Positions 1-64,000 of a DNA stretch of 64,000 nt are shown piece after piece. The DNA lies in the NCBI GenBank assembly GCA_021776795.1, contig JAJFFC010000020.1:186001-250000 (forward strand), given 5' to 3'. Positions within the stretch are counted from its first letter, which is position 1. Each line of letters begins with the position of its first letter. The position numbers and the translations under genes are program-made. The DNA comes from Planctomycetota bacterium (GTDB lineage Bacteria; Planctomycetota; UBA1135). Below the pieces are notes generated by a model. It was not told the DNA's origin. It was given only the letters and a program-made list of their open reading frames with translations, and made no database searches.

Positions 1-357
1 ATTGGGCGCTTGTTCTTGAAAGAGATCGAGGTTGTCTTGCGGTTGTATTTCTTGCACATAGACGTCCATGTTGGGCAAAGCCTTATCCCCAGGCTGCCCC
101 AGAACGGTAATCACCATGCCCTCGGCGACGCCCGCGGAAATCGGCAGGTCTTCCTTTGCCTCTCGCACCACTGCCGGAGCGGTTTCGGTGGGGGCTGGAG
201 CAATGGGGGTCGCCCCCATTCCCTTCTCGGAAGGCTCCGCCTGCTCTTGGTCCTGCGGTGTGTTGTGAACATGCTCCTCTTCCGGCGGAAGTAAAAGCCA
301 AGTCGTCAAGGCGCCCAAGCCAAGCAAGAATATGAGTGGCAGAAAATAGCGAGGCAT
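1..357 (-). CDS. N-terminal part of a signal-anchored surface protein (runs off the left edge)
   Basis: Only the first 119 residues are inside the window; the frame is open to base 1. The start is the ATG at 357. It is followed by a hydrophobic membrane-anchor or signal segment (about residues 4-23), a Glu/Pro/Ala-rich linker (about 24-70), and then the start of a folded region with the motif 'GDKALPNMDVYV', which resembles the opening strand of a carboxypeptidase-regulatory or Cna-B-like domain. The same plan (anchor, acidic Pro-rich linker, then 'G.PL.GV.V' strand) is seen in the large proteins at 43069-45387 and 48303-50948, so this is probably a third family member. It is divergent from the permease gene that starts at 409. 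Function is unknown; an envelope-surface structural or binding role is inferred. Confidence 0.7.
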   Translation of the reverse strand, partial: MPRYFLPLIFLLGLGALTTWLLLPPEEEHVHNTPQDQEQAEPSEKGMGATPIAPAPTETAPAVVREAKEDLPISAGVAEGMVITVLGQPGDKALPNMDVYVQEIQPQDNLDLFQEQAPN

Positions 358-408
358 GGCAGCAGGATAGCAGAAGAAAGCTTGAGGCAGATAGGAGGCA
401 AGCAGGCG

Positions 409-1581
409 ATGGGGGAGGTAATCTGGTGGCCTATGCTGCGGCCGAACCGCTCCGTCCTCGTGCTCTTGAGCATCCTTGTCACCATTTTGGTCGGCTGGGT
501 TTTGCATGTGGGCGCAGGGATTCTGCAGCCCCTGGTCATCGCCCTCCTGCTCGCGAGCATGCTGCAGCCGGTCGTGGTGCGCCTGGCGCGATGGCATATC
601 CCACCTGCCATGACCGTGTTGGCCTTGGTCGCCATCTTGTTTATGGGCTTGGTGCAGACAGGCCTAGTGTTGCAGGCCAACATTGCACAGTTCCTCGGCG
701 AGTCTTCGCCCAATGCCGTGGAACGGATTGATCCGGTTTTGGAGAAGCAAGAAGAGCTTTCCTCGGGCTTTGATTGGCCAAAGTTGGTGGAGAGTCTGGA
801 AGGGAGACTTCAAGATTCGGCGATGCCTGACGCCGTGCAAGAGTTATTCATCGAGTCCTTGCGTGAGTTGAATTTGGCTGGCGTCGCGCGCGGTCTGATC
901 GACGGCGGCCTCGGCTTCACCAGAAGCCTGATTTTAATCATGATTTACATGATTTTTATCTTCGCCGAGCAGAAGGTGTTCCGGCGCAAGATTTTGGTGT
1001 TGGCCGACGACCGGCAAGAAGAAGCGAAAGAGGTACTCGATAACATCGGCCGCGGAATCCAACGCTACTTGGGCGTGAAGACTGCGGTGTCGCTGATGAC
1101 CGGGTCCTTGTGCTACTTCGTCCTGGTCATGTTGCAGATTCCCTATGCCCTATTGTTCGGGATTCTGACCTTCCTGCTCAACTACATCCCGACCTTTGGT
1201 TCCATCATCGCCGCGATTTTCCCGACGGTGACGGCACTCGCGGTCGAGGCTTCTTGGAATAAGGCCGTCCTCGTGTTGTTCTGCTACCTTTCGGTGAACA
1301 TCACCTTGGGGAGTGTGTTGGAGCCCAAAATCCTGGGTCGCGAACTCAACCTGTCGCCCCTCGTCATCATCATTTCGGTGGTGGTTTGGGCCGGAATTTG
1401 GGGTGTGGTGGGGGCATTCCTTGCCGTTCCGGTGACCTCCGCGCTGCAAATCGTCTTACTGAGTTCACCAAGAACCAGACCGGTTGCCCTAATGCTGAGC
1501 ATTGGTCCGCCGCCGGATAAGAAGAAGAGCGGGAACGTGGACGGTGACAGCGAAGACGGCGGCGAAATCGCTGCCGCCTAA
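409..1581 (+). CDS. AI-2E family transporter (DUF20-type permease)
   Basis: Inner-membrane protein of about 390 residues with the AI-2E/YdiK-type layout: an N-terminal pair of membrane helices containing 'PLVIALLLASMLQP', a soluble helical insertion (about residues 105-165), then a block of helices with the conserved 'NYIPTFGSIIAAIFP' and a C-terminal 'GVVGAFLAVPVTS'. The family includes exporters of autoinducer-2 and Na+/H+ antiporters, so the substrate cannot be named. The ATG at 409 is chosen because an AGGAGG lies at 393-398, ten bases upstream; an earlier in-frame TTG at 382 and a later ATG at 433 are weaker. The tail is short and charged (Lys/Asp/Glu-rich). The family call is secure, the substrate is not. 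Confidence 0.9.
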   Translation: MGEVIWWPMLRPNRSVLVLLSILVTILVGWVLHVGAGILQPLVIALLLASMLQPVVVRLARWHIPPAMTVLALVAILFMGLVQTGLVLQANIAQFLGESSPNAVERIDPVLEKQEELSSGFDWPKLVESLEGRLQDSAMPDAVQELFIESLRELNLAGVARGLIDGGLGFTRSLILIMIYMIFIFAEQKVFRRKILVLADDRQEEAKEVLDNIGRGIQRYLGVKTAVSLMTGSLCYFVLVMLQIPYALLFGILTFLLNYIPTFGSIIAAIFPTVTALAVEASWNKAVLVLFCYLSVNITLGSVLEPKILGRELNLSPLVIIISVVVWAGIWGVVGAFLAVPVTSALQIVLLSSPRTRPVALMLSIGPPPDKKKSGNVDGDSEDGGEIAAA

Positions 1582-1609
1582 GCTCAGCCGCATCTTTTCG
1601 CCAAGCGAC

Positions 1610-2593
1610 CTAATCAGGTAATAAGGTCTCGGCCAAGCGCAGGGCGTGCGTCGCTGCCCCTTGATACAGGTTGTCCGCGACCAGCCATAGCATGAGTCCG
1701 GATTGCGGACGTTGGCCATCGACCATGCGTATGCGCCCGACATGGGTCGCGTCACGATTTCTCACATGAGCCGGCATGGGGGGGACCTCGGCATGCAGCA
1801 CCAAATGGGGAACACCCGCGAGGGCCTCTTGCGCCTGTTGCGGGTTCAGCGCTTTGGCCGTTTGCACTTCCACCGTCATGCCATGGCCGACGGCAACCGG
1901 AACGCGCAAACAGCTGGCGGCAATATCTAAATCCGGAAGTTGCAGGGAGCGCTTGGCTTCTTCCACAATCGAAGCTTCTTCCGCGCTGCGACCGTGGACA
2001 TCTAAGGCGCCGATTTGCGGCCAGACGTTGCCAAGCAATGTGGGTTGGGGACTCTCCTTGGCGGCCGAAGCCTCGAGGCTGGCGAGCAGTCGTCGGCCGC
2101 CACCACTGGCGGCTTGTGCGGTGTGCACCCGCACCCGTTGCAAGCCATCGCCCGCATGATGCAACGCTTGCAGGACGGGGAATAGGGCAGGGTTGGTGCA
2201 GTTGGGCAAAGCCAGCAGGCGATGCGCGCAATCACCCGGTGAAGCCTTCATGCCCATCACTGCCAGCGGAACCTGAGAATCGAGGCGGAAGGCATCGCTG
2301 AAGTCCAACACCCAAGCGCCCAACTCCAGCAGTGGTGTTGCGACCGCACGAGATTGCTCGGGGCGCAGGGCAAGGAAGGCTAAATCAACTTTCTCGGCAA
2401 TCTCGGCTACTCGCGATAGCGCTGAGGCTGCATCTCGACCAAGCTCCGAAAAAGGAATCGCGGTGATGCTACCGGCGGGGAAAGAGCGCTGTTGCAGGAG
2501 CTCGACCAAGGCACTGCCCACCAGCCCATCGGACCCGAGAATCACGAGGTGAGCTTCGGCGGGAAGGCCGTCGAGAGGAGGGGAAGAGCCCAT
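1610..2593 (-). CDS. asd: aspartate-semialdehyde dehydrogenase family protein
   Basis: Predicted to reduce L-aspartyl-4-phosphate to aspartate-semialdehyde with NADPH, the branch point to lysine/diaminopimelate, threonine and methionine. The 327-residue protein has an N-terminal nucleotide-binding loop 'GSDGLVGSALVELL' (about 20-33), the catalytic cysteine in 'LPNCTN' (Cys132), a glycine-rich 'ASGGGRRLL' (about 162-170), the active-site histidine in 'VGHGMTVEV' (His237) and the C-terminal 'ADNLYQGAATHA' signature. It is somewhat divergent: 'NCTN' replaces the more usual 'NCS/TT', and the N-terminus carries about 14 extra residues. A USG-1-type paralogue without enzyme activity is the main alternative, but the catalytic Cys and His are both present. 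It is divergently transcribed from the cysteine dioxygenase gene, 26 bases away. Confidence 0.82.
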   Translation of the reverse strand: MGSSPPLDGLPAEAHLVILGSDGLVGSALVELLQQRSFPAGSITAIPFSELGRDAASALSRVAEIAEKVDLAFLALRPEQSRAVATPLLELGAWVLDFSDAFRLDSQVPLAVMGMKASPGDCAHRLLALPNCTNPALFPVLQALHHAGDGLQRVRVHTAQAASGGGRRLLASLEASAAKESPQPTLLGNVWPQIGALDVHGRSAEEASIVEEAKRSLQLPDLDIAASCLRVPVAVGHGMTVEVQTAKALNPQQAQEALAGVPHLVLHAEVPPMPAHVRNRDATHVGRIRMVDGQRPQSGLMLWLVADNLYQGAATHALRLAETLLPD

Positions 2594-2619
2594 CAGAGGG
2601 TGAATGATAGACTGATGGG

Positions 2620-3210
2620 ATGTCCCCCGAGAACCCTACCCAGCCGGCGCAGTCCAGTGCCGACCTCGTACGCCTGCTCGATCAGGCGGTCGCAGCTTGC
2701 GACGATGATTCTCGCTGTACTGCAGTCATGGAGGCTTTGATGGAGGCGGTCAGTGATGGCGCCAGCTTCCTGCCCGAGGAGTTTCTCGCCCCCGTGAGTC
2801 CGGGCTATGCCCGACGTCTCCTGCATAGAGCACCCGACGGCCGCTATTCGGTCGTGGTCATGGTGTGGGGACCGGGACAAAGCACCCCCTTGCACGACCA
2901 CTCCGGCATGTGGTGTGTGGAATGCGTCTATCGGGGCCAAATATTGGTGCGCAACTACGAGCGCGTGGCCAATCGCGATTCCGCGCAAGGGATCATGGAC
3001 TTTGAGGCCCGTGAGGAAGTGGTGGCAGGCATTGGTGAGGCCGGAAAGTTGATTCCGCCTTTCGAGTACCACACCATCGGAAATGTCGAAAGTGAGCCCG
3101 CAGTGACGATTCACGTCTACGGTGGCGAAATCACGAGCTGCCAAACCTTCACTCCGGCAGAGGAAGGCGGCTTTCGTCTTGAAGTCAAGACGCTCGGCTA
3201 CTCAGACTGA
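2620..3210 (+). CDS. cysteine dioxygenase-like thiol dioxygenase (cupin)
   Basis: A 196-residue cupin of the cysteine dioxygenase type I family, which uses Fe(II) and O2 to oxidise a thiol (cysteine or 3-mercaptopropionate) to its sulfinate. Iron ligands can be read as His92 and His94 in 'LHDHSGMWC' and His151 in 'YHTIGN'. Cys99 lies seven residues after the first ligand, and a Tyr lies in 'TIHVYGGE' (Tyr167). These are the spacings of the Cys-Tyr crosslink pair of eukaryotic cysteine dioxygenase, which favours cysteine over mercaptopropionate as substrate. The stop TGA shares a base with the ATG of the following exporter gene, so the two are translationally coupled. Cytoplasmic; substrate preference is inferred. 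Confidence 0.88.
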   Translation: MSPENPTQPAQSSADLVRLLDQAVAACDDDSRCTAVMEALMEAVSDGASFLPEEFLAPVSPGYARRLLHRAPDGRYSVVVMVWGPGQSTPLHDHSGMWCVECVYRGQILVRNYERVANRDSAQGIMDFEAREEVVAGIGEAGKLIPPFEYHTIGNVESEPAVTIHVYGGEITSCQTFTPAEEGGFRLEVKTLGYSD

Positions 3211-4265
3211 TGTCCTCCAGCCGTTTCGCCACCATTACCGGGATGCTCCCCGGTCTTCTGGTTGCCGTGCTGTTTGCTTGGGCTGCCATGGAGTTGGCGG
3301 CGCTTCCGCTGTTCCATGATCAACTGCACTTCGGTGCACTGCTTCTCGTAATTTTGCTGGGTATGACTTGGCGTGCTGTATTCCCAGTACCCATTTGGGC
3401 GACGCCAGGCATTGAAGCGGCAAAGAAACCGATTTTACGCTGGGCTGTTGCCGGACTGGGTTTACGCCTGAGCCTTGGGCAGATTGTGGAGATTGGTTTG
3501 CCGGCCCTCGCAGTGGTCTCCATCGGCACCGTCGCCGCCGTTTTCCTTGGCTGGAAGATTGCACAATGGCTAGGCGTGGACCATAAGTTGGGGTTGCTAC
3601 TTGGTGTTGGCGGAGCCATTTGCGGCGCGTCGGCGATTGTTGCTGCAGACACCGTGGTGCAAGGGGAAAAGAAGGACTCCGCCTTGGCGATTAGTGTCAT
3701 CACTCTCCTGGGCACCATCGGCCTGCTGATTTACCCACAGTTCTTCGGCCCCATGTTTGGCGGCGACGACGACTTTGGTTTCGGTGTGTGGGCTGGTGCT
3801 AGCTTGCAGGAAACCGCTCAGGTCGTGGCTGCTGGCGATGCCATCGACGCCAACCTCAGTGCTGCGGGCGTAGCCAATCCCCAAGCCAAAGAAGTCGCCA
3901 CCGTAGTCAAGCTGGTACGCATTTGTTGGCTTGCGCCGATTGTGTTTTTCCTAGGCTGGAGCATGCGCAAGCATCATGAGAAAGCCGGCAAAGCCAAAGT
4001 CAACTTGGTGCCGTGGTTCTTGGTGATGTTCGTGATCTTCGCCGCGCTCAACTCTTTAGGTTGGATTCCGGAAGAAGGACCGTTGCGACTGAGTAATCTC
4101 AAAACCATCGACAGCTGGCTGATGGTCATCGGCATGGCCGGAGTTGGTTTGGAAACCAGCGTGCGTGATTTGCTGAAAGCAGGGCCGCGCCCGGTCCTGG
4201 CCGGCGCCATTCAATGGGTGTTGCTTGCCGCAATCACTTACGGATTGATCGTGCTAATTATGTAG
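3210..4265 (+). CDS. YeiH/UPF0324 family putative sulfur-anion exporter
   Basis: A 351-residue polytopic membrane protein of the YeiH family (PF03601), with about nine to ten helices. Recognisable pieces are 'PILRWAVAGLGLRLSLGQI' near residues 74-92, the family hallmark 'GGAICGASAIVA' (about 132-143), 'GVWAGASLQETAQVVAAG' and 'GMAGVGLETSVRDL'. Family members are annotated as putative sulfate or sulfite exporters, mainly from gene context. Here the ATG lies in the stop of the cysteine dioxygenase gene (3210 shared). Cysteine oxidation followed by export of the resulting sulfur oxyanion is therefore a plausible job, but this is inference. No terminator is evident before the convergent gene that ends at 4279. 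Confidence 0.88.
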   Translation: MSSSRFATITGMLPGLLVAVLFAWAAMELAALPLFHDQLHFGALLLVILLGMTWRAVFPVPIWATPGIEAAKKPILRWAVAGLGLRLSLGQIVEIGLPALAVVSIGTVAAVFLGWKIAQWLGVDHKLGLLLGVGGAICGASAIVAADTVVQGEKKDSALAISVITLLGTIGLLIYPQFFGPMFGGDDDFGFGVWAGASLQETAQVVAAGDAIDANLSAAGVANPQAKEVATVVKLVRICWLAPIVFFLGWSMRKHHEKAGKAKVNLVPWFLVMFVIFAALNSLGWIPEEGPLRLSNLKTIDSWLMVIGMAGVGLETSVRDLLKAGPRPVLAGAIQWVLLAAITYGLIVLIM

Positions 4266-4278
4266 GCCTTGCGCTTGG

Positions 4279-5157
4279 CTAAAACGCCAAGTAGCTTTCG
4301 CCGAAGACCAGTTCTCCACCTAAGTGGCCACCTGCGGCGACCAAAATCAGCAGAATCAACAAGGCGACGCCATAAGCGCGGTGTTCGCGATGCTTGCGCC
4401 CGAGCAGCAGAAGTAGTGCCAACGCGGTGAGGCTGACGCCCACCCAACGGTGGTAAAACAAATCGTCTCCACCCGCTCCAGAGTTTGCGGCATTGAGCCA
4501 ACCGAGGCCGGCACTGACGGCGGCCATCGGCGCACCAATCAGCAGGCAGAAGCCTTCCTGGGTGTGGAACGGCCCACGGCGTTTGAGCCATGACCACAAC
4601 CGCAGCGCACCCGCTAGAAACAGCAGCGCGACGGGAAAGTGAGTCGTTGCTGCGTGCTGACGTCCTACCCAACGCGTTAAGCGGTCGAAGCCGCTCAAGG
4701 TTGCTTCCGCGCCATCTTGTGCGGGGGCCTCTGGAACCACAAAGGTGTGCTTGGCGGCGAGTTCTAAGTCGACAAAAGGGTTGCCGTCGGCGGGAAGTGG
4801 CATGCCGGCTTCCATCCAGGCAAAGCTGAGTGCGCGTTCATCTTCCGTCAGCGCGGCAATATCGCTGTCCTTAGGGGGCATGGAGCCGTCTTCGACGACT
4901 TCCCAGAAAGGGGAGAAGTCCATCGCAATGGGGTCGCCCCAAGTGTCGATGACCGCACGCATATCCCAGGCACGATCGAGTTCGCGCTTGGCCTTGCGAT
5001 TGTCGCTGGCGGGCTCGTGGCAGCTCAGGCACTTAGCGGCAATGAGATCCCGCATTCCTCCGCCATAGTCTTGAGCCTGTGCTTGGCTCGGAAAAGTCAA
5101 GCACAGTAGGAATGCCAGGAGGCTGAAGGCGGGTGCCTTACTCGTCTTCTGGGTCAT
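4279..5157 (-). CDS. planctomycete-type membrane cytochrome c with DUF2231-like domain
   Basis: About 292 residues. A signal peptide (about 10-28, ending AQAQ) is followed by one c-type haem site 'CLSCH' (43-47) and a candidate Met ligand in 'GSMPPKDSD' (about Met93), as in planctomycete cytochrome c (PSCyt-like) domains. From about residue 165 there are four to five membrane helices with 'THFPVALLFLAGAL' and 'GGHLGGELVFG', a pattern of DUF2231-type predicted membrane proteins. It probably carries electrons at the outer face of the cytoplasmic membrane. The start at 5157 overlaps the end of the upstream gene (5138-5638) by 20 bases, so the two are coupled and probably work together. An earlier in-frame start at 5229 would lie inside the upstream gene and is less likely. 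Confidence 0.82.
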   Translation of the reverse strand: MTQKTSKAPAFSLLAFLLCLTFPSQAQAQDYGGGMRDLIAAKCLSCHEPASDNRKAKRELDRAWDMRAVIDTWGDPIAMDFSPFWEVVEDGSMPPKDSDIAALTEDERALSFAWMEAGMPLPADGNPFVDLELAAKHTFVVPEAPAQDGAEATLSGFDRLTRWVGRQHAATTHFPVALLFLAGALRLWSWLKRRGPFHTQEGFCLLIGAPMAAVSAGLGWLNAANSGAGGDDLFYHRWVGVSLTALALLLLLGRKHREHRAYGVALLILLILVAAGGHLGGELVFGESYLAF

Positions 5158-5638
5158 AGGTGTCGTGGCCTTCCTTTTTGATGCCACCGACGCTGCGGTA
5201 CAGCTCCTGAGCCGCGGGGATATCACCATTGGTCATGGCCAACTGCATTTGCAGCATGCTGTCAGCAACCGCGAGCATTTTGCGTTCGAAATCCACGCGC
5301 CATTGCATTTGCTCGGCTGCGGTAAGGCCCTCGGCTGCGGGGGGGCAATGCGGAATTGCTTTAAGCGCTAAGCCCTTCATGGCTTCGGCATGTTCGATGG
5401 TGTCCATCTTGCCGTCTTCGGCGCCAATGCTGCGGCGCATGGCGCGCATATGATCCTTCAACTCCTCCATGATGTCATGCAGGGGGCCCTCTTCGTGGTC
5501 GCCTTCTGCATGGTCTCCAGGCTCTTGCGGACTCTGCTCGCCGGCGCCAAAGGGATTCAGGGCAAACGGGGCGAGGGCTACCAGGGCGAGGATGAGCCAA
5601 GCGCCATGGAAGCGCGGTGTGGGGTCTTGCTGGGTCAT
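5138..5638 (-). CDS. signal-anchored four-helix protein, cytochrome c'/b562-like without haem motif
   Basis: A 166-residue protein with an N-terminal hydrophobic anchor (about 12-28), a His/Asp/Glu-rich linker ('DHAEGDHEEG'), and amphipathic helices starting 'DIMEELKDHMRAMRRSI'. Similar short helical proteins of the cytochrome c'/b562 fold occur next to planctomycete cytochromes; there is no CxxCH, so covalent haem is not expected. The ATG at 5638 is chosen because it begins the anchor; the longer frame to 5770 would run over the end of the methyltransferase gene. It overlaps the membrane cytochrome gene by 20 bases, suggesting a two-component periplasmic redox unit. The exact role is unknown. 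Confidence 0.68.
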   Translation of the reverse strand: MTQQDPTPRFHGAWLILALVALAPFALNPFGAGEQSPQEPGDHAEGDHEEGPLHDIMEELKDHMRAMRRSIGAEDGKMDTIEHAEAMKGLALKAIPHCPPAAEGLTAAEQMQWRVDFERKMLAVADSMLQMQLAMTNGDIPAAQELYRSVGGIKKEGHDTYDPEDE

Positions 5639-5705
5639 CCTCAAAGAATAAACGGTGTGACCCAGAGTGGAAAGGGGGATAGCCTTGTTTGATGACCCTA
5701 GCCCC

Positions 5706-5736
5706 GCCGCGCTTGTCCCAGCGCGGCATTTTTTTT
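5706..5736 (+). terminator. Intrinsic-terminator-like hairpin on the plus strand
   Basis: GCCGCGC at 5706-5712 pairs with GCGCGGC at 5721-5727 around an 8-base loop, and eight T's follow at 5729-5736. It has terminator shape only for plus-strand transcription, yet both neighbours are on the minus strand. It may stop antisense transcripts, or it may simply be a hairpin between two minus-strand genes. Confidence 0.5.
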
Positions 5737-5742
5737 GAGGTC

Positions 5743-6576
5743 CTAGCGTCGGCGTCGCGCCACCAAGCACTGAATTGGTGGCGTCAAGAACAAGCCATCT
5801 GGGTCATCTTCCGCCCGCCGCCATGCGCTATGAAATGCTTGCGCACCCTCAGCGCTGAGATCGCCGTCATGCACTAACTTGGCGAGAAACCCCGGGAAGA
5901 ATGTCGTCGGCCACTGCCATAGCGGATCGGTCGGGCGCACTGCGAACACCAAGGCCTCTTGGTGGGTCACTTCTAACCCGGCATCGCGGCATAGTCGCGG
6001 TAGGCGATTGCCGATGTCCGGGTCACCTCCGGTACTGCGCCATCGCTTCTGAACAGCATGGATGCCGTGGCGGAAATCCGGACTTGCCGGCAACAGCTCT
6101 AAGCCCCCGTAATGCAGGTAGTCGAATAAAGCGAGCCGTCCGCCAGGAAGAAGCGCTTCTGCGCATCGGGCGATGACGGCTTCCGGATTCGGCAACCAGC
6201 ACAACAACCAACGCGAAAAGATGCCATCGAATCCGCCACCGGCGTCGATGGGTGCCGCGGCATCGGCATGTTCGGCGCGCATGCGCACATGGCTTTCCTC
6301 CGCGGCGAGTTTTTCTAGGTGCTGCAAACTTGGCGCGTCGAGGTCGCGTCCAATCACTTCTCCGGTGGGGCCAACTAAACGCGCCAAATCTAAGGTGGTG
6401 AAGCCTGGGCCGCAGCCAAGATCCAAGATGCGTTGCCCTGGTCCGAAGCCGGCACGCTGCTGCAGTTGATCGGTCGGGCCTTTCCACAACCGATGTTGCA
6501 ATTGCAGGCGCTTCCACTCAGCGTCGTGACTGCCAAGAAGATAGGGCTCTTCTTGAGGTGAGGGTGAGGAACTCAC
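5743..6576 (-). CDS. class I SAM-dependent methyltransferase
   Basis: A 277-residue Rossmann-fold methyltransferase. Motif I is 'ILDLGCGPGFT' (about 50-60), the acidic motif II follows in 'GRDLDAPSL', and post-motif regions include 'FDGIFSRWLLCWL' and 'LLPGGRLALFDY', an arrangement typical of UbiE/small-molecule methyltransferases. The substrate cannot be told. The start is a GTG at 6576, seven bases after the stop of the TIM-barrel gene, so they are probably one transcript. The C-terminus is basic and short. Confidence 0.85.
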   Translation of the reverse strand: MSSSPSPQEEPYLLGSHDAEWKRLQLQHRLWKGPTDQLQQRAGFGPGQRILDLGCGPGFTTLDLARLVGPTGEVIGRDLDAPSLQHLEKLAAEESHVRMRAEHADAAAPIDAGGGFDGIFSRWLLCWLPNPEAVIARCAEALLPGGRLALFDYLHYGGLELLPASPDFRHGIHAVQKRWRSTGGDPDIGNRLPRLCRDAGLEVTHQEALVFAVRPTDPLWQWPTTFFPGFLAKLVHDGDLSAEGAQAFHSAWRRAEDDPDGLFLTPPIQCLVARRRR

Positions 6577-6583
6577 GGAGGAA

Positions 6584-7528
6584 CTACTGCGGCAAGCCGT
6601 AAAGGGTGAATTCCTCGCGCAGACGCAGGAGAAGATCCCGAGTCAGAATGATGCCCTGCTCTTCCTCGGGCTCGCCGCCTTCCCACTCCACGCCGACAAA
6701 GCCGTGGTATCCGGCTTTGAGCACAATGCCTAGCATGCGCCGATAGTCGATTTGGCTTTCGTTGCCGGCAGGGCCGAAGCGATTCGACTTTGCACTGACG
6801 GCTTTCGCATATGGCATAAGCTCCTCAACACCCTGGTACTTGTCATACCACTTGCCGTCGCCCAAGTGGAAATTGCCAAAGTCAGGCAAAGTGCCGCAAC
6901 GTGGGTGATCCACCATTTCCATGACCGCGGCTAACCAGGAACCATCGGAACTATGGCCACCATGGTTCTCGACAATGACATTGAGACCGTACTCCTCACC
7001 GACTTCACAAAGCTGATGCAGACCATCGGCGGCGAGGCGCATTTGCTCCTCACGCGCGCCCTTGCTTTGGGCGTTGACGCGAATGCTATGGCAACCCAAA
7101 AACTTGGCCGCGTGCAACCACTTGTGGTGATTCTCGACGGCCTGCTTGCGTTTGGCTTCCTCGGGATCGCCAAGCCAGCCTTCGCCATCGCACATGATCA
7201 AGACAGACTCGACCCCGGCGTCATCGCAGCGGCGCTTCAGTTCACTCAAGTAGCCGCGGTCTTTGGCCTTGTCCTTGAAGAAGGCGTTGACATATTCGAC
7301 GCCCTCGAAGCCCAAACGCCGCGCGGCAGCTGGGAACTCAAGATTGGTCATCTTGCCACCAAACAGGGTCTTGTGCAGGGACCACTCGGCGAGCGAAAGT
7401 CGGAACAAGGGACCACTGTCTTGCGGCTTTGCGCCAAGGGTGCGTGCCCAAACCGGGCGCGGCAGCAATGGGAGGGCGAGGCTGGCTCCGATTCCACGGA
7501 GGAAACGGCGTCGGGAAATTTGGGTCAT
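6584..7528 (-). CDS. Tat-exported sugar phosphate isomerase/epimerase-like TIM-barrel protein
   Basis: About 314 residues. The N-terminus is a twin-arginine signal ('[19 protein letters not shown]', about 4-22). The rest is a xylose-isomerase-like (AP endonuclease 2) TIM barrel with metal-site motifs 'VIVENHGG', '[10 protein letters not shown]' and '[11 protein letters not shown]' (Glu, Asp/His and Glu in the expected order), plus an early 'LSLAEWSLH' strand. Such exported isomerase-like proteins are numerous in planctomycetes and act on sugars or cyclitols; the substrate here is unknown. The ATG at 7528 begins the Tat signal; a longer frame to 7639 has no such signal. It is followed after 7 bases by the methyltransferase gene. 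Confidence 0.85.
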
Positions 7529-7672
7529 GCCCGAGAATAACGTGGGCGTGAATCGCCTGGCAAAAAAGGCTGCCCAGGAGACCAGTCGACCTTCGCCAAC
7601 CCCCACGGTGGAGAAAGCCCAAAAATCCTGATCTCCCAAGCGAGCCGGCAGGGGAACCGGCAGGGAGTGGCG

Positions 7673-8479
7673 TTATTCTCCAGAAGGAGCGACGCCAACC
7701 ATTTCCAGGATAGCACGATGTAGCTTTTCTGGGAGATGCCCCTGGCGCAATTCCTCACAAATCTCTGCGGCCAAATCCATGCCTGCAAAGACAACCTCAC
7801 AGCGCTTACAGACGGCTGCATCGAGCTCAGGAGTCGATTTTTCCCCACGATCTAGGGCTTCCTGCTTGAGCTGCATCAAATCTAGGCATACCTGGCGGGA
7901 ATAATTGGCTGGAGGCACCTTCTGGCGAGGGAGAACGTGGTCTAGAGCCTGGCGCAACTTGAGCCGACCACGGTGGATGCGGGTCTTGACGGTGGCTTCT
8001 TTGAGGCCTGTGATATGGGCAATCTCGCGGATTGGGAACTCGAGGATGTCGCGCAGGATGAGCGGCATGCGAAAGGACAGCGGGAGTTCCAAAATAGCCT
8101 GCTCAAGGTGGCCTACTGCCTCGCGCCGAATTTCCTCATCGAGCGGCGAATCAGGCTCATAAACCCCAAGTTGAGGAGCGCCAAAGGAGGCGAGCTCATC
8201 CAAGGAGGCTACAGCATTCGGTTGACCAACCTTGCGCCGCTGCATGCGCTGACAAGTCCGCGCGGCAATGGTGTAGAGCCAGGTTTTTGGGGTGGAGCGC
8301 CCCTGAAACTGGTGCCAGTCGCGGAAAGCCTGCAGAAAGGTCTCCTGCACTAGGTCTTCCGCCTCTTCCGGCGTGCCGCAAAGTCGGCATCCTAGGGAGT
8401 AAATCATGCCCCCATGCTCTTGGAGTAGAGCGGGAATCGCTTCCATGGCCGGAAGCTTAGGGCTCGAGCTGGTGTCCAT
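7673..8479 (-). CDS. ECF-type RNA polymerase sigma factor with C-terminal Cys-pair extension
   Basis: About 268 residues. Sigma region 2 spans about 27-75 ('AEDLVQETFLQAFRDW', 'TWLYTIAARTC') and region 4 about 130-178 ('REIAHITGLKEATVKTRI'). An unusual tail of about 85 residues contains a cysteine near 'QVCLDLMQLKQEALD' and a 'VCKRCEV' pair, resembling a fused zinc-binding anti-sigma or ZAS-like module that could self-regulate the factor. The start at 8479 is an ATG; the longer frame to 8518 would run through the hairpin at 8496-8531. No separate anti-sigma gene is next to it, consistent with regulation by the tail (inference). Confidence 0.87.
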   Translation of the reverse strand: MDTSSSPKLPAMEAIPALLQEHGGMIYSLGCRLCGTPEEAEDLVQETFLQAFRDWHQFQGRSTPKTWLYTIAARTCQRMQRRKVGQPNAVASLDELASFGAPQLGVYEPDSPLDEEIRREAVGHLEQAILELPLSFRMPLILRDILEFPIREIAHITGLKEATVKTRIHRGRLKLRQALDHVLPRQKVPPANYSRQVCLDLMQLKQEALDRGEKSTPELDAAVCKRCEVVFAGMDLAAEICEELRQGHLPEKLHRAILEMVGVAPSGE

Positions 8480-8495
8480 CGTCCTGCCCCAGCAT

Positions 8496-8531
8496 AGAAG
8501 AGCCGCCGCTCTTCTCACGAAAAGCGGCGGC
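8496..8531 (-). terminator. Intrinsic terminator after the thioredoxin-like gene
   Basis: On the minus strand a 13-bp stem (8502-8514 with 8519-8531, one G-U pair, GTGA-type loop) is followed by a short pyrimidine run TCTTCT (8501-8496). It lies 24 bases after the stop of the thioredoxin-like gene and only 17 bases before the start of the sigma factor gene. It could therefore also act as an attenuator or leader structure for the sigma gene. Confidence 0.7.
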
Positions 8532-8554
8532 AGAATGAGGGAAAGACCGGAGCT

Positions 8555-9562
8555 TTAGGCCGGGTCTTCGCCGAGGATTTCCTTAATGACTTCCTTCTGG
8601 CGGTCATTCAAGTCGCCCATGTCCTTGGCACGTTGGGCCCAAGTCTTGGCGTCCTCTGGCTTATCCAGGTACTGCTTGCAAAAGAAGGCCGAAGCGACCC
8701 AAACGTCGCGCACGACTTCCTTGTCATGAACTTTGCCCGTGTCAAACAGCGTGCCCGCGGCGACGAGGAATTCCTCGAGGTCGGCGAGTTCGCGCAGAGT
8801 GTTGAGCTTGGCAGCAGTCACCGCTTCGAGCAGACCATGCTCGTTGGCAGGGTCGGCAGCAGCAGCGGCGGCAGATTCGTCGGCAGTGGCTTGATTGGAG
8901 GCAAGCAAGGCGGTGAAGGCACTAATCTTGATGCCGGCCTTGTCCTTCGGGTCGAGTTCGAGGCCCTTGCGCACAATCTTGGCTAGAGTTTCGCCACCAA
9001 TGCCGTCGCCCAAATCCTTGAGCTGAGCAATCGCCTTCTTGACGATAGGGATCTTGTCTTCGGCAGCTTCAAAGGCAGTTTCAATCTCTTTGATCTTGGC
9101 CAATGCGGCCTTGCCCTCGGTGCGCTGGGTGAGCACATCGGCGAGATAATCCTCGGGAGTTGCGCCGGTGTAACCACTACGCCCGAAAACTTCGCCCTCT
9201 GGAGTCATCAGCAATACGGTTGGGTAACCCTCGATGCCGTACTGCTCCACCAACTCTTGGTTGCGCTCTGGGTTGGGTACCGCAGCTTTCGCCTCTTCCC
9301 CGTTCGGGAAGTCGAGCGAAACGAGTACATAGGTGTCGACAGCTTTGCCGGTGAACTCTTCCTTCTCCCACACCTCAGCACGGAGGCGTTTGCAGTAAGG
9401 TCACCAGTCAGAGCCGGTGAAGTCGACGAGCAGGTCCTTGCCTTGCTCGGCGGCAACAGCGGCAGCCTTGTCAAAGTCGGTGTACCAGCGGGAGTCATGC
9501 TCCTGCGCGGCAACCGAAGAGAAGCCCGCAAGCAGCAGGCCGAGGGTCAAAATGGTTTTCAT
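8555..9562 (-). CDS. Thioredoxin-family protein, candidate selenoprotein (UPYC active site)
   Basis: Read from the ATG at 9562 to the TAA at 8555-8557, this is a 335-residue exported thioredoxin-fold protein whose only internal stop is a TGA at codon 54. A signal peptide (1-20, ending VAAQ) precedes 'DLLVDFTGSDW', TGA, then 'PYCKRLRAEVWEKEEF'. Related thioredoxin-family proteins have Cys-x-x-Cys after 'TGSDW', so the TGA sits exactly on the first active-site Cys, giving U54-P-Y-C57. The fold continues with the cis-Pro strand 'GYPTVLLM' and an alpha-helical C-terminal half of about 190 residues. A hairpin 18 bases after the TGA fits a bacterial SECIS element. Predicted periplasmic thiol/selenol oxidoreductase. 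A nonsense mutation or a sequencing error is the alternative, but codon use is normal on both sides. Confidence 0.75.
9370..9389 (-). promoter_or_regulatory. Candidate bacterial SECIS hairpin for Sec54
   Basis: In the mRNA, ACGCCUC pairs with GAGGUGU (7 bp, one G-U) around the loop CGUGCU. The loop begins 18 bases after the UGA and has G as its second base. The remembered bacterial SECIS pattern is a loop 16-37 bases after UGA with a G in the first two loop positions. The hairpin lies within the coding sequence just after the active site. Confidence 0.65.
9401..9403 (-). other. In-frame TGA, probable selenocysteine codon (residue 54)
   Basis: The codon reads TGA followed by C on the minus strand, between the Trp codon of 'GSDW' and the Pro codon of 'PYC'. 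It is the only in-frame stop between the ATG at 9562 and the TAA at 8555-8557. Confidence 0.72.
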
Positions 9563-9873
9563 GCTAAGTATTAGGCCCGTTAGGTGGGCCACCCATGGAA
9601 ATGGGGGACGCAAACTCTACGGTTCGGGGGCTCTTCTCGAGGTGGCTTTCTGGGGTTTCCTTCCTGTGCTTAGCCGCCACGGGGAGATTAGACAGTATAA
9701 CAGCCATATCTTCTTGTATCCTGGCCGGGCAGTTCGCTTTCGCCAGGCCCTCGCATAAACCTCAAACTATCTTTCCTCAAAGTTAACCCATCCTTTGCCT
9801 GCTCCTCGAACAAGGAAAAGTAGGTCAGAATGGCCTTTAACGGGGTGATTCAAGCCACCGATAGGGAAATGAC
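9563..9873. other. Intergenic region between divergent genes
   Basis: 311 bases between the divergent starts of the thioredoxin-like gene (9562) and the Sel1 protein gene (9874). It must hold both promoters, but I see no convincing -35/-10 pair, operator palindrome or RNA structure. Short open frames here lack ribosome-binding sites and recognisable sequence. Confidence 0.5.
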
Positions 9874-11037
9874 ATGAGCCTTCGCCTACCCATTTCTGTT
9901 TCTTCGCCTTGCCTTCTGCTTTTAACGGTTCTTGGTGCTCCAGCCTGTAGCACGGTGACCTCTGGTGGGCATGATGCCTATGCTCAGGGCAATTTTTCTG
10001 ATTCGCTAGGCACGTGGATGGGCCTTGCGCAGGAGGGGAATGCCGAAGCGCAGTTCATGCTGGCCCTGCAATACGATCAGGGCCAGGGAGTTGCGGAAGA
10101 TGACCAGGAAGCCATGCAGTGGTATCGCCGGGCTGCCGTGCAGGGCCATGCTCCCGCGCAGACGAACCTCGGCATTTTGCTGGCCGAGCAAGGTGGGGAG
10201 GCCTCCTTGCAAGAGGCCGTGACCTGGTTCACTAGGGCGGCCGAGGAGGGCTTTGCCCCAGCATCCACCAATCTTGGCATGATGCAACTTCTTGGTCAGG
10301 GGGTGGAGAAGAACCCTAGCCTAGGCAGGGGTTCCCTCGAGAATGGTGCCCGCAATGGCGATGCGCGAGCTGCCCGATTATTGGGCGCGGTGTATTACGT
10401 TGGATACGAAACGGCAACCAACTTTGATCGCGCCGCTGAGTGGTATCAAATGGCAGCACTGCAGGGCGATGCCGAGGCTCAGTACCAGCTTGGCTTACTC
10501 TTCCTCAACGGTGAGGGGGTTCAGCAACGAGACGAAGAGGCGCGCCGTTGGTTCCAGCGCTCGGCAGAGCAGGGAGAAGCGTCGGCACAATTCCTACTGG
10601 CGCGTATGACGGATGCTGGGATTGGTGGAGACAAGGAGCACGATTCGGCGCAGCGTCTGCTCGAACAAGCTGCTGCAAACAACTATTTGCCTGCGCAATC
10701 CGCATTGGCGATGCGCTACTTGCAGGGAGACTTTGTTCCGCGCGACGACGAAAAAGCCTTCCACTGGATGAGCCAAGCAGCTCTCCAAGGCTTCGCGGTA
10801 GCCCAATACAACCTGGGCCTGATGTATGTCAAAGGCCAAGGTGTGATGCAGGACCGCCTGCAAGCTTTGCGTTGGATGAAGGCTGCCGCAGATCAGGGGC
10901 TTCAGCAAGCTCAGGAGCGCGTGGACATGATGGAAGCGAGTTCCACCGCCGCGGCATTACCTGGAATCCAGAGTGAAGGATACCTGATGCCTGATTGGGC
11001 AGCGGATGCGCATCCGCTACCCGAGGCACTGCGTTAA
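9874..11037 (+). CDS. Exported Sel1-like repeat (TPR-type) protein
   Basis: 387 residues. The N-terminus is a signal peptide ending near 'GAPACSTV', which may be a weak lipobox (Cys25). Then follow about eight Sel1-type repeats of about 36 residues with the pattern 'A.AQ..LG.....G.GV..D...A..W...AA..G', for example 'AEAQFMLALQYDQGQGV' and 'AVAQYNLGLMYVKGQGV'. Sel1 repeats build alpha-solenoid protein-binding scaffolds in the periplasm or at the membrane. It is convergent with the TPR gene of the TonB cluster (stops 9 bases apart). The partner is unknown. Confidence 0.88.
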   Translation: MSLRLPISVSSPCLLLLTVLGAPACSTVTSGGHDAYAQGNFSDSLGTWMGLAQEGNAEAQFMLALQYDQGQGVAEDDQEAMQWYRRAAVQGHAPAQTNLGILLAEQGGEASLQEAVTWFTRAAEEGFAPASTNLGMMQLLGQGVEKNPSLGRGSLENGARNGDARAARLLGAVYYVGYETATNFDRAAEWYQMAALQGDAEAQYQLGLLFLNGEGVQQRDEEARRWFQRSAEQGEASAQFLLARMTDAGIGGDKEHDSAQRLLEQAAANNYLPAQSALAMRYLQGDFVPRDDEKAFHWMSQAALQGFAVAQYNLGLMYVKGQGVMQDRLQALRWMKAAADQGLQQAQERVDMMEASSTAAALPGIQSEGYLMPDWAADAHPLPEALR

Positions 11038-11046
11038 TAAGCCCGC

Positions 11047-12390
11047 TTAAGAGGCTTTCGCGCCACGCTCGACTTGGTCCAGGAAGTCTTGGACATAGTC
11101 CTGAGGGTCGACCTGTTGCGCACGACGTAAGAGCGGAAGGGCTTCGCGGTACTTGCCTTGGCCAACCAGCAACTGTGCTTTGCCGACCAGAGCCTTGGCT
11201 TCAAAACCAGTAATCTTCTCGGCTCGGTCAAAGTAGTTCATCGCAACTTCTGCTTCACCTGCGCGGCGGTGGTAATGCCCCAACAGGAGGAGGGCTTCAC
11301 CATCGAGCGGATCCAAGGCGACGACTTGCTCAAGAACCTTGGCTTCTTCTTCGCCGCCGCCGCGAGCAAGGGCTAGGCGCGAGCGCAGAATCAAGATTTC
11401 TTTCTGCGTGTCTTGTGCCATGGCTTCACCGAAATGCTGCTCCATGCCATCAAGTAGGGTCTGCGTTTCTTCAAGTCCGCCATTCACGACGAGGTTTCGC
11501 GCCGCCGCGAGTGGGCGCTCTTCGGCACCAGGGCCACCCATGGGCAGAGCCCGCAGATAGGCTTGGACGCCGAGGTCAAACAAGCCTTCATTGATGTAGA
11601 TGTCACCAAGGCCATTCAGGCTCGCTGCTGTGGATTTGCCGAGACCATCAAGCATCTCGAAATTTTTGGCGGCATCCATGGGTCGGCCTAAGCCAATGAA
11701 GGCATTGGCTTGCAACATCCAAAGGTCGGTGCGGCTAGGGTCCGCCTGCAACATGCTTTCACAAAAGGAGGAAAGCTCCAGGTACCTCTGCTGCTTGTAA
11801 AAAGCCCGGGCAAGCCCCATTTGCCAGTCTGGAGTTTCTGGGTCGAGAAGAACCGCCATACGGTAGGCGGTTTCTGCGGCGATGTAGTTGCCTACATTGG
11901 AATGCGCATATCCAAGTAAGCCGTAAGTCGTGCCACGACTTTCTCCAAACTCAAGAGTGCGGGTAAGAGCAGGCACAGCTTCTCGGAACTTGCCGATGCG
12001 TACGTAGGTTTGTCCCAAATAATTCCAAGCCCGGCGGTATTTCGGAAACTTCTTGACCGCAGATCCGAAGGCGATGGCGGCTTGGTCGAAGCGGTCCTTT
12101 TGGAATAACAAATGCCCCAGTGTGAAATCGTAAACCGCGCTGTTTTCCTTGCCAATGAGATTACCTAGCACGCTAATCGCACGGTCAATGTCTTCGTCAG
12201 CCATGAGTTGCAAGACTTCTTGCATGGCTTCGATCTCTTGCTCCGAGACTGGTGGCTCGACGTCGCTGACGGCGAGCAAGCCTTCATTAAAGCGTCGTTG
12301 GAATTCTGGATCTTTCCAGATCGATAAATCCTGCGCCCAGCTAGAGGCGATGAAACAGGTAGCAACAATGAGGATTGAGAGCAGGCGCAT
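11047..12390 (-). CDS. Exported TPR protein of the TonB2-type cluster
   Basis: 447 residues with a signal peptide (1-19, ending SSWA) and TPR units through most of the length, such as 'AWNYLGQTYVRIGKFREAV', 'TYGLLGYAHSNVGNYIAA' and 'GKAQLLVGQGKYREALPLL'. It is the last gene of a minus-strand run DUF3450, long ExbB, ExbB, ExbD, TonB, TPR. In Vibrio-type TonB2 clusters a TPR protein occupies the same place after tonB. It starts 3 bases after the tonB stop, so co-expression is likely. Probable role: a periplasmic assembly or stabilising factor for the energising complex. Confidence 0.85.
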   Translation of the reverse strand: MRLLSILIVATCFIASSWAQDLSIWKDPEFQRRFNEGLLAVSDVEPPVSEQEIEAMQEVLQLMADEDIDRAISVLGNLIGKENSAVYDFTLGHLLFQKDRFDQAAIAFGSAVKKFPKYRRAWNYLGQTYVRIGKFREAVPALTRTLEFGESRGTTYGLLGYAHSNVGNYIAAETAYRMAVLLDPETPDWQMGLARAFYKQQRYLELSSFCESMLQADPSRTDLWMLQANAFIGLGRPMDAAKNFEMLDGLGKSTAASLNGLGDIYINEGLFDLGVQAYLRALPMGGPGAEERPLAAARNLVVNGGLEETQTLLDGMEQHFGEAMAQDTQKEILILRSRLALARGGGEEEAKVLEQVVALDPLDGEALLLLGHYHRRAGEAEVAMNYFDRAEKITGFEAKALVGKAQLLVGQGKYREALPLLRRAQQVDPQDYVQDFLDQVERGAKAS

Positions 12391-12393
12391 GAG

Positions 12394-13065
12394 TTATTTG
12401 GGGAAGGTAATGGGGACGCGCATTTTGAATTCCACCGGCTTTCCTTTGCGCTTGCCGGGTTCGAATCGCCATTTTTTGATGGCATCAAGGGCTGATTTGT
12501 CCAGCACAGAGTTGCTGGATTTTTGAATGCGTGGGTCTTTCACTCGTCCGTCGCGATCGACCACAAACAAGATGTACACCGTGCCTCCGCCCGCGCGCCG
12601 GATAGTGGCGTTCATGGCTGGGCTGGGCTGATAGACCACGCGGGGCTTTTGGTCGAGGTCGGCCAGAGAGAACAAGGCATCGGCCTCCTTCTCTGAGGTT
12701 TGTAAGGACTGCAACTTCAAACCAAAATCGCCGTTCAGGCCATCACTTCCGAAGCCTGGATTGAGTGCCATTTCCAACTGGGCTAAATCCAGGGGTGGAG
12801 CCTCTTCTTGGAGCTCCGGTGGCGGTTCGTCTTCTACCTCTTCCTCTTCTGGAGGTGGTTCCTCTTCAGGTGGTGGCGGAGGCGGGGGAATGTTCGCGGT
12901 GTTGACTTGCGTCGTCAGGGTATCCGGCTCGGGCGGTTTATTGATGGCTTGGATGACCGGCAGCACTAAGAAAAACACTGCAGTGAGCGTGATGGCTCCC
13001 AGCGAGGATTGCAGCCCGTGGATTAGAGCGGCGAGGCGTTTTTTGCGGCTTGATGAACTCACCAC
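12394..13065 (-). CDS. tonB: TonB energy-transducing protein
   Basis: 223 residues. One N-terminal membrane helix (about 19-38), a Pro/Glu-rich periplasm-spanning linker (about 59-92, 'IPPPPPPPEEEPPP'), a helical spacer and a C-terminal TonB domain (about 140-223) with 'ILFVVDRDGRVKDPRIQ' and 'IKKWRFEPGKRKGKPV'. It transmits proton-motive force from ExbB/ExbD to TonB-dependent outer membrane receptors, of which one is encoded at 16619-19633. The start is a GTG at 13065 that overlaps the last base of the exbD stop, so translation is coupled. Confidence 0.93.
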   Translation of the reverse strand: MVSSSSRKKRLAALIHGLQSSLGAITLTAVFFLVLPVIQAINKPPEPDTLTTQVNTANIPPPPPPPEEEPPPEEEEVEDEPPPELQEEAPPLDLAQLEMALNPGFGSDGLNGDFGLKLQSLQTSEKEADALFSLADLDQKPRVVYQPSPAMNATIRRAGGGTVYILFVVDRDGRVKDPRIQKSSNSVLDKSALDAIKKWRFEPGKRKGKPVEFKMRVPITFPK

Positions 13066-13475
13066 TATCCTCCAATCGCAGTCGCGAGGCTTACCTTGGT
13101 CGCGCCCGCAAGCTTGGCCTCGTCAATCACTTTGACCAGGATTCCGGACTTAGCTGCGCGGTCGGCTTGAATGATGACGGGTAGGTCTTCTTGCGCGATC
13201 AACTGCTTGACTCGCGCGCGAACTCCGCCCACGCCAATCGACCTTCCGCCATACATGACGTCGCCCTTGTCGGTAATGGCGAGCAGAATGGAACTCTTCT
13301 CTAGCTGCACGCCAGAGGAGGCTTGGGGCTTATCCACCTGAACTCCGGTTTCCTCGACAAAAGTGGTTGTCACAATGAAGAAGATGAGGAGAATGAAGAC
13401 GCAGTCAATCAAGGGGGACATATCGATGCCTCCTTCTTGCTCGTCATCCTGAGCGAAATCTCGGAAACGGCTCAT
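13065..13475 (-). CDS. exbD: ExbD/TolR biopolymer transport protein
   Basis: 136 residues: a short cytoplasmic tail, one membrane helix with the essential protonatable Asp in 'SPLIDCVFILLIFF' (Asp24), and a periplasmic domain ending 'GATKVSLATA'. It forms the proton channel with ExbB/TtpC and drives TonB. Its ATG overlaps the exbB stop by four bases (ATGA), and its stop overlaps the tonB start. Confidence 0.95.
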   Translation of the reverse strand: MSRFRDFAQDDEQEGGIDMSPLIDCVFILLIFFIVTTTFVEETGVQVDKPQASSGVQLEKSSILLAITDKGDVMYGGRSIGVGGVRARVKQLIAQEDLPVIIQADRAAKSGILVKVIDEAKLAGATKVSLATAIGG

Positions 13476-14179
13476 GCGGTAGTCTGGACTTGAAGTTGTT
13501 GACGGATGCGTTGTGCAAGTTGCGCTTTGGCTTCAGCTCTCAGTTTTGCCTTAGACGGGGCGCGTTCTTGATGAAAGATGCTTTGCGTGCAAACCGTTTC
13601 GAGGTGAGCAAGGAAAGCCTTGTAGCGTTCGTGTTTGCGCACAAGTTGATACTGGAAAAACAGCCCGGGAAGGGCAATGACCAATCCAGTTTCGGTAGTG
13701 ATGAGTGCCTCGGAGATGCCTCCGGCAACCATATCCATGGTTTGCGCTCCACCAGAGCCAGTGGAGAGTGCGCCGAAAGTTGCAAGCATGCCGATGACTG
13801 TTCCGAGCAAGCCCACCAGAGGTGCGGCGCTGACGCAGATTTTCATCACCAGCAAATCTCGACTGAATGGCGTGACCTCTTGCAGGCGGACGCGATCAAA
13901 AATCTCGCCACACTCGCTCACGGTTCGAGCTCTCTGCACTTCATTGAGGAGTCGCCCGATGGGACCTTTGCGGAGCTCTGGTTCCCGAATCCAACGTCTC
14001 CATTTGCGTTCAGGTACACGAAGGAACCCCTTGCGCTCGAGCTTGAAGTGGATATTCATGCCAACGCCGAACATCACCACAGCAATGACGGCGATGGCAA
14101 TCATGGCACCACCACCCTGAAGCCAAATGGTCGTGGCCTCTTGCCAGAGGGTTTTGAGTTGCGTAAGCAGAGATTCCAT
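13472..14179 (-). CDS. exbB: ExbB/TolQ/MotA-family proton channel protein (short form)
   Basis: 235 residues with three membrane helices (about 20-40, 125-150 and 165-190) and the family signature 'APLVGLLGTVIGMLATF' followed by 'GGISEALITTETGLVIALP'. It is the usual ExbB of the pair; the longer homologue upstream (14189-15754) carries an extra periplasmic domain. It is coupled to exbD by an ATGA overlap. Confidence 0.94.
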   Translation of the reverse strand: MESLLTQLKTLWQEATTIWLQGGGAMIAIAVIAVVMFGVGMNIHFKLERKGFLRVPERKWRRWIREPELRKGPIGRLLNEVQRARTVSECGEIFDRVRLQEVTPFSRDLLVMKICVSAAPLVGLLGTVIGMLATFGALSTGSGGAQTMDMVAGGISEALITTETGLVIALPGLFFQYQLVRKHERYKAFLAHLETVCTQSIFHQERAPSKAKLRAEAKAQLAQRIRQQLQVQTTA

Positions 14180-14188
14180 GGTGAAGGC

Positions 14189-15754
14189 TTACTTACTTTG
14201 CCCTGCGAGTTGACCCTTTGCGTTTGGCTCATTCATGAGTGGGCCAAGTAAGTCTCCAAGAATCTCATTGACCTGTTCACGGACCAACTGAGGATCTGGT
14301 GCCGATTCGACAGTGCGTTGGCTACCACCTTCTTGCTCTGGCTCTTGGCCACGACTCAAGCTCACTTGGTTTACTAGACCAACTGCTGCCGTTTCCATTT
14401 TGGACGCGGCCGCACGGGCTTTCCGTGACAAGAAGGCATGGAGAAGCAGAGAAGGGATGGCCACAATCAGACCAAACTTGGTCGTGATGAGTGCCTCGGA
14501 AATGCCACCCGAAAGACTCTTCACATCGCCTGAGCCAAACACGGTAATCATTTTGAAGGTGTTGATGATTCCGGTTACGGTGCCGAGAAGACCCAGGAGT
14601 GGAGCCGAGGCGGCGCAAATCGCAATGAAAGGGAGGAAGGAATTCATGCGCAGGCGTGCCGTCAGAATGACTTCATACATCATTTCTTCGACTAGAGCAC
14701 GAGGCTCGCGCATATGCTCCACGCCAGCTTGGAGCATGGTCCCCAGCGGCCCACGAAGTTGCTTGGCCTTCTCGAGTGCAGCTTTGCGATCGCCATGGCG
14801 GACGTCGGCATACAACTTATCGAGTTGTTTGCGCGTTGGCATCGGCAGAATCGCGAGGGAAACCCACTTATACAAGGCCAACAACAGAGCAATTCCGGCC
14901 ATGGTGAAAATCGGCACCATGACAGGCCCACCATTCTGGATGTGCTCTATGAGAGTTTCCTTCGTCCCTTCAATCTTCTGCGCGTTTCCAAGAGTGGGGT
15001 CAAAGGGGAGGCTGCCTACTCCACTGGTGACTAGGGCGCCAGCAAGTTCTAAAGTCTCTGCATTGGCGTAGGGGGTGACGGAAGGTTCAGAGGAGTTAAT
15101 CCGCTCTACCGCAGGCCCCACGATTGAGCCATCTTTGGAGCTAAAGATGACGGTAGGACCGGCAAGGACGAAGGTGCCTTGGCGGACCTGGCCTTGGGAA
15201 TCCACGGCAGTTCCCTCGAACCGCGTCCCGCCAAATGCGTCTTCCAGCCGCCCCAGGCTGGTGTCCAAAAGCGCAGCTTGGGCTTGAAAAACTTCGAGCT
15301 CACTCAAGTTTGCGTTCTCGGATGCCAAGTTTGCGGCATCCAAATCTTCGGCGTAGCGTGCACGCTCAGAAATGTGCATGCTGACATCAAAGTTGCGTAC
15401 GTACTCACTCAGTAAGCTAGCAAGATAAAGAGATTCGTCCTGACGCGCCTTAATGTCGTTGCGCAGATTGCTTAGGTCCAAGATGTTGCCGTCGCGGAGT
15501 CGCGCGATGTCTTGATAGGCCTTGCGTTCCTCTGCGAGCACGCGTTCGCGCTCGGAGAGAGTTTGGTTCAGAGGAATTTTCTCTCCCGCGATGCGCTCTT
15601 GCAATGCGGCAAACTCTTGAAGGCTTTGCTCCAACCTCTGCTGCATGGAGTCAGCAGCTTGATCGAAGCTTGCTCCATTTTCCTGAGCGGCAATGCTGGC
15701 AGTGCAAGCCAGAAGGAGAAAGAAGCTAAGGGAAAGTTTCAGGGCTTGGTTCAT
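14189..15754 (-). CDS. TtpC-like long ExbB protein with periplasmic coiled-coil domain
   Basis: 521 residues from the ATG at 15754: a signal peptide (1-24, ending IAAQ), a periplasmic helical domain of about 220 residues ('MQQRLEQSLQEFAALQERI' and later heptads), then an ExbB/TolQ unit with 'GPVMVPIFTMAGIALLLAL', 'APLLGLLGTVTGIINTF' and 'GGISEALITTKFGLIVAIP'. This matches TtpC, the third protein of Vibrio TonB2 systems, which links the ExbB2/ExbD2/TonB2 complex to receptors. A much longer frame to 15982 would cover the end of the DUF3450 gene and is rejected. It starts 4 bases after the DUF3450 stop. Confidence 0.9.
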   Translation of the reverse strand: MNQALKLSLSFFLLLACTASIAAQENGASFDQAADSMQQRLEQSLQEFAALQERIAGEKIPLNQTLSERERVLAEERKAYQDIARLRDGNILDLSNLRNDIKARQDESLYLASLLSEYVRNFDVSMHISERARYAEDLDAANLASENANLSELEVFQAQAALLDTSLGRLEDAFGGTRFEGTAVDSQGQVRQGTFVLAGPTVIFSSKDGSIVGPAVERINSSEPSVTPYANAETLELAGALVTSGVGSLPFDPTLGNAQKIEGTKETLIEHIQNGGPVMVPIFTMAGIALLLALYKWVSLAILPMPTRKQLDKLYADVRHGDRKAALEKAKQLRGPLGTMLQAGVEHMREPRALVEEMMYEVILTARLRMNSFLPFIAICAASAPLLGLLGTVTGIINTFKMITVFGSGDVKSLSGGISEALITTKFGLIVAIPSLLLHAFLSRKARAAASKMETAAVGLVNQVSLSRGQEPEQEGGSQRTVESAPDPQLVREQVNEILGDLLGPLMNEPNAKGQLAGQSK

Positions 15755-15758
15755 GAAT

Positions 15759-16589
15759 CTAATCCAACTTGGCTGGGAGGGGGATGAATGCAGCCGGTTG
15801 CTCGTTTGCGTAAATCGCGACAGCTTGTGCAATCGAAGGGGCCTCTGCATTGGCTTCCTGCCAGACCCATCCTTCCTCGCCAGGGATGCCGTAGCCGCCA
15901 ATGGTTCCGTCAGCGCTGGCGTAATAAGCAAGGGAGATTCCGAGATACAGCACCGTGACCTCGGCAGAAGTGCCATCAGCAAGCTCGCGAATTTCGCTAC
16001 TGGAGTTCACTTCGCGATGGAATTTATTCACCGCATCGAGGATGCCGATGATGTTTTGGAATCGGCGGGCCAAGCCCAGCTCCTCACCGGTTCCTGGCTC
16101 TGGGATTCCTTGACTCAATGGCTTCAGGCGCTGGGCCAATGGCTCCGGCAGCCTCTTGAGAAGTGCAAGGGTGCGCGCCTCGAAGCCTTCAATCAAAGCA
16201 AACAGACTCTCCGAAGCCTCTTTGAGATCATCGCGTTGTTGACGCAAGGTGTCGAGTTGAAGCTTCGTTTCGGAGATTTTCTCATCCGCTTCCTCCGCTC
16301 TTTCGGTAATGGCGAGGATGTCCCGATCGAGCATCGCGATGCGGTCTTCGAGCAATTGCCGGCCTTCTTCCCACTCATTGGCGGTGGTGGAGATGAGGCG
16401 GCGAGTTTCGACCCATTGGTCCATCGTGTTGCGTGTGGTCGCAAGCTTTTCCGATTGCTCACCCGGCTCTTGAAGTTGGGGGACTGCCGTACTCGCGGCA
16501 ATCAGCAAAAGGCAGCCACAGACAAAGGGCATGGTTTGCATCAGTACTCGCAAGGGGTGCTGGCGATGAGGAGGAAGGGAGTTCGTCAT
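15759..16589 (-). CDS. DUF3450 family protein of the TonB2-type cluster
   Basis: 276 residues. A signal peptide (about 15-38), a long coiled coil (about 45-135, 'ERAEEADEKISETKLQLD'), then a globular part with 'RFQNIIGILDAVNKFHREV' and a C-terminal 'YYASADGTIGGYGIPG'. DUF3450 proteins are found at the head of TtpC/ExbB/ExbD/TonB clusters and are thought to act in the periplasm with the complex. An alternative start is the ATG at 16541, which would give a shorter signal peptide. It lies 29 bases after the receptor gene, in the same direction. Confidence 0.85.
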   Translation of the reverse strand: MTNSLPPHRQHPLRVLMQTMPFVCGCLLLIAASTAVPQLQEPGEQSEKLATTRNTMDQWVETRRLISTTANEWEEGRQLLEDRIAMLDRDILAITERAEEADEKISETKLQLDTLRQQRDDLKEASESLFALIEGFEARTLALLKRLPEPLAQRLKPLSQGIPEPGTGEELGLARRFQNIIGILDAVNKFHREVNSSSEIRELADGTSAEVTVLYLGISLAYYASADGTIGGYGIPGEEGWVWQEANAEAPSIAQAVAIYANEQPAAFIPLPAKLD

Positions 16590-16618
16590 GAGTCTTGAGG
16601 AAGGCGCGGCGCGGAGGC

Positions 16619-19600
16619 CTAGAAGAAAATCTCTGCGGTGAGGCTGATGGAGTAATCAATCCCTCTGGTGTAGGAAGTGTTGCGGACGTCACGTTGCAAA
16701 GCATCCGAGCGGTACACTTCCTCAATGGTGGGGTTGGTCAGGTTTTTGGCTTTGAAGGTCAGCGTGAGCCAAGGACCAATTCCTTGTGCCAGGCTAAAGT
16801 TCAAAGTGTCGAAGCGAGTGGCGTAAACATTGGGGACCAGATTGCTATCCGAGACACCTGCACCGGAAACCAAGGTGTCGCCCTGGACGGTATAGAACAA
16901 ACCGAATCGAGTATCGGTAGGGGTGAAGTCGTAGGTCACGAATGCATTAAAAAGACGCTCTGGTGCATTGACCATGTCGCGGCTAGTCATGGGTACATCA
17001 ATGTTGGGCAGGGCAAATGACGCAGCTTCGTCTTCCGGCAAATACACTTTTGAGTTGATGAAAGTTCCATTCAGGCCGACGGTTAAACCGTCAAGCTTTT
17101 CGGAAAACACGGTTAGCTCTTGGCGCAGTTCAATTTCCAGGCCGCTGAGTTGGCCCTCTGGGTAGTTCACTGGGGCGGTATAGGTGAATCCGGCAAGGCG
17201 TTGGACGTATTCAATCGGATCCTGAATCTTCTTCTTGAAGTAAGAGGCGGAAATCAGTCCACCGGAATAAGGGCGATAATCCACGCGCAAATCGTAGTTC
17301 TTCAGCGAACTCATTTTGAGGTTTGGGTCACCAATGAAGATCGGGCCACCGAGAAACTCTTGCTGGAGAATCGGAGTTAACTCCTTGAAGGTTTGTCGAG
17401 CGATGGTTTCGCTGTAGGAAGCTCGCACCGTAACCCTCTCATGTGGCTCGGCAATCAATGCCAGAGAGGGAAGCGAATCTCGTTGGCTAAAGTCGACGTC
17501 GGCAGCGCCAGGATCATTGGCAAGACTCACTTGCGAGGTCGATCCCTCTGGGAACCAGAACGCCAGTTCATCTGGCTCATTGATTAAGCTGATGTCGGTG
17601 GATTCATAGCGGATTCCACCAATCACATTGAGGTAGCTTCCGATTGGCATATCCGTCATCAAGTACCAGGCCGAGATATTTTGGGTCGCCTTGTAGTTCA
17701 CGTCGTACAAGGACTCTTCCATGGGGTGATCTTCGTCTTCCCAGGAGCGGCTCCAGAAATCATTGAAACCGCCTTCGAAGCTGCCTGCAGGCTGACCGCC
17801 ATTCGAAAAGGATTCCTGCTCAAAGGAGCGCTTCACTTTGTCATCAAAGATGCCGAACTTGAAGTACCCAGATTCGCCTTGCCACTGCTCAAAGGGAACA
17901 GTGAGGTCAACTCGCCTCTGATCACTAGTTTCCTCAATCGTTTTCCAAATCCGCTGCAGGTTACCGAGGTTGATGTTGTCAGATGGCTTGAGTTCCTGCC
18001 AAACCGGTGTGGAGTAGGAGTCCTCGGTAAAGGGAGGCACACCAGGAATGAAGGCAGTTGGCTGCCAATAGCTACCGAATTGGCGCTTGTCCGGTTGATA
18101 AAGGTCGGCAGTACTGTGAGCTAGGGTCCATGCCAGCTCTGGCTTGCTAAAACTAAAGGCGCTACCAATGTCCAACCTCTTGAGCGGGAGGGCATGTGTG
18201 CCGGCGAGCTGAACCGAGCTCGTCGTGCGTTCGGTATAGGCAAGTGTTTGCAGACGCGTGTAGGGCGCGGCGTCGAGCTCGTTTTGGCCGTTTCCAGGGC
18301 CTTCGGGATCGTTGGGGTCGTAATCTTCGAAGTAGTAGGCCTTGCCGCGAGTGTCCTCTGCGAGCGTGGCAGTGTCTTCTGCGGTCCGGCTGGATAAGTA
18401 GCTCAGATTCAGAGTGTGATTGTCCGACTCCATGCCAATGGTGCCGAGCGCCCCCCACTGCACCATGGTGCTTCCCTGGTTAATGTCGTAGAGCGAGGAG
18501 AACCATTGCCCTTGCTCCGGGGAACCCTGACTGTATTCAGGAGTCAAGCCCTGCCGAGGTTGATCAATCCAGTAGGAGTCTTCGGTGCCGTTCTCTTTAA
18601 CCGCGCTGTCGCGCTCGTAGAAGAAGTTGGCGAAGCCACCAAAGCGCACGCCATTGTCAAGCGTGTGAGAACCGCCAAATGCCGTGGACCACTTGTAATC
18701 CATTGGGGCATCTGATTCATTAACACCTACGGCTCCAGCCCAGCTCTCGCCGATGAGGTCACGCTGCACGTCTCGTTTGCCACCATCACGCCCCAAGGTG
18801 CTGACGCCACCACCGTCATAAGAAAGGAAGTCCCGACGCCCGGTGACCTTGGTCGCAAATCCAAACTCCGTTTTCATCTGGAGAACCGTTTCGTCTGGAA
18901 TGCCCTTAAGGCGAACATCGACGGCGCCACCGGAGGCATCGCCCATTTGATCTGGCGTGAAGGTTTTGGTGACCTGGACGCTATCGATGACGGCACTAGG
19001 AAACTGGTCGAGTTCGACCGCTCTTTTATCCTCGTCTGCTGAAGGCAGGCGCACGCCATTGAGCTGAGAGCTCACATAGCGGTCGGGCAGGCCGCGAATG
19101 ACTGCCGATTTGCCGTCTTTAACCGTTGCTCCTGCCACCAAACGCAGAGCGCCGGCTGCATCACTTGCCCCTGCCTTGCTCATCAGATCTGAACTAACGG
19201 AGTCCATGAGGGCTGGGCTATCCAAGCGGAGTTCTAGAAGGGAACCCTCTGCACCAGAACCGACGCCAAGAAGGTCTTGCACAATGAATTCCTCCATGTC
19301 GGTGAACTCGCCGGCCAGAGAAATATTGACCTCGGTCAATTGGCCTGCAGTCACGACGACTCCTGTGCGGACTTGGCGTTCATAGCCTTCCTTAGAGAAC
19401 ACCAAGGTATAGGTGCCAGGTGGCAAGTCGCTGAGGACATAGGCGCCACTGTCATCGGAATTCGCACTACGCTGTGGATCTAACTCTAGGAGAGTGACCG
19501 TTGCATTGGGTAGTGGTGCCTCAAAGTCGGCATCTTGGATGGCACCGCGAACGGAGCCAGCTTGCGTTTCCTGAGCCAGCGCCGGAAGCGTCAGCACAGC

Positions 19601-19633
19601 GAGAGCCAAAAGGCAACAGAGAAGACGGCGCAT
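16619..19633 (-). CDS. TonB-dependent outer membrane receptor with carboxypeptidase-regulatory domain
   Basis: 1004 residues from the ATG at 19633: a signal peptide (1-20), a carboxypeptidase-regulatory-like beta domain (about 25-110, 'GSVRGAIQDADFEAPLPNA'), a plug domain (about 130-260, 'AVIRGLPDRYVSSQLNGV' and 'GDASGGAVDVRLK'), and a large beta barrel ending 'YSISLTAEIFF' with the terminal Phe. It takes up an unidentified large substrate and is energised by the adjacent TonB2-type cluster. The extended frame to 19831 would cross a terminator hairpin and is rejected. The barrel resembles receptors that work with surface-exposed substrate-binding proteins; the neighbour at 21128-22909 may be such a partner. 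Confidence 0.93.
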   Translation of the reverse strand: MRRLLCCLLALAVLTLPALAQETQAGSVRGAIQDADFEAPLPNATVTLLELDPQRSANSDDSGAYVLSDLPPGTYTLVFSKEGYERQVRTGVVVTAGQLTEVNISLAGEFTDMEEFIVQDLLGVGSGAEGSLLELRLDSPALMDSVSSDLMSKAGASDAAGALRLVAGATVKDGKSAVIRGLPDRYVSSQLNGVRLPSADEDKRAVELDQFPSAVIDSVQVTKTFTPDQMGDASGGAVDVRLKGIPDETVLQMKTEFGFATKVTGRRDFLSYDGGGVSTLGRDGGKRDVQRDLIGESWAGAVGVNESDAPMDYKWSTAFGGSHTLDNGVRFGGFANFFYERDSAVKENGTEDSYWIDQPRQGLTPEYSQGSPEQGQWFSSLYDINQGSTMVQWGALGTIGMESDNHTLNLSYLSSRTAEDTATLAEDTRGKAYYFEDYDPNDPEGPGNGQNELDAAPYTRLQTLAYTERTTSSVQLAGTHALPLKRLDIGSAFSFSKPELAWTLAHSTADLYQPDKRQFGSYWQPTAFIPGVPPFTEDSYSTPVWQELKPSDNINLGNLQRIWKTIEETSDQRRVDLTVPFEQWQGESGYFKFGIFDDKVKRSFEQESFSNGGQPAGSFEGGFNDFWSRSWEDEDHPMEESLYDVNYKATQNISAWYLMTDMPIGSYLNVIGGIRYESTDISLINEPDELAFWFPEGSTSQVSLANDPGAADVDFSQRDSLPSLALIAEPHERVTVRASYSETIARQTFKELTPILQQEFLGGPIFIGDPNLKMSSLKNYDLRVDYRPYSGGLISASYFKKKIQDPIEYVQRLAGFTYTAPVNYPEGQLSGLEIELRQELTVFSEKLDGLTVGLNGTFINSKVYLPEDEAASFALPNIDVPMTSRDMVNAPERLFNAFVTYDFTPTDTRFGLFYTVQGDTLVSGAGVSDSNLVPNVYATRFDTLNFSLAQGIGPWLTLTFKAKNLTNPTIEEVYRSDALQRDVRNTSYTRGIDYSISLTAEIFF

Positions 19634-19790
19634 GGAATGGGTTCGGGGAGCGACCGAGATTGGGGTGTAATGCCAGGGACTTTGCGAAGGAAAGCATTGT
19701 CCGATTCGCGAAGAATAGGGGGTTTGTGTTAGGACAAAGTGAGTGCATCGTGGCTTGATGGTGAAGGAGCCCGTGGGGTTTTGTGTGTGT

Positions 19791-19832
19791 GAAAAAATGC
19801 CATGGTCTTTCGTGAAGAAAGACCATGGCATT
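19791..19832 (-). terminator. Strong intrinsic terminator after the TPR gene
   Basis: A perfect 16-bp stem (19796-19811 with 19817-19832) with a 5-base loop; reading on the minus strand a run of T's (from 19797 to 19792) follows. It sits 36 bases after the stop of the 19868-21070 gene and upstream of the receptor gene, so it separates the two transcripts. Confidence 0.9.
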
Positions 19833-19867
19833 GGTTGAGGATTTCGAGGGCTTCTTTTAGGCGTTCC

Positions 19868-21070
19868 TTACCAAGGTTGATCAAGCGCCTCAATGGCGGC
19901 TTCCAGCTGTACGGTGAGCTCTTCGGATGGTTGGTGGCCTTGCCTGACCAGAGAAAGGCTTAGCAGGGTGATGTCCTCCAACTGAGGCCGACTATTTGGG
20001 TTGTGTAAACCATCTTGAAGGGCTTGTTGGTAGATTTCGTCGGCAAGAACCTTTTCGCCAATGTTCAAATAAGCCTCAGCCAAAGGCAGCAGAGTTTCGC
20101 AGAGGAAGATGTCTGCAATCAAATGGTAGTGATTGCGATAGGCCTCGCGAAGGGCGTCTGCCTCGCGCTTGGCTTTTTCTTTCTGCCCTGCGCGGAATCG
20201 CAGGCTGACGGCACTCGCTTGCAAAGGAAGCGCATTGCGGATGTCTAGCGGGGCCATAGTGAGTAGTTCCAGCACCTCGTCAAGAAAGGACAAGGCAGCG
20301 GCAAGGTCCTGATTCTCTTGGGCGTGTTCCGCGATTTGCAGTAAGTGCTTGGCCTGAAGTTGCAGTGGAATGCGCGAATTGGCCAGGCGAATGAGCTCCT
20401 GGCATTGCTGACGCCGATCTTCGTTTTGGTAGTAGTCGGAGTGCAGGGAAACGCAGCCAAAAAGCGCAGCCTGGATTTGGTCAAGATCTCCTGCCTCGAT
20501 GACCGCCTTGACATTTTCAGTGAAGGCCACAAACTCTTCGTCGGAAAGGACTGCAGCGGTCACTTCTTGTGGATTCTCCTGGCTCAGGATGGCTTCCAGT
20601 TGCACCAATCGATTTTCGATGCGGTCCACGCGCCAACTTTGCTCCGTATGGTCACCTGGATTGGCGGCAACTCTTGCCGCGCGAATCCGATGCTCTTCCG
20701 CTTGCTCCGTCAAGCCCTGACGTGCATAGGCGAGCGCCAATTCCGCTTCAATGATTCCGCTCCGCCAGTTCACCATGCGATCGACATGGTCGATGGCGAA
20801 GGGCAAATCACCCATGTCAATTGCCGTGCGCAGAATGGACTCTTCCAGGCGCCCGCGCGTTTTGATGTGCGGGTTCAAGGGCATTTGGGCCGTCGCCGTT
20901 AAGGAGTCTGTAAGCAATTTCCGGAACTCTGGGGCCAGACGAGTCTGTTCAGTCTGCTTCGAGTGGTTATGGCTGTCGGCCTGCGCGATGGCTTCGGTGG
21001 ACAAGCAAGATGGAGTCCAGGCAAGGCCAAGGAAGAGAAGGGCAAGAGAGGAGAGACGTAGGTTCATCAT
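19868..21070 (-). CDS. Exported TPR-like helical repeat protein
   Basis: 400 residues with a signal peptide (about 1-29; 'WTPSCLSTEA' could be a poor lipobox), then helical TPR-like repeats: 'IEAELALAYARQGLTEQAEEH', 'LAEAYLNIGEKVLADEIYQ' and 'LTMAPLDIRNALPLQASAV'. Scaffold role in the periplasm; no enzymatic motif is seen. It lies downstream of the beta-helix-like gene with a hairpin between them, and is followed by a strong terminator. Its context among receptor and secreted protein genes suggests a link to the same uptake system. Confidence 0.78.
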   Translation of the reverse strand: MMNLRLSSLALLFLGLAWTPSCLSTEAIAQADSHNHSKQTEQTRLAPEFRKLLTDSLTATAQMPLNPHIKTRGRLEESILRTAIDMGDLPFAIDHVDRMVNWRSGIIEAELALAYARQGLTEQAEEHRIRAARVAANPGDHTEQSWRVDRIENRLVQLEAILSQENPQEVTAAVLSDEEFVAFTENVKAVIEAGDLDQIQAALFGCVSLHSDYYQNEDRRQQCQELIRLANSRIPLQLQAKHLLQIAEHAQENQDLAAALSFLDEVLELLTMAPLDIRNALPLQASAVSLRFRAGQKEKAKREADALREAYRNHYHLIADIFLCETLLPLAEAYLNIGEKVLADEIYQQALQDGLHNPNSRPQLEDITLLSLSLVRQGHQPSEELTVQLEAAIEALDQPW

Positions 21071-21084
21071 GTTTTAAGGGAAAC

Positions 21085-21111
21085 GAGGGGCCCCCTTGCG
21101 GAGAGCCCCTC
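21085..21111 (-). terminator. Hairpin between the beta-helix-like gene and the TPR gene
   Basis: GAGGGGC (21085-21091) pairs with GCCCCTC (21105-21111), with further G-C pairing possible inside the loop. On the minus strand it is followed by a weak T-rich tract (TTTCCCTT). It could partly terminate or stabilise the transcript of the highly exported upstream protein. Confidence 0.5.
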
Positions 21112-21127
21112 TAACCAAGAGACCGAT

Positions 21128-22909
21128 TTAGTTGTCGGTCGGGATCAGGCGGCCACTAGGACCACCGAGCACCTCGAAGGAGAGACCACCGGCGCTGGTA
21201 ATGCGGCAAGTGGTTCCGTTGACGGGGAAGGTCACATCGACAGGACTGGTGCTGACGATGGTCATTGGCGCATCATCGGCCAGAACGACACCATTCTGGA
21301 TTACGGTGGCGCCGGTCAAGGTGTCATTGATGACCAAAGAGGCAACGACATTCGGTCCAATTTTCATGTCGAAGCACATGGTTTCGTGCGTCGTAAAGCC
21401 AAAGGCCTCGGAAGCGGTCCAACCGTAGATCCAGTTGGGGCAGGCGGGGTCAAAGGCGCCACGGAAAGCGGCTGGGGTGAAGAAGCCATCATCTGGAGCA
21501 GTGTTGACACTGACCATCGCTTCGTTTGCTGGGCGAGGATCAAGATCAATCACAGGCAACATCATCTTGCCACCCTTGGTGGTGAGGGCACCACGGGTGA
21601 GAAGCTTCACGGGGCCGTCGGCATCCAGGATGCTGGCGACTTGCACGTTGTTGCGAGCAGGGTCGAACACGTTGCGAGCGGTTGCCTCGGTGTAAGCCGA
21701 AGGACCTTGGTTGCGGAAGAACACCGAATCCTTCATCTCAGCCAACTTGCCAGTAGTCTGCGACTTGTAGAAGTCGGCAGGGTTGGCAGGAGCGTTGACG
21801 GTGGAGTAAACGCTCCAGGCGTTGGTCCAGGTATCGGCCCAAGACTTGGTGCCGTTGAAGCCGTAGCCGTTTGCGCCATCGCCATCGACGTTGTCAAACT
21901 TGACGACTTGATCGCCAATGTCCATGAACACGCAGTTGCGGTACTGCACGCGAGCGTTGTCGCGCCAAGCCGTTGCGTTGTCGCCGTCGAGAGGCTGGCC
22001 AATCACGGTGAAGTTGTACAGAACGGCCGAGGTGACAGGCTGCCAGTCGGAATCTTCCGCGCCATCGGTCTCAATCGCGTTGTCGCCAACGCCGGAGCCT
22101 TGGCTGGCATCCAGGCTGTAGCCCTGAACAATCAGGCCAAACTGAGCCTTGCCGCGCCATCCCTGGTCGACGTCGAAGCTATCGTCGCCAATGTTCCAGA
22201 TGCTGACGTACTTGAGGTTGACGGTGCCACCCCAAATCTCAATACCATCGTCGACGTTGTTCATGATTTCCACATGGTCGATGTTGGTGTCACGGCCGAT
22301 GCCGCCCAGGGACAAGCCGTTCAGCTCGTTGCCAAGGCCGATGACCTTGCCGCCGTAACGCAGCGAGAGATAGCTGATGGAGCCAGAGTCATCATCGTCG
22401 TTGCCACCGCCATAAAGCACCTTGGTGTCGCCAGGGAATCCAGCGACGAGGCCTTCCATGGCAGCAACGTTGCTGGCGCTTGGAGTTGGCACGTTACCAA
22501 CGGTTGCGTTTTCGGAGATGTAAGCGTCGCCCATGACGGTGAGGTTTCCCCACTCGTTTGCGGATTCGCGCCAGGTTCCGGTCTTAGGGTCGCCGCCGGT
22601 CCAGGTTGCCTGGTCCAGCTTCGAAGTCATGATGACTGGGTTGTTCTTGGTGCCCTGCACAAAGATTTGTGCACCGTTGGTGACGGCGAGAGACCCGCCG
22701 GCATCGCTGGCGACTACCGTGCCAGCTTCAATGGTTAGGGAAGCACCAGGCAGGACGTAGATTTGGCCCTGCAGGTTGTAGGTGTTAGAAGCTGTCCAAG
22801 TCGTGGAGGTGGAAATGTCAGATGTGACAAGTACCTCTTGAGCATGGGCATTGACGGCGGCGGCGCCCATGAGCAAGGTCGCAGCCAATCCTTTCGCCAA
22901 GTTATTCAT
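21128..22909 (-). CDS. Secreted beta-helix-like surface protein
   Basis: 593 residues from the ATG at 22909: a signal peptide (1-24, ending AHAQ), then 'ISTSTTWTASNTYNLQGQI', 'GASLTIEAGTVVAS', Asp-rich 'GGGNDDDDSGSIS' and 'IDHVEIMNNVDDGIEIWGG', which read as turns of a right-handed parallel beta helix with metal-binding-like Asp loops. The C-terminal about 100 residues form a separate beta domain. Similar proteins are encoded next to TonB-dependent receptors with carboxypeptidase-regulatory domains, so it may be a surface-exposed substrate-binding or matrix protein. No sorting signal is obvious. Confidence 0.75.
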   Translation of the reverse strand: MNNLAKGLAATLLMGAAAVNAHAQEVLVTSDISTSTTWTASNTYNLQGQIYVLPGASLTIEAGTVVASDAGGSLAVTNGAQIFVQGTKNNPVIMTSKLDQATWTGGDPKTGTWRESANEWGNLTVMGDAYISENATVGNVPTPSASNVAAMEGLVAGFPGDTKVLYGGGNDDDDSGSISYLSLRYGGKVIGLGNELNGLSLGGIGRDTNIDHVEIMNNVDDGIEIWGGTVNLKYVSIWNIGDDSFDVDQGWRGKAQFGLIVQGYSLDASQGSGVGDNAIETDGAEDSDWQPVTSAVLYNFTVIGQPLDGDNATAWRDNARVQYRNCVFMDIGDQVVKFDNVDGDGANGYGFNGTKSWADTWTNAWSVYSTVNAPANPADFYKSQTTGKLAEMKDSVFFRNQGPSAYTEATARNVFDPARNNVQVASILDADGPVKLLTRGALTTKGGKMMLPVIDLDPRPANEAMVSVNTAPDDGFFTPAAFRGAFDPACPNWIYGWTASEAFGFTTHETMCFDMKIGPNVVASLVINDTLTGATVIQNGVVLADDAPMTIVSTSPVDVTFPVNGTTCRITSAGGLSFEVLGGPSGRLIPTDN

Positions 22910-23059
22910 CGAATCGTTCCTCGTTAAGAGAGTGTGGAAGGGGATGATCCCGCCGGGCTGACACAAGGTCCGAATCCGCGACGGTGACGAAGGAAGACTA
23001 AACAGGAAATATCAAGGCTTTGTGAGCATGTCGCAAAGTTCCTTCCAAGCAATAGCAAA

Positions 23060-23097
23060 CCAATCCGTGTGAGCAAAATGCAATCACAAAGGATTGG
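23060..23097 (-). repeat. Long imperfect inverted repeat after the UxxU gene
   Basis: CCAATCC (23060-23066) pairs with GGATTGG (23091-23097), and an inner TGTGA/TCACA pair (23068-23072 with 23084-23088) extends the stem. Only a short T run (GGTTTGC) follows on the minus strand. It is probably a weak terminator or mRNA-stabilising hairpin 25 bases after the stop at 23122. Confidence 0.55.
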
Positions 23098-23121
23098 TGA
23101 ATGTGCAATGAGGACTGCGTA

Positions 23122-23787
23122 TTAAAAGCGCGTACTTAGCGTGAGGCCTGCTGTGTGCGAGCCATCAAACTCGACGAGAAGCAAATCTACTGCCCACGTC
23201 GGGCCACCGCTCGGAAGCGATCCAAGTTGGTAGGAAGCCATGCCATGGATCTGTTCCCCGTCGTGAAGAATGCCGGCAGAAAGCCGATCGCTGAGGCTCC
23301 AACGTAACCCGCCAATCGCGCGGAGGTCATTGGCGTGGGTGCCATAGGAGGCACCGACATAACCGGTGACGGGAATGTCCCAGCCCATGGACTGTGGACT
23401 TAAGGAAAGGCTGGCGAACCAAGCGCGCCCATCGGGAGTGCCGATGCGGTCACTGCTGGTTCCGGTAATCACGCCTACGCCTGGGATATGTTCGCCTGGA
23501 AGCGAAGGCGAAAAGTTGAAGTTCGGCAACAACTCTTCTTCGCCAGGGTTCCACTCCAAGGCCAAGCTCAAGCGTGTAGTCGCTCGCCAGGAGCCCACAA
23601 TGCGGGTGCGCGCGCGGTCCACCGGGGAGTTGGGCAACCAACGCCAACTCAAGGAGAAGGGGCGTTCCTTTTCTTCTTCACCAGTCCAACGAACTGGTTG
23701 GCCTTCGCCTGGTCACACTGGTCATGGAGGCACCGCCGCTTCTTGAGCGGGGACCTGCAATAGGAAGAGGAGCGGAAGAATCACCAT
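23122..23787 (-). CDS. Secreted beta-strand-rich protein, candidate selenoprotein with U-x-x-U motif
   Basis: The ATG at 23787 has a GGAG six bases upstream and begins a signal peptide (about 1-15, 'MVILPLLFLLQVPAQ'). The same frame then meets TGA at codons 22 and 25, giving 'AAVPP-U-PV-U-PGEGQ', and stays open to the stop at 23122, about 221 residues in all. The region after the TGAs is clearly coding: it has alternating hydrophobic strands like an outer-membrane barrel or jelly-roll ('RIVGSWRATTRLSLALEW') and ends 'HTAGLTLSTRF' with a terminal Phe. The three-codon spacing mimics a CxxC redox motif with both Cys replaced by Sec. Alternatives: a pseudogene (the TGAs lie in a 9-base tandem repeat) or a shorter protein starting at the TTG at 23652 without a signal peptide. 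It follows the SdrD-B-like gene by 29 bases. Confidence 0.55.
23680..23698 (-). promoter_or_regulatory. Candidate SECIS hairpin serving both UGA codons
   Basis: In the mRNA an 8-bp stem (ACCAGUUC with GGACUGGU, one U-G pair) closes a GUU loop whose first base is G. The loop is 22 bases after the second UGA and 31 bases after the first, both within the 16-37 base range remembered for bacterial SECIS elements. Confidence 0.5.
23713..23724 (-). other. Two in-frame TGA codons (23722-23724 and 23713-23715)
   Basis: They are codons 22 and 25 counted from the ATG at 23787, separated by Pro and Val codons. They lie in a 9-base imperfect tandem repeat (TGACCAGTG then TGACCAGGC), so one could have arisen from the other by duplication. 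Confidence 0.5.
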
Positions 23788-23816
23788 CCGCTCCTCACAT
23801 TACCCAATGTTTGGGT

Positions 23817-25097
23817 TTAGAGCCAGTTTTGGTTGTTATTTGCCGCGTCGAGCGCGTCTTTCAGCTGCTCTTGATAATCGCGCTGGGCATGGCCCTGTGG
23901 CGTGTAAGGATCGGTTGCCAAGCTGGCAATGGCATCGTTAATCACCGAACTAATCGAGACCTGGCCGAGGTTCGGATCATCGATCATGCAGCTGCCGCCG
24001 ACAAAACCAACACGCAAGTTGAAATTCATGGCGGTGAGCTGAGCAGAGAGCATATAGGCCATGTTGGTCGCCTTGGCGTCCTTCAGCCAGTTCTTGTACT
24101 CGTTGATGCTGTTGGTCGTGAAGTAGTCACCATTTTCGTCGACCACATTCATGGCACCGAGTTCGGGTAGCAAGTTGTGGCTAGAGACTAAATCACGTCC
24201 ATGCTTGTTGCGCCAGAAACCGATGGTATGGCCATCGCAATTGGTGTTGACCAGGTTCTGCCCGAAGTCAGCTCCTTGAGCGGTGCCACAACCACAAACG
24301 GTCACGAAGGAAGAGGACGGAGTGGTGGCGACGCGTCCGGATAGCGGATCGACAATCTGCTTCACTTCGTACTCGCCATCCACGACGGCGAGGAAGGTGT
24401 AGGAACCGTCAGCTGCGCTGGTCGTGGTTGCGGTGCCACTGGTTCCAATCAACTGAACCTCAATGCCGGCAAGGCCAGGTTCACCTGCGTCTTGGGTGCC
24501 GTCGGCATTAAAATCGTCAAAGACGATTCCCGAGATGGTGGAGCCGCTGCCATCACCAATGCGGAAATAGCGGTAGGAACGTACAGATCCGGTCAAGAGC
24601 AAGTACGGATTGGTGGGGTTCACCGGCTCATTCCAGGAATCACCGAGCCAAGCCTTAAACAGGCAGGTGTCTTCTAGGTTGGGGGCGAAGAATCCGAGGG
24701 GAAGGCTGTCGCCCAATCCATTCACTCCCGCGCCCATCACAATCGACGGGTTATTCGGAACCGAAATCTGAATCACCCCGCCACCGGCGTTGGTAACTGT
24801 GATGAACCGATCGAGCGGGTCATTTAGAGAGAGGACGGCGTCGCCGATGCCATTAACACGGTCGGTGACATGGACGTAATAATCACCTGAGGGGGTGGAG
24901 GGGTCCAGAGCCAGGTAGGTGGCCTCGGCGTCGTACTGAGCGACATTTTGGTTAATGAGGGTTTCGAAGACCAGGGGGCGGGCTGTGCCATCCTGATCGA
25001 CCATGGTCAGGGGATAGACATTGTCCTGTCCGCTGGCGGCACTAGTCGCGCCGGAAAGCGCAGCTAGAACGAGTACAGGTAGGAAGTTGTATTTCAT
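23817..25097 (-). CDS. Secreted protein with SdrD B-like (Cna-B) domain
   Basis: 426 residues with a signal peptide (1-23, ending ASGQ). The N-terminal half is beta-rich ('YLALDPSTPSGDYYVHVTD'). A SdrD B-like domain follows at about 185-265, with 'SGIVFDDFNADGTQDAGEPG' and 'ADGSYTFLAVVDGEYEV'. The C-terminal part has 'CDGHTIGFWRNKHGRD', a motif common in secreted SdrD-type proteins of planctomycetes, and a helical end. Cell-surface or extracellular matrix role inferred. It is followed after 29 bases by the UxxU gene on the same strand. Confidence 0.82.
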   Translation of the reverse strand: MKYNFLPVLVLAALSGATSAASGQDNVYPLTMVDQDGTARPLVFETLINQNVAQYDAEATYLALDPSTPSGDYYVHVTDRVNGIGDAVLSLNDPLDRFITVTNAGGGVIQISVPNNPSIVMGAGVNGLGDSLPLGFFAPNLEDTCLFKAWLGDSWNEPVNPTNPYLLLTGSVRSYRYFRIGDGSGSTISGIVFDDFNADGTQDAGEPGLAGIEVQLIGTSGTATTTSAADGSYTFLAVVDGEYEVKQIVDPLSGRVATTPSSSFVTVCGCGTAQGADFGQNLVNTNCDGHTIGFWRNKHGRDLVSSHNLLPELGAMNVVDENGDYFTTNSINEYKNWLKDAKATNMAYMLSAQLTAMNFNLRVGFVGGSCMIDDPNLGQVSISSVINDAIASLATDPYTPQGHAQRDYQEQLKDALDAANNNQNWL

Positions 25098-25135
25098 GGG
25101 GATGAAGTATAAGCGATAATTTGGGTTTTTGTTGG

Positions 25136-25165
25136 GAAAAGGTCGCCAGACGAATCTGACGACCT
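25136..25165 (-). terminator. Intrinsic terminator with TTCG tetraloop
   Basis: On the minus strand an 11-bp stem (25155-25165 with 25140-25150, one G-U) closes a TTCG loop and is followed by TTTT (25140-25137). It terminates the 25205-26017 gene before the SdrD-B-like gene. Confidence 0.88.
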
Positions 25166-25175
25166 GAATGGTGTG

Positions 25176-25195
25176 GCTTATGAGGCCTCATAAGC
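25176..25195. repeat. Perfect 20-bp palindrome
   Basis: GCTTATGAGG followed at once by its reverse complement CCTCATAAGC. It sits 9 bases after the end of the 25205-26017 gene and before its terminator. With no loop it is a poor hairpin; it could be a protein-binding site or an extension of the terminator region. Confidence 0.6.
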
Positions 25196-25204
25196 GATCT
25201 AGCC

Positions 25205-26017
25205 CTACAGAACCACAGGACCACTTGCCGTGCAGTTGCCGAGGTCAACGGCTTGGACCGTCAGACCACAAGCGCCAGCAGGCAGGCTAGCGCTGAGGCT
25301 GGTGGTGCCAAAGGCGTCGGCCACGAGCAGGGCGCCGAGGTTTGGTGTCGCGATGCCCAAAGAAAGGCCAGCGCAGGTGCCACCGGGAAGGGTGGAGCTA
25401 CCGGCGGGACCATAGGCAATGGCAACCGCGCTACCAGGTCCGGCGTTAGCGACATCCATGGTAATGAGGCCAGGGCAAGCACCGGTAGCGGTCAGGGTAA
25501 TGCCGTTGTCAGCCCAAGTGCGGAAAGTGAGATCCCAACCTGGAATGAAGAATGGAGCGCCTTGGCAATAGAACTCACCGTTGGGGTAAGCATCGAAGCC
25601 AAGGTGACCTTGCAGGCAAATGCTGTTGATGCCGGAGTCCGCAAACTCAAACCAATAGGTTTGTCCAGGCGTGACTGGCACGGCAGGCCAATACATGTCG
25701 AACCAACCGCCAAAGCCGGCGCCTTGGGTGACCGTTGCGGTGGCGGTGGCCATCGGAGTAGCGCCTAGCGAGTAGGGGTCGACGTCGTACAAATTCATGG
25801 TGACGACTTCGGAGCCAAACCAACCAGGGTTGTCGGTAATGTAGACACCAACACCTGCGCAGGACGAGGCAGCAGGAACAAAGGACTGCGCCACTAAGGA
25901 GTGTGTTGCAGTCAAACAGTCCGAATCAATCAGTGGTTGATCCTGATCAATCGTTTGCGCAGAGGAGGAAGCGGCAATCAGCAGTGCCGCGGCGAGAATG
26001 TGGAGGGAAGTTTTCAT
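25205..26017 (-). CDS. Secreted protein with planctomycete C-terminal signature domain
   Basis: 270 residues with a signal peptide (1-20). The middle is a beta-sandwich-like domain ('AQSFVPAASSCAGVGVYITD', then 'TPGQTYWFEFAD'), of the kind seen in extracellular proteins with jelly-roll folds. The last about 90 residues carry a signature: 'GACPGLITMDVANAGPG', 'AIAYGPAGSSTLPGGTCAG', 'PAGACGLTVQAVDL' and a final 'VVL'. The same tail is present in the broken gene at 39496-40398. In planctomycetes of this lineage such tails end many secreted proteins and may be a sorting or anchoring domain (inference). A terminator follows. Confidence 0.82.
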   Translation of the reverse strand: MKTSLHILAAALLIAASSSAQTIDQDQPLIDSDCLTATHSLVAQSFVPAASSCAGVGVYITDNPGWFGSEVVTMNLYDVDPYSLGATPMATATATVTQGAGFGGWFDMYWPAVPVTPGQTYWFEFADSGINSICLQGHLGFDAYPNGEFYCQGAPFFIPGWDLTFRTWADNGITLTATGACPGLITMDVANAGPGSAVAIAYGPAGSSTLPGGTCAGLSLGIATPNLGALLVADAFGTTSLSASLPAGACGLTVQAVDLGNCTASGPVVL

Positions 26018-26132
26018 GAGAGAGTAGGTAGCTCCACATTAAATCGAAATTCCTGATGGCGCCAGCGAAAGAGGGGATTCTTGGGGGAAACCGCGGTAAC
26101 GTCGTGAATTGAATGGAAAAAAAGGATTCATC

Positions 26133-26987
26133 TTGCTCAAATCACCTCCAGCTCTAGCGAAAACCTGGACCATTACGGTTTGGATTGCTTGGGTTTTGCT
26201 TTGGCTAGCTGCATTGGCTGCCGGAGGAGGTCCCGACGGGGACATCATTGCTTTCCTTTTGGCCTCCGCCATTAAGTGGTCAATCCTCCCTTTTTTAGGT
26301 GGTTTATTTCTTGGAGACCGCTTCCTCAAAAGACCAATAAAAAATGGCGATGGGGCAAAGATGTGGATTCGCGTGGCTTGGATATTTGCCGCTGTGGGCG
26401 CAATGGCCTTGGCTCTGTTCATGCTCGGCTCTGCGTTTCCTATAGGTGGGTATATTTTCGTTTTTGCTTTGCCGCCCTTCGTCTTGGGTGGAGTGGCTGT
26501 ACTGATCCAACTTTGGCTCATCCGCAGGGCTCAGCGATTTCAGGATGCCACCGAAAAGGACAGAATCCTGATGCGAGAGGGCCGTTCCCTTGCCGTGACA
26601 TGGTCAATAACAGTATGGAGCACCTGGCTTCTTCAATGGTTCTTGCTTATCAAATTAGGTACACAGGGAGAATCAGGCTTGAGCGCGGAAGTGATCAAGG
26701 ATGCTTTTGCTATGACTGCCATCCCGGCAATCCTTGGATTCCTCGTCGTGGCTTTCGCTATCCAACGACGAACAGAACAAGGCAGAAGAGGTGGCATCCA
26801 TGGAGTTGGCTTTGGACTGGTCCGTGTTTCGCTTACGGTGGGTATCTTGGCTATAGCCGCCCTGCTGCTTGGTCGTCTAGAACCCGGAGTCCTGGTGGTT
26901 CTTTTCTTGATTTTGCCGCCAATGATCATCGGGAGTCTGGCTGTGATGATTCGCCTCCTAAGGGAGCGCAATCGCTTATCCCACTAG
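26133..26987 (+). CDS. Polytopic membrane protein made of two similar halves
   Basis: About 284 residues, eight or so membrane helices, no recognised family. The two halves look duplicated: 'AKTWTITVWIAWVLLWLA' near the start is echoed by 'AVTWSITVWSTWLLQWFLL' near residue 155, and each half ends with a Gly-rich helix before a basic loop ('FVLGGVAVLIQLWLIRRAQ' and 'MIIGSLAVMIRLLRER'). The TTG at 26133 is preferred because AGGA lies about six bases upstream; the frame opens at 26109. Codon use is plausible for a gene. It is isolated between the signature-domain protein and a tiny HTH gene. Confidence 0.6.
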   Translation: MLKSPPALAKTWTITVWIAWVLLWLAALAAGGGPDGDIIAFLLASAIKWSILPFLGGLFLGDRFLKRPIKNGDGAKMWIRVAWIFAAVGAMALALFMLGSAFPIGGYIFVFALPPFVLGGVAVLIQLWLIRRAQRFQDATEKDRILMREGRSLAVTWSITVWSTWLLQWFLLIKLGTQGESGLSAEVIKDAFAMTAIPAILGFLVVAFAIQRRTEQGRRGGIHGVGFGLVRVSLTVGILAIAALLLGRLEPGVLVVLFLILPPMIIGSLAVMIRLLRERNRLSH

Positions 26988-27118
26988 GGTGCTAAGCGCC
27001 GTGAAGGCAGCAGATTGGCCTTTCTTTGCGCTGCGCCAGGGCGTGTTCCATCGAGTTCGCCCCTTTCCCCGATAACTCTTTTTTCAGCCAGCAAGTTGCC
27101 GAAGGTAAACTACGCGCC

Positions 27119-27298
27119 ATGGCCAAACCTTTTGAACGACATCGCCAAGCCTGGACTCCCGCCGAGACCGAGAAGCTGCGCTTCATGACCGGCAAAGGCA
27201 TGAGCCTAAAAATGATTGCGAAGGGCCTAACCCGCAGCGAAGAGTCGGTCAAAAAGCAGGCCAAACTCCTCAAGCTCAAAATCGCCAAAGCGCGCTAG
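27119..27298 (+). CDS. Small SANT/Myb-like HTH protein
   Basis: 59 residues, very basic. 'WTPAETEKLRFMTGKGMSL' followed by 'MIAKGLTRSEESVKKQA' fits the two helices of a Myb/SANT-like or SPOR-type HTH domain found in small bacterial proteins. The ATG at 27119 gives this compact domain; an upstream extension to 27026 has no sequence of interest. It may bind DNA, target unknown. It borders the IS3 remnant. Confidence 0.6.
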   Translation: MAKPFERHRQAWTPAETEKLRFMTGKGMSLKMIAKGLTRSEESVKKQAKLLKLKIAKAR

Positions 27299-27439
27299 CT
27301 CTAATTTCAGAAACCCCGCCGCCGATGCGACAGGGTCCTGGTGATGGCTCCCCATGGAGACCTTGGACGCTAGAGGGGGATCTAACGTCCGCGCCGAGTT
27401 GAAGCAGTGAGCATCTTCACTAGACCTTGGATTGAACAC

Positions 27440-27942
27440 TTGCTCCGGTTTGAAGGACACCAATGCTGCCTCCTCATCGTTGACCCGTTAACAACGGCGC
27501 TGTGTCGAACGAGCTTGACCGAGGACTCGGCAGGCTCTGCGCTCTGAGACACAGTGCTTTCCATGCGGGTACAAGACAAACTCGCGTGGCTGCTGCGGGC
27601 TTAGAAGTTACCCGAGGCGTCCTCCCGAAGAATGGCATTGTCGAGAGCCTGATCTGCTACCAGTTTCTTTAGCCGACCGTTTTCACGCTCAAGGTCACGC
27701 AAGCGCTTTGCCTGATCAGTACGCAGGCCGCCGTACTCCTTGCGCCAGCGGTAGTAGGTCTTGGGAGGGACTTCGATTTGTTTCCAGGCTGCACTAACTG
27801 ACTGTCCTTGGCTAAGGATAATTTAAGCTTCGCGATGCTTGAGGATGATTTGTTCGGCGGTGTGCCGTTTACGTGCCATAACGAGTTCTCTTGAAGGCGG
27901 ATTCTAACTTAAGGAGTGGATCCGTTTTCGGGGGACAGGTCA
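27440..27942 (-). mobile_element. Degenerate IS3-family insertion sequence remnant
   Basis: The left end resembles an IS3-group terminal repeat: TGACCTGTCCCCC reading leftwards from 27942. A broken orfA follows (27601-27879), then a fragment of orfB in another frame at about 27460-27600 ('SERRACRVLGQARSTQRR', with a TAA soon after). The rest of orfB and the right end are missing, so the element cannot move by itself. The region 27299-27440 beyond it has no recognisable gene. Confidence 0.8.
27601..27879 (-). pseudogene. IS3-family transposase OrfA, interrupted by TAA
   Basis: Begins 'MARKRHTAEQIILKHREA', then an in-frame TAA at 27823-27825 where related OrfA proteins have Glu or Asp, and continues with the HTH ('SAAWKQIEVPPKTYYRW') and leucine-zipper part ('RLRDLERENGRLKKLV'), ending 'REDASGNF'. 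Intact relatives are about 90 residues; only the stop breaks this one. Confidence 0.85.
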
Positions 27943-28003
27943 GCTTGTTGCCGAATCCGGGAAACGATTCCACCGGATGAAGCGCATCGATGTCGGGCTT
28001 CAG

Positions 28004-28750
28004 TCACCTTCTCAATAGTGGTTCGAGGGCCTGGAACTCTTTCGAGGGAAGTAACTCATCTTCCACGTATTCGCCGGCCCTCCAGAATGCCCGGTAGGCT
28101 TTGCGCCCCTTGATGGAAGCCAGCACTCGGTAGGAATCGTCCTGGACGATCAGTGCACAGTATTCGTCAAGTGCAATCGCAACGCCTTTGTGCTTTTTCA
28201 TCATGGCCTTGAGCGATGGTCGACGATGTTTTTCCACGTCGTAGTGAGGGCAGATCAAGGCATCGACAAACCCAAGGCCTTTGACCTTGGCCAACCTTCT
28301 TGGTTCACGTTTAGATTTGAACGAATCACTGTTTCCCCACGAAAACCACGCGATGGATCCAGCGCTGGATCCACACAAGACGATATCTCGTTGCATAGCG
28401 CTATACAGTGCTTCATCGACTCCATGGCGACGCCAGGCCTTCATCATCTTCAAGGTATTGCCTTCACCGACATAGATGATGTCAGCGCGCAAAATTCTTT
28501 CCTTGATTCTCGCTGGTTCCGGGTCGGTATTGACCAGAAGCATGATGTCGACCTTACAGCCCAGCTTTCCACTGAATTGTCGATAGATGGCCGCGCAATA
28601 TTGATCACAGCCAGCGCTTGCGGTCGGTAAAAACAGAAGACGAGGGGACTTCTTACCACTGATCCTGACGATTTCTCGGTCGATGGCAGTGGTTCGAACC
28701 GTTGGAGAGAAGCGTCCAACTTTCCCTCCGCCGATGGCGATAATCTTCAT
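28004..28750 (-). CDS. Peptidase S51 family protein (peptidase E / cyanophycinase-like)
   Basis: 248 residues. The nucleophile elbow 'LCGSSAGSIAW' (Ser129) and 'IIYVGEGNTLKMMKAW' (about 91-106, the conserved 'GG/GEGNT' strand) identify the S51 family, which includes Asp-dipeptidase E and cyanophycinase. The His of the active site may lie in 'ICPHYDVEKHRRP'. Expected to be cytoplasmic, as no signal is seen. It is the last gene of a three-gene operon (DUF1611, racemase, peptidase) with four-base overlaps; 28747-28750 is shared with the racemase stop. Confidence 0.87.
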   Translation of the reverse strand: MKIIAIGGGKVGRFSPTVRTTAIDREIVRISGKKSPRLLFLPTASAGCDQYCAAIYRQFSGKLGCKVDIMLLVNTDPEPARIKERILRADIIYVGEGNTLKMMKAWRRHGVDEALYSAMQRDIVLCGSSAGSIAWFSWGNSDSFKSKREPRRLAKVKGLGFVDALICPHYDVEKHRRPSLKAMMKKHKGVAIALDEYCALIVQDDSYRVLASIKGRKAYRAFWRAGEYVEDELLPSKEFQALEPLLRR

Positions 28751-29850
28751 GAAGTTGACCGGTCGGTCGGTTCGGCACCTTCACGACCTTGGCGGTTCAT
28801 GACCTTCAGGACGAAGGGAGAAGTCATACCCCGAACCAGCGCACTGTAGTTCAGTTGGAAAACCATCTCAGAGCCCACAGGCAAAATTCGATGACCACAG
28901 TCCACGATGAGGTGGTCACTGCTAGCCCCAAGAATGGAGAATCCAAGGGGCGGTGACAAGCCAAGTGGGTCGGTGTCCTGCCTACCCAAGGCGAAGATTG
29001 CGCGTGGAGTGTTCCCTAGTCTCTCCGCAACAGGTTTGTCGCCGAATGCCGTTTGCGCAACCTCGCCCCATGGTTCCGATGGCTTGACCTTCGATTCGAT
29101 GACCTCAGCGACGAGTGTGATGGCATCTGTGAACAGACCTTCGATGGGTTGGCGATCAAGGGTTTCGCGGCCAAGCAGGATGGATTCCCCCAAGCGTAGC
29201 TGGTTAACCCTCCCTGGGTTCGGCCCGTGGAGCGCCCACGATAGATTGGCGGAATTCCCACCAGAAACTATTTCAAGAGCCAGGTGGAATTCGGTTTCGA
29301 CGGAATCGGCCAACATCGATAATTCCGACATCTTCTGCACGTCTGGGACCACCCCATTGAGGCACGCTAGGTTTGTACCGATTCCTTTCAGTGCAAGGTT
29401 CGGAAGGTCCAAGAGGAGAGGCACAATCTCATGAACTTCGCGAGGAGAAAGGCCTTCACGAAGGTCACCAAGCTCAACCATAAGTACGATGCCATGGGTT
29501 TCCCCGAGTCTTTGCGCGGCTCGCGACAGCGCGCGGATGACTTCGATTTCGGTATTGAAACTAAGGTCGACGTTCTCGACAACGCGCTCCACTTGGCTAA
29601 TCATGGGAGAGCGGATCAGCATCATGGGTGCCTCAACGCCTTCTGCACGCATGGTCTCAATATTCTCTAAACGAGAGTCTCCCAGTTCACCAACCCCAGC
29701 AAGAACCATTTCACCAGCTACGGCAGGTGAGCCAAGCATGGCTTTCGTCACACCCATGACGGCGATGCCTTGTAATGCAAGGCGTCGGACCAATGTGCGT
29801 GCATTGTGCCTGATCTTGGCGAGATCTATCTCCAACCGCGGCGCGGTCAC
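28747..29850 (-). CDS. Alanine/ornithine racemase-family PLP enzyme
   Basis: 367 residues with an alanine-racemase N-terminal type barrel: PLP lysine in 'VMGVTKAMLGSP' (Lys36), 'LVMVELGDLREGLSP', 'ISGGN'-like phosphate loop 'EIVSGGNSANLSWAL' and 'VNQLRLGESILLGRE'. This is the layout of ornithine racemase and similar amino-acid racemases without the second alanine racemase domain. It begins with a GTG overlapping the DUF1611 stop (GTGA) and ends overlapping the peptidase start (ATGA). The amino acid substrate is not known; D-amino acid metabolism is inferred from context. Confidence 0.87.
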   Translation of the reverse strand: MTAPRLEIDLAKIRHNARTLVRRLALQGIAVMGVTKAMLGSPAVAGEMVLAGVGELGDSRLENIETMRAEGVEAPMMLIRSPMISQVERVVENVDLSFNTEIEVIRALSRAAQRLGETHGIVLMVELGDLREGLSPREVHEIVPLLLDLPNLALKGIGTNLACLNGVVPDVQKMSELSMLADSVETEFHLALEIVSGGNSANLSWALHGPNPGRVNQLRLGESILLGRETLDRQPIEGLFTDAITLVAEVIESKVKPSEPWGEVAQTAFGDKPVAERLGNTPRAIFALGRQDTDPLGLSPPLGFSILGASSDHLIVDCGHRILPVGSEMVFQLNYSALVRGMTSPFVLKVMNRQGREGAEPTDRSTS

Positions 29851-31046
29851 TGGAGTCCGGCGGTTAGCTTTTTTGCCAGCGTTGGGAATGCAAGGCTAAC
29901 CATATCCACTAGGCGTTCCGTCGGACGAGTCAGGGCATCGGTAGCAGGAATTCCTAATTCAAGCTCATACAGCAAGATGGCAGCGTCAATTTCGACCTCG
30001 GTCATACACTCATGATTCAGAGTAAGGCCAATGACTTTGGTGTCGGCAAAAGTTTGAATGAGATTGATTTCACTTGCCGGCGTCGGCATTGCAATCTCAC
30101 TGAGATCACCCAGGAACTTGCGCCCAGGAGCATGCTGCAGAATCACGCCATGGGGCTGGCTCCCGCGCAGGATGAAGGCGGAAGTCAAGTAGGCGGGGTG
30201 GCTCAGGGCTCCTTGACCTTCCACGATGATGACGTCAGGACTCTCGCCTTCGAAGGCGGCAACAACACTCGCTTCCATTTCTCCGGAGCAGAATTGCGAT
30301 GGGATGGCGTCGAGTGCAATGCCGTAACGCGCGCCCTGAATCAAACCGGTTTGGCCGGTGCCAACCATGACGGCATTCAGTCCCCGTTCCTTCAGCGCTC
30401 GCGTCAAGATGGTGGCAGTGGTGCGTTTGCCGATGGCGCCGTCGGTACCGAGCACGGCAATGCGTGGGCATGTGACCTCCGCGATTCGTCCACTGAACAT
30501 GCGTAGATCTTTCTTCTCCGCTGGCTTGCGGACATCGCGGATGGTGACCCTGTTGGCCACACCTGCAGCGACGAATTCCATGTCATCATTCAAGAACTCG
30601 TGGAGGCCATTGACGATGTGCATTCCGTGGCTCATCGCTTCAAGGACCAAGTCGCGCTGTGGAGGCGACAGCAATCCACTTGCAGGCGCCAGGCCAAAGA
30701 TGTAATGGTCGGGGGTGCTTCCAGCATGCGCCATTGCGGCAGCGAGGTCAGCCAGAATGGGAATCCCATTGGGTTTGCCGTCGAGAACTAGGCCAGCATC
30801 TTGCCCGGTCTTGTCACTGTCGATGACGGACAGGATCCTGTAGCTTTGCGAATGTCGAATTAAGCCGTTTGCGGTCTTGCCGTCGAGTTTTGCGAAGTTG
30901 CCCTCGCAATAGATGACTGCGGTTGGCGTCGACTTGCAGGCGCCTTGTGCATCGGAATCAGCGGATGGCGCTGAATCAGGACGGGTCGTGCTGGCTGGGC
31001 CCGAAATGGGCACCCTAGACGACCCAGAGTTCGATTTTCTAGACAT
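29847..31046 (-). CDS. DUF1611 / DgcN-like P-loop protein
   Basis: 399 residues. A low-complexity N-terminus (about 1-40) is followed by the DUF1611 pair of domains: 'YIFGLAPASGLLSPPQRD' in the first, and a P-loop-like 'LGTDGAIGKRTTATIL' near residue 200 in the second, then 'MVGTGQTGLIQGARYGIALD' and 'IIVEGQGALSHPAY'. Family member DgcN acts in D-glutamate use as an N-acetyltransferase. The ATG at 31046 has an AAGGAGG a few bases upstream. It is first in the operon with the racemase and peptidase, so acylated or D-amino acid peptides are a plausible substrate class (inference). Confidence 0.88.
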   Translation of the reverse strand: MSRKSNSGSSRVPISGPASTTRPDSAPSADSDAQGACKSTPTAVIYCEGNFAKLDGKTANGLIRHSQSYRILSVIDSDKTGQDAGLVLDGKPNGIPILADLAAAMAHAGSTPDHYIFGLAPASGLLSPPQRDLVLEAMSHGMHIVNGLHEFLNDDMEFVAAGVANRVTIRDVRKPAEKKDLRMFSGRIAEVTCPRIAVLGTDGAIGKRTTATILTRALKERGLNAVMVGTGQTGLIQGARYGIALDAIPSQFCSGEMEASVVAAFEGESPDVIIVEGQGALSHPAYLTSAFILRGSQPHGVILQHAPGRKFLGDLSEIAMPTPASEINLIQTFADTKVIGLTLNHECMTEVEIDAAILLYELELGIPATDALTRPTERLVDMVSLAFPTLAKKLTAGLQ

Positions 31047-31215
31047 TTTCCTCCTTGAGTTGAACTCAGAAGAGGCGACGGGATCGTGTCAGCCAGGAGC
31101 GGCTAAATGTCAGCGAGTAGTCCCCACTAAGTCGTGTGAACCCTTTAGCATAGCAGAACGAGAGGCTGATCCTCATGATCTTGTGTGGAGGTCGCCAAGG
31201 GCCAACAGAACCGCC

Positions 31216-31253
31216 CAAAAAACAGAAAAGGCCACCGGACGAATCCGGTGGCC
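31216..31253 (-). terminator. Intrinsic terminator of tRNA-Asn
   Basis: On the minus strand a perfect 10-bp GC-rich stem (31253-31244 with 31239-31230) with a TTCG loop is followed by TTTTCTGTTTTTT. It lies 10 bases after the CCA end. Confidence 0.92.
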
Positions 31254-31262
31254 TCTCTGTTT

Positions 31263-31338
31263 TGGCTCCCCGAACAAGACTTGAACTTGTGACAAGCTGA
31301 TTAACAGTCAGCTGCTCTACCAACTGAGCTATCGGGGA
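31263..31338 (-). tRNA. tRNA-Asn (anticodon GUU)
   Basis: A 76-base cloverleaf with a 7-bp acceptor stem (TCCCCGA with TCGGGGA), discriminator G, encoded CCA, D-loop 'AGCTCAGTTGGTAGAGC', anticodon loop 'CTGTTAA' (GTT) and T-loop 'GTTCAAGTC'. A strong terminator follows. It is the only tRNA seen in the window. Confidence 0.96.
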
Positions 31339-31425
31339 ATTGAGCGACGAAGTATACCTACTGCCCCTCAGGATGCCAAGGAAACTCCGGTTTTGTCTGC
31401 TCTGCCACGCTGGTAGCATCCGCGC

Positions 31426-32148
31426 ATGATTCGTCCGCGTGTGGTCCTGGTGGAGCCGCAAATCCCTGCCAATCTCGGCTTTCTGGCCCGGGCGCTGGAC
31501 AATTTCGGCATTGAGGATTGGTGGGCCGTGCGTGGCTGCCGCATCGAGGGCACCGAGGCCGAGCGCACTGGGGCGCCGTCGCGTGAGCGGCTCTTGGACA
31601 TGCAGCGTGCCGAGACCCTGGACCAGGCCTTGGCCGAGGGCACGCACATTGTGGGGCTCACCGCACGCCAGGGTTATCACCGTCGGCCGCTGCCGCTGCC
31701 CGAGCTGCCTGCCCTGTGGCGCGAGTTCGGCCCAGCCGCGCGCCCGGTGCTGCTCTTTGGCCGGGAGGACCGTGGCCTGGAGGAGGAGGAGTGCGCTCGC
31801 TGCACCCACTTGGTCACTATCCCCACACATGGCCTCGCCAGTTTGAATCTGAGTCACGCCGTGGCGGTCACGCTCTATGCGCTTTCGGCCGAAGGTTTGC
31901 TCGGGGAAGCCTCGGTCGCGGAGCCAGAACGTGGTCATGAACCATGGGCGCCCTTGGAGGATCGCCAACGCTTGGCCGCAGATTTACTGGCCTTCGCCGA
32001 CGAGGTGGGAGCGCCGGTCGACCCGCGCGATTTGGAACCAGCCTTACGCCGCATATCCGCGCAAGCCATCGAAACCCGCGACTTGCGTTTGCTGTGGCGC
32101 ATCTTGCGTCACATGCGTTGGCTCGAGGAACAAAAGCCGCGCGATTAA
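31426..32148 (+). CDS. trmJ: TrmJ-like tRNA ribose methyltransferase (SPOUT)
   Basis: 240 residues of the TrmH/SpoU family. 'VLVEPQIPANLGFLARAL' at the start, 'LLFGREDRGLEEEECARC' (about 109-126) and the trefoil-knot SAM loop 'IPTHGLASLNLSHAVAV' are typical of TrmJ, which methylates the 2'-O of nucleotide 32 in tRNAs. The C-terminal helical extension is of the usual size. The ATG at 31426 starts the first beta strand. It is convergent with the small receiver-like gene; their ends overlap by four bases. Confidence 0.88.
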   Translation: MIRPRVVLVEPQIPANLGFLARALDNFGIEDWWAVRGCRIEGTEAERTGAPSRERLLDMQRAETLDQALAEGTHIVGLTARQGYHRRPLPLPELPALWREFGPAARPVLLFGREDRGLEEEECARCTHLVTIPTHGLASLNLSHAVAVTLYALSAEGLLGEASVAEPERGHEPWAPLEDRQRLAADLLAFADEVGAPVDPRDLEPALRRISAQAIETRDLRLLWRILRHMRWLEEQKPRD

Positions 32149-32162
32149 CTCTTCGGAGTTAA
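32145..32162. terminator. Symmetrical hairpin between convergent genes
   Basis: TTAACTC (32145-32151) and GAGTTAA (32156-32162) close a TTCG loop at the meeting stops of trmJ and the receiver-like gene. A/T-rich ends could serve both directions, but there is no long T run. Confidence 0.5.
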
Positions 32163-32633
32163 ATGCGGCAAGAGGTTCTCAGCAATCTCGAACAACTCGG
32201 CGCCGTCCTCAAGCAGAACGTCGACCGCGGCCTGACCTAGGCCATGCAGGCTTTCCTGATTTTCTTTGCCGACGCAAAGCGCCGTCACCGGGCGCTGGCG
32301 CAAGGGCAAACAAAGCGCTGCGGCGAGATTCATGCCACAAAGTCCACCGTGTCTCGAGCGCACCAGGAGCAAGTCATAGGCTTGGCCCTGCTGTTCGGCT
32401 TGGCGCAACAAGGCGCCAGCGCCACTGGCCGAGGGAGCTAGTTCCACTTGCAATCCCAGGCGGTTCAGGCTCGCGCAAAGCGCCACTTCTGCTGCACTTC
32501 CTCCTGCGGTCAGGAGAAGGGCACGCCCATGCTGCACCCGGCGGGGGCCCTTGGCTGTGGGCTTGGCCGATGTGGCTTGCGCCCAGGGCGCAGAGGCAGC
32601 GTAGTGGCGTGAAGGGAGCATGACCCCCCTCAT
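32145..32633 (-). CDS. Small protein with a degenerate receiver-like fold
   Basis: 162 residues: a basic N-terminus (about 1-33), then 'RALLLTAGGSAAEVALCASL' and alternating strands and helices like a response-regulator receiver ('AYDLLLVRSRHGGLCGMNLA', 'RPVTALCVGKENQ', 'AVDVLLEDGAELFEIAENLL'). The phospho-acceptor Asp position is occupied by Arg or Ser in 'LLVRSRHG', and the acidic pair at the start is missing, so ordinary phosphorylation is unlikely. It starts 8 bases after the accD stop and so may share its transcript. An ATG at 32621 is an alternative start. Function unknown. Confidence 0.6.
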   Translation of the reverse strand: MRGVMLPSRHYAASAPWAQATSAKPTAKGPRRVQHGRALLLTAGGSAAEVALCASLNRLGLQVELAPSASGAGALLRQAEQQGQAYDLLLVRSRHGGLCGMNLAAALCLPLRQRPVTALCVGKENQESLHGLGQAAVDVLLEDGAELFEIAENLLPHLTPKS

Positions 32634-32641
32634 CGGAAGGT

Positions 32642-33475
32642 TCAGCTACCGACTTGAGGCCTATTCTCAGCGTAATTCAGGACCAAGGCCAAGCGCTCGC
32701 GCAGCGTGGCGCGGGTGGCGATGAAATCGACCTGGCCCTTGTCGACCAGGAACTCGGAGCGCTGGAAGCCCTCGGGCAGTTCTTGGCGAATAGTGTTCTG
32801 AATCACGCGCGGGCCGGCGAAACCAATCAGGGCGCCGGGCTCGGCGACGGTGACATCGCACACGCTGGCGAAACTCGCGGTGACGCCACCGGTGGTGGGG
32901 TTGGTCAGCACCGAAATCGAGAAACCGCCCTGCTTGCTATAGCGATTGAGCACGGCGCAGGTCTTGGCCATTTGCATGAGGGAGATTGCGCCCTCGTGCA
33001 TGCGCGCGCCACCCGAAGCGCTGAACAGCACCACTGGCAGATTGCGCTCCATGGCGAGTTCGACGGTGCGGGCGATCTTCTCGCCGACGACCTCGCCCAT
33101 GGAACCGCCCATGAAGCTGAAGTCGAGAACCGCCATGGCGACTTCTTTGCCACCAATGGTGCAGGTGCCAGCAAGGCAGGCGTCGGCATTGCCGGTCTTC
33201 TCTTGCGCGGCGCGAATCTTTTCGCTGTAGGGCTTGCTGTCAATGAAGTTGAGGCGGTCGCGCGGTTGCAAGTCGGTGAAGTGCTCGACGAAGCTACCGG
33301 GGTCCGCGGTCATTTCAATCCGGCGGCGGCCGGCGACAGTGTGGTGACAATCGCACTCAGGACACACGAACTGATTCTGTTCGAGATCCTTGGCGTAGAT
33401 CATCTTGGCGCATTCTGGGCACTTGCTCCACAAGCCGCCAGGAACGTCTTTCTTCTTCCGCAGTCGAAATGCCAT
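32642..33475 (-). CDS. accD: acetyl-CoA carboxylase carboxyltransferase subunit beta
   Basis: 277 residues. An N-terminal four-Cys zinc ribbon ('KCPECAKMIY' and 'VCPECDCHH') precedes the crotonase-like carboxyltransferase domain with 'MGGSMGEVVGEKIARTVELA', 'VVLFSASGGARMHEGAISLM' and 'NPTTGGVTASFA'. With AccA it transfers carboxyl from biotin to acetyl-CoA, the first step of fatty acid synthesis. accA is not in the window. It lies 15 bases downstream of rpe. Confidence 0.96.
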   Translation of the reverse strand: MAFRLRKKKDVPGGLWSKCPECAKMIYAKDLEQNQFVCPECDCHHTVAGRRRIEMTADPGSFVEHFTDLQPRDRLNFIDSKPYSEKIRAAQEKTGNADACLAGTCTIGGKEVAMAVLDFSFMGGSMGEVVGEKIARTVELAMERNLPVVLFSASGGARMHEGAISLMQMAKTCAVLNRYSKQGGFSISVLTNPTTGGVTASFASVCDVTVAEPGALIGFAGPRVIQNTIRQELPEGFQRSEFLVDKGQVDFIATRATLRERLALVLNYAENRPQVGS

Positions 33476-33490
33476 GGGTCTATTCTAGCC

Positions 33491-34171
33491 TCAGGAGGGA
33501 GAACCGGCGTTGCCAGCTTGGGGGAGGGGCTCGCGCATGGCGGCGAGAGCGCTGGCCATATCGGTGGCACGGTAAAGGTAAGTGCCGGCAACCAGGACAT
33601 TGGCGCCCGCTTTACGGCATGCCATGGCAGTCTCGGCGTTGATGCCACCATCCATTTCGATGTCGCCCTGATAACCCCAGGCGCGTAGTTGCTCGACCTT
33701 TTCGAGAACTTCGGGCAGGAAGGACTGGCCGCCGAAACCGGCGTGCACCGACATGATCAGAATCAAGTCGAGTTGGTCGAGGTAGGGGCGCAGTGGGGCG
33801 ACGCCCGCTGGCGGATTGAAGGCGACACCCACTTGGCAGCCAGTGGCGCGGAAGCGTTCGAGTGTGGCTTCGAAGCAATCTTCGGCCGCTTCGTAATGGA
33901 AAGTCAGCAAGTCGGCGCCGGCGTCGGCGTATTGCTGCGCCCATTCGCCGGGCTTCTCGATCATGAGGTGGACATCGAGGGGAAGGCGAGAAGCCTTCTT
34001 TGCCGCAGCAACTACCGGGGGGCCGATGGACAGGTTGGGCACGAAATGCCCGTCCATGACATCGACGTGGTGCCAATCGGCGCCCGCCCTTTCGGCACGA
34101 AACAACTCCTCGCCGAGGCGGCTAAAGTCGCTGGCCAAAATCGAAGGGGCGATGCGAAGCGGCGGGGTCAT
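33491..34171 (-). CDS. rpe: ribulose-phosphate 3-epimerase
   Basis: 226 residues, the usual length. 'RIAPSILASDFSRLGEE', 'WHHVDVMDGHFVPNLSIGP', 'LDVHLMIEKP', 'MSVHAGFGGQSFLPEVLEKV' and 'EMDGGINAETA' are the TIM-barrel signatures with both metal-binding His and the catalytic Asp residues. It interconverts ribulose-5-phosphate and xylulose-5-phosphate in the pentose phosphate pathway. The ATG at 34171 is the natural start. It is probably transcribed together with accD. Confidence 0.96.
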   Translation of the reverse strand: MTPPLRIAPSILASDFSRLGEELFRAERAGADWHHVDVMDGHFVPNLSIGPPVVAAAKKASRLPLDVHLMIEKPGEWAQQYADAGADLLTFHYEAAEDCFEATLERFRATGCQVGVAFNPPAGVAPLRPYLDQLDLILIMSVHAGFGGQSFLPEVLEKVEQLRAWGYQGDIEMDGGINAETAMACRKAGANVLVAGTYLYRATDMASALAAMREPLPQAGNAGSPS

Positions 34172-34260
34172 GGCGTCATTCTACCCGGGCAAAAGGGGGC
34201 TGGCGGGGCCTTTCGCGCCTCTCGCTTCTCGGTTTTTGCCGGGAAAGCTATCCTGTGCCC

Positions 34261-34584
34261 ATGGATGCGCAGCTGCCCCCCCTTCTTGCTGACTACTTCG
34301 CCTACTTCGAAGAGAGCCCGGTCATGGCCGTGCTGCTGGGCTTGGTGGTGGTCGTGATTGCCGTGGCCCTTCTGCGCGTGGCGCTGAAGCTGTTCCTGTT
34401 CTTCCTGATTCTTGTGGTGGTTGCTTTGGTCGCCTCCTACTTCTTTGTAGGCGAAGAAAAAACCAATGAGGCCCTACGCAACGGCGCGGACGAGGTCGAA
34501 GAAAAACTCGATGATCTCATCGAAAAGGGAGAAGACACTATGGAAGATCGCTTCAAAGACGAGCTCAAGAAGCAAGGCGGCTAA
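34261..34584 (+). CDS. Small membrane protein with acidic cytoplasmic tail
   Basis: About 107 residues: one long or two short membrane helices (about 20-65, 'VMAVLLGLVVVVIAVALL' and 'LFLFFLILVVVALVASYFF'), then a charged helical tail ('DEVEEKLDDLIEKGEDTMED'). The ATG at 34261 is used; a GTG at 34255 is possible. No family is recognised. It is convergent with nrdB, the intergenic hairpin covers its end. Confidence 0.68.
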   Translation: MDAQLPPLLADYFAYFEESPVMAVLLGLVVVVIAVALLRVALKLFLFFLILVVVALVASYFFVGEEKTNEALRNGADEVEEKLDDLIEKGEDTMEDRFKDELKKQGG

Positions 34585-34601
34585 GCTTTCGCTTAACCGC
34601 C
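34576..34601. terminator. Hairpin between convergent genes
   Basis: GGCGG-C-TAAGC (34576-34586) pairs with GCTTA-A-CCGCC (34591-34601) with one mismatch and a TTTC loop. It contains the stop of the plus-strand gene and faces the end of nrdB; there is no T run, so termination is uncertain. Confidence 0.45.
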
Positions 34602-34628
34602 CTGAATGGAGCGCGGGATTATCCGCGT

Positions 34629-35639
34629 TTAGAAGCTTTCGTCGAAGCTCACTTCGCCGGTCACGCCAATTTGGTAGGCGGAGACGCGGCGCTCGAAGAA
34701 GTTCGACAGTTCTTGCACGTCCTGTAGCTCCATGAAGGAGAAGGGGTTCTTGGCGTGGTAGTGCTTGGCCATGCCGAGGTTCCCTAGGCGCTGGTCCGCG
34801 CAGAAACGCAGGTACTCGCGCATGTCCTTGGTGGAGAGTCCAGGCACGCCACCTTCGAGGAGGTCGTCGGCGAATGCCATTTCGCACTCGATGGCTTCGT
34901 CCATCATGGAGATGACATCTTCTTGCATGCGCTCGTCGAACAGTTCCGGGTGCTCCTCGCGCACAGTGGCAACCACTTCGAACGCAAAGTTCATGTGGCA
35001 GCTTTCGTCGCGGAAGACCCAGTTGGTGCCAGATGCCAGGCCATTGAGCAAGCCCTTCGAACGTAGGAAGTAAACATAGGCGAAGGCAGCGAAGAAGAAC
35101 AAGCCTTCAATGCAACCGGCGAAGCAAATCAGGTTGAGCAGGAACTTGCGGCGGTCTTCTTCGGTCTCGACCGTCTGCAGTTCATTCACCGAATCAATCC
35201 ACTTGAAGCAGAACTCTGCCTTCTTGCGAATCGAAGGAATGCTGTGAATCGCGGCGAAGGCTTCGTGGCGTTCCTTGGGGTCGGGAATGTAGGTATCGAG
35301 CAGCGTCAGGTAAAACTGAACATGCAGCGCCTCTTCGTACAGTTGGCGCGACAAGTACATCCGCGCTTCTGGCGAGTTGATGTGCTTGTACAGGTTCAGG
35401 ACCAAGTTATTCGAAACAATCGAATCGCCAGTCGCAAAGAAAGCCACCAAGCGATGGATCAAGTGGCGTTCGCTCGGGAGCAGGCGTTCGCGCAGGTCGA
35501 CGATATCGGTGGAAAAATCCACCTCGTCGACAGTCCAGGTGTTCTTAATCGCGTCTTTGTACATCTCAAAAAACACGGGGTAGCGCATCGGGCGCAGGGT
35601 CAGTTCAAAACCAGGGTCCAGAATGGAGGTCTTTCTCAT
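34629..35639 (-). CDS. nrdB: class Ia ribonucleotide reductase small subunit
   Basis: 336 residues. The di-iron ligand pattern can be followed: Asp in 'FFATGDSIVSNN', 'EEALHVQFY' (Glu, His and the radical Tyr four residues after the His), Glu in 'CIEGLFFF' and 'RDESCHMNFAFE' (Glu and His). The C-terminus 'GEVSFDESF' is a short acidic tail for binding NrdA. It generates the tyrosyl radical that NrdA uses to reduce ribonucleoside diphosphates. It is 55 bases downstream of nrdA, and probably in the same NrdR-controlled transcript. Confidence 0.95.
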   Translation of the reverse strand: MRKTSILDPGFELTLRPMRYPVFFEMYKDAIKNTWTVDEVDFSTDIVDLRERLLPSERHLIHRLVAFFATGDSIVSNNLVLNLYKHINSPEARMYLSRQLYEEALHVQFYLTLLDTYIPDPKERHEAFAAIHSIPSIRKKAEFCFKWIDSVNELQTVETEEDRRKFLLNLICFAGCIEGLFFFAAFAYVYFLRSKGLLNGLASGTNWVFRDESCHMNFAFEVVATVREEHPELFDERMQEDVISMMDEAIECEMAFADDLLEGGVPGLSTKDMREYLRFCADQRLGNLGMAKHYHAKNPFSFMELQDVQELSNFFERRVSAYQIGVTGEVSFDESF

Positions 35640-35694
35640 CGTGTGTCGTCTAAGCCGTCAAAGGGGGGGATTGTGACGTGACGGAACGTCGTCG

Positions 35695-38097
35695 TTACTG
35701 ACAGGACTCGCAGGATTCCGGGTTCTCAAGGGAACATGCAAGGGCTTCGGCGGCGTCAATAGTTTCGGCCTCTACGTTTTGCCCGCTGTCAGTTTGGCGA
35801 ATGCGCGTCGCTGGTCGCGAGCGCAGGTAGTAAGTGGTTTTGATGCCCTTTTCCCAGGCATACATATACATGGAGCTGAGCTTGCCGATGCTTGGCGTCT
35901 CCATGAATAGGTTCAGCGATTGCGACTGGTCGATGTAAGCGCCACGGTCGGCGCCCATGTCAATCAGGGAACGCATGGGGATTTCCCAGGCGGTGCGGTA
36001 AATCTCTTTCAGGTCATCTGGCAAAAGGTCGACATTTTGCACCGAGCCCTCTGCCTTCTTGATTTGGTTGCGCACGGTTTCGGTCCACATGCCGCGTTCC
36101 TTGAGGTCGGCCACCAAGTAGTTGTTCACCTGGACGAAGTCGCCGGAGAGCGTTTCGCGCTTGAACAGGTTCGAAACCTGAGGCTCGATGCACTCGTAGC
36201 ACCCAGAGATGGAAGCGATGGTTGCGGTGGGCGCAATCGCAATCAACAAAGAGTTGCGTAGGCCATCACGCTGGATGTCTTCGCGCAATTTTTCGAAACG
36301 TTCCGGCTGGCTGGGGGTCACACCCCACAGGTCGCACTGCAGTTGGCCTTTCGCCGCACGCGTTTCCGAGAAGGTCTCATGCGGACCAAACTCTCGCGCC
36401 AACTGATTGCTGGTGACCAGGGCGTTGTAGTAAATCTCTTCCTGCACGCGCTTCGAAATGGCACGCGCTTGCTCGCTATCGAAGGGAATCTTGAGCTGGA
36501 AGAAGACATCTTGCAGGCCCATTAAGCCAAAACCCACCGGGCGCCAGCGCGCATTCGAAGCAGCGGCATCGTGAGTTGGGTAATAGTTGATGTCAATCAC
36601 GCGATCGAGGAAGCGCGTAGCTAGGCGCACGACTTCACCGATGCGCTCGTAATCGACTTCGCCATCTTTCACCATGCGCGAGAGGTTGATCGACCCCAGG
36701 TTGCACACGGCAGTCTCTTTGGCGCTCGTGACTTCGAGAATTTCGGTGCACAAGTTGGACAGGTGAATCACGTTTTGTGGTTCTCCAGTCTGGTTGGACT
36801 TCAGGTTGGAGTGATCCTTAAAGGTCATCCAGCCGTTGCCCGTCTGCGCCAGCGCGCGCATCATGCGCGAGTACAAGTTACGGGCAGAAACCTGGCTATG
36901 CGCCTTGCCGGCTTCTTCTGCGGCGACGTAAGCCTTTTCGAACTCTTCGCCGTATAGATCTACCAGTTCAGGGGTGACCTTGGGATCGAACAGTGACCAG
37001 GTGGCGTTTTCCTTGACCCGCTTCATGAACAGGTCTGGGACCCAATTCGCTAAGTTCAAGTTGTGCGTGCGGCGCATTTCATCGCCGGTGTTCTCGCGCA
37101 GTTCCAAGAACTGTTCAATGTCGGCGTGCCAAGTTTCCAGATACACGCAGGCTGCACCTTTACGACGTCCGCCTTGGTTGACCGCAGCCACCGAGGAATC
37201 GAGCGTCTTCAGAAAAGGAACAATGCCATTGGAGTTGCCATTGGTGCCGCGAATCAGCGAGCCTTGCGAACGCACGCGGCTATAGCTGAGGCCGATCCCG
37301 CCGGCGTACTTCGACAAACGGGCGATGTCGCCGTAGCGCGCGTAGATGTCCTCGAGGTCATCCTGCGGAGAATCCAGCAGGTAGCAGGAAGACAGTTGCG
37401 TGCGCTGGGTGCCTGAGTTAAACAAGGTCGGGGAGCTTGGCATGTAAGCCAAGGAGCTAATCAGTTGATAGAACTTGATCGCTTCGTGCGGGTCGTTGGC
37501 CAAACCGCAGGCCACGCGCATGAAGAAGTACTGCGGCGTTTCGATCACATTGCGTGATTCCGGATCCTTCAGCAAGTAGCGGTCGTAAACCGTGCGCAGG
37601 CCGAAGTACTGGAAGCGCTGCGAGCGCTGGTTTTCAATCGCGTCGTTGAGCTTGCGCCGGTTGGCGCGTACGAAGTCATGCACCTGGTCATTAATCAAGC
37701 CATTGCGGTGGCCATAACTAATCGATTGCGAGAAGGACTGAATGTCCTGCTGACGCACCTCTTTGCCGATGTAAGCGGCGAGCAAACGCCCAGCGAGGAA
37801 GCTGTATTCCGGCTCTTCCGAAACCAGGCCTGCAGCGGTCTGGATCGAGAGGCGGTCGAGTTCCGCGGTGGTGGCGCCGTCGTACAGGCCGGAAATCGTG
37901 CGGGTGGAAACCCGCATCGGATCGACGGCGCTCAGGCCCTCGGCCGAGCGGCCCACCGCGCGCACAATCTTGTTGAGGTCGACTGGCTCCAATGAGCCAC
38001 TGCGCTTCTTAACCTGCATGCCGACTGGGGCAGCGGCCTTCTCGGCGTCATTAGCGGGGGGCGTGGTGGAGCTGGGGACCGCGGTTTGTGCTTGCAT
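35695..38097 (-). CDS. nrdA: class Ia ribonucleotide reductase large subunit
   Basis: About 800 residues from the ATG at 38097. An N-terminal ATP-cone (about 27-120, 'KKRSGSLEPVDLNKIVRAV') gives allosteric activity control. The catalytic domain has 'SSCYLLDSPQDDLEDIY', the active-site strand 'AVCNLGSINLSRMV', 'LRNSLLIAIAPTATIASI' and paired tyrosines in 'TTYYLRSR'. The tail ends 'ENPESCESCQ' with the thioredoxin-reducible CxxC. It reduces NDPs to dNDPs with NrdB. The longer frame to 38397 covers the regulatory region and is rejected. Two NrdR-type boxes lie 110-156 bases upstream. Confidence 0.95.
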   Translation of the reverse strand: MQAQTAVPSSTTPPANDAEKAAAPVGMQVKKRSGSLEPVDLNKIVRAVGRSAEGLSAVDPMRVSTRTISGLYDGATTAELDRLSIQTAAGLVSEEPEYSFLAGRLLAAYIGKEVRQQDIQSFSQSISYGHRNGLINDQVHDFVRANRRKLNDAIENQRSQRFQYFGLRTVYDRYLLKDPESRNVIETPQYFFMRVACGLANDPHEAIKFYQLISSLAYMPSSPTLFNSGTQRTQLSSCYLLDSPQDDLEDIYARYGDIARLSKYAGGIGLSYSRVRSQGSLIRGTNGNSNGIVPFLKTLDSSVAAVNQGGRRKGAACVYLETWHADIEQFLELRENTGDEMRRTHNLNLANWVPDLFMKRVKENATWSLFDPKVTPELVDLYGEEFEKAYVAAEEAGKAHSQVSARNLYSRMMRALAQTGNGWMTFKDHSNLKSNQTGEPQNVIHLSNLCTEILEVTSAKETAVCNLGSINLSRMVKDGEVDYERIGEVVRLATRFLDRVIDINYYPTHDAAASNARWRPVGFGLMGLQDVFFQLKIPFDSEQARAISKRVQEEIYYNALVTSNQLAREFGPHETFSETRAAKGQLQCDLWGVTPSQPERFEKLREDIQRDGLRNSLLIAIAPTATIASISGCYECIEPQVSNLFKRETLSGDFVQVNNYLVADLKERGMWTETVRNQIKKAEGSVQNVDLLPDDLKEIYRTAWEIPMRSLIDMGADRGAYIDQSQSLNLFMETPSIGKLSSMYMYAWEKGIKTTYYLRSRPATRIRQTDSGQNVEAETIDAAEALACSLENPESCESCQ

Positions 38098-38206
38098 GGG
38101 GCTTCTTTCTGAATGGGCGACTAGCGCCAAGTGCTTTTCTGGTAAGGATTTCAGCAATCGCGAGGCGATTTTGCCCGGCCTTGGAGGGTCTCCCCGGCCG
38201 GGGAAT

Positions 38207-38222
38207 CCACAATATGTAGTGC
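38207..38222 (-). promoter_or_regulatory. NrdR-type box 1 upstream of nrdA
   Basis: GCACTACATATTGTGG on the minus strand, an inverted repeat close to the NrdR consensus (ACACWATATATWGTGT). It is one of two boxes whose starts are 31 bases apart, the spacing usual for NrdR operators. Confidence 0.7.
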
Positions 38223-38237
38223 AGGGTCCGGTAGCAA

Positions 38238-38253
38238 GCACCTTACCTAGTGT
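38238..38253 (-). promoter_or_regulatory. NrdR-type box 2 upstream of nrdA
   Basis: ACACTAGGTAAGGTGC on the minus strand; the outer half-sites ACACTA and GGTGC are kept. With box 1 it forms a tandem NrdR operator that would repress nrdAB when dATP is high. The 276-base divergent region 38098-38373 must also hold the promoters of nrdA and the SPFH gene. Confidence 0.65.
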
Positions 38254-38373
38254 TTTTTTGACAACAATAAAGGCTTGTATAATCCTCTTCTTGAGATTGG
38301 GGCAAAAGAGCTCAATTGGGAACGAATCGAAAGAAAGTGATATCACTACGATATCTCGCGCGTAGGCTAGGTC

Positions 38374-39264
38374 ATGATTCGAGAGATTCCCCTGCAACCA
38401 AAGTCTGGCCTACTCACGTTAATTGTGGCGGTTCCTACCTGTCTCGTTGGCGCCATTTTGTGCTTCGTCACAGCAGCCAATACACGGGACGGCGCAGTAG
38501 GCATTCCGGCGGTGCTTCTGGGCATTGGCTTGGCCATCACCATGTTCTTCCTTTTGGTTGGCCTATTCACGGTAAGCCCAAATAAAGCTCGTGTCCTGAC
38601 CTTGTTCGGTCGTTACGTCGGCACCGTGCACAGCCCAGGTCTGTGGTTCGTCAATCCCTTCATGTTGAAGCGCCATATTTCCGTGCGCGTGCGCAACTTT
38701 GACAGCGAGAAAATGAAGGTCAACGATCGCGAAGGGAATCCGATTGAAATTGGAGCGGTCGTGGTGTGGAAAGTCACAGACACCGCGGAAGCGTTGTTTG
38801 AAGTCGATGACTTCGAAGATTTTGTCGTGGTGCAGAGTGAATCGGCTCTGCGCAACCTGGCCACGCGATATCCCTATGACGCGCATGATGGCGAGGAAGG
38901 GGTAGAAATCGCCTTACGCAGTCACACGCAAGAGATTGCCGAGCAGCTCAAAGTCGAAATCCAAGAGCGCTTAGAGCAGGCGGGAGTCACCGTACTCGAA
39001 GCACGCATTAGTCACTTGGCCTATGCGCAAGAGATTGCTTCGGCCATGCTGCAACGTCAGCAAGCTTCCGCCATCATTGCCGCACGCACTCGTATCGTCG
39101 ATGGCGCTGTCGGTATGGTTGAGATGGCGCTTGAGAAGCTCAACGAAAAGGACATCGTCCAACTCGACGAGGAGCGGAAAGCGCAAATGGTGTCGAACCT
39201 ACTTGTGGTCCTCTGTGGTGATAAAGCGACCCAGCCTGTGGTCAACGCAGGCAGTATGTACTAA
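38374..39264 (+). CDS. SPFH (band 7 / stomatin-like) membrane protein
   Basis: 296 residues. Two N-terminal membrane helices (about 12-32 and 45-65) precede the SPFH domain with '[19 protein letters not shown]', '[19 protein letters not shown]', '[18 protein letters not shown]' and the helical '[18 protein letters not shown]'. It probably forms oligomeric membrane scaffolds. A small ribbon-helix-helix gene follows after 33 bases; this pair is conserved in other bacteria as far as I recall. The C-terminal '[15 protein letters not shown]' is typical of this subfamily. Confidence 0.9.
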
Positions 39265-39270
39265 AGCAAT

Positions 39271-39290
39271 GGGCGCCCTTAGGGGCGTCC
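39271..39290 (+). terminator. Hairpin between the SPFH and ribbon-helix-helix genes
   Basis: GGGCGCCC (39271-39278) pairs with GGGCGTCC (39283-39290, one G-T) and is followed by GATTTTC. It is weak as a terminator and lies directly before the GTG start at 39298, so it could lower translation or transcription of the second gene. Confidence 0.45.
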
Positions 39291-39297
39291 GATTTTC

Positions 39298-39522
39298 GTG
39301 GCTAAGGCAAGAAAATCCTTTCTCCTTCGGGTAGATCCCAAACTCCACGACGCGCTGCGTCGTTGGGCCGACGATGAGTTGCGCTCACTCAATGCCCAGG
39401 TGGAAAGTCTCTTGCGCCAAGCAGTCCACAAAGCAGGCCGCTTGGCGCAAGAGCCAGAAGAGCCCCCAGAATCAGGTTCAGGGAGCTCTGGCGGTTCAGA
39501 GGACGACCGCGGGGGAAGTTAG
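39298..39522 (+). CDS. Arc/HicB-like ribbon-helix-helix protein, partner of SPFH gene
   Basis: 74 residues from a GTG. '[20 protein letters not shown]' (strand and first helix) and '[18 protein letters not shown]' (second helix) form a ribbon-helix-helix DNA-binding domain; the tail is Glu/Pro/Ser/Gly-rich. Often annotated as Arc family or HicB-type antitoxin, but no toxin gene is adjacent. It may autoregulate the SPFH pair. The stop region overlaps the end of the convergent broken gene by 27 bases. Confidence 0.8.
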
Positions 39523-40398
39523 GCAGGCGCCCAAGTCCACCGCCTGGATAGAGATGCCACATGCGCCAGCGGGTGCCGTCACCGACAGGCTGGAGAAGCC
39601 GGAGACATCGGCGCTAACAAGAATCAGTAGACTCGGTGCGCCTAGGTCGAGGTTGATGCCGGAGCAGGGTCCACCAGCCAAAGTAAAGCTGCCAGCGGGG
39701 CCATAGGCTAGGGCAACCGCACCAAAGGGCGTGGCGTTGCCGACTTGAATGTCGACCAAACCAGGGCAGCTGCCGATGATATCTAGGCTCGGACCACCAG
39801 GACCGTAGGCGTGGTTGTCGACCAATGGGCTCCAACTGAATGCGCTTCCGGTCACTCGAATTTCATGCACTGGGGTGCCACTGTAGCTGTAAGGGACAGG
39901 CAGGCCACCCGGCAGAGTGATGGGAGCACTGGTGAACACCAAGATGCCCAAATCGTCGTAACCTGTGACGGTGTCGACATCGGCAAAACCAGCTTAGGCG
40001 TCGAGGTCAAAAGAGATGTCACCAGTTGGCGAGTCGTACAGCATGGCGAGTTCGCCATTCGTGTTGGAAAGTATATTTTTTGACGCAGTGCCAAAGTAGG
40101 CCGCGCCATTCCATTGCAGCGAGCCGCCAGGTCCTGCGGTATAGGTGCATCCATCAGCCACCAAACCCGGACCCTGTCCACTGGCAATCGTGGTGTCATC
40201 GAGCGTGTCGACGCCAATCACCACGGCCCCACCAGCCGCAACTGAAAAAGTCTCGAAATCATCGACCACGCTAGCGGCGATGGTGCCGGAGGGATTCGTG
40301 GTGGGGCTAATCGCTGGGCCGGACCACGGATGGGGAGATTGTGCTGCTAGTGGTGTTGCCAATAGCGCAAAGGTGAAGGAGGCAAGGGGAAGTTTCAT
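39496..40398 (-). pseudogene. Secreted C-terminal-signature protein gene broken by an in-frame TAA
   Basis: The frame from the ATG at 40398 has a signal peptide (1-19), a beta domain ('PSGTIAASVVDDFETFSV', 'GELAMLYDSPTGDISFDLDA') and a TAA at 39994-39996 (codon 135). The same frame goes on at once with 'AGFADVDTVTGYDDLGILVF' and the C-terminal signature ('SCPGLVDIQVGNATPFGAV', '[20 protein letters not shown]') to a TGA at 39496. Only one base change (probably a Tyr codon) separates it from an intact 300-codon gene. TAA cannot encode selenocysteine, so this is a recent nonsense mutation or a sequencing error. Relative of the 25205-26017 protein by its tail. Confidence 0.82.
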
Positions 40399-40490
40399 GA
40401 GTACGGGGGGGAATGGGCGACAATCGCCCGAAGCAGGATGTTTCGAGCTTAACAGCAATCCCCAGATTCGCCTAGAAGTCGCTTGACGCC

Positions 40491-41525
40491 CTATTGGCGC
40501 TCAAGACGCCGCTCAATCCGCCACAGCTCTTCGCCTTTTTGATTGAGAAGGCGAATGGTCCAGGCCATCTTGTCTGCACCTACGGGTTCGATGGATTCCA
40601 CTCGGCGGCCATTGGCAGTGGCATTGCGAAAGATCAGGCTATCGTTCTGTTCTATTCCCACCGAAGGTCGAAGTACCGGTTCACCTTCTGCGATGCGCCA
40701 GGCTTCCCACCGCTGTGCGCCAGATACATACGCGCGGACATTGAGAGATTTTTGCCAATCACGTTCGCCTTCGGCACGCGTTGCCAACTGCGAAAGCACC
40801 ATGCAGTCTTTGTTGAGCAAAGTGCAATCCAACTGCGCTTCGCGCACACTGCCATCGGCTGCGGTTTCCGTGCCAACCCATTGCCCGCGCATCCAATCTA
40901 AGCGCCGCGCTTCGACATGCATGCTTAAGCTGCCCGCGTTCCATGGTGTTTGGAAGAGTTGTTCTTCGGTGGTGGCCTGCGCCGACGCCGTCCGCGTGAA
41001 CTCCATAATCCAGTCTGTCTTCCAAGTCAGACCGCCATCTTGACTTTTTGCACTATCCCAACGCACTGTGTTGGCGAGTGCATCGGAAAAGGTGTAGCGG
41101 GTGACATTACCGCTTCCTGGGGTTGGGTTGAGCGGGGCCAGGAAAGTGCCGCGGCCATGACGGAAGCTTCCTTGCATGCGGCCAAATCCAGCATCGCCAT
41201 CCATGGTCCAGAACAGCAAAATGGTCCAGAGGTCTGCAGCCGGATCATAGGCGCGCAGGCTGAAGCCATTCATGAAGCCATTGCCGAAGGGACCTGCCCA
41301 TTCTTCGACCAGCGCGGCGCCATCCAAAACAGGAGTGATGCGCGCAGCGGTGGTCGTTCCGTCTTGCCATTGCCCACTGGGTTGCAGGTGCCGGTTTTGC
41401 ACACTCCATTGGCCCGCCCAGAAATCAAAGTCAAGTGGGCTGCCGCTTTGCGCGGGCAATGTCGTGCAAAATGCCAACGCGGCGCAGGCGAGAGAGCTGA
41501 GGAGCATGGGAGAGCGATAGACCAT
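40491..41525 (-). CDS. Exported protein of unknown function (DUF1579-like)
   Basis: About 344 residues from the ATG at 41525, with a signal peptide (about 1-26, 'CAALAFCTTLPAQ'). Two similar beta-barrel-like halves: 'FDFWAGQWSVQNRHLQPSG' early and 'LDWMRGQWVGTETAADGSV' in the second half, each beginning with a 'W..G.W' strand. This resembles lipocalin-like DUF1579 domains that bind small hydrophobic ligands. An ATG at 41507 is another start. It is divergent from the kinase-like gene, 47 bases away. Function is unknown. Confidence 0.65.
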   Translation of the reverse strand: MVYRSPMLLSSLACAALAFCTTLPAQSGSPLDFDFWAGQWSVQNRHLQPSGQWQDGTTTAARITPVLDGAALVEEWAGPFGNGFMNGFSLRAYDPAADLWTILLFWTMDGDAGFGRMQGSFRHGRGTFLAPLNPTPGSGNVTRYTFSDALANTVRWDSAKSQDGGLTWKTDWIMEFTRTASAQATTEEQLFQTPWNAGSLSMHVEARRLDWMRGQWVGTETAADGSVREAQLDCTLLNKDCMVLSQLATRAEGERDWQKSLNVRAYVSGAQRWEAWRIAEGEPVLRPSVGIEQNDSLIFRNATANGRRVESIEPVGADKMAWTIRLLNQKGEELWRIERRLERQ

Positions 41526-41572
41526 CAGCTTGTTGTACTGCCAGGGGGCCAGACGCGTTAGCATTTCTGGAC

Positions 41573-42376
41573 ATGCAAGCCTTCTCGCGCTTCGAGGCAT
41601 CGGGCACAAGCCCTTGGGCGACGTCGTCCGTGGCCTTTGCTTTATGGCAAGAAGCGCAGGCCGGCGAGGCGCTCAAAGACGAAGCAGAGACCAGGATTTG
41701 GTCGGTTCCGGGCAAGGAAGATGGTGCTTTGGCCCACCCGCCATTGTTCCTCAAGGAATATCGCATCCTGCCGCATCGGCGTTGGATGGCGAGCTGGGCA
41801 CGCAGCCGCAGCGGCCGGGAATGGCGCGGACTCGAAGCCATGCGCCAGTCCGGACTTCCGGTGGCACCACCCTGCTTCTTTGCCGAACTTCGGCGCGGTC
41901 CATGGCTGAAAAGCAGCCTCTTGGCGACGACCAGCCTTGGCGAGGTTCTGCCCTTGCCCCAATTTTTAGCGCAAGCCGGTGAGGCTTCAGGCCAGGAACA
42001 TTGTCGAGCTCTTGGGCGCCTGGTCCGCCAACTCCATGACGCCGGTTTCGGCCATTTCCGCCTGCAGGCCAAGAACATCATGGTGCGCCTCGAAGGCAGC
42101 ACGCCAGAGTCACGCTTAGCGCTGATTGACGCACCCTATTCCTGTCAATGGTCCAGCGGTGCCCTACCAGGGCGCATCCGCCGTATGGATTTGGTCGATC
42201 TATGCGGAGCCCATGCGGTCTTCACCGCGGAGCAAGCGGAAGGTCTGCTTCAAGCTTACGACGCGCCCTCGGCGGCTCTGTCGGGCTTCGCGCCGCGGAA
42301 GCGCGGCCGCTATGCGCAAAAGTTCCGGCGCATCGCCTATTATCTGCTGGCCATTTGGAGCGGACACCGCCCCTGA
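41573..42376 (+). CDS. Lipopolysaccharide kinase (Kdo/InaA)-family protein
   Basis: 267 residues with a protein-kinase-like fold: 'LFLKEYRILPHRRWMASW' (Lys of the N-lobe), 'LGRLVRQLHDAGFGHFRLQ' then 'AKNIMV' (catalytic-loop region) and 'LALIDAPYSC' (metal-binding Asp of the DFG-like strand). The usual catalytic 'H.DL' is changed to 'HFRLQ', so activity is doubtful. Family members phosphorylate Kdo or heptose in the LPS core. The following methyltransferase starts 36 bases later in the same direction. Confidence 0.75.
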   Translation: MQAFSRFEASGTSPWATSSVAFALWQEAQAGEALKDEAETRIWSVPGKEDGALAHPPLFLKEYRILPHRRWMASWARSRSGREWRGLEAMRQSGLPVAPPCFFAELRRGPWLKSSLLATTSLGEVLPLPQFLAQAGEASGQEHCRALGRLVRQLHDAGFGHFRLQAKNIMVRLEGSTPESRLALIDAPYSCQWSSGALPGRIRRMDLVDLCGAHAVFTAEQAEGLLQAYDAPSAALSGFAPRKRGRYAQKFRRIAYYLLAIWSGHRP

Positions 42377-42412
42377 ACCTCGGCCGCTGCAATCTCCTCG
42401 AATCTCGCGCGC

Positions 42413-43063
42413 ATGACTCTCCCCGAAAGACTCGCTCAATACAACGCCAGTGAAGGTGCAGAGGAGTACCTCGATGAATACACCAAGTTTCATCGCAAGC
42501 TGAGTGACAAGCGCGAGCACAAGTTGCTGGATCGTTACTTCGCGCGCATTGGCCAGATTGAAAGTGCGCTCGACTTGCCATGTGGGTGGGGTCGTTACAT
42601 GCCCTACCTCTCCGAGCATGGCGCCAAGGTTCTCGAGGCGGACTATTCCGGCAGCATGGTGCGTAAAGTGGCCGAGGTCTTCCCTAAGGCCGAGCTGCTT
42701 GGGCGCATGCGCTGCTTTGGGCACCGTATTCCGCTGCAGGATCGCGCGGTGGCTCTCGCGTTCTCGATGCGTTTGTCGCATCACCTTGCTGACCCGCAAG
42801 TGCGCCGCGAACATATTCAAGAGCTGTTCCGTGTGGCGGACCGTTGGGCGATCTTCAGTTACTTCGACACCGCGTCTTTGAAAAACAAGATCCGCGTGAT
42901 GCGCACCAAGATGGGCTTGTCCAAGAAGCACCCCAAGAACACCCTCGGCCGCCAAGAAGTCCGCACCATGGCCGCCGAAGCCGGATGGGAAATCTTGGAA
43001 GACCCGATGCTGTTTGTGATTGGCTCCGGGCACCGCTTGGTGTTGGCGCGGCGCAAGGCCTAG
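42413..43063 (+). CDS. class I SAM-dependent methyltransferase
   Basis: 216 residues. Motif I 'ALDLPCGWGRYMPYLSEHG' (about 52-70), motif II 'VLEADYSGSMV', then 'ALAFSMRLSHHLADPQVRR' and 'WAIFSYFDTASLKNKIRVM'. The sugar-like or lipid-like substrate is unknown; pairing with an LPS-kinase-like gene hints at envelope glycolipid modification (inference). It is convergent with the large surface protein gene (stops 5 bases apart). Confidence 0.82.
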   Translation: MTLPERLAQYNASEGAEEYLDEYTKFHRKLSDKREHKLLDRYFARIGQIESALDLPCGWGRYMPYLSEHGAKVLEADYSGSMVRKVAEVFPKAELLGRMRCFGHRIPLQDRAVALAFSMRLSHHLADPQVRREHIQELFRVADRWAIFSYFDTASLKNKIRVMRTKMGLSKKHPKNTLGRQEVRTMAAEAGWEILEDPMLFVIGSGHRLVLARRKA

Positions 43064-43068
43064 AGCCT

Positions 43069-45387
43069 TTAGTCTTCGCCGCCTTGCGCTTGCGCCAGGG
43101 CTTCTTCGATTCCTTGCACCGGAATCGGCACATTGACCAATTGGCCTGCCGCCTCTTCGGCGATTTCAAAGCCAAACTCCCAGGGCTTCTCGCCATCGCG
43201 AACTTCCACTACCTCGCCAGTCTTGGTATTGCGAACTCTGAGGCGAACATTGAACTTGCCACTTGCCGGCATAGGAGCAGGATAGACACCACCGCCAATG
43301 CCCTCAGGCAGGCTGGTCGTCAAATCAAGTAAGTCAGGTCCGTCTACGGCATCGAGTTCGATGGAATAACGGAAGCCGTTGGGGAGTGTGGGCAAGTCCG
43401 GTGCTTGGAACTGCACTACCGGCGCTCGCTCTAGCTCGATTTGCGATTCGCCAGCTGGAATGACAGTTTCTTGGTAGCGGAAACCGTCGGCCAGAAGCGC
43501 AACCGTAGCTGTGTCGTCGGTGCTGACAAACTCCACCTTGCCGCTAAAGCTAAAGTTGAAGCTGTCATTCAGCGGCACCTCTTTGTCGACGCGCGACCAT
43601 TGCAACATGGGCGAGTCGTCGCCAGGTCCGGTGGCTTGCGCATGGAATCGGTAAAGGGTGGCCAAAGCAATCGGGGCCAGACGCGGATCTTGCGGCCCAT
43701 CCACTGAAACCGGTACCACGTTGGCGAACTCGGCAACTTTCAGGCGCGAGCCTTGATGGAACACCGCGAGATAACCCGGGGCGGCATCGCGCAATTCGTT
43801 GACGCGGAAGGAGCCGTCTTCTGCGGGAGTGTCTTCGAACTCGCGATTCCACCAGGAGGTTTCTTCTGGTGGCTCAATGCCGGCGCGGAAGGCAACACGG
43901 AACTCTTTCGCAGCAAAGCCTTCTGGAATGGTCAGCTTGCCGGCTACGCCAAGGTCTGGGGCAAGAATGAACTCGAGGCCGGTGGCGCCGCGATCGACTG
44001 TCAGCGTTTGCGGTAGGAAACCATTGGCGGAAACCTCTAGTTCCAAAGTCGGTGCTTGGCTCACGCCCCATTTTTCAAATACGCCGGGCGTTTCCTGAAT
44101 TGTGCGCGCCCCTGGGACGTATTCCAGAGATGGCTCCGCTCCACCGCCCAGCGGGGAAACCACATTTTCTCGAATGCTGATGCTTGCCTTGAGAGGCGTG
44201 CCGTCTGGAGCGAGAACTTTGCCGGACGCGAGTGGTTCGCTGAGGCGCAGTATCTGCGTGCCAAACTCAATCGCGCCTTCTACTTGGGCAAGCGGAATGT
44301 CCACCTGCCCATAAGCAATCGGTCCATGCTCATTTTCGCCAGCGGTCAAGATTAATCGGGCAAGATCGCCATCAATTCCTGTGGGCCGAGGCATTTCCAA
44401 GTGCCCGTTCTCCGAACTTTCAAAGTTGCCGATGTAGCTTTGGCGCTCATAGCGATTGTCCTCTGATTCATGCCAGGTGTGCCACTGGGCTAGGACCGTG
44501 CGGTCATGAAGGGCTTCGCCGTGCTGATCGACAAGATCCAAACTCCAAACCGGGGTCGTGCTTTGCGCACGCAGTTCCACGCGTATCGCTTCGCCAGCCT
44601 TGGTCGGACCAGCAATGCGAGTGATCTCCCATTTTGCCCAAGGGTCCCATGGCACGCCGACCTCAAAGCGATAACCCAAGCCGACGTGGGGGAACTCTGC
44701 TACACCATTGGTGATAGTTTGGCCAATGTTGGCCATGCCCTTTTCCCGAATCGGCTTACCTTTCTTCGCGAACAAGGTCACCGGAGCAATGTGAACCTCG
44801 ACCGAGTGCAGCCACGGTGTGCCATCCAAGTCGAGAAGATGCACCGCAACGCTGCCGGTTTCCGGCAACTTCAACTGCAAATCTTCCTGCGGCCAATGAT
44901 CTGAAGCAAACTCAATCGGTTTGCTCGCCCCTTTCACAGGAAAGGGGAAGCCAACCATCATGGTGACCACCTCATTGGCGCTAGGGCCATAGCGCGTTTG
45001 GTCATGCAGCGTCACATAGCCTTGCTCATCGCTCAGACCTTCCTCGGTCGGTTGCAGGCCCCAAATTTCCTTGCGTAAGAGCACGACAGGGACTCCCGGC
45101 AATGGCTCGCCCTCAAGGCTGACGACTTGCACGCGCAGGGAAGGAAGCTCATTCTTGGCGACCTCGGCCACATTCTCTTCGGCAAGCGGAGTGGCTTCTT
45201 GTCGTTCGACGCCTTCCTCTGCGACGAGGTCGGAGGCCGGCTCGGGCGAATCCTCCGGCTGTTCTGGATTCTCTCCTTGCTCCGCTGGGGGAGAAGTCGG
45301 CGTGGGCGTGGATTCAGGTGCTTGTGTGAACAACCACAGCAAGACTGCCGCCGCGAGAACGGCAATTAGGGCAAGGGTGCGATTCAT
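43069..45387 (-). CDS. Large signal-anchored protein with carboxypeptidase-regulatory-like domains
   Basis: 772 residues: an N-terminal hydrophobic anchor (about 4-21), a Glu/Pro/Thr-rich linker (about 24-80, 'PESTPTPTSPPAEQGENPEQ'), then successive beta domains beginning 'LRVQVVSLEGEPLPGVPVVL' and later 'SGKVLAPDGTPLKASISI'. There is no enzyme motif. It probably sits in the membrane with the body in the periplasm or at the surface. Same plan as 48303-50948 and the partial gene at 1-357. It lies 39 bases downstream of pgk and is probably part of the pgk transcript. Confidence 0.75.
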   Translation of the reverse strand: MNRTLALIAVLAAAVLLWLFTQAPESTPTPTSPPAEQGENPEQPEDSPEPASDLVAEEGVERQEATPLAEENVAEVAKNELPSLRVQVVSLEGEPLPGVPVVLLRKEIWGLQPTEEGLSDEQGYVTLHDQTRYGPSANEVVTMMVGFPFPVKGASKPIEFASDHWPQEDLQLKLPETGSVAVHLLDLDGTPWLHSVEVHIAPVTLFAKKGKPIREKGMANIGQTITNGVAEFPHVGLGYRFEVGVPWDPWAKWEITRIAGPTKAGEAIRVELRAQSTTPVWSLDLVDQHGEALHDRTVLAQWHTWHESEDNRYERQSYIGNFESSENGHLEMPRPTGIDGDLARLILTAGENEHGPIAYGQVDIPLAQVEGAIEFGTQILRLSEPLASGKVLAPDGTPLKASISIRENVVSPLGGGAEPSLEYVPGARTIQETPGVFEKWGVSQAPTLELEVSANGFLPQTLTVDRGATGLEFILAPDLGVAGKLTIPEGFAAKEFRVAFRAGIEPPEETSWWNREFEDTPAEDGSFRVNELRDAAPGYLAVFHQGSRLKVAEFANVVPVSVDGPQDPRLAPIALATLYRFHAQATGPGDDSPMLQWSRVDKEVPLNDSFNFSFSGKVEFVSTDDTATVALLADGFRYQETVIPAGESQIELERAPVVQFQAPDLPTLPNGFRYSIELDAVDGPDLLDLTTSLPEGIGGGVYPAPMPASGKFNVRLRVRNTKTGEVVEVRDGEKPWEFGFEIAEEAAGQLVNVPIPVQGIEEALAQAQGGED

Positions 45388-45426
45388 AGGTCCTTGAACT
45401 GTACGCGCCGCCGCGAAAAACGCTGC

Positions 45427-46617
45427 CTAAGAATCTAGGGCTGAGATTCCAGGCAGTTCCTTGCCCTCGAGCATCTCAAGGAAGGCGCCGCCGCCGGTCG
45501 AAATGTGGGTAATCTGGTCCTCGACCTGATTCTTCTTAATCGCGGCGACACTATCGCCACCACCGACCACGGAAATGCAATCACTGTCGGCCAAGACCTT
45601 GGCAATGGCCGAGGTGCCGTGACTGAAGGCTTCCATTTCAAACACGCCCATGGGGCCATTCCACACCACGGTAGCCGCCTGGCGTAACTCGTTGGCATAG
45701 ATCTCGGTCGTTTTGGGGCCGATGTCGAGACCCATCCAGCCTTCGGGCAGAGCGCCTTCGACGATTTGAGTCTTGGCGTCAGGGGCAAAGGCATCGGCAA
45801 CCAGGTGGTCGACCGGGAGCAAGAGCTTGACGCCCTTGGTCTTGGCCTTGTCCACAATCGAGCGCGCCACGGCAAAGCGATCTTCTTCGCACAGGGAGCT
45901 GCCAATTGCTTCGCCGGCGGCAGCGAGGAAGGTGTAGGCCATGCCGCCACCAATCAACACGGTGTCGACTTTGTCGAGCAGGCTTTCCAACACCACAATC
46001 TTGTCCGAGACCTTGGCGCCGCCGACGACGGCAACCACCGGGCGCTTGGGACTGCCGAAGGCCATGTCGAATGCAGCGATTTCTTTCTCCAACAGCAGGC
46101 CAGCGACGGCAGGCTTCAAGAGAGCAGGGGTGCCTGCAGTCGAGGCATGTGCGCGGTGACAGGTACCGAAGGCGTCCTGCACGAAGACATCGGCCATGTC
46201 GGCGAAGCATTGAGCGAGGGCTGGCTCGTTCGCAGTTTCCCCTGGATGGAAACGTAAGTTCTCGAGCAGCAACACATGACCCGCTTGCAAGCCTTTCGCT
46301 GCGCCTTTGGATAGTTCACAGTCGACACTAGGTGCGGCCAGCACCTTAACTGCCGGCCCGAGCAAATCCTGAAGTCGGCGGGCTACTGGCCCCATGCGCA
46401 GGGATTCCACGATTTGGCCCTTAGGGCGGCCAAGGTGAGAGGCGCAAATCACGCTGCCGCCTGCGGCCAAGATGGCCTGGATGGTGGGCAGTGCTGCGCG
46501 GATGCGGGTGTCATCTCCAATTACGCCATCTTGGAGCGGAACATTGAAATCGACACGGACAAAGGCACGTTTTCCGGCAAAATCTACATCCTTGAGAGTC
46601 TTTTTGGCCATTCTCAT
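45427..46617 (-). CDS. pgk: phosphoglycerate kinase
   Basis: 396 residues, normal length. 'KRAFVRVDFNVPLQDG', 'ICASHLGRPKG', 'VLLLENLRFHPGE', 'PVVAVVGGAKVSDKIVVLE', 'LIGGGMAYTFL' and 'ISVVGGGDSVAAI' are the family signatures with substrate Arg/His and nucleotide-binding Gly-rich loops. It transfers phosphate from 1,3-bisphosphoglycerate to ADP in glycolysis. An ATG at 46611 is an alternative start. gap lies upstream on the same strand but is separated by two surface-protein genes. Confidence 0.96.
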   Translation of the reverse strand: MRMAKKTLKDVDFAGKRAFVRVDFNVPLQDGVIGDDTRIRAALPTIQAILAAGGSVICASHLGRPKGQIVESLRMGPVARRLQDLLGPAVKVLAAPSVDCELSKGAAKGLQAGHVLLLENLRFHPGETANEPALAQCFADMADVFVQDAFGTCHRAHASTAGTPALLKPAVAGLLLEKEIAAFDMAFGSPKRPVVAVVGGAKVSDKIVVLESLLDKVDTVLIGGGMAYTFLAAAGEAIGSSLCEEDRFAVARSIVDKAKTKGVKLLLPVDHLVADAFAPDAKTQIVEGALPEGWMGLDIGPKTTEIYANELRQAATVVWNGPMGVFEMEAFSHGTSAIAKVLADSDCISVVGGGDSVAAIKKNQVEDQITHISTGGGAFLEMLEGKELPGISALDS

Positions 46618-46632
46618 GGCGGTAGTTTATCT

Positions 46633-48276
46633 TCATTTGCTTTGGCGCAGGACAATCGGCACAAAACCGATTTCCATGCCCTTGGGTGGCTTCACGAACA
46701 AGGCTGCATCGAGGGCAACGAGCTTCCCTGAGGTGGGGGGCGCCATGTAATCGCGGTCGATGGGCCAGCTGCGGTGAATCTCCTCGACCAAAGACTGCAG
46801 CTCGGCTTTCTTGTCCTCGCTCCAGTCGTACTGACGAAAGGAGGGTTGGTCGACGAAACGATACCAGGCAAAAGTGACTTTGCTGCCGTCGCCAAGCTCC
46901 ACCGTTTGCCGCGGGCTCGCAGGACCGGGCGCGGTCCATGCCGGAGTCTCGGGCGAGGTGAAGGCGTCGCCAGGTTCCGCTAGAGCAAAACGTGCTTTGC
47001 GCAATCCAGTTGCACGCGGCACGTCCTTCTCTGCCACAGCAATCCGTTTGCCTTGTTCATGGCGGTAGTACTGGGGGAATTCACCACGCGGTGCCTGCCC
47101 ACCTTTCTTCCAGACTAATCCCCAAGTGTTGTCATCAAACACTTCGGTGTCGAAGGTGTTGGCGACGCCCTCTAGCGGTTGGCCGTCTTGAGCAAAGCCC
47201 GGTGTCCTGGTGCTGAGCTTGGCGATAAAGGCACCTTCGCCCTGGAAAACTCCGCTGGGTGCTTCACCGCCCTTGCGCCAGGCGAGAAAATCGTCGTACA
47301 AGGCTTCCCGCGAATAATAAGTCACATCTTGAATCAACACTGCACGACCCTTGCGATCCACCGGGAATTGCAAACGCGGGATTTTGGAATAGGTGGTGCC
47401 ATCTTTCGCCGTCGCGACGAGTTGCGGCACGGTATTGATTTCCATGGCACCACCGCCCATTAAGCCCGGGCGCGAATCCAATCCACGGCCATGCAGAAAT
47501 GGCTCCTCGAAGACATCGGCAATCTTGCTCCAAGTTTCTGGAATGTAGTAGGCAATCGGCCCTTTGAAATTCTCTGTGCTTAGGAAACAAGTCCACGCAA
47601 AAGAACCGGTTGGGGCTCGGCCTTCTACGCTCGGCACCGGATCGGTAAACGGCAGCGCCATATAGGTGTAGCCAAAGAACTTGCCCTCGGGATCTTCGGC
47701 GAAGGGCAAGGCGTCCGGAGGAATCAGCAAGCGATTGCTGAGCTGGGCGATGCCGAGACGGTGGTCCGGAAGTGCTTCCGTGTCATAGAAGAAAGACCAG
47801 CCGGGGGAGCCCACTTCATAGTCATAACATTGAGGCGTGGCATTCATGCTGAACTTGGGCGGGCCATAGCGGAAGCGATTGCCGCGCCAGTACCCAAGCC
47901 CACCTTCCACGGTTTGAAATACCGAATCCCATGTTGGCCCGCGCTCCTTCCATTTCCGCGCCAACGTGCCCTCGGGGGCGAGCGGCGTGTCCTTGTTGTC
48001 GCGGTTGTCGGGCAGGATCCAACCGCTAGCCAAACCAATCTGAAAGTGCGCAAGCGGCTCCTCGATCAGCGACCAAGCTGCGGAGTAAAAGCCCATGCCG
48101 TAGCCATAAGCGGCGCGATCTTGCGGTTGGCTGGCGCTATAGCCTATGTAGCCGTGAAGCCCGCGACCTTGTTGCTTCGGCTCTTTCGCACTGCTTTGCT
48201 CTTGCGCAAAGACCAAGGATGTCGGCAGCAAAAAGCTCAGAACCAGGGGAACTAGGGCCAGGGTAGGGCGAAACAT
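46633..48276 (-). CDS. Exported protein of unknown function
   Basis: 547 residues with a signal peptide (about 1-24, ending LVFAQ). No family is recognised. It is rich in aromatic residues and Gly/Pro, with 'HGYIGYSASQPQDRAAYGYG', 'GSFAWTCFLSTENFKGP' and 'ALYDDFLAWRKGGEAPSGVF', and reads like a secreted beta-sheet enzyme or binding protein. It lies between the large surface protein and pgk on one strand, with 15- and 26-base gaps. The start is the ATG at 48276. Confidence 0.72.
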   Translation of the reverse strand: MFRPTLALVPLVLSFLLPTSLVFAQEQSSAKEPKQQGRGLHGYIGYSASQPQDRAAYGYGMGFYSAAWSLIEEPLAHFQIGLASGWILPDNRDNKDTPLAPEGTLARKWKERGPTWDSVFQTVEGGLGYWRGNRFRYGPPKFSMNATPQCYDYEVGSPGWSFFYDTEALPDHRLGIAQLSNRLLIPPDALPFAEDPEGKFFGYTYMALPFTDPVPSVEGRAPTGSFAWTCFLSTENFKGPIAYYIPETWSKIADVFEEPFLHGRGLDSRPGLMGGGAMEINTVPQLVATAKDGTTYSKIPRLQFPVDRKGRAVLIQDVTYYSREALYDDFLAWRKGGEAPSGVFQGEGAFIAKLSTRTPGFAQDGQPLEGVANTFDTEVFDDNTWGLVWKKGGQAPRGEFPQYYRHEQGKRIAVAEKDVPRATGLRKARFALAEPGDAFTSPETPAWTAPGPASPRQTVELGDGSKVTFAWYRFVDQPSFRQYDWSEDKKAELQSLVEEIHRSWPIDRDYMAPPTSGKLVALDAALFVKPPKGMEIGFVPIVLRQSK

Positions 48277-48302
48277 GCCCCCATTGAAGCGTGGCGGGGG
48301 GA

Positions 48303-50948
48303 TCAGCGAATCATGCTTTCGTAAAAACCCTCGGGCACGATGATTTCAAATCGCTGGCCTTCACCACGGCCGACGACGACGACGTAGGGCGATCCATCCG
48401 GAAGCTTCAATTCATGGCTTGTGCTGGACCAGCCGCCTTCTGAACGGGTCACGAGGTCGATGCTGACTTGGTAGCTGCCTGCCGGTGGCGCTGCCGTTTC
48501 GAGGGTGCCATCGGTGGCAAATTCGCTTTCCGCGAGCTGAAAGAACCCCCCGCCGTCCACGGGTTCCAGGTCTAAGCGCAAGCTGCGGTGAGGTGGCAGA
48601 TCGGGCATGCGATCGAGATGGAAAACAGCCATCGGTGCCGACTCCATGCGCACCTCATTCAATCCTTCTTGGAGCGTGACCACGGAATCGTAATGACCTT
48701 CAGCCTGGATGCGAAGATCGACTGGTTCTTGGCCACCAAAGAGAGAGACTCGGCCCTCGGGACTGCTCAGGGTGCGCCAGGAATATCCGCCATTCGTCTC
48801 CGTGATTTGCAAAAAACGAGCCTCCGGCATGACTTCGCCCTCGGGGTCCAGGGCCACGACTTCAAAGGCACGAACAAAGCCTTCCAAATCAATGTCCTGC
48901 AATCGCGGATCTGGATTCATGCCTTCACGCCAGGGGCGGACACCCTCCACAACGTGGACGATTTGGCCCGGATAACCACTGCCGAGGGCAATTTTCAGCG
49001 TCCCCTCTACATCATCAGGCAAACCGGCGTAGCGGAATGCGCCCTGGGCATCGACGGACTCCATCTCCCAGAAATCCCAATCCGGGTGATTTTCATGCGG
49101 GAAATGGAAGGCGGTGGTGACCGTCAGGTCGGGTAATGAGCGCGGGCGGCGTAGCGTGCCGACGAGAATGCCACCGGCGTCGAGTACGAGGTCGTGTTGA
49201 TCACTGCCACGGGTTACTGGGATGGTGGCTTCTTCTCCGGATGGCCCGCGAGCTTGCACCTCCAGTTCCCCATGGCTTGCGGCATTTTCCCCGTAGAGCC
49301 AGAAGCGGCCTTCTTCATCGGTGCTGGTCGAACTCATGCGCCGGGCGCTCTTGATATGTCGCACTCCATCCACCATCTCCGGCGGCGGCGTTCCCTCGAG
49401 CGTCACAGTCACGCCGAAAAGACGCGTTCCATCGGGGCGGCGTACCCAACCACCTGCAGTAAGCGGAAGGTCGCGTAACTGGATCACGATCTCATCTGTG
49501 AAACTGCTGGAGAAATCGCGTCCCAGGTCGACAGTGGCTTGCCATCGCGCGCGCGGTTTGTCCTGGTCATAGGCGAGGCGCAAGCTGCGCCCAATTAGCT
49601 CCTGCGTTTCCGTAGCCATTGGGCCTTGCGACAAGGTCCAGCGGAAGCGTCCTTCGCGATCGGTGGTGATTCGGGGTGTTTCCGGCAATCGATTGGTATG
49701 GCGGAGATCGCTTTTGAATGCGGTACGGAACTCGGTCTCGGGCATCGGCCTGCCTAAGGGGTCGAGAACTAGAAATGTCAAGGTGGGGCGGTCAGCAGAA
49801 GCGCGGAAGGTCACTGTGCGAGATTCGCCGGCTGCGAGTGCGGGAATCTGTAATTCTTGCCGTCGCTGACCCCAGTTATCCTGCCAGGCAAAATCACAGA
49901 AAAGCAAGAGATCTTCACCTACTGGTAGGCCAGCTAGCTCTACTTGGCCGTCTGCCGTCGTGGCGCCATGCATGCCAAGACGCCATGCGCTGACCGAATG
50001 ATGGTGTTCCCGTTGTGCCACGGTGGTCACGATGACTTCAAGTGGACGGAGAGCGGGTTTGCCATCTTCTTCCTGGAGCTCAATGCGCAGATTGGCGGCG
50101 TCTTCCATGCGCAGCGTGACTTCCATTGGCAGCTGTGCACGGGGCATGGCTTTGGTTCCGGCTTCGCCAAGTTGGGGAGCGACAGCAAAACGCCACCGAT
50201 CCACGCCTCGACGGCTCAGGCCAGGGTCCTGTACCTGATGAAATTGGGCCAACCCTTCGGCATTGGTGACGACGCTGAGTTGGCGTTGAAAGCTTTGATA
50301 AACCTCGCGGTAGAGACCAACTTCGACTCCCGCGACAGGTTGATTCTGTGCGTCGAGGACTCGCACCACCGTATTTTGCGAAGCCGCAATGCGGACAGTG
50401 AATAAGGTGATGGCGGAATCGCCCTCTAGCCTTTGTACGGCGAAACCAGTCTCACTGCGCGCAATGATGGTGCGCCCGCGCCAGGAGGAGGGGACTTCGA
50501 GTCGGCCGACCTCGTCAGTGCGCCATGCCTCTGCCTCGTCTAGCCAGTAGTCGGAAAAATCTTCGTCCTCGTCGGCGATATCGGGATCACCGGCGCGGAC
50601 GTTTCGCCTTTCGGGAATGAGTTGAATGACCGCAGCAGGGACGGCGTCCTCGCTTCCTGCGGCAACCACTTTGAGAGTCAGGTCGCCGGCATCGGTCGCG
50701 TGGGGAGCACCCCAGCGAAAATGGTCATCCCAGGCAGTGCCGTGAGCCGAACTCGGGTCACGCTGAACCTGATTGGCTTCACCTTGGTTCTCTCGAATGC
50801 TCCCATTGGCACTTGCCGCCTCCGTTTCTCCGGAAGACTGGCTTTCCGCTGTGCTTGGGTCCTTTTGGTCTTGCGGGGATTCGACCAGGAAAAAGAAGGC
50901 CAGAAGGCCAAGAAGCAGAACTAGGGCGACGGGAAGGAGGGCGCGCAT
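48303..50948 (-). CDS. Very large signal-anchored protein with repeated carboxypeptidase-regulatory-like domains
   Basis: About 881 residues from the ATG at 50948: a hydrophobic anchor (about 3-22), a Ser/Glu-rich linker (about 25-60), then at least four to five beta domains of the carboxypeptidase-regulatory/Cna-B type, with 'VRVLDAQNQPVAGVEVGLYR', 'LVLDPLGRPMPETEFRTAF' and 'ALDPEGEVMPEARFLQ'. The repeats are not identical but share 'G.PV.GV/PE..'-type openings. Probably an envelope scaffold. It is related in plan to 43069-45387 and 1-357. Confidence 0.78.
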   Translation of the reverse strand: MRALLPVALVLLLGLLAFFFLVESPQDQKDPSTAESQSSGETEAASANGSIRENQGEANQVQRDPSSAHGTAWDDHFRWGAPHATDAGDLTLKVVAAGSEDAVPAAVIQLIPERRNVRAGDPDIADEDEDFSDYWLDEAEAWRTDEVGRLEVPSSWRGRTIIARSETGFAVQRLEGDSAITLFTVRIAASQNTVVRVLDAQNQPVAGVEVGLYREVYQSFQRQLSVVTNAEGLAQFHQVQDPGLSRRGVDRWRFAVAPQLGEAGTKAMPRAQLPMEVTLRMEDAANLRIELQEEDGKPALRPLEVIVTTVAQREHHHSVSAWRLGMHGATTADGQVELAGLPVGEDLLLFCDFAWQDNWGQRRQELQIPALAAGESRTVTFRASADRPTLTFLVLDPLGRPMPETEFRTAFKSDLRHTNRLPETPRITTDREGRFRWTLSQGPMATETQELIGRSLRLAYDQDKPRARWQATVDLGRDFSSSFTDEIVIQLRDLPLTAGGWVRRPDGTRLFGVTVTLEGTPPPEMVDGVRHIKSARRMSSTSTDEEGRFWLYGENAASHGELEVQARGPSGEEATIPVTRGSDQHDLVLDAGGILVGTLRRPRSLPDLTVTTAFHFPHENHPDWDFWEMESVDAQGAFRYAGLPDDVEGTLKIALGSGYPGQIVHVVEGVRPWREGMNPDPRLQDIDLEGFVRAFEVVALDPEGEVMPEARFLQITETNGGYSWRTLSSPEGRVSLFGGQEPVDLRIQAEGHYDSVVTLQEGLNEVRMESAPMAVFHLDRMPDLPPHRSLRLDLEPVDGGGFFQLAESEFATDGTLETAAPPAGSYQVSIDLVTRSEGGWSSTSHELKLPDGSPYVVVVGRGEGQRFEIIVPEGFYESMIR

Positions 50949-51007
50949 ATTTGGAACAGGAATCGCAAAGAGTATAGGGGTTTGTTTTGCGGTACCTGGG
51001 TAGGGGA

Positions 51008-51043
51008 AACGCAAAGACGGCCAGGAGCAAGCTCCGGGCCGTC
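51008..51043 (-). terminator. Intrinsic terminator after gap
   Basis: On the minus strand a GC-rich stem of about 12 bp (51043-51016, one mismatch, TT loop) is followed by TTTGCGTTT. It lies 35 bases after the gap stop and 60 bases before the next gene. Confidence 0.85.
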
Positions 51044-51077
51044 GGATGGCGCGATTGGCGCCGCGTGGTTGCCGCGA

Positions 51078-52100
<1,023 letters not shown>

Positions 52101-52177
52101 TCAGAGTTGTGGAGGGGGATCCTGCTTTCTCCCCATAGGGGGTGGCGAGGACCACGAGAATCGCGCATTCTAGGGGC

Positions 52178-53170
52178 ATGAAAGGGGGGGCATTGCGCGG
52201 AATCCTCGACTTCGGCCCCTGGCCCGAGGCGCCGGTCTTGCTCGCCTGCTCTGGTGGTGCAGATTCGACCTATTTGGCCGCACTTTGGCGCGATGCCGAG
52301 GTCCTGGCCGAGCATGAAGATTTTTTCCTGCCCGAGGCCCATATTGTGGTGGTGGACCACCGCCAGCGTCCGGAAAGTGCTCTAGAGTGCACGCAGGCCG
52401 CCGCGCGCTACCGGGAAATGGGCTATCCGGTCATGATGCGCGAGGCCGATTGTCCACCCGGCGCGAGCGAATCTCAGATGCGCAAGGCTCGCTATGACGT
52501 GTTGCTCGCCTGTGCCGCCAGCCTAGGGGCAAAACGGATTTTGACTGCTCATCATGCCGATGATCAAGCCGAAACTCTGCTCCTACGGATCCTGCGCGGG
52601 ACCGGATTGGCGGGCCTGCGTGGCATTCCCGCTCGCCGTGCGCTGACTCCCGATGTCGAAGTGTTGCGGCCAATGCTCGGCTGCACGCGCAAGGTCATCG
52701 AAACCACACTGCAACATCGTGGCTTGGAATGGCAAGAGGATCCAAGCAATCAAGATCTAGGTCTGGCTGCACGCAATCGCTTGCGTGCCTTCCTGCCGCT
52801 ATGGCGCGAGCAGTTGGCACAACTTGGCACCGCGGAACCGGCGCAAGCCTTGCTGCGCTTGCAACAAGAGGCCGAAGCGCATGAACACATGGTCGATGCC
52901 TTTGATGACCCACAATGGCCGTGGGCCGAGTTGCCGAGCCATGTGCGGCAACAGATTTTGCGTCGGCGCCTGCGTGAATGTGGCGCCACACCTTCGCCGC
53001 AGCGATTGGCGGACTTAGAAGGGGCGCTGCTGCGCCGCGGCTCGGCGGCAGTCGATGATGACTACCGCCTGAGCCTGCGCAAAGGCTTAGTCGTCCTCGC
53101 CTTCCGACGGGGCGACCGGCCAGAAGGCGGCACTCGGACGGACGGCGACATCTTGGAACAAGGCAGCTGA
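52178..53170 (+). CDS. tilS: tRNA(Ile)-lysidine synthase
   Basis: 330 residues from the ATG at 52178 (AGGGG upstream). The PP-loop 'LLACSGGADSTYLAAL' (about 22-37), 'VVVDHRQRPESA' and 'ILTAHHADDQAETLLLRI' mark the N-type ATP pyrophosphatase domain. 'GLEWQEDPSNQD' and 'ARNRLRAFLPL' complete the TilS signature. It modifies C34 of tRNA-Ile(CAU) to lysidine. The C-terminal TilS domain seen in E. coli seems short here. The last 84 bases overlap the convergent metalloprotease gene, an unusually long tail-to-tail overlap. Confidence 0.92.
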   Translation: MKGGALRGILDFGPWPEAPVLLACSGGADSTYLAALWRDAEVLAEHEDFFLPEAHIVVVDHRQRPESALECTQAAARYREMGYPVMMREADCPPGASESQMRKARYDVLLACAASLGAKRILTAHHADDQAETLLLRILRGTGLAGLRGIPARRALTPDVEVLRPMLGCTRKVIETTLQHRGLEWQEDPSNQDLGLAARNRLRAFLPLWREQLAQLGTAEPAQALLRLQQEAEAHEHMVDAFDDPQWPWAELPSHVRQQILRRRLRECGATPSPQRLADLEGALLRRGSAAVDDDYRLSLRKGLVVLAFRRGDRPEGGTRTDGDILEQGS

Positions 53171-55795
53171 ATCGTCGTAGACCATCAGCGCAATGCCGCC
53201 AGTCAAGTTGCTTGGCGTCAGTCCGCGAGGCAACGGTAGTGGGTCACGGCCGGCAGTATTAAAGGTGCCTTCGCCATCGACATCGACATCAATCATAAAC
53301 TCGATGAACTTGGCGCCATCTTTCTCCCAGCGGTCGCCGCCGAGCATGGTGGAGCGCAGAGATGCACTGCCGCCAGTGGTATCCACCACATAGTGCATGG
53401 TGCGGAAGTCCATCGCGAACTCGTCGTCCATGTCGAGCAGGTTGACGCGCACCTGAGCCGTGCCCGAACGGTCAATGCCGAGCAAGATGATGGCGCCTTG
53501 ACCGTCGACTTGCACCTTGCCACGAATGCTGAAGGGCGGAGTCAGGTTTTGCAGGGAGCCGACATCGGAAGATTCAATGCCAGGAGAGGCGAAGCCCTCG
53601 GGGTTGTACATCAGGAGGCCATCGTCGCTGTACATGACCACATCGACCAAAGCGCCGCTGTCATCGGTGGCTTTGCGGTTGGACTCTTCATCCTTTTCAA
53701 AGCCGGCCTGCCAAGCGCGCAAGTCCATGTTGGCGACCTCAGCCATTTCCTTGGCCTTGGCGTCTAGGGCAGGGAACTCGAGCTGGAAAGCCTGCATGGC
53801 GTGAGTGGCAAACAAAGTGGCCATGATGGGGTGTCCATCTTCGAGCGCCACTTCCATGTTGGCCTCGATTTCGCCGAGAGCCACTTGGGTAGGCACGATG
53901 TAATCTTTAATCACACCTTTGCCGCCATTTTCTTCCAACCAGGCGATGGCATCGGCGGTGGAGGCTTCATCTCCGGCCTCCCACACCGATTCCCAGTGAC
54001 GGAACATCCAGTACACGGCGTCGCCCTCAAGTTCTTCACCTGAATTGGCGATGGCCAGCAAGCGATAGGTTTCGGCGTCGTTGGGGCGTTTGTTGTCCGC
54101 CTGTTCTGCCGTCACGCGGGCGCGCTCATAATCCTCGGCCAGAATGTAGCCGCGGCAACGAGCTTGCAGCACATCGGCGAATTCCGGCCCGGATTGCATT
54201 TCGCCATAGAGTGCTGTGGTGAATTTGCGCCACCGCGCCTCGAAGGCTTCCCAGTTGGGGACATCGGGGTCGCCGACCTCATCGACGAAAAACTGTTTCG
54301 CCATTTCAAACGGATAGTAGCGGTCGTTGTCCTTATTGCCCACCTTGGAAAAATGCTCCACATAGTCAAGGTAGGGTTGGCGGTACACCAACTTGCCAGC
54401 CTTGCCCACAGCCTTGTATTCAGTAGGAATGCTTTGCCCCGGAGTAATCGAGGGAGCGTACACACGGCGGTCACCCTCTTCGTAGTTCAAGAGGAAATAA
54501 ACGAAGGCCCACCCGTAGGGATAGTAATCACCTTCATAACTTCCCATTCCGGTGCTGTCTGGGCCGGTGTTCCGAATGTGGGAGAGTAATTCCTCAAGGC
54601 TGTGCCGGCGATTACTTTGCTCCAAGTACCACCAAGAACGAAGGCGGCGCTCGGCCACATTGTTTTTCAAGATAGTGCCATCGGCTTTGATGACGCAGCC
54701 TTCGAAGTAGCTCGCAGTACCCTCGTCTAGCCAAGAGGGGGTTGTGATGCCCCGGCGCTCGTTCTTTTCCATTTTGAGCGACATGAATTGGTGGCTGGCT
54801 TCGTGAAAGAGGGTGCGCCACAGGTCATCACGAGTCATGTTCGGATCACCCATCGAGCGGTCATAGCTGACCACTGTTTTGGACCCGGGAGCCCAAAATC
54901 CACCCACTGATTCTGACTGCATTGGGCGGCCAAGTAGCTCCATCGAAAAGCGGTCGAAGTCACTGCGCTTGTTCGCAACCACCAAACGGACGCGGGGTGC
55001 TTTCTTCTTGAAATCATAAACCTTGCGATAGAACAGATTCATTTCGTCCATCGCGGCGCACAGGGTTTCGAAGAACGCGTAGTCCATATTGGTTTCCACG
55101 TCGTAGGACTTGGTCTTCTTTTCCCAACGGTTCTCCCATTCCGAGTGCTTGGCGTTATTCCGCGCCAACCATTTGGCGGACTTGCGCTTCACCTTGTCCG
55201 AGACGAAGGCGCCACCCGAAAGCTCTGCGCCTGCCTTGTCGGCAAGCTTGTCGTACTCCCTGGACAGCTTGGTGTCCTGCGGGTTGAGGTCGAGCAGCTT
55301 GTTCATCAAGTGGCCAGCCAAGCGGAATTGCTTCTTGCCGGAAGCAGCCTTGGCGGCTTTGAGTGTGGACTTTTGCCAGACCTCGAGCGTGTTGGACTCT
55401 TGGTTCCAACCTTCGTAGAGGGCGTCGAGCTCAGCAGTCAGAGCTTCTAGTTCTTTCTTCGCGCCTTCCGCTTTCCATGCCCAGTACAGCCACTTGCCCC
55501 AACGCAGTTGGCCTTCGACATCGTCTTGGGCCTTGGCGATGTCAAACATGACCTGATAGCCCTCAATCGCAAAGGGCTGGCTGGAGAGGGCGGCGTCGGC
55601 ACTGGCGCTGGCTTCTTCGTACTTACCGGCTGCGAGCAGTTTGCGTGCTTCGTCGAAGAGCGAGTCCGAGACCGGGCGAGGAGCCGGCTGGATTCCAGCA
55701 TGCGACCATGTGCTGTTGGTCGGTGCCGGAATCACACTGGCGAGACCGGAGGCGAGGGCAACCGGAGCGATAAGGAGGAGAAGAGGCGACTTCAT
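53087..55795 (-). CDS. Exported TPR/gluzincin metallopeptidase-like protein (DUF1570-like)
   Basis: 902 residues with a signal peptide (about 1-20). Helical TPR-like N-terminal part (about 45-190), a peptidase-like domain with 'LFHEASHQFMSLKM' (His331, Glu332, His335) followed about 30 residues later by 'WLDEGTASYFEG' supplying the third zinc ligand Glu, then TPR-like repeats (about 560-640) and a C-terminal beta-sandwich region ('PFSIRGKVQVDGQGAIILLG'). It is a probable periplasmic or cell-surface zinc peptidase; the substrate is unknown. DUF1570 proteins of this kind are common in planctomycetes. The C-terminal coding end overlaps tilS by 84 bases. Confidence 0.82.
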   Translation of the reverse strand: MKSPLLLLIAPVALASGLASVIPAPTNSTWSHAGIQPAPRPVSDSLFDEARKLLAAGKYEEASASADAALSSQPFAIEGYQVMFDIAKAQDDVEGQLRWGKWLYWAWKAEGAKKELEALTAELDALYEGWNQESNTLEVWQKSTLKAAKAASGKKQFRLAGHLMNKLLDLNPQDTKLSREYDKLADKAGAELSGGAFVSDKVKRKSAKWLARNNAKHSEWENRWEKKTKSYDVETNMDYAFFETLCAAMDEMNLFYRKVYDFKKKAPRVRLVVANKRSDFDRFSMELLGRPMQSESVGGFWAPGSKTVVSYDRSMGDPNMTRDDLWRTLFHEASHQFMSLKMEKNERRGITTPSWLDEGTASYFEGCVIKADGTILKNNVAERRLRSWWYLEQSNRRHSLEELLSHIRNTGPDSTGMGSYEGDYYPYGWAFVYFLLNYEEGDRRVYAPSITPGQSIPTEYKAVGKAGKLVYRQPYLDYVEHFSKVGNKDNDRYYPFEMAKQFFVDEVGDPDVPNWEAFEARWRKFTTALYGEMQSGPEFADVLQARCRGYILAEDYERARVTAEQADNKRPNDAETYRLLAIANSGEELEGDAVYWMFRHWESVWEAGDEASTADAIAWLEENGGKGVIKDYIVPTQVALGEIEANMEVALEDGHPIMATLFATHAMQAFQLEFPALDAKAKEMAEVANMDLRAWQAGFEKDEESNRKATDDSGALVDVVMYSDDGLLMYNPEGFASPGIESSDVGSLQNLTPPFSIRGKVQVDGQGAIILLGIDRSGTAQVRVNLLDMDDEFAMDFRTMHYVVDTTGGSASLRSTMLGGDRWEKDGAKFIEFMIDVDVDGEGTFNTAGRDPLPLPRGLTPSNLTGGIALMVYDDSAALFQDVAVRPSAAFWPVAPSEGEDD

Positions 55796-55908
55796 GGGCT
55801 AAGTTCCAGCCTCATTGTAGCGTTGTGGCCCCGACTTGGTTTCTCACTTCGTGGCACTCCTTTTTGCTGCAGAAGCTACCTCTGAGCCCCTTTTTTGTTA
55901 GGAATTTC

Positions 55909-57066
55909 TTAGTCTTTGGCGGGCAATTCGCCTGCGGAATCCATCTCGCTCACCGCTTCCTCGACTTGCACCGAGGCCGCCGAGGGATTTGGCGGCAAGA
56001 GCTCGCTGTGACCGATCTCCCTGAGCCATTTGTGAATCACATCGAGCGGCACGGCCAGGCCCATATGGGTCACCACCTGCGGGCGATAGCTGCCATGGGT
56101 ATAGATTTTGGAAAAAATCCCCACCAACTCATGGCTGTCGGCCAAAAACACGCCGCCGCCTGAGTTGCCAAAGTAGGCCGGGCTGGAAACCATCCAGTAG
56201 GGTTCATCGCCCACCGTCCAATCGGTGCGCGTGACTTCGCCGTGAGTTGCCTGGGCACTGGTGCCAAGCGGGCAACCCACGGTATAGACCTCGCTGAAGG
56301 CTTCAATTTCATTCAGGCGTTCGAGTGGCGCCAAGCGCGCGACCGGCCCTAGATCCAACGAAGTATCGAGGCGAATCAGCGCCAAGTCGGCGGCTGGGTT
56401 CTCTGCAATCATGCGTGCAGGCACTCGGAGGTCCTCGCCATTGTCAAGCTGATCGAACAAGGTGTCGAACACCACGTCATGGGGGTCTTCGGAAGACGCC
56501 GCAACAATGTCACGTAACACGTGGTAACAGCTCAGCGCGAGATAGTAATCACCTTCGTCGTCGCTGCAGCGGCGCAAGAGCACGGCGCTGCCGACGGCTT
56601 CTGCTCCGCTGATTTGAAACACCGGGCGCAGAATGTCTTTCTGCAGACTCGCGCGACGCCCCTCGGGACGCAAGCTGGCTGCCAGAACCGCACGCTCACG
56701 GGCTGAGTTGCGTAGGGAATCGCTCAAGCCATCCAGGCGGTGAAAACCATCCTGGAGGCGGCCATCCTGGTGGGCCAGGAGATCTGCTTGCTGATTGAGC
56801 AGTTCGGCTTGTGTGTCCAGCAGCTCGGCCTGAGAGGCCAGGCGCTGATCTGCGCCGGCGAGATTGCCTTGCAGTTCGGACTGCTTGAGCAGCAGAGTTT
56901 GTTGCTCGCCATGCAGGCTTGCGAGCTGATGCTCGAGCTCCAGAATCTGCCGATCACGGCGGTTTCCGGCCTCTTCCCAGCTCTGGACGTGCGGTAGACC
57001 GACAAGCGCCCCGCCGACCAGGACGGCCGCGAGGGAGAGGAAAGCGGGATTGCGGAGAAGACGCAC
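55909..57066 (-). CDS. Membrane-anchored trypsin-like serine protease with coiled coil
   Basis: 385 residues from a GTG. One membrane helix (about 8-25), a long coiled coil with many Leu/Gln heptads (about 36-120, 'LNQQADLLAHQDGRLQDGF'), then a chymotrypsin-fold domain. The catalytic triad is readable: His182 in 'SCYHVLRD', Asp227 in 'NPAADLALIRL' and Ser302 in 'YFGNSGGGVFLAD'. There is no PDZ domain. A periplasmic quality-control or signalling protease is inferred. It is divergent from ribBA. Confidence 0.85.
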   Translation of the reverse strand: MRLLRNPAFLSLAAVLVGGALVGLPHVQSWEEAGNRRDRQILELEHQLASLHGEQQTLLLKQSELQGNLAGADQRLASQAELLDTQAELLNQQADLLAHQDGRLQDGFHRLDGLSDSLRNSARERAVLAASLRPEGRRASLQKDILRPVFQISGAEAVGSAVLLRRCSDDEGDYYLALSCYHVLRDIVAASSEDPHDVVFDTLFDQLDNGEDLRVPARMIAENPAADLALIRLDTSLDLGPVARLAPLERLNEIEAFSEVYTVGCPLGTSAQATHGEVTRTDWTVGDEPYWMVSSPAYFGNSGGGVFLADSHELVGIFSKIYTHGSYRPQVVTHMGLAVPLDVIHKWLREIGHSELLPPNPSAASVQVEEAVSEMDSAGELPAKD

Positions 57067-57147
57067 ATCTCCCTATCGGCTGCTCCGCTACGAGATTTGA
57101 AGGGCTTCGGGCCTGTTACCATGTGCGGTCAAAGCCCTTCCGGCATC

Positions 57148-58389
57148 ATGAGCTACGCCAGCGTCGAAACCGCCCTTCAGGCCATCCAGGATGGCCGCAT
57201 GATTATCCTCGTCGATGATCCCCGCCGCGAGAATGAGGGAGACCTCGTGATGGCGGCCGAAGCCATCACTCCCGAGGCAATTAATTTCATGCGCAAAGAG
57301 GGGGGTGGCTTGATCTGTCTCTCGCTTTCCGGTGAGCTGTGCGACCAGTTGGACTTGCGTCCGCAGGTCTCGCAAAACACCTCGAGCATGGGCACGGCGT
57401 TCTTGGAATCGATTGAGGCGCGCGAAGGAGTCACCACCGGCATCTCTGCCGCAGACCGTGCAACCACGATCTTGACCGCCGTGAAAGATGGCGCGCGGCC
57501 GAGCGACCTAGCTCGCCCTGGCCACATCTTTCCGCTGCGGGCGAAAGATGGTGGCGTATTGATCCGCCCTGGGCAAACGGAAGGCTCTGTCGATCTCTCG
57601 CGTTTGGCTGGCATGAAGGCTGCCGGCGTGATTTGTGAGATCATGAATGAAGACGGCACCATGGCGCGAATGCCGGAATTGGAGGTCTTTGCGGCTAAGC
57701 ACGACATGCCGATTCTGACCGTCGAAGACTTGATCGAATACCGCCGTCGGCGCGAAAAGTTGGTCGAGCGCCGCGTCGATGGCGTGCGCATGCCGACTGC
57801 CTTTGGCGATTTCCGTCTGCACCTTTATCACGCCAAGACCGATGGCAAAGAGCACTTCGCTTTGAGCTACGGCTGGCCCAATGGTCCCGACGACAATCTG
57901 CAGGCCTATGACCCGCAAGACGATGCCGTCATGGTGCGCGTGCACTCCGAATGTCTGACTGGAGACTTACTGTCATCCTTGCGTTGCGATTGCGGTCCAC
58001 AACTGCACGCCGCGTTGGATCAAATTCGCGAAGCTGGCCGTGGCATCTTGCTCTACATTCGCCAAGAGGGGAGGGGCATCGGCCTCGAGGCCAAGCTTCG
58101 TGCCTACGAACTGCAGGACCAGGGCTTAGACACCGTGGAGGCCAATGAACGCTTGGGCTTCCCGCCAGATATGCGCGAGTACGGCATGGGCGCGCAGATT
58201 CTGCACGACCTCGGTGTGCGGCAAATGCGTTTGCTCACCAACAACCCCAAAAAGCTCGCGGGCCTCAAGGGCTATGGGCTGGAGATTGTGGAGCAGTTAC
58301 CAATCCAAGCTGGCGAACACGAGCAAAATAAGGCCTATTTGCGCACAAAGCGCGACAAAATGGGCCATTTACTGCCCCCAGAGGCCTAG
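57148..58389 (+). CDS. ribBA: bifunctional 3,4-dihydroxy-2-butanone-4-phosphate synthase / GTP cyclohydrolase II
   Basis: About 413 residues. The RibB half (about 1-200) has 'ILVDDPRRENEGDLVMAAE' with the metal-binding Glu and Asp and 'GHIFPLRAKDGGVL'. The RibA half has the zinc site 'VHSECLTGDLLSSLRCDCGP', 'YIRQEGRGIGLEAKLRAYEL' and 'LLTNNPKKLAGL'. It feeds two early steps of riboflavin synthesis. The start at 57148 matches the family; an ATG at 57121 would add nine residues. No FMN riboswitch is visible upstream. A terminator overlaps the stop. Confidence 0.95.
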   Translation: MSYASVETALQAIQDGRMIILVDDPRRENEGDLVMAAEAITPEAINFMRKEGGGLICLSLSGELCDQLDLRPQVSQNTSSMGTAFLESIEAREGVTTGISAADRATTILTAVKDGARPSDLARPGHIFPLRAKDGGVLIRPGQTEGSVDLSRLAGMKAAGVICEIMNEDGTMARMPELEVFAAKHDMPILTVEDLIEYRRRREKLVERRVDGVRMPTAFGDFRLHLYHAKTDGKEHFALSYGWPNGPDDNLQAYDPQDDAVMVRVHSECLTGDLLSSLRCDCGPQLHAALDQIREAGRGILLYIRQEGRGIGLEAKLRAYELQDQGLDTVEANERLGFPPDMREYGMGAQILHDLGVRQMRLLTNNPKKLAGLKGYGLEIVEQLPIQAGEHEQNKAYLRTKRDKMGHLLPPEA

Positions 58390-58414
58390 GGATGCCCGAG
58401 ACGGCCTCGTTTTT
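58381..58414 (+). terminator. Intrinsic terminator of ribBA
   Basis: GAGGCC (58381-58386) and GGCCTC (58403-58408), with an inner GGG/CCC pair, followed by GTTTTTG. The stem overlaps the stop codon. Confidence 0.85.
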
Positions 58415-58467
58415 GTAGGCTAGAAAGGAAGAAGAGAGATGGGGGCTGCGTCCAAACGCCGGTGCCT

Positions 58468-59145
58468 ATGCCTCTCCCTCGCCCTGCCATGAATGGCTTC
58501 CCACCTGCCGACGGCTCGCCGCCTGCCGGACCCCAGCCGGGTCCAGGTTCGGCCGCAGCTCCGGCTTGGAAGCAGCCCGATGCGGCTCCCCAGGCACCAC
58601 GAGCTCCTCAGCCGAATGCCGTGCACGATCTGGAAGCCCTGTTCCGTGAGTATGGAGGTCGGATTTACGGTCTCGCCCTGCGCTGTGGCTTGAGCCCGCG
58701 CGACGCCGAAGATGGAGTCCAAGAGGTCTTCCTCAAGGTGCAGCGCAAGATTCAGTCCTTCCGCGGAGAGTCCAAGCTCAGCACCTGGGTCTACCAAGTG
58801 GCTCTCAATACGCTGCGCGATCATCGTCGTCGGGTCACCCGGCAAACGCGCGCCACCAACTTGAGTCAGATCAGTGAAGAGAGCGCCGACCCTGCGGTGG
58901 AGTCGAGCCAGCCAGGGCCCATGGAAGAGGCCTCTCGCGCCGAACGCCAGCGTTTGGTGCGCGAAGCCCTCGATGCGCTCCCCACTAAATTCCGCGAAGT
59001 TTTGATTCTGCGAGAGCTAGAGGGCATGAGCTACCGCGACATCGCCCGCGTCTTGGAACTCCGCCAGGGAACGGTCGAATCGCGGATTTTCCGTGCTCGA
59101 GAGCGCCTTGCCGCAGACTTGCGCCAGCGTGGAGGTTTGTCATGA
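58468..59145 (+). CDS. ECF sigma factor heading a secretion-type operon
   Basis: 225 residues. A Pro/Ala-rich N-terminus (about 1-50) is followed by sigma region 2 ('RDAEDGVQEVFLKVQRKI', 'LSTWVYQVALNTLRDHRRR') and region 4 ('ALPTKFREVLILRELEGMSY', 'TVESRIFRARERLAADL'). Its stop overlaps the next gene (ATGA), an anti-sigma-like membrane protein, and the operon continues with CpxP-like, GspL-like and GspM-like genes. The ATG at 58468 is used; GTG at 58462 or ATG at 58489 are possible. Confidence 0.9.
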   Translation: MPLPRPAMNGFPPADGSPPAGPQPGPGSAAAPAWKQPDAAPQAPRAPQPNAVHDLEALFREYGGRIYGLALRCGLSPRDAEDGVQEVFLKVQRKIQSFRGESKLSTWVYQVALNTLRDHRRRVTRQTRATNLSQISEESADPAVESSQPGPMEEASRAERQRLVREALDALPTKFREVLILRELEGMSYRDIARVLELRQGTVESRIFRARERLAADLRQRGGLS

Positions 59146-59567
59146 GCCGTGACTCTTCTTGGGATCAGCGCCTTGGCGCTTGGTTCGATGGCGAAACCAG
59201 TGACCTCGATGCCGCTGAAGTGCGCGCCCATCTCATGGAAGATCGCGAAGCCCGTGCTCGCGTTCAAGAATGGAGGGAGTTGCGTGAGGACTTGGCCTTG
59301 TTGCAACCCGAAGCCCCGGCCCCAGAGGTCTTGGCCCGCATGCAACACCGCTTCGAAGAAGGCCTCGGCCGCGAAGTCTTCCTCATGGCGCAAAGCCTGC
59401 GCTGGTGGAATCTTGCTGCGGCCCTGCTTCTGGTGCTCGGTTTGTCCTGGTGGGCGGTCGACTATCTCCGTCCGCAGCAAGCTCACGATGCCTACGCCAG
59501 CGAGCCAGGTGAACTGGATCAGGCCATTCAGGAGTTCCTCAACCGGCCTCCTCGTCGTCCACAATGA
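59142..59567 (+). CDS. Putative transmembrane anti-sigma factor
   Basis: 141 residues: a short cytoplasmic N-terminal helical region ('LGAWFDGETSDLDAAEVRAH' resembles the anti-sigma start 'L.AY.DGEL...E...'), one membrane helix (about 88-104, 'WNLAAALLLVLGLSWWAV') and a short outer tail. No zinc-binding His/Cys motif is seen, so it is not a classical ZAS. The gene overlaps the sigma gene and the next gene by four bases each, which is the normal sigma/anti-sigma arrangement. Confidence 0.78.
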   Translation: MSRDSSWDQRLGAWFDGETSDLDAAEVRAHLMEDREARARVQEWRELREDLALLQPEAPAPEVLARMQHRFEEGLGREVFLMAQSLRWWNLAAALLLVLGLSWWAVDYLRPQQAHDAYASEPGELDQAIQEFLNRPPRRPQ

Positions 59568-59956
59568 GCGGATTTCGCTTGCCGCGTTTACTGTTGCCGG
59601 CGCTGATGACCTTTGCCGCGGGCCTCTTGTTGGGGCTGCAGTGGGCTTCTAGCCGGCCTCAGGCCACCACAGACCCCTTGCCCTCCGATTTACGCGCCTG
59701 GCATCGCGGCATGGTTCAGTCGCTCGAACTCGACCAGTCCCAGAGCCAAGATTTGCGCCTACTTCTCTTTCATTACAGCCGCCAACGCGAAGAACTTCTG
59801 GCGGCTCGATTCTCCGCTATCGACGCGGAATGGCAGTCTTTGGACCAACGCTTCCAGGGATTGTTGACCACCCGCATCCTCCGCCCCGAGCAGCAGAGCC
59901 TGGCCCGCGACTTGCGTCAAGCCCGCACGTTGGCCGCCGACCTGCCGCCCCGCTAA
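59564..59956 (+). CDS. CpxP/heavy-metal-sensor-like periplasmic helical protein
   Basis: 130 residues with an N-terminal anchor (about 8-26, 'LLLPALMTFAAGLLLGLQW'), then helices with 'WHRGMVQSLELDQSQSQDLR' and 'LTTRILRPEQQSLARDLRQA', like Spy/CpxP-type (LTXXQ-related) envelope stress proteins. Such genes often follow ECF sigma/anti-sigma pairs and sense periplasmic conditions. The GspL-like gene begins 14 bases later. Confidence 0.72.
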   Translation: MSGFRLPRLLLPALMTFAAGLLLGLQWASSRPQATTDPLPSDLRAWHRGMVQSLELDQSQSQDLRLLLFHYSRQREELLAARFSAIDAEWQSLDQRFQGLLTTRILRPEQQSLARDLRQARTLAADLPPR

Positions 59957-59970
59957 CCTGGACACCATCC

Positions 59971-61824
59971 ATGGCACGTAGCCTCGGCCTTTACCTCCAA
60001 TCCCACGGATTCCGTTACGCCCTGCTGGAAGGCAGTGGCAAGCGCTTTACCGTGAAAGCCTCCGGCGAGGGTCAATTCCAAGCCGAAGAGGCTGGACATC
60101 CCAAAGCGCTTGGGCGCCATCTTGCCGAAGCGATTAAAGGCGCGGTCAAGAGTGCCAAAGCAGACCAGATCGTCATCACTTTGCCTGCGGGCGGAGTCGT
60201 CATGCGCGAGCTTTCCCTGCCCTTCTCCGAGCGCGAGAAGGTCATGCAGGTGCTCAAGTATGAAATCGAAGGCGAGCTCTATCACCTGTCTGCCGAAGAC
60301 GTGGTGGTCGACTTCCTCGAGTTAGATGATGGCCGCGCCACGCCAACCTTGCTGACTTCGGTCATGCCGAATGATCGCATCGAAGGGGTGCTCGCCGTAC
60401 TCGATGGCGCTGACTGGGATCCACCCGTGCTGACCCTCGAGCATGGCAGCTTGTTGACTGCACTCCGCGCCATGCCGCGCCCAGAAGGCCCCAGCGACGA
60501 CGATGTCGTCGAGGTCTACCTGCATGTCGCCGCAGAATCGAGTGTGCTGATGCTGCTCAACCCAGATGGCGGTTTGCGCGGCGTCCGTGCAGTACCCATG
60601 GGTTGGCGCGAACTCACGCGCGGTCTGGCATTGGAGCCGGCCGAAGAAGCTCCTGAATTAGAACAAGCTGCAGAGGCAGAGATTCTCGATGCCGATGGCG
60701 AGATTGTCGCCGTCGCCGATGTCGAAGCTGATCCTGAAGACGCCGAGTTGGCGGAAACCGACGGCGAAGAAGTCGAAGAAGAGGCCGTAGAAGATGGCCT
60801 TGGTGGCGACCACAGCTTGCCCTTCGGCTTCGATTTAGAAACCACACTGGCTTCATGCAGTGAGGAAGCCAAACAGCACTTCCGCAAGAAGCTCTCTGCG
60901 GAGGTGCGTCGTGGCCTCGCCGCCATGAGCAACTCTTCGGGGCCGCTCTACTTGTGCGGCGCGATTCTTCCAGGCCTCGAGGAAGAGCTCAGCCGCCGCC
61001 TCGGCCGCGAGGTTTCGCCTTTGGATTTGGGCTTTGCCGATGACTCCGGCAAGGCCCCCGATGCCGTCGCCCTAGGCGCCGCTCTGCGCGGGCTTGGCGA
61101 ATCGGCAGAGGGCATGAACTTTCGTCAAGATCAGTTCCGCTACGCCCGTGGTCTGGAACGCATTGAAGGTCCACTGACCTTGGCGCTGGTTGGCCTCATC
61201 TTTTGGTTCGTCCTCGATCTTGCCCTGAATGTTCGCGTGGCCCAACGTAAGCAAGCCGACTACCGCGACTTGTACTCGCGGGCGAATCAAAAGGTCGAAG
61301 CGCTCAACACCAAAGTTCGCGACGACGAGGAATACCCAGACGACTGGTTGATTCCCAATGACTTCGCTGGGCTGGATTTAGCTGAGAATGAAAAGCTAGA
61401 CCAACTGTCGCGCCGCGTCACCAAGGCCAAGGTGCAACTCGATGAGTTGATGGGCGAATCGGCCTTGGAAATGCCACCGAGCAGTTTAGAGGCTTGGCGA
61501 CTGCTGATGACCTTCATGGATGATCACATGAAGGACTATCCGGAACGCTGGATGATCGAGAACATTGAGTTCACCTCAATGGATCGGTCGGCCAGCCAAG
61601 GACCCCATGTCAAGGTTCGCTTTGGCATCACCTTCTTTGGTGACAACGGCTTGATCACTTCGCGCATCGACCGCCTCGAGCGTGAGCTGTCCGCGCAAGA
61701 ATGGGTCATGAATGGCGCAACCATGCCGGAAACCAAAGACGGTGCCGTTCCCGACACCAAGACGGGCACCATGACCGTCGAGATTTTGACCGAAAAGCCT
61801 AAGGAAGAAGGAGGCGAGTCATGA
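59971..61824 (+). CDS. GspL/PilM-like type II secretion platform protein
   Basis: About 617 residues from the ATG at 59971. The N-terminal part is the actin-like cytoplasmic domain ('VITLPAGGVVMRELSLPFSE' and 'VMQVLKYEIEGELYHL'). An acidic low-complexity insert runs about 222-280 ('EEAPELEQAAEAEILDADGE'). One membrane helix (about 403-421, 'LALVGLIFWFVLDLALNV') leads to a periplasmic coiled coil and ferredoxin-like domain. This is the plan of GspL, which joins the secretion ATPase to the pseudopilus. It overlaps the following GspM-like gene by four bases. Confidence 0.82.
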   Translation: MARSLGLYLQSHGFRYALLEGSGKRFTVKASGEGQFQAEEAGHPKALGRHLAEAIKGAVKSAKADQIVITLPAGGVVMRELSLPFSEREKVMQVLKYEIEGELYHLSAEDVVVDFLELDDGRATPTLLTSVMPNDRIEGVLAVLDGADWDPPVLTLEHGSLLTALRAMPRPEGPSDDDVVEVYLHVAAESSVLMLLNPDGGLRGVRAVPMGWRELTRGLALEPAEEAPELEQAAEAEILDADGEIVAVADVEADPEDAELAETDGEEVEEEAVEDGLGGDHSLPFGFDLETTLASCSEEAKQHFRKKLSAEVRRGLAAMSNSSGPLYLCGAILPGLEEELSRRLGREVSPLDLGFADDSGKAPDAVALGAALRGLGESAEGMNFRQDQFRYARGLERIEGPLTLALVGLIFWFVLDLALNVRVAQRKQADYRDLYSRANQKVEALNTKVRDDEEYPDDWLIPNDFAGLDLAENEKLDQLSRRVTKAKVQLDELMGESALEMPPSSLEAWRLLMTFMDDHMKDYPERWMIENIEFTSMDRSASQGPHVKVRFGITFFGDNGLITSRIDRLERELSAQEWVMNGATMPETKDGAVPDTKTGTMTVEILTEKPKEEGGES

Positions 61825-62369
61825 ACAATCGCAGCACGATGTACATGCTGATGGTGTTGGCCGCATTGGCCTTCGCCGGACGCTTCTGGTCGCAGAAGCA
61901 CCTTTCCAACTGGGAAGAGTCGGTTACCCGCGGCCAAGGCCGCTACAAGGCCATTTGGGAAACTTCCGATGACCTTGCTCTGCGCCGCGAAAAGGCGCCT
62001 AAGGGCACCGATGACCAAAGCTTCCGCAAGCACTTCCAAGCGCAGGCCTTTGGTGCACGCATGGGCAATCTGGACATCAAGACGGACCGCCCGCGGCAAA
62101 CCCGTGCTGGTGGCGAAGACCGCACCTTCACGATTGTGTTCGATGAGGAAACTGGTGGAGCCTTCACCCGTGCGCAGTTGCGGTACTTCCTGTTCAATAG
62201 CGAACTGTTGTTCCCGCGTTTGCGATGCACGTCCTTAGCTTTGTCACCAAACCCGCCGGACCGCCGCAGTCGCGGCATTGACCCTGGCCTTGACCGCGAA
62301 GACATCTGGCGCGTGACCAAGTTGCAGTTCAAGCAACGCTCGCCCGTGGCGCAGAAGCCAGGGCGTTAA
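61821..62369 (+). CDS. GspM-like small bitopic membrane protein
   Basis: 182 residues: one N-terminal membrane helix (about 7-22), then a periplasmic region with 'KHFQAQAFGARMGNLDIKTD', 'FTIVFDEETGGAFTRAQ' and 'IWRVTKLQFKQRS', which could be a ferredoxin-like fold as in GspM. Called from position after a GspL-like gene and size; sequence alone is not decisive. Its stop overlaps the stop of the convergent DUF2064 gene. Confidence 0.65.
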   Translation: MNNRSTMYMLMVLAALAFAGRFWSQKHLSNWEESVTRGQGRYKAIWETSDDLALRREKAPKGTDDQSFRKHFQAQAFGARMGNLDIKTDRPRQTRAGGEDRTFTIVFDEETGGAFTRAQLRYFLFNSELLFPRLRCTSLALSPNPPDRRSRGIDPGLDREDIWRVTKLQFKQRSPVAQKPGR

Positions 62370-62995
62370 TCTTTGGCGAAATAGCCTTGTTGTTGCAAGG
62401 CTTCCAAGTCCGCGAACTCATCGAGATCGCGGACTTGTTTTGTTTCGACCAAGACCAAACCCGTGGCGGCGGCACGCTTGCGCGTTTGCGCGGCCACCAC
62501 ATTGGTCGACCACGTCATGTCGGAAAAGAGCTGGGCGTGGACGGCTTTCATGATCAACAGCGCATAGCCGCCATCCAGGGTGGGCGTCATGACGACGTCG
62601 GCATGCTCAAGGTGCTGGGCATTCTCCAGCAGGAATTCCGCAGTCACTTGGGGGGCATCCGTGCCGACCACGGCGACCCATGGACGCTCGACCTCGGCAG
62701 CTGTTCGGAGCGCCGCCATCATGCGCTGGCCGAGGTCGTCGTCAGGTTGGGCCGCAATCAAATCTGCCTCGGGGAGCCACTGGGACATGGCCTCGGCCTG
62801 ATGGGCCGGCGTGAAATGCAGATGACGCTCCAACTCCGGGTGCGAAAGTCCCGCCCAAACTCCTTCCACCAGCATGCGGTAGACCTCGCGCGCAGCTTCT
62901 TGCCCGATGCTGGCTGCCAATCTCGTTTTGACCGCGCCTTCTGCCCACCAACGCGCCATCACCACAACGGCAGGGGGGTGGGGAGAAAAAGTCAT
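62366..62995 (-). CDS. DUF2064 / TIGR04282 glycosyltransferase-like protein
   Basis: 209 residues with a GT-A-like nucleotide-sugar fold: 'VVVMARWWAEGAVKTRLAAS' (N-terminal strand and Lys-Thr-Arg), 'AVVGTDAPQVTAEFLLENAQ' (Asp) and 'VVMTPTLDGGYALLIMK' (DGGY loop). This is the TIGR04282 family seen in arsenosugar gene clusters. It is divergent from the DUF547 gene (45 bases between starts), next to an ArsM-like gene start. A role in arsenosugar assembly is inferred from context. Confidence 0.82.
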   Translation of the reverse strand: MTFSPHPPAVVVMARWWAEGAVKTRLAASIGQEAAREVYRMLVEGVWAGLSHPELERHLHFTPAHQAEAMSQWLPEADLIAAQPDDDLGQRMMAALRTAAEVERPWVAVVGTDAPQVTAEFLLENAQHLEHADVVMTPTLDGGYALLIMKAVHAQLFSDMTWSTNVVAAQTRKRAAATGLVLVETKQVRDLDEFADLEALQQQGYFAKD

Positions 62996-63040
62996 GCAAG
63001 AATCTTGTCATAGGGGTGGCTTTGGTGCGAATGGAGAGGC

Positions 63041-63910
63041 ATGAAGGGGATGCTTATCGCAACAGGGATTTTTTTGTTGGCCGGGGTAGGGGCCCCGGCC
63101 TGGTCCCAGGATGCCCAGCAGACACCTGCGCAAGAACCTACCCAGTCCACCGGCTTCGATCAAAATCACAAGGCCTTTGACCGGTTACTCAAGGATTTCG
63201 TGAAGCCTCAAGGCTTGGTGGATTACCAGGGATTACAAAAGCGTCGCGTGGAGCTGGATCGCTATCTAGCAGGTTTGCAGGCGGTTACGGTGACCGAGTT
63301 CGCAAAATGGACCGGGATGCAGCGCGAGGCCTACTGGATCAACGCCTACAACGCCTTCACCTTGCGCCTGATTTTGGACAACTACCCGGTAGATTCAATC
63401 AAGGATCTGGGTGGTCTGTTCTCGAGTGTGTTCTCCAAGGAGTACATCCCCCTGGCACATCTTGCTCAGGTAGACAAGCGCAGTGAGGTCAGCACTCGTG
63501 GCAAGCTCTCGCTCGGCGAAGTAGAGCACGACATTCTGGCTCATGTGTCGCGCACCCCGCTATTTCACTTTGCCATCGTGTGTGCTTCCTGGAGTTGCCC
63601 TCCGTTGCGCAACGAGGCCTACACCGCCGCCAAACTGGACCAGCAGCTGGCTGCGCAAACTCGGCAGTTTTTGGCCGACGCCAGCAAGAATGACACCTCG
63701 CTGAAGAAAGGGCGCTACCGCGTATCAAAGATTTTCGACTGGGCCGAAGACGAGCTCGACGATTATCCCGGCGGCATTCGGGCTCTGCTCAAGAAGTTTG
63801 GCCCCGCCAGCGTGACCGAGGACCTCGGCTTTGCCAAGGCCAAGATCAAGTACCGCGACTATGATTGGTCTCTGAACGAATGGAAGTCCCCCGAGGACCA
63901 GAAGGAATGA
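63041..63910 (+). CDS. Exported DUF547 domain protein
   Basis: 289 residues with a signal peptide (1-22, ending AWSQ). DUF547 signatures: 'LVDYQGLQKRRVELDRYLAG', 'REAYWINAYNAFTLRLIL', 'FHFAIVCASWSCPPLRNEAY' and 'KKGRYRVSKIFDWAEDEL'. The Cys in 'CASWSCPP' is typical of the cysteine-peptidase/transglutaminase-like fold suggested for this family. A GGAGAGG lies before the ATG. Its stop overlaps the start of the ArsM-like gene (ATGA). DUF547 genes accompany arsenosugar clusters. Confidence 0.88.
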   Translation: MKGMLIATGIFLLAGVGAPAWSQDAQQTPAQEPTQSTGFDQNHKAFDRLLKDFVKPQGLVDYQGLQKRRVELDRYLAGLQAVTVTEFAKWTGMQREAYWINAYNAFTLRLILDNYPVDSIKDLGGLFSSVFSKEYIPLAHLAQVDKRSEVSTRGKLSLGEVEHDILAHVSRTPLFHFAIVCASWSCPPLRNEAYTAAKLDQQLAAQTRQFLADASKNDTSLKKGRYRVSKIFDWAEDELDDYPGGIRALLKKFGPASVTEDLGFAKAKIKYRDYDWSLNEWKSPEDQKE

Positions 63911-64000
63911 AACTAGATCAAGACGAAGTCACCCGTGCCGTCGGCGAGCGTTACGCCGCTGGTGCCCAGGCCGTTGAGGCCGAGCTGTGCTGCCCGGTCT
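63907..64000 (+). CDS. Start of an ArsM-like methyltransferase (runs off the right edge)
   Basis: Only 31 codons are inside the window: 'MKLDQDEVTRAVGERYAAG' and 'VEAELCCPV'. The short helix with 'V..RYAAGA' followed by a vicinal Cys pair is how arsenite S-adenosylmethyltransferase-like proteins of arsenosugar clusters begin. The ATG overlaps the DUF547 stop. Identification rests on this short stretch plus context, so it is tentative. Confidence 0.6.
   Translation, partial: MKLDQDEVTRAVGERYAAGAQAVEAELCCPV

Follow-up and report, generated by a model that had tools for sequence, protein, structure and literature searches.

The window (the whole 64,000-nt stretch of DNA analysed here) comes from an uncultured Planctomycetota draft assembly of 3.26 Mb in 31 contigs (89% complete), and carries at 8555–9562 on the minus strand a complete gene that runs from ATG to TAA with a single interruption. 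Translation of the minus strand from 9562 to 8555 gives MKTILTLGLLLAGFSSVAAQ...LLVDFTGSDW*PYCKRL...EDPA*, in which the sole internal TGA (9403–9401) falls between TGSDW and PYC, confirming the single in-frame TGA in an otherwise intact gene that a preliminary description of this DNA had reported at 9401–9403. From the translation and the orthologue alignment this TGA, codon 54, is almost certainly read as selenocysteine, the first residue of a UPYC motif, giving 335 residues including Sec54 in what would be, with its Pfam match, an exported Thioredoxin_7 protein; the TGC at 9392–9394 (minus strand) encodes Cys57, invariant in the alignment and the predicted resolving Cys of the UxxC. A normal ORF caller returns only 8555–9373 (272 aa, GTG start) and leaves out the active site, the truncation by automatic annotation that had been foreseen, and this 272-codon C-terminal ORF alone has no Pfam matches. 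The downstream neighbour is an ECF-type sigma factor gene (7673–8518, minus strand), an adjacency kept in several relatives, followed by a xylose-isomerase-like TIM-barrel gene (6584–7639, minus strand) that is also kept in relatives. The selenoprotein gene may have a regulatory tie to these two neighbours.

A scan of TAA/TAG-bounded frames across the whole window returned one internal TGA with coding signal on both sides, the codon 54 case, and TGA is the ordinary stop of 10 of the 40 long window ORFs, so we take the genetic code to be standard. An early in-frame stop is what a pseudogene truncated at codon 54 would show, yet about 280 codons past the TGA are open in several lineages with no frameshift and no second stop, and in the pairs compared dN lies far below dS on both sides of the TGA (downstream, for example, dN 0.327 against dS 1.823), with many dS values saturated. 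Purifying selection acts on the codons 3′ of the TGA, and we regard decay of the gene as very improbable. Purifying selection and the kept gene order together argue for a functional cellular gene. No relatives of the gene were present in the viral collection, and Rfam gave no family match at the gene, only two chance hits.

Of the 26 genomes belonging to the same family, 25 contain some match to the gene at E ≤ 0.001. TGA stands at the aligned codon in eight orthologues (38–63% identity) that come from other members of this family, and also in two distant marine (ALOHA) planctomycetes, L116 and L120, which likewise read UPYC; the other orthologues have TGC or TGT there, with the single exception of one TCG (Ser). 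The TGA thus sits at the exact codon where homologues encode the first Cys of the CxxC, as had been claimed from the DNA alone. Because a single base separates TGA from either Cys codon and the source is a draft metagenome assembly, the triplet at codon 54 could be a sequencing or assembly error for TGC or TGT in an ordinary CxxC thioredoxin-like protein, the event that the preliminary description had named as capable of overturning its reading. Error cannot account for a TGA shared with ten orthologues of other assemblies, and it fits poorly with a SECIS-type hairpin that always accompanies the TGA, whose CGUG loop is absent in the Cys genes, and with the Sec machinery of the genome; we give it almost no credence. 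Among 80 named loci, mostly from uncultured Planctomycetota, the motif matches comprise 67 with C..C, one with S..C and 9 with U..C, most of these nine being records already counted in the family set. The Ser orthologue (L039 and L093, the same gene) reads SQWC with TCG at the Sec/Cys position, which from the motif suggests lost redox activity or a monothiol mechanism. Internal TGAs were also flagged in genomes of the same order; the readable named record (Poly30, L111) has Cys at the site, so TGAs of this sort are probably terminal stops.

Downstream of the UGA lies a candidate bSECIS hairpin (9370–9389, minus strand) with a 7-bp stem (9389–9383 paired with 9376–9370) and a 6-nt apical loop, CGUGCU (9382–9377), which has G at loop position 2, begins 18 nt after the UGA and has a local energy of −12.0 kcal/mol. 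The hairpin described beforehand, of 7 bp with G at the second loop position 18 bases past the UGA, is therefore found as stated, and it falls on every count within the published bSECIS rule, which sets a loop of 3–9 nt, a stem of 4–16 bp, a distance of 16–37 nt from the UGA, G in the first two loop positions and an MFE ≤ −7.5 kcal/mol (PMC13188914). Taken alone, the hairpin gives a borderline result in a control with synonymous codons (its energy has p = 0.055 and the 45-nt MFE p = 0.014), so it is not our main argument, and the comparison with relatives carries the case. A hairpin loop beginning CGUG occurs in all 11 TGA genes: eight have it 18 nt after the UGA, and the other three (L025–L027), whose stem is wholly different (UGCACGAA/UUCGUGCA), have it 24 nt after, whereas CGUG at 16–30 nt occurs at none of the 83 Cys sites. 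The 11 TGA genes are related, so these are not 11 independent observations, and the CGUG loop is partly due to Arg-Glu/Ala/Val codons and common ancestry. The hairpins of L022 and L023 are weak (−7.3 and −6.5 kcal/mol against the published threshold of −7.5). CGUG-loop SECIS elements make up a testable class.

The components for selenocysteine insertion are encoded in the same genome: a tRNA-Sec (70.8 bits, over the Rfam cut-off) that ARAGORN also calls as tRNA-SeC(TCA) at the same gene, SelB (272.8 bits, above its cut-off, in a 685-aa frame where the C-terminal part of SelB gives a match of its own), SelA (440 bits) and SelD (288 bits), the last with an internal TGA at SGUAAK. All four genes that the preliminary description had proposed searching for (selA, selB, selD and that of tRNA-Sec) are thus present, and the genome lacking SelB and tRNA-Sec that would have spoken against it is not what was found. 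Sec and Cys orthologues cannot be told apart by the presence of SelA, since almost every genome of the family carries it. The SelD gene (L018:1486–2517, plus strand, contig C4) lies directly upstream of the tRNA-Sec gene and reads MTPEKRLIDYAASSGUAAKLPQ, with TGA at the usual catalytic Cys/Sec codon, so that SelD would itself be a selenoprotein; a simple fold gave no clear SECIS hairpin for it.

Recoded TGA exists in some bacteria, and the codon might on that account be decoded as Trp or by general readthrough. Against this stand the ordinary use of TGA as a stop in the window, an aligned residue that is Cys and not Trp, the presence of tRNA-Sec, SelA, SelB and SelD, and the position of the other TGAs of this genome at catalytic Cys/Sec sites (SelD, VPGU and an MsrA-like UFW); we find such decoding hardly believable. 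We infer from these comparisons that the window gene is a genuine bacterial selenoprotein gene, at a probability of about 96%, the Cys of the homologues, the bSECIS-type hairpin and the Sec machinery all supporting what had been put forward as a probable selenoprotein.

The tree (83 rows, 11 Sec and 72 non-Sec) offers a natural series of Sec/Cys exchange. At least three state changes are needed, two of them forced by starred (supported) branches. The Cys gene L024 is nested within the main Sec group, and this placement suggests a change from Sec to Cys. A single clade of all Sec genes was not rejected (AU p = 0.456), so independent origins of Sec are not claimed. The two ALOHA genes look mosaic: over the 40 nt after the UGA, L120 is 85% identical to the Sec orthologue L021 and 78% to the window, yet 45% to the Cys homologues L099, L089 and L078, to which it is 80–87% identical over the 75 nt upstream. 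L116 has nearly the same sequence as L120, and the protein segments of both show the same pattern, a post-UGA stretch like that of the Sec orthologues and a remainder like the Cys homologues. The pattern may stem from recombination limited to the recoding segment, or from constraint together with convergence. One speculation, which we consider unlikely, is that the UGA and the SECIS stretch form a short unit that passes from one orthologous gene to another or originates in them more than once; if true, Sec would have been gained by gene conversion acting locally on a recoding cassette, or there would have been a striking convergence on a single CGUG-loop hairpin.

The encoded protein appears to consist of a signal peptide, a thioredoxin-fold domain of the Thioredoxin_7/DsbH/DsbDgamma kind and a helical C-terminal domain, as read from sequence and from a structure model (pLDDT 88.5). 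The putative signal peptide, residues 1–20 (MKTILTLGLLLAGFSSVAAQ; 9503–9562, minus strand), was assigned by sequence reading, its start and hydrophobic run being aligned in all orthologues; residues 1–23 have pLDDT < 50 in the model. The thioredoxin-fold domain, approximately residues 25–145 (9128–9490, minus strand), is delimited by Pfam, the alignment, the model and structural matches, the read-through protein scoring 61.7 bits to Thioredoxin_7 (PF13899) and 57.6 bits to Thioredoxin_2 (PF13098), both against a cut-off of 27. In the model Sec54 lies immediately N-terminal to the helix 55–65 of the fold, and Pro114, at the YPT/FPT position, is invariant in the alignment and a candidate for the cis-Pro. 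The best PDB match of the domain is DsbH (2ju5), with a TM-score by target length of 0.73; 3ira, 3f9u and DsbDgamma come next, and sequence profiles agree. The C-terminal domain, approximately residues 146–335 (8558–9127, minus strand), is all-helical in the model with weak TPR-like similarity, its sole sequence hints being weak matches to designed TPRs.

Ribosomes translating the mRNA would encounter the UGA at codon 54, where SelB bound to the hairpin and carrying Sec-tRNA-Sec would deliver selenocysteine, as the machinery and the conserved hairpin imply, to yield the 335-residue product. Once exported by its signal peptide, the protein would presumably attack extracytoplasmic disulfides or oxidised thiols through the selenolate of Sec54. 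Cys57 would then resolve the intermediate, and re-reduction would fall to an electron donor in the membrane, for which this genome offers a candidate in its DsbD homologue (a DsbD-type frame, L132, assigned by sequence reading). In most relatives a CxxC protein does this work. The protein may instead be a selenoprotein with a role other than that of a disulfide reductase fed by DsbD: an oxidase or isomerase, a reductase linked to peroxide, or a chaperone-like protein in which the helical domain takes the lead. The C-terminal half is without known function and the thioredoxin domain resembles DsbH, DsbDgamma and PDI, both of which leave room for such a role, whereas the best structural and profile matches are domains of the reducing type and a DsbD homologue is encoded in the genome, though neither settles the role; we treat these other functions as a serious contender that is, on balance, the less probable. 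The DsbD-fed disulfide reductase is the role we favour.

Thioredoxin-fold UxxC selenoproteins are numerous in two existing catalogues (PMC13188914, PMC9312934), among them a thiol:disulfide interchange protein whose domain is Thioredoxin_2 and whose motif is UxxC; a Thioredoxin_7/PDZ protein is listed too, its motif being CxxU. The first of these (PF13098; representative WP_011366075.1, compared by description) shares with the window protein the thioredoxin fold, the UxxC and a disulfide-exchange type, and by domain the window protein would qualify, with its Thioredoxin_2 score of 57.6 bits over 27 and its UPYC, although overlap in Pfam alone is no proof of one family. Unlike that entry, the window protein scores higher to Thioredoxin_7 and ends in a helical domain some 190 residues long. 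The Trx7/PDZ (seleno)protein NF041199 likewise has a Thioredoxin_7 domain and uses Sec, but its catalogued motif is CxxU against UxxC here, and the window protein reaches 23.6 bits against its cut-off of 300. The DsbH disulfide reductase (NF043050; 2ju5) is the best match of the thioredoxin domain in NCBIfam as well as in the PDB, but the score of 71.1 bits lies below its cut-off of 190, DsbH has Cys and not Sec, and the helical C-terminal domain is absent from DsbH, as its model spans 166 positions. The VPGUxxT thioredoxin-like selenoproteins (NF041382/NF041383), planctomycete and encoded in the same genome as the window gene, are a different family, which the window protein does not match at E ≤ 0.1.

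No NCBIfam model reaches its cut-off with the window protein, and no Thioredoxin_7 UxxC entry with a helical C-terminal domain was found in the catalogues of PMC13188914 or PMC9312934. Use of Sec by Planctomycetes is reported (PMC4807772), and the candidates of that work may include an earlier listing of this family. The novelty claimed beforehand accordingly stands as to a family uncatalogued in these two catalogues and in NCBIfam, and was overstated in that thioredoxin-fold selenoproteins with UxxC already form a large and familiar kind; the window protein would therefore represent a new family or subfamily within that kind and no surprise of principle. It adds a well-supported UxxC selenoprotein family with Cys homologues across Planctomycetota, one that pipelines would cut to 272 aa, and draws attention to a lineage of marine planctomycetes that uses Sec and has several selenoproteins of the thioredoxin-like type.

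The remaining selenoproteome of the genome was sampled by family searches. One gene on contig C23 (L133:1375–2391, plus strand) encodes a VPGUxxT type-2 protein (NF041383, 380.8 bits, cut-off 275) and contains two internal TGAs. One gives VPGU; the other, in MSUFW, occupies the catalytic position of a segment resembling MsrA. The product is apparently a double selenoprotein. Another, on contig C9 (L134:961–1896, minus strand), encodes a 312-aa exported thioredoxin-like protein with one internal TGA in SYSPUGPC, for which no NCBIfam model scored above its cut-off. Its relatives in L041, L043 and L044 have UPPC and GGUC-type loops, and it is probably another uncatalogued selenoprotein family.
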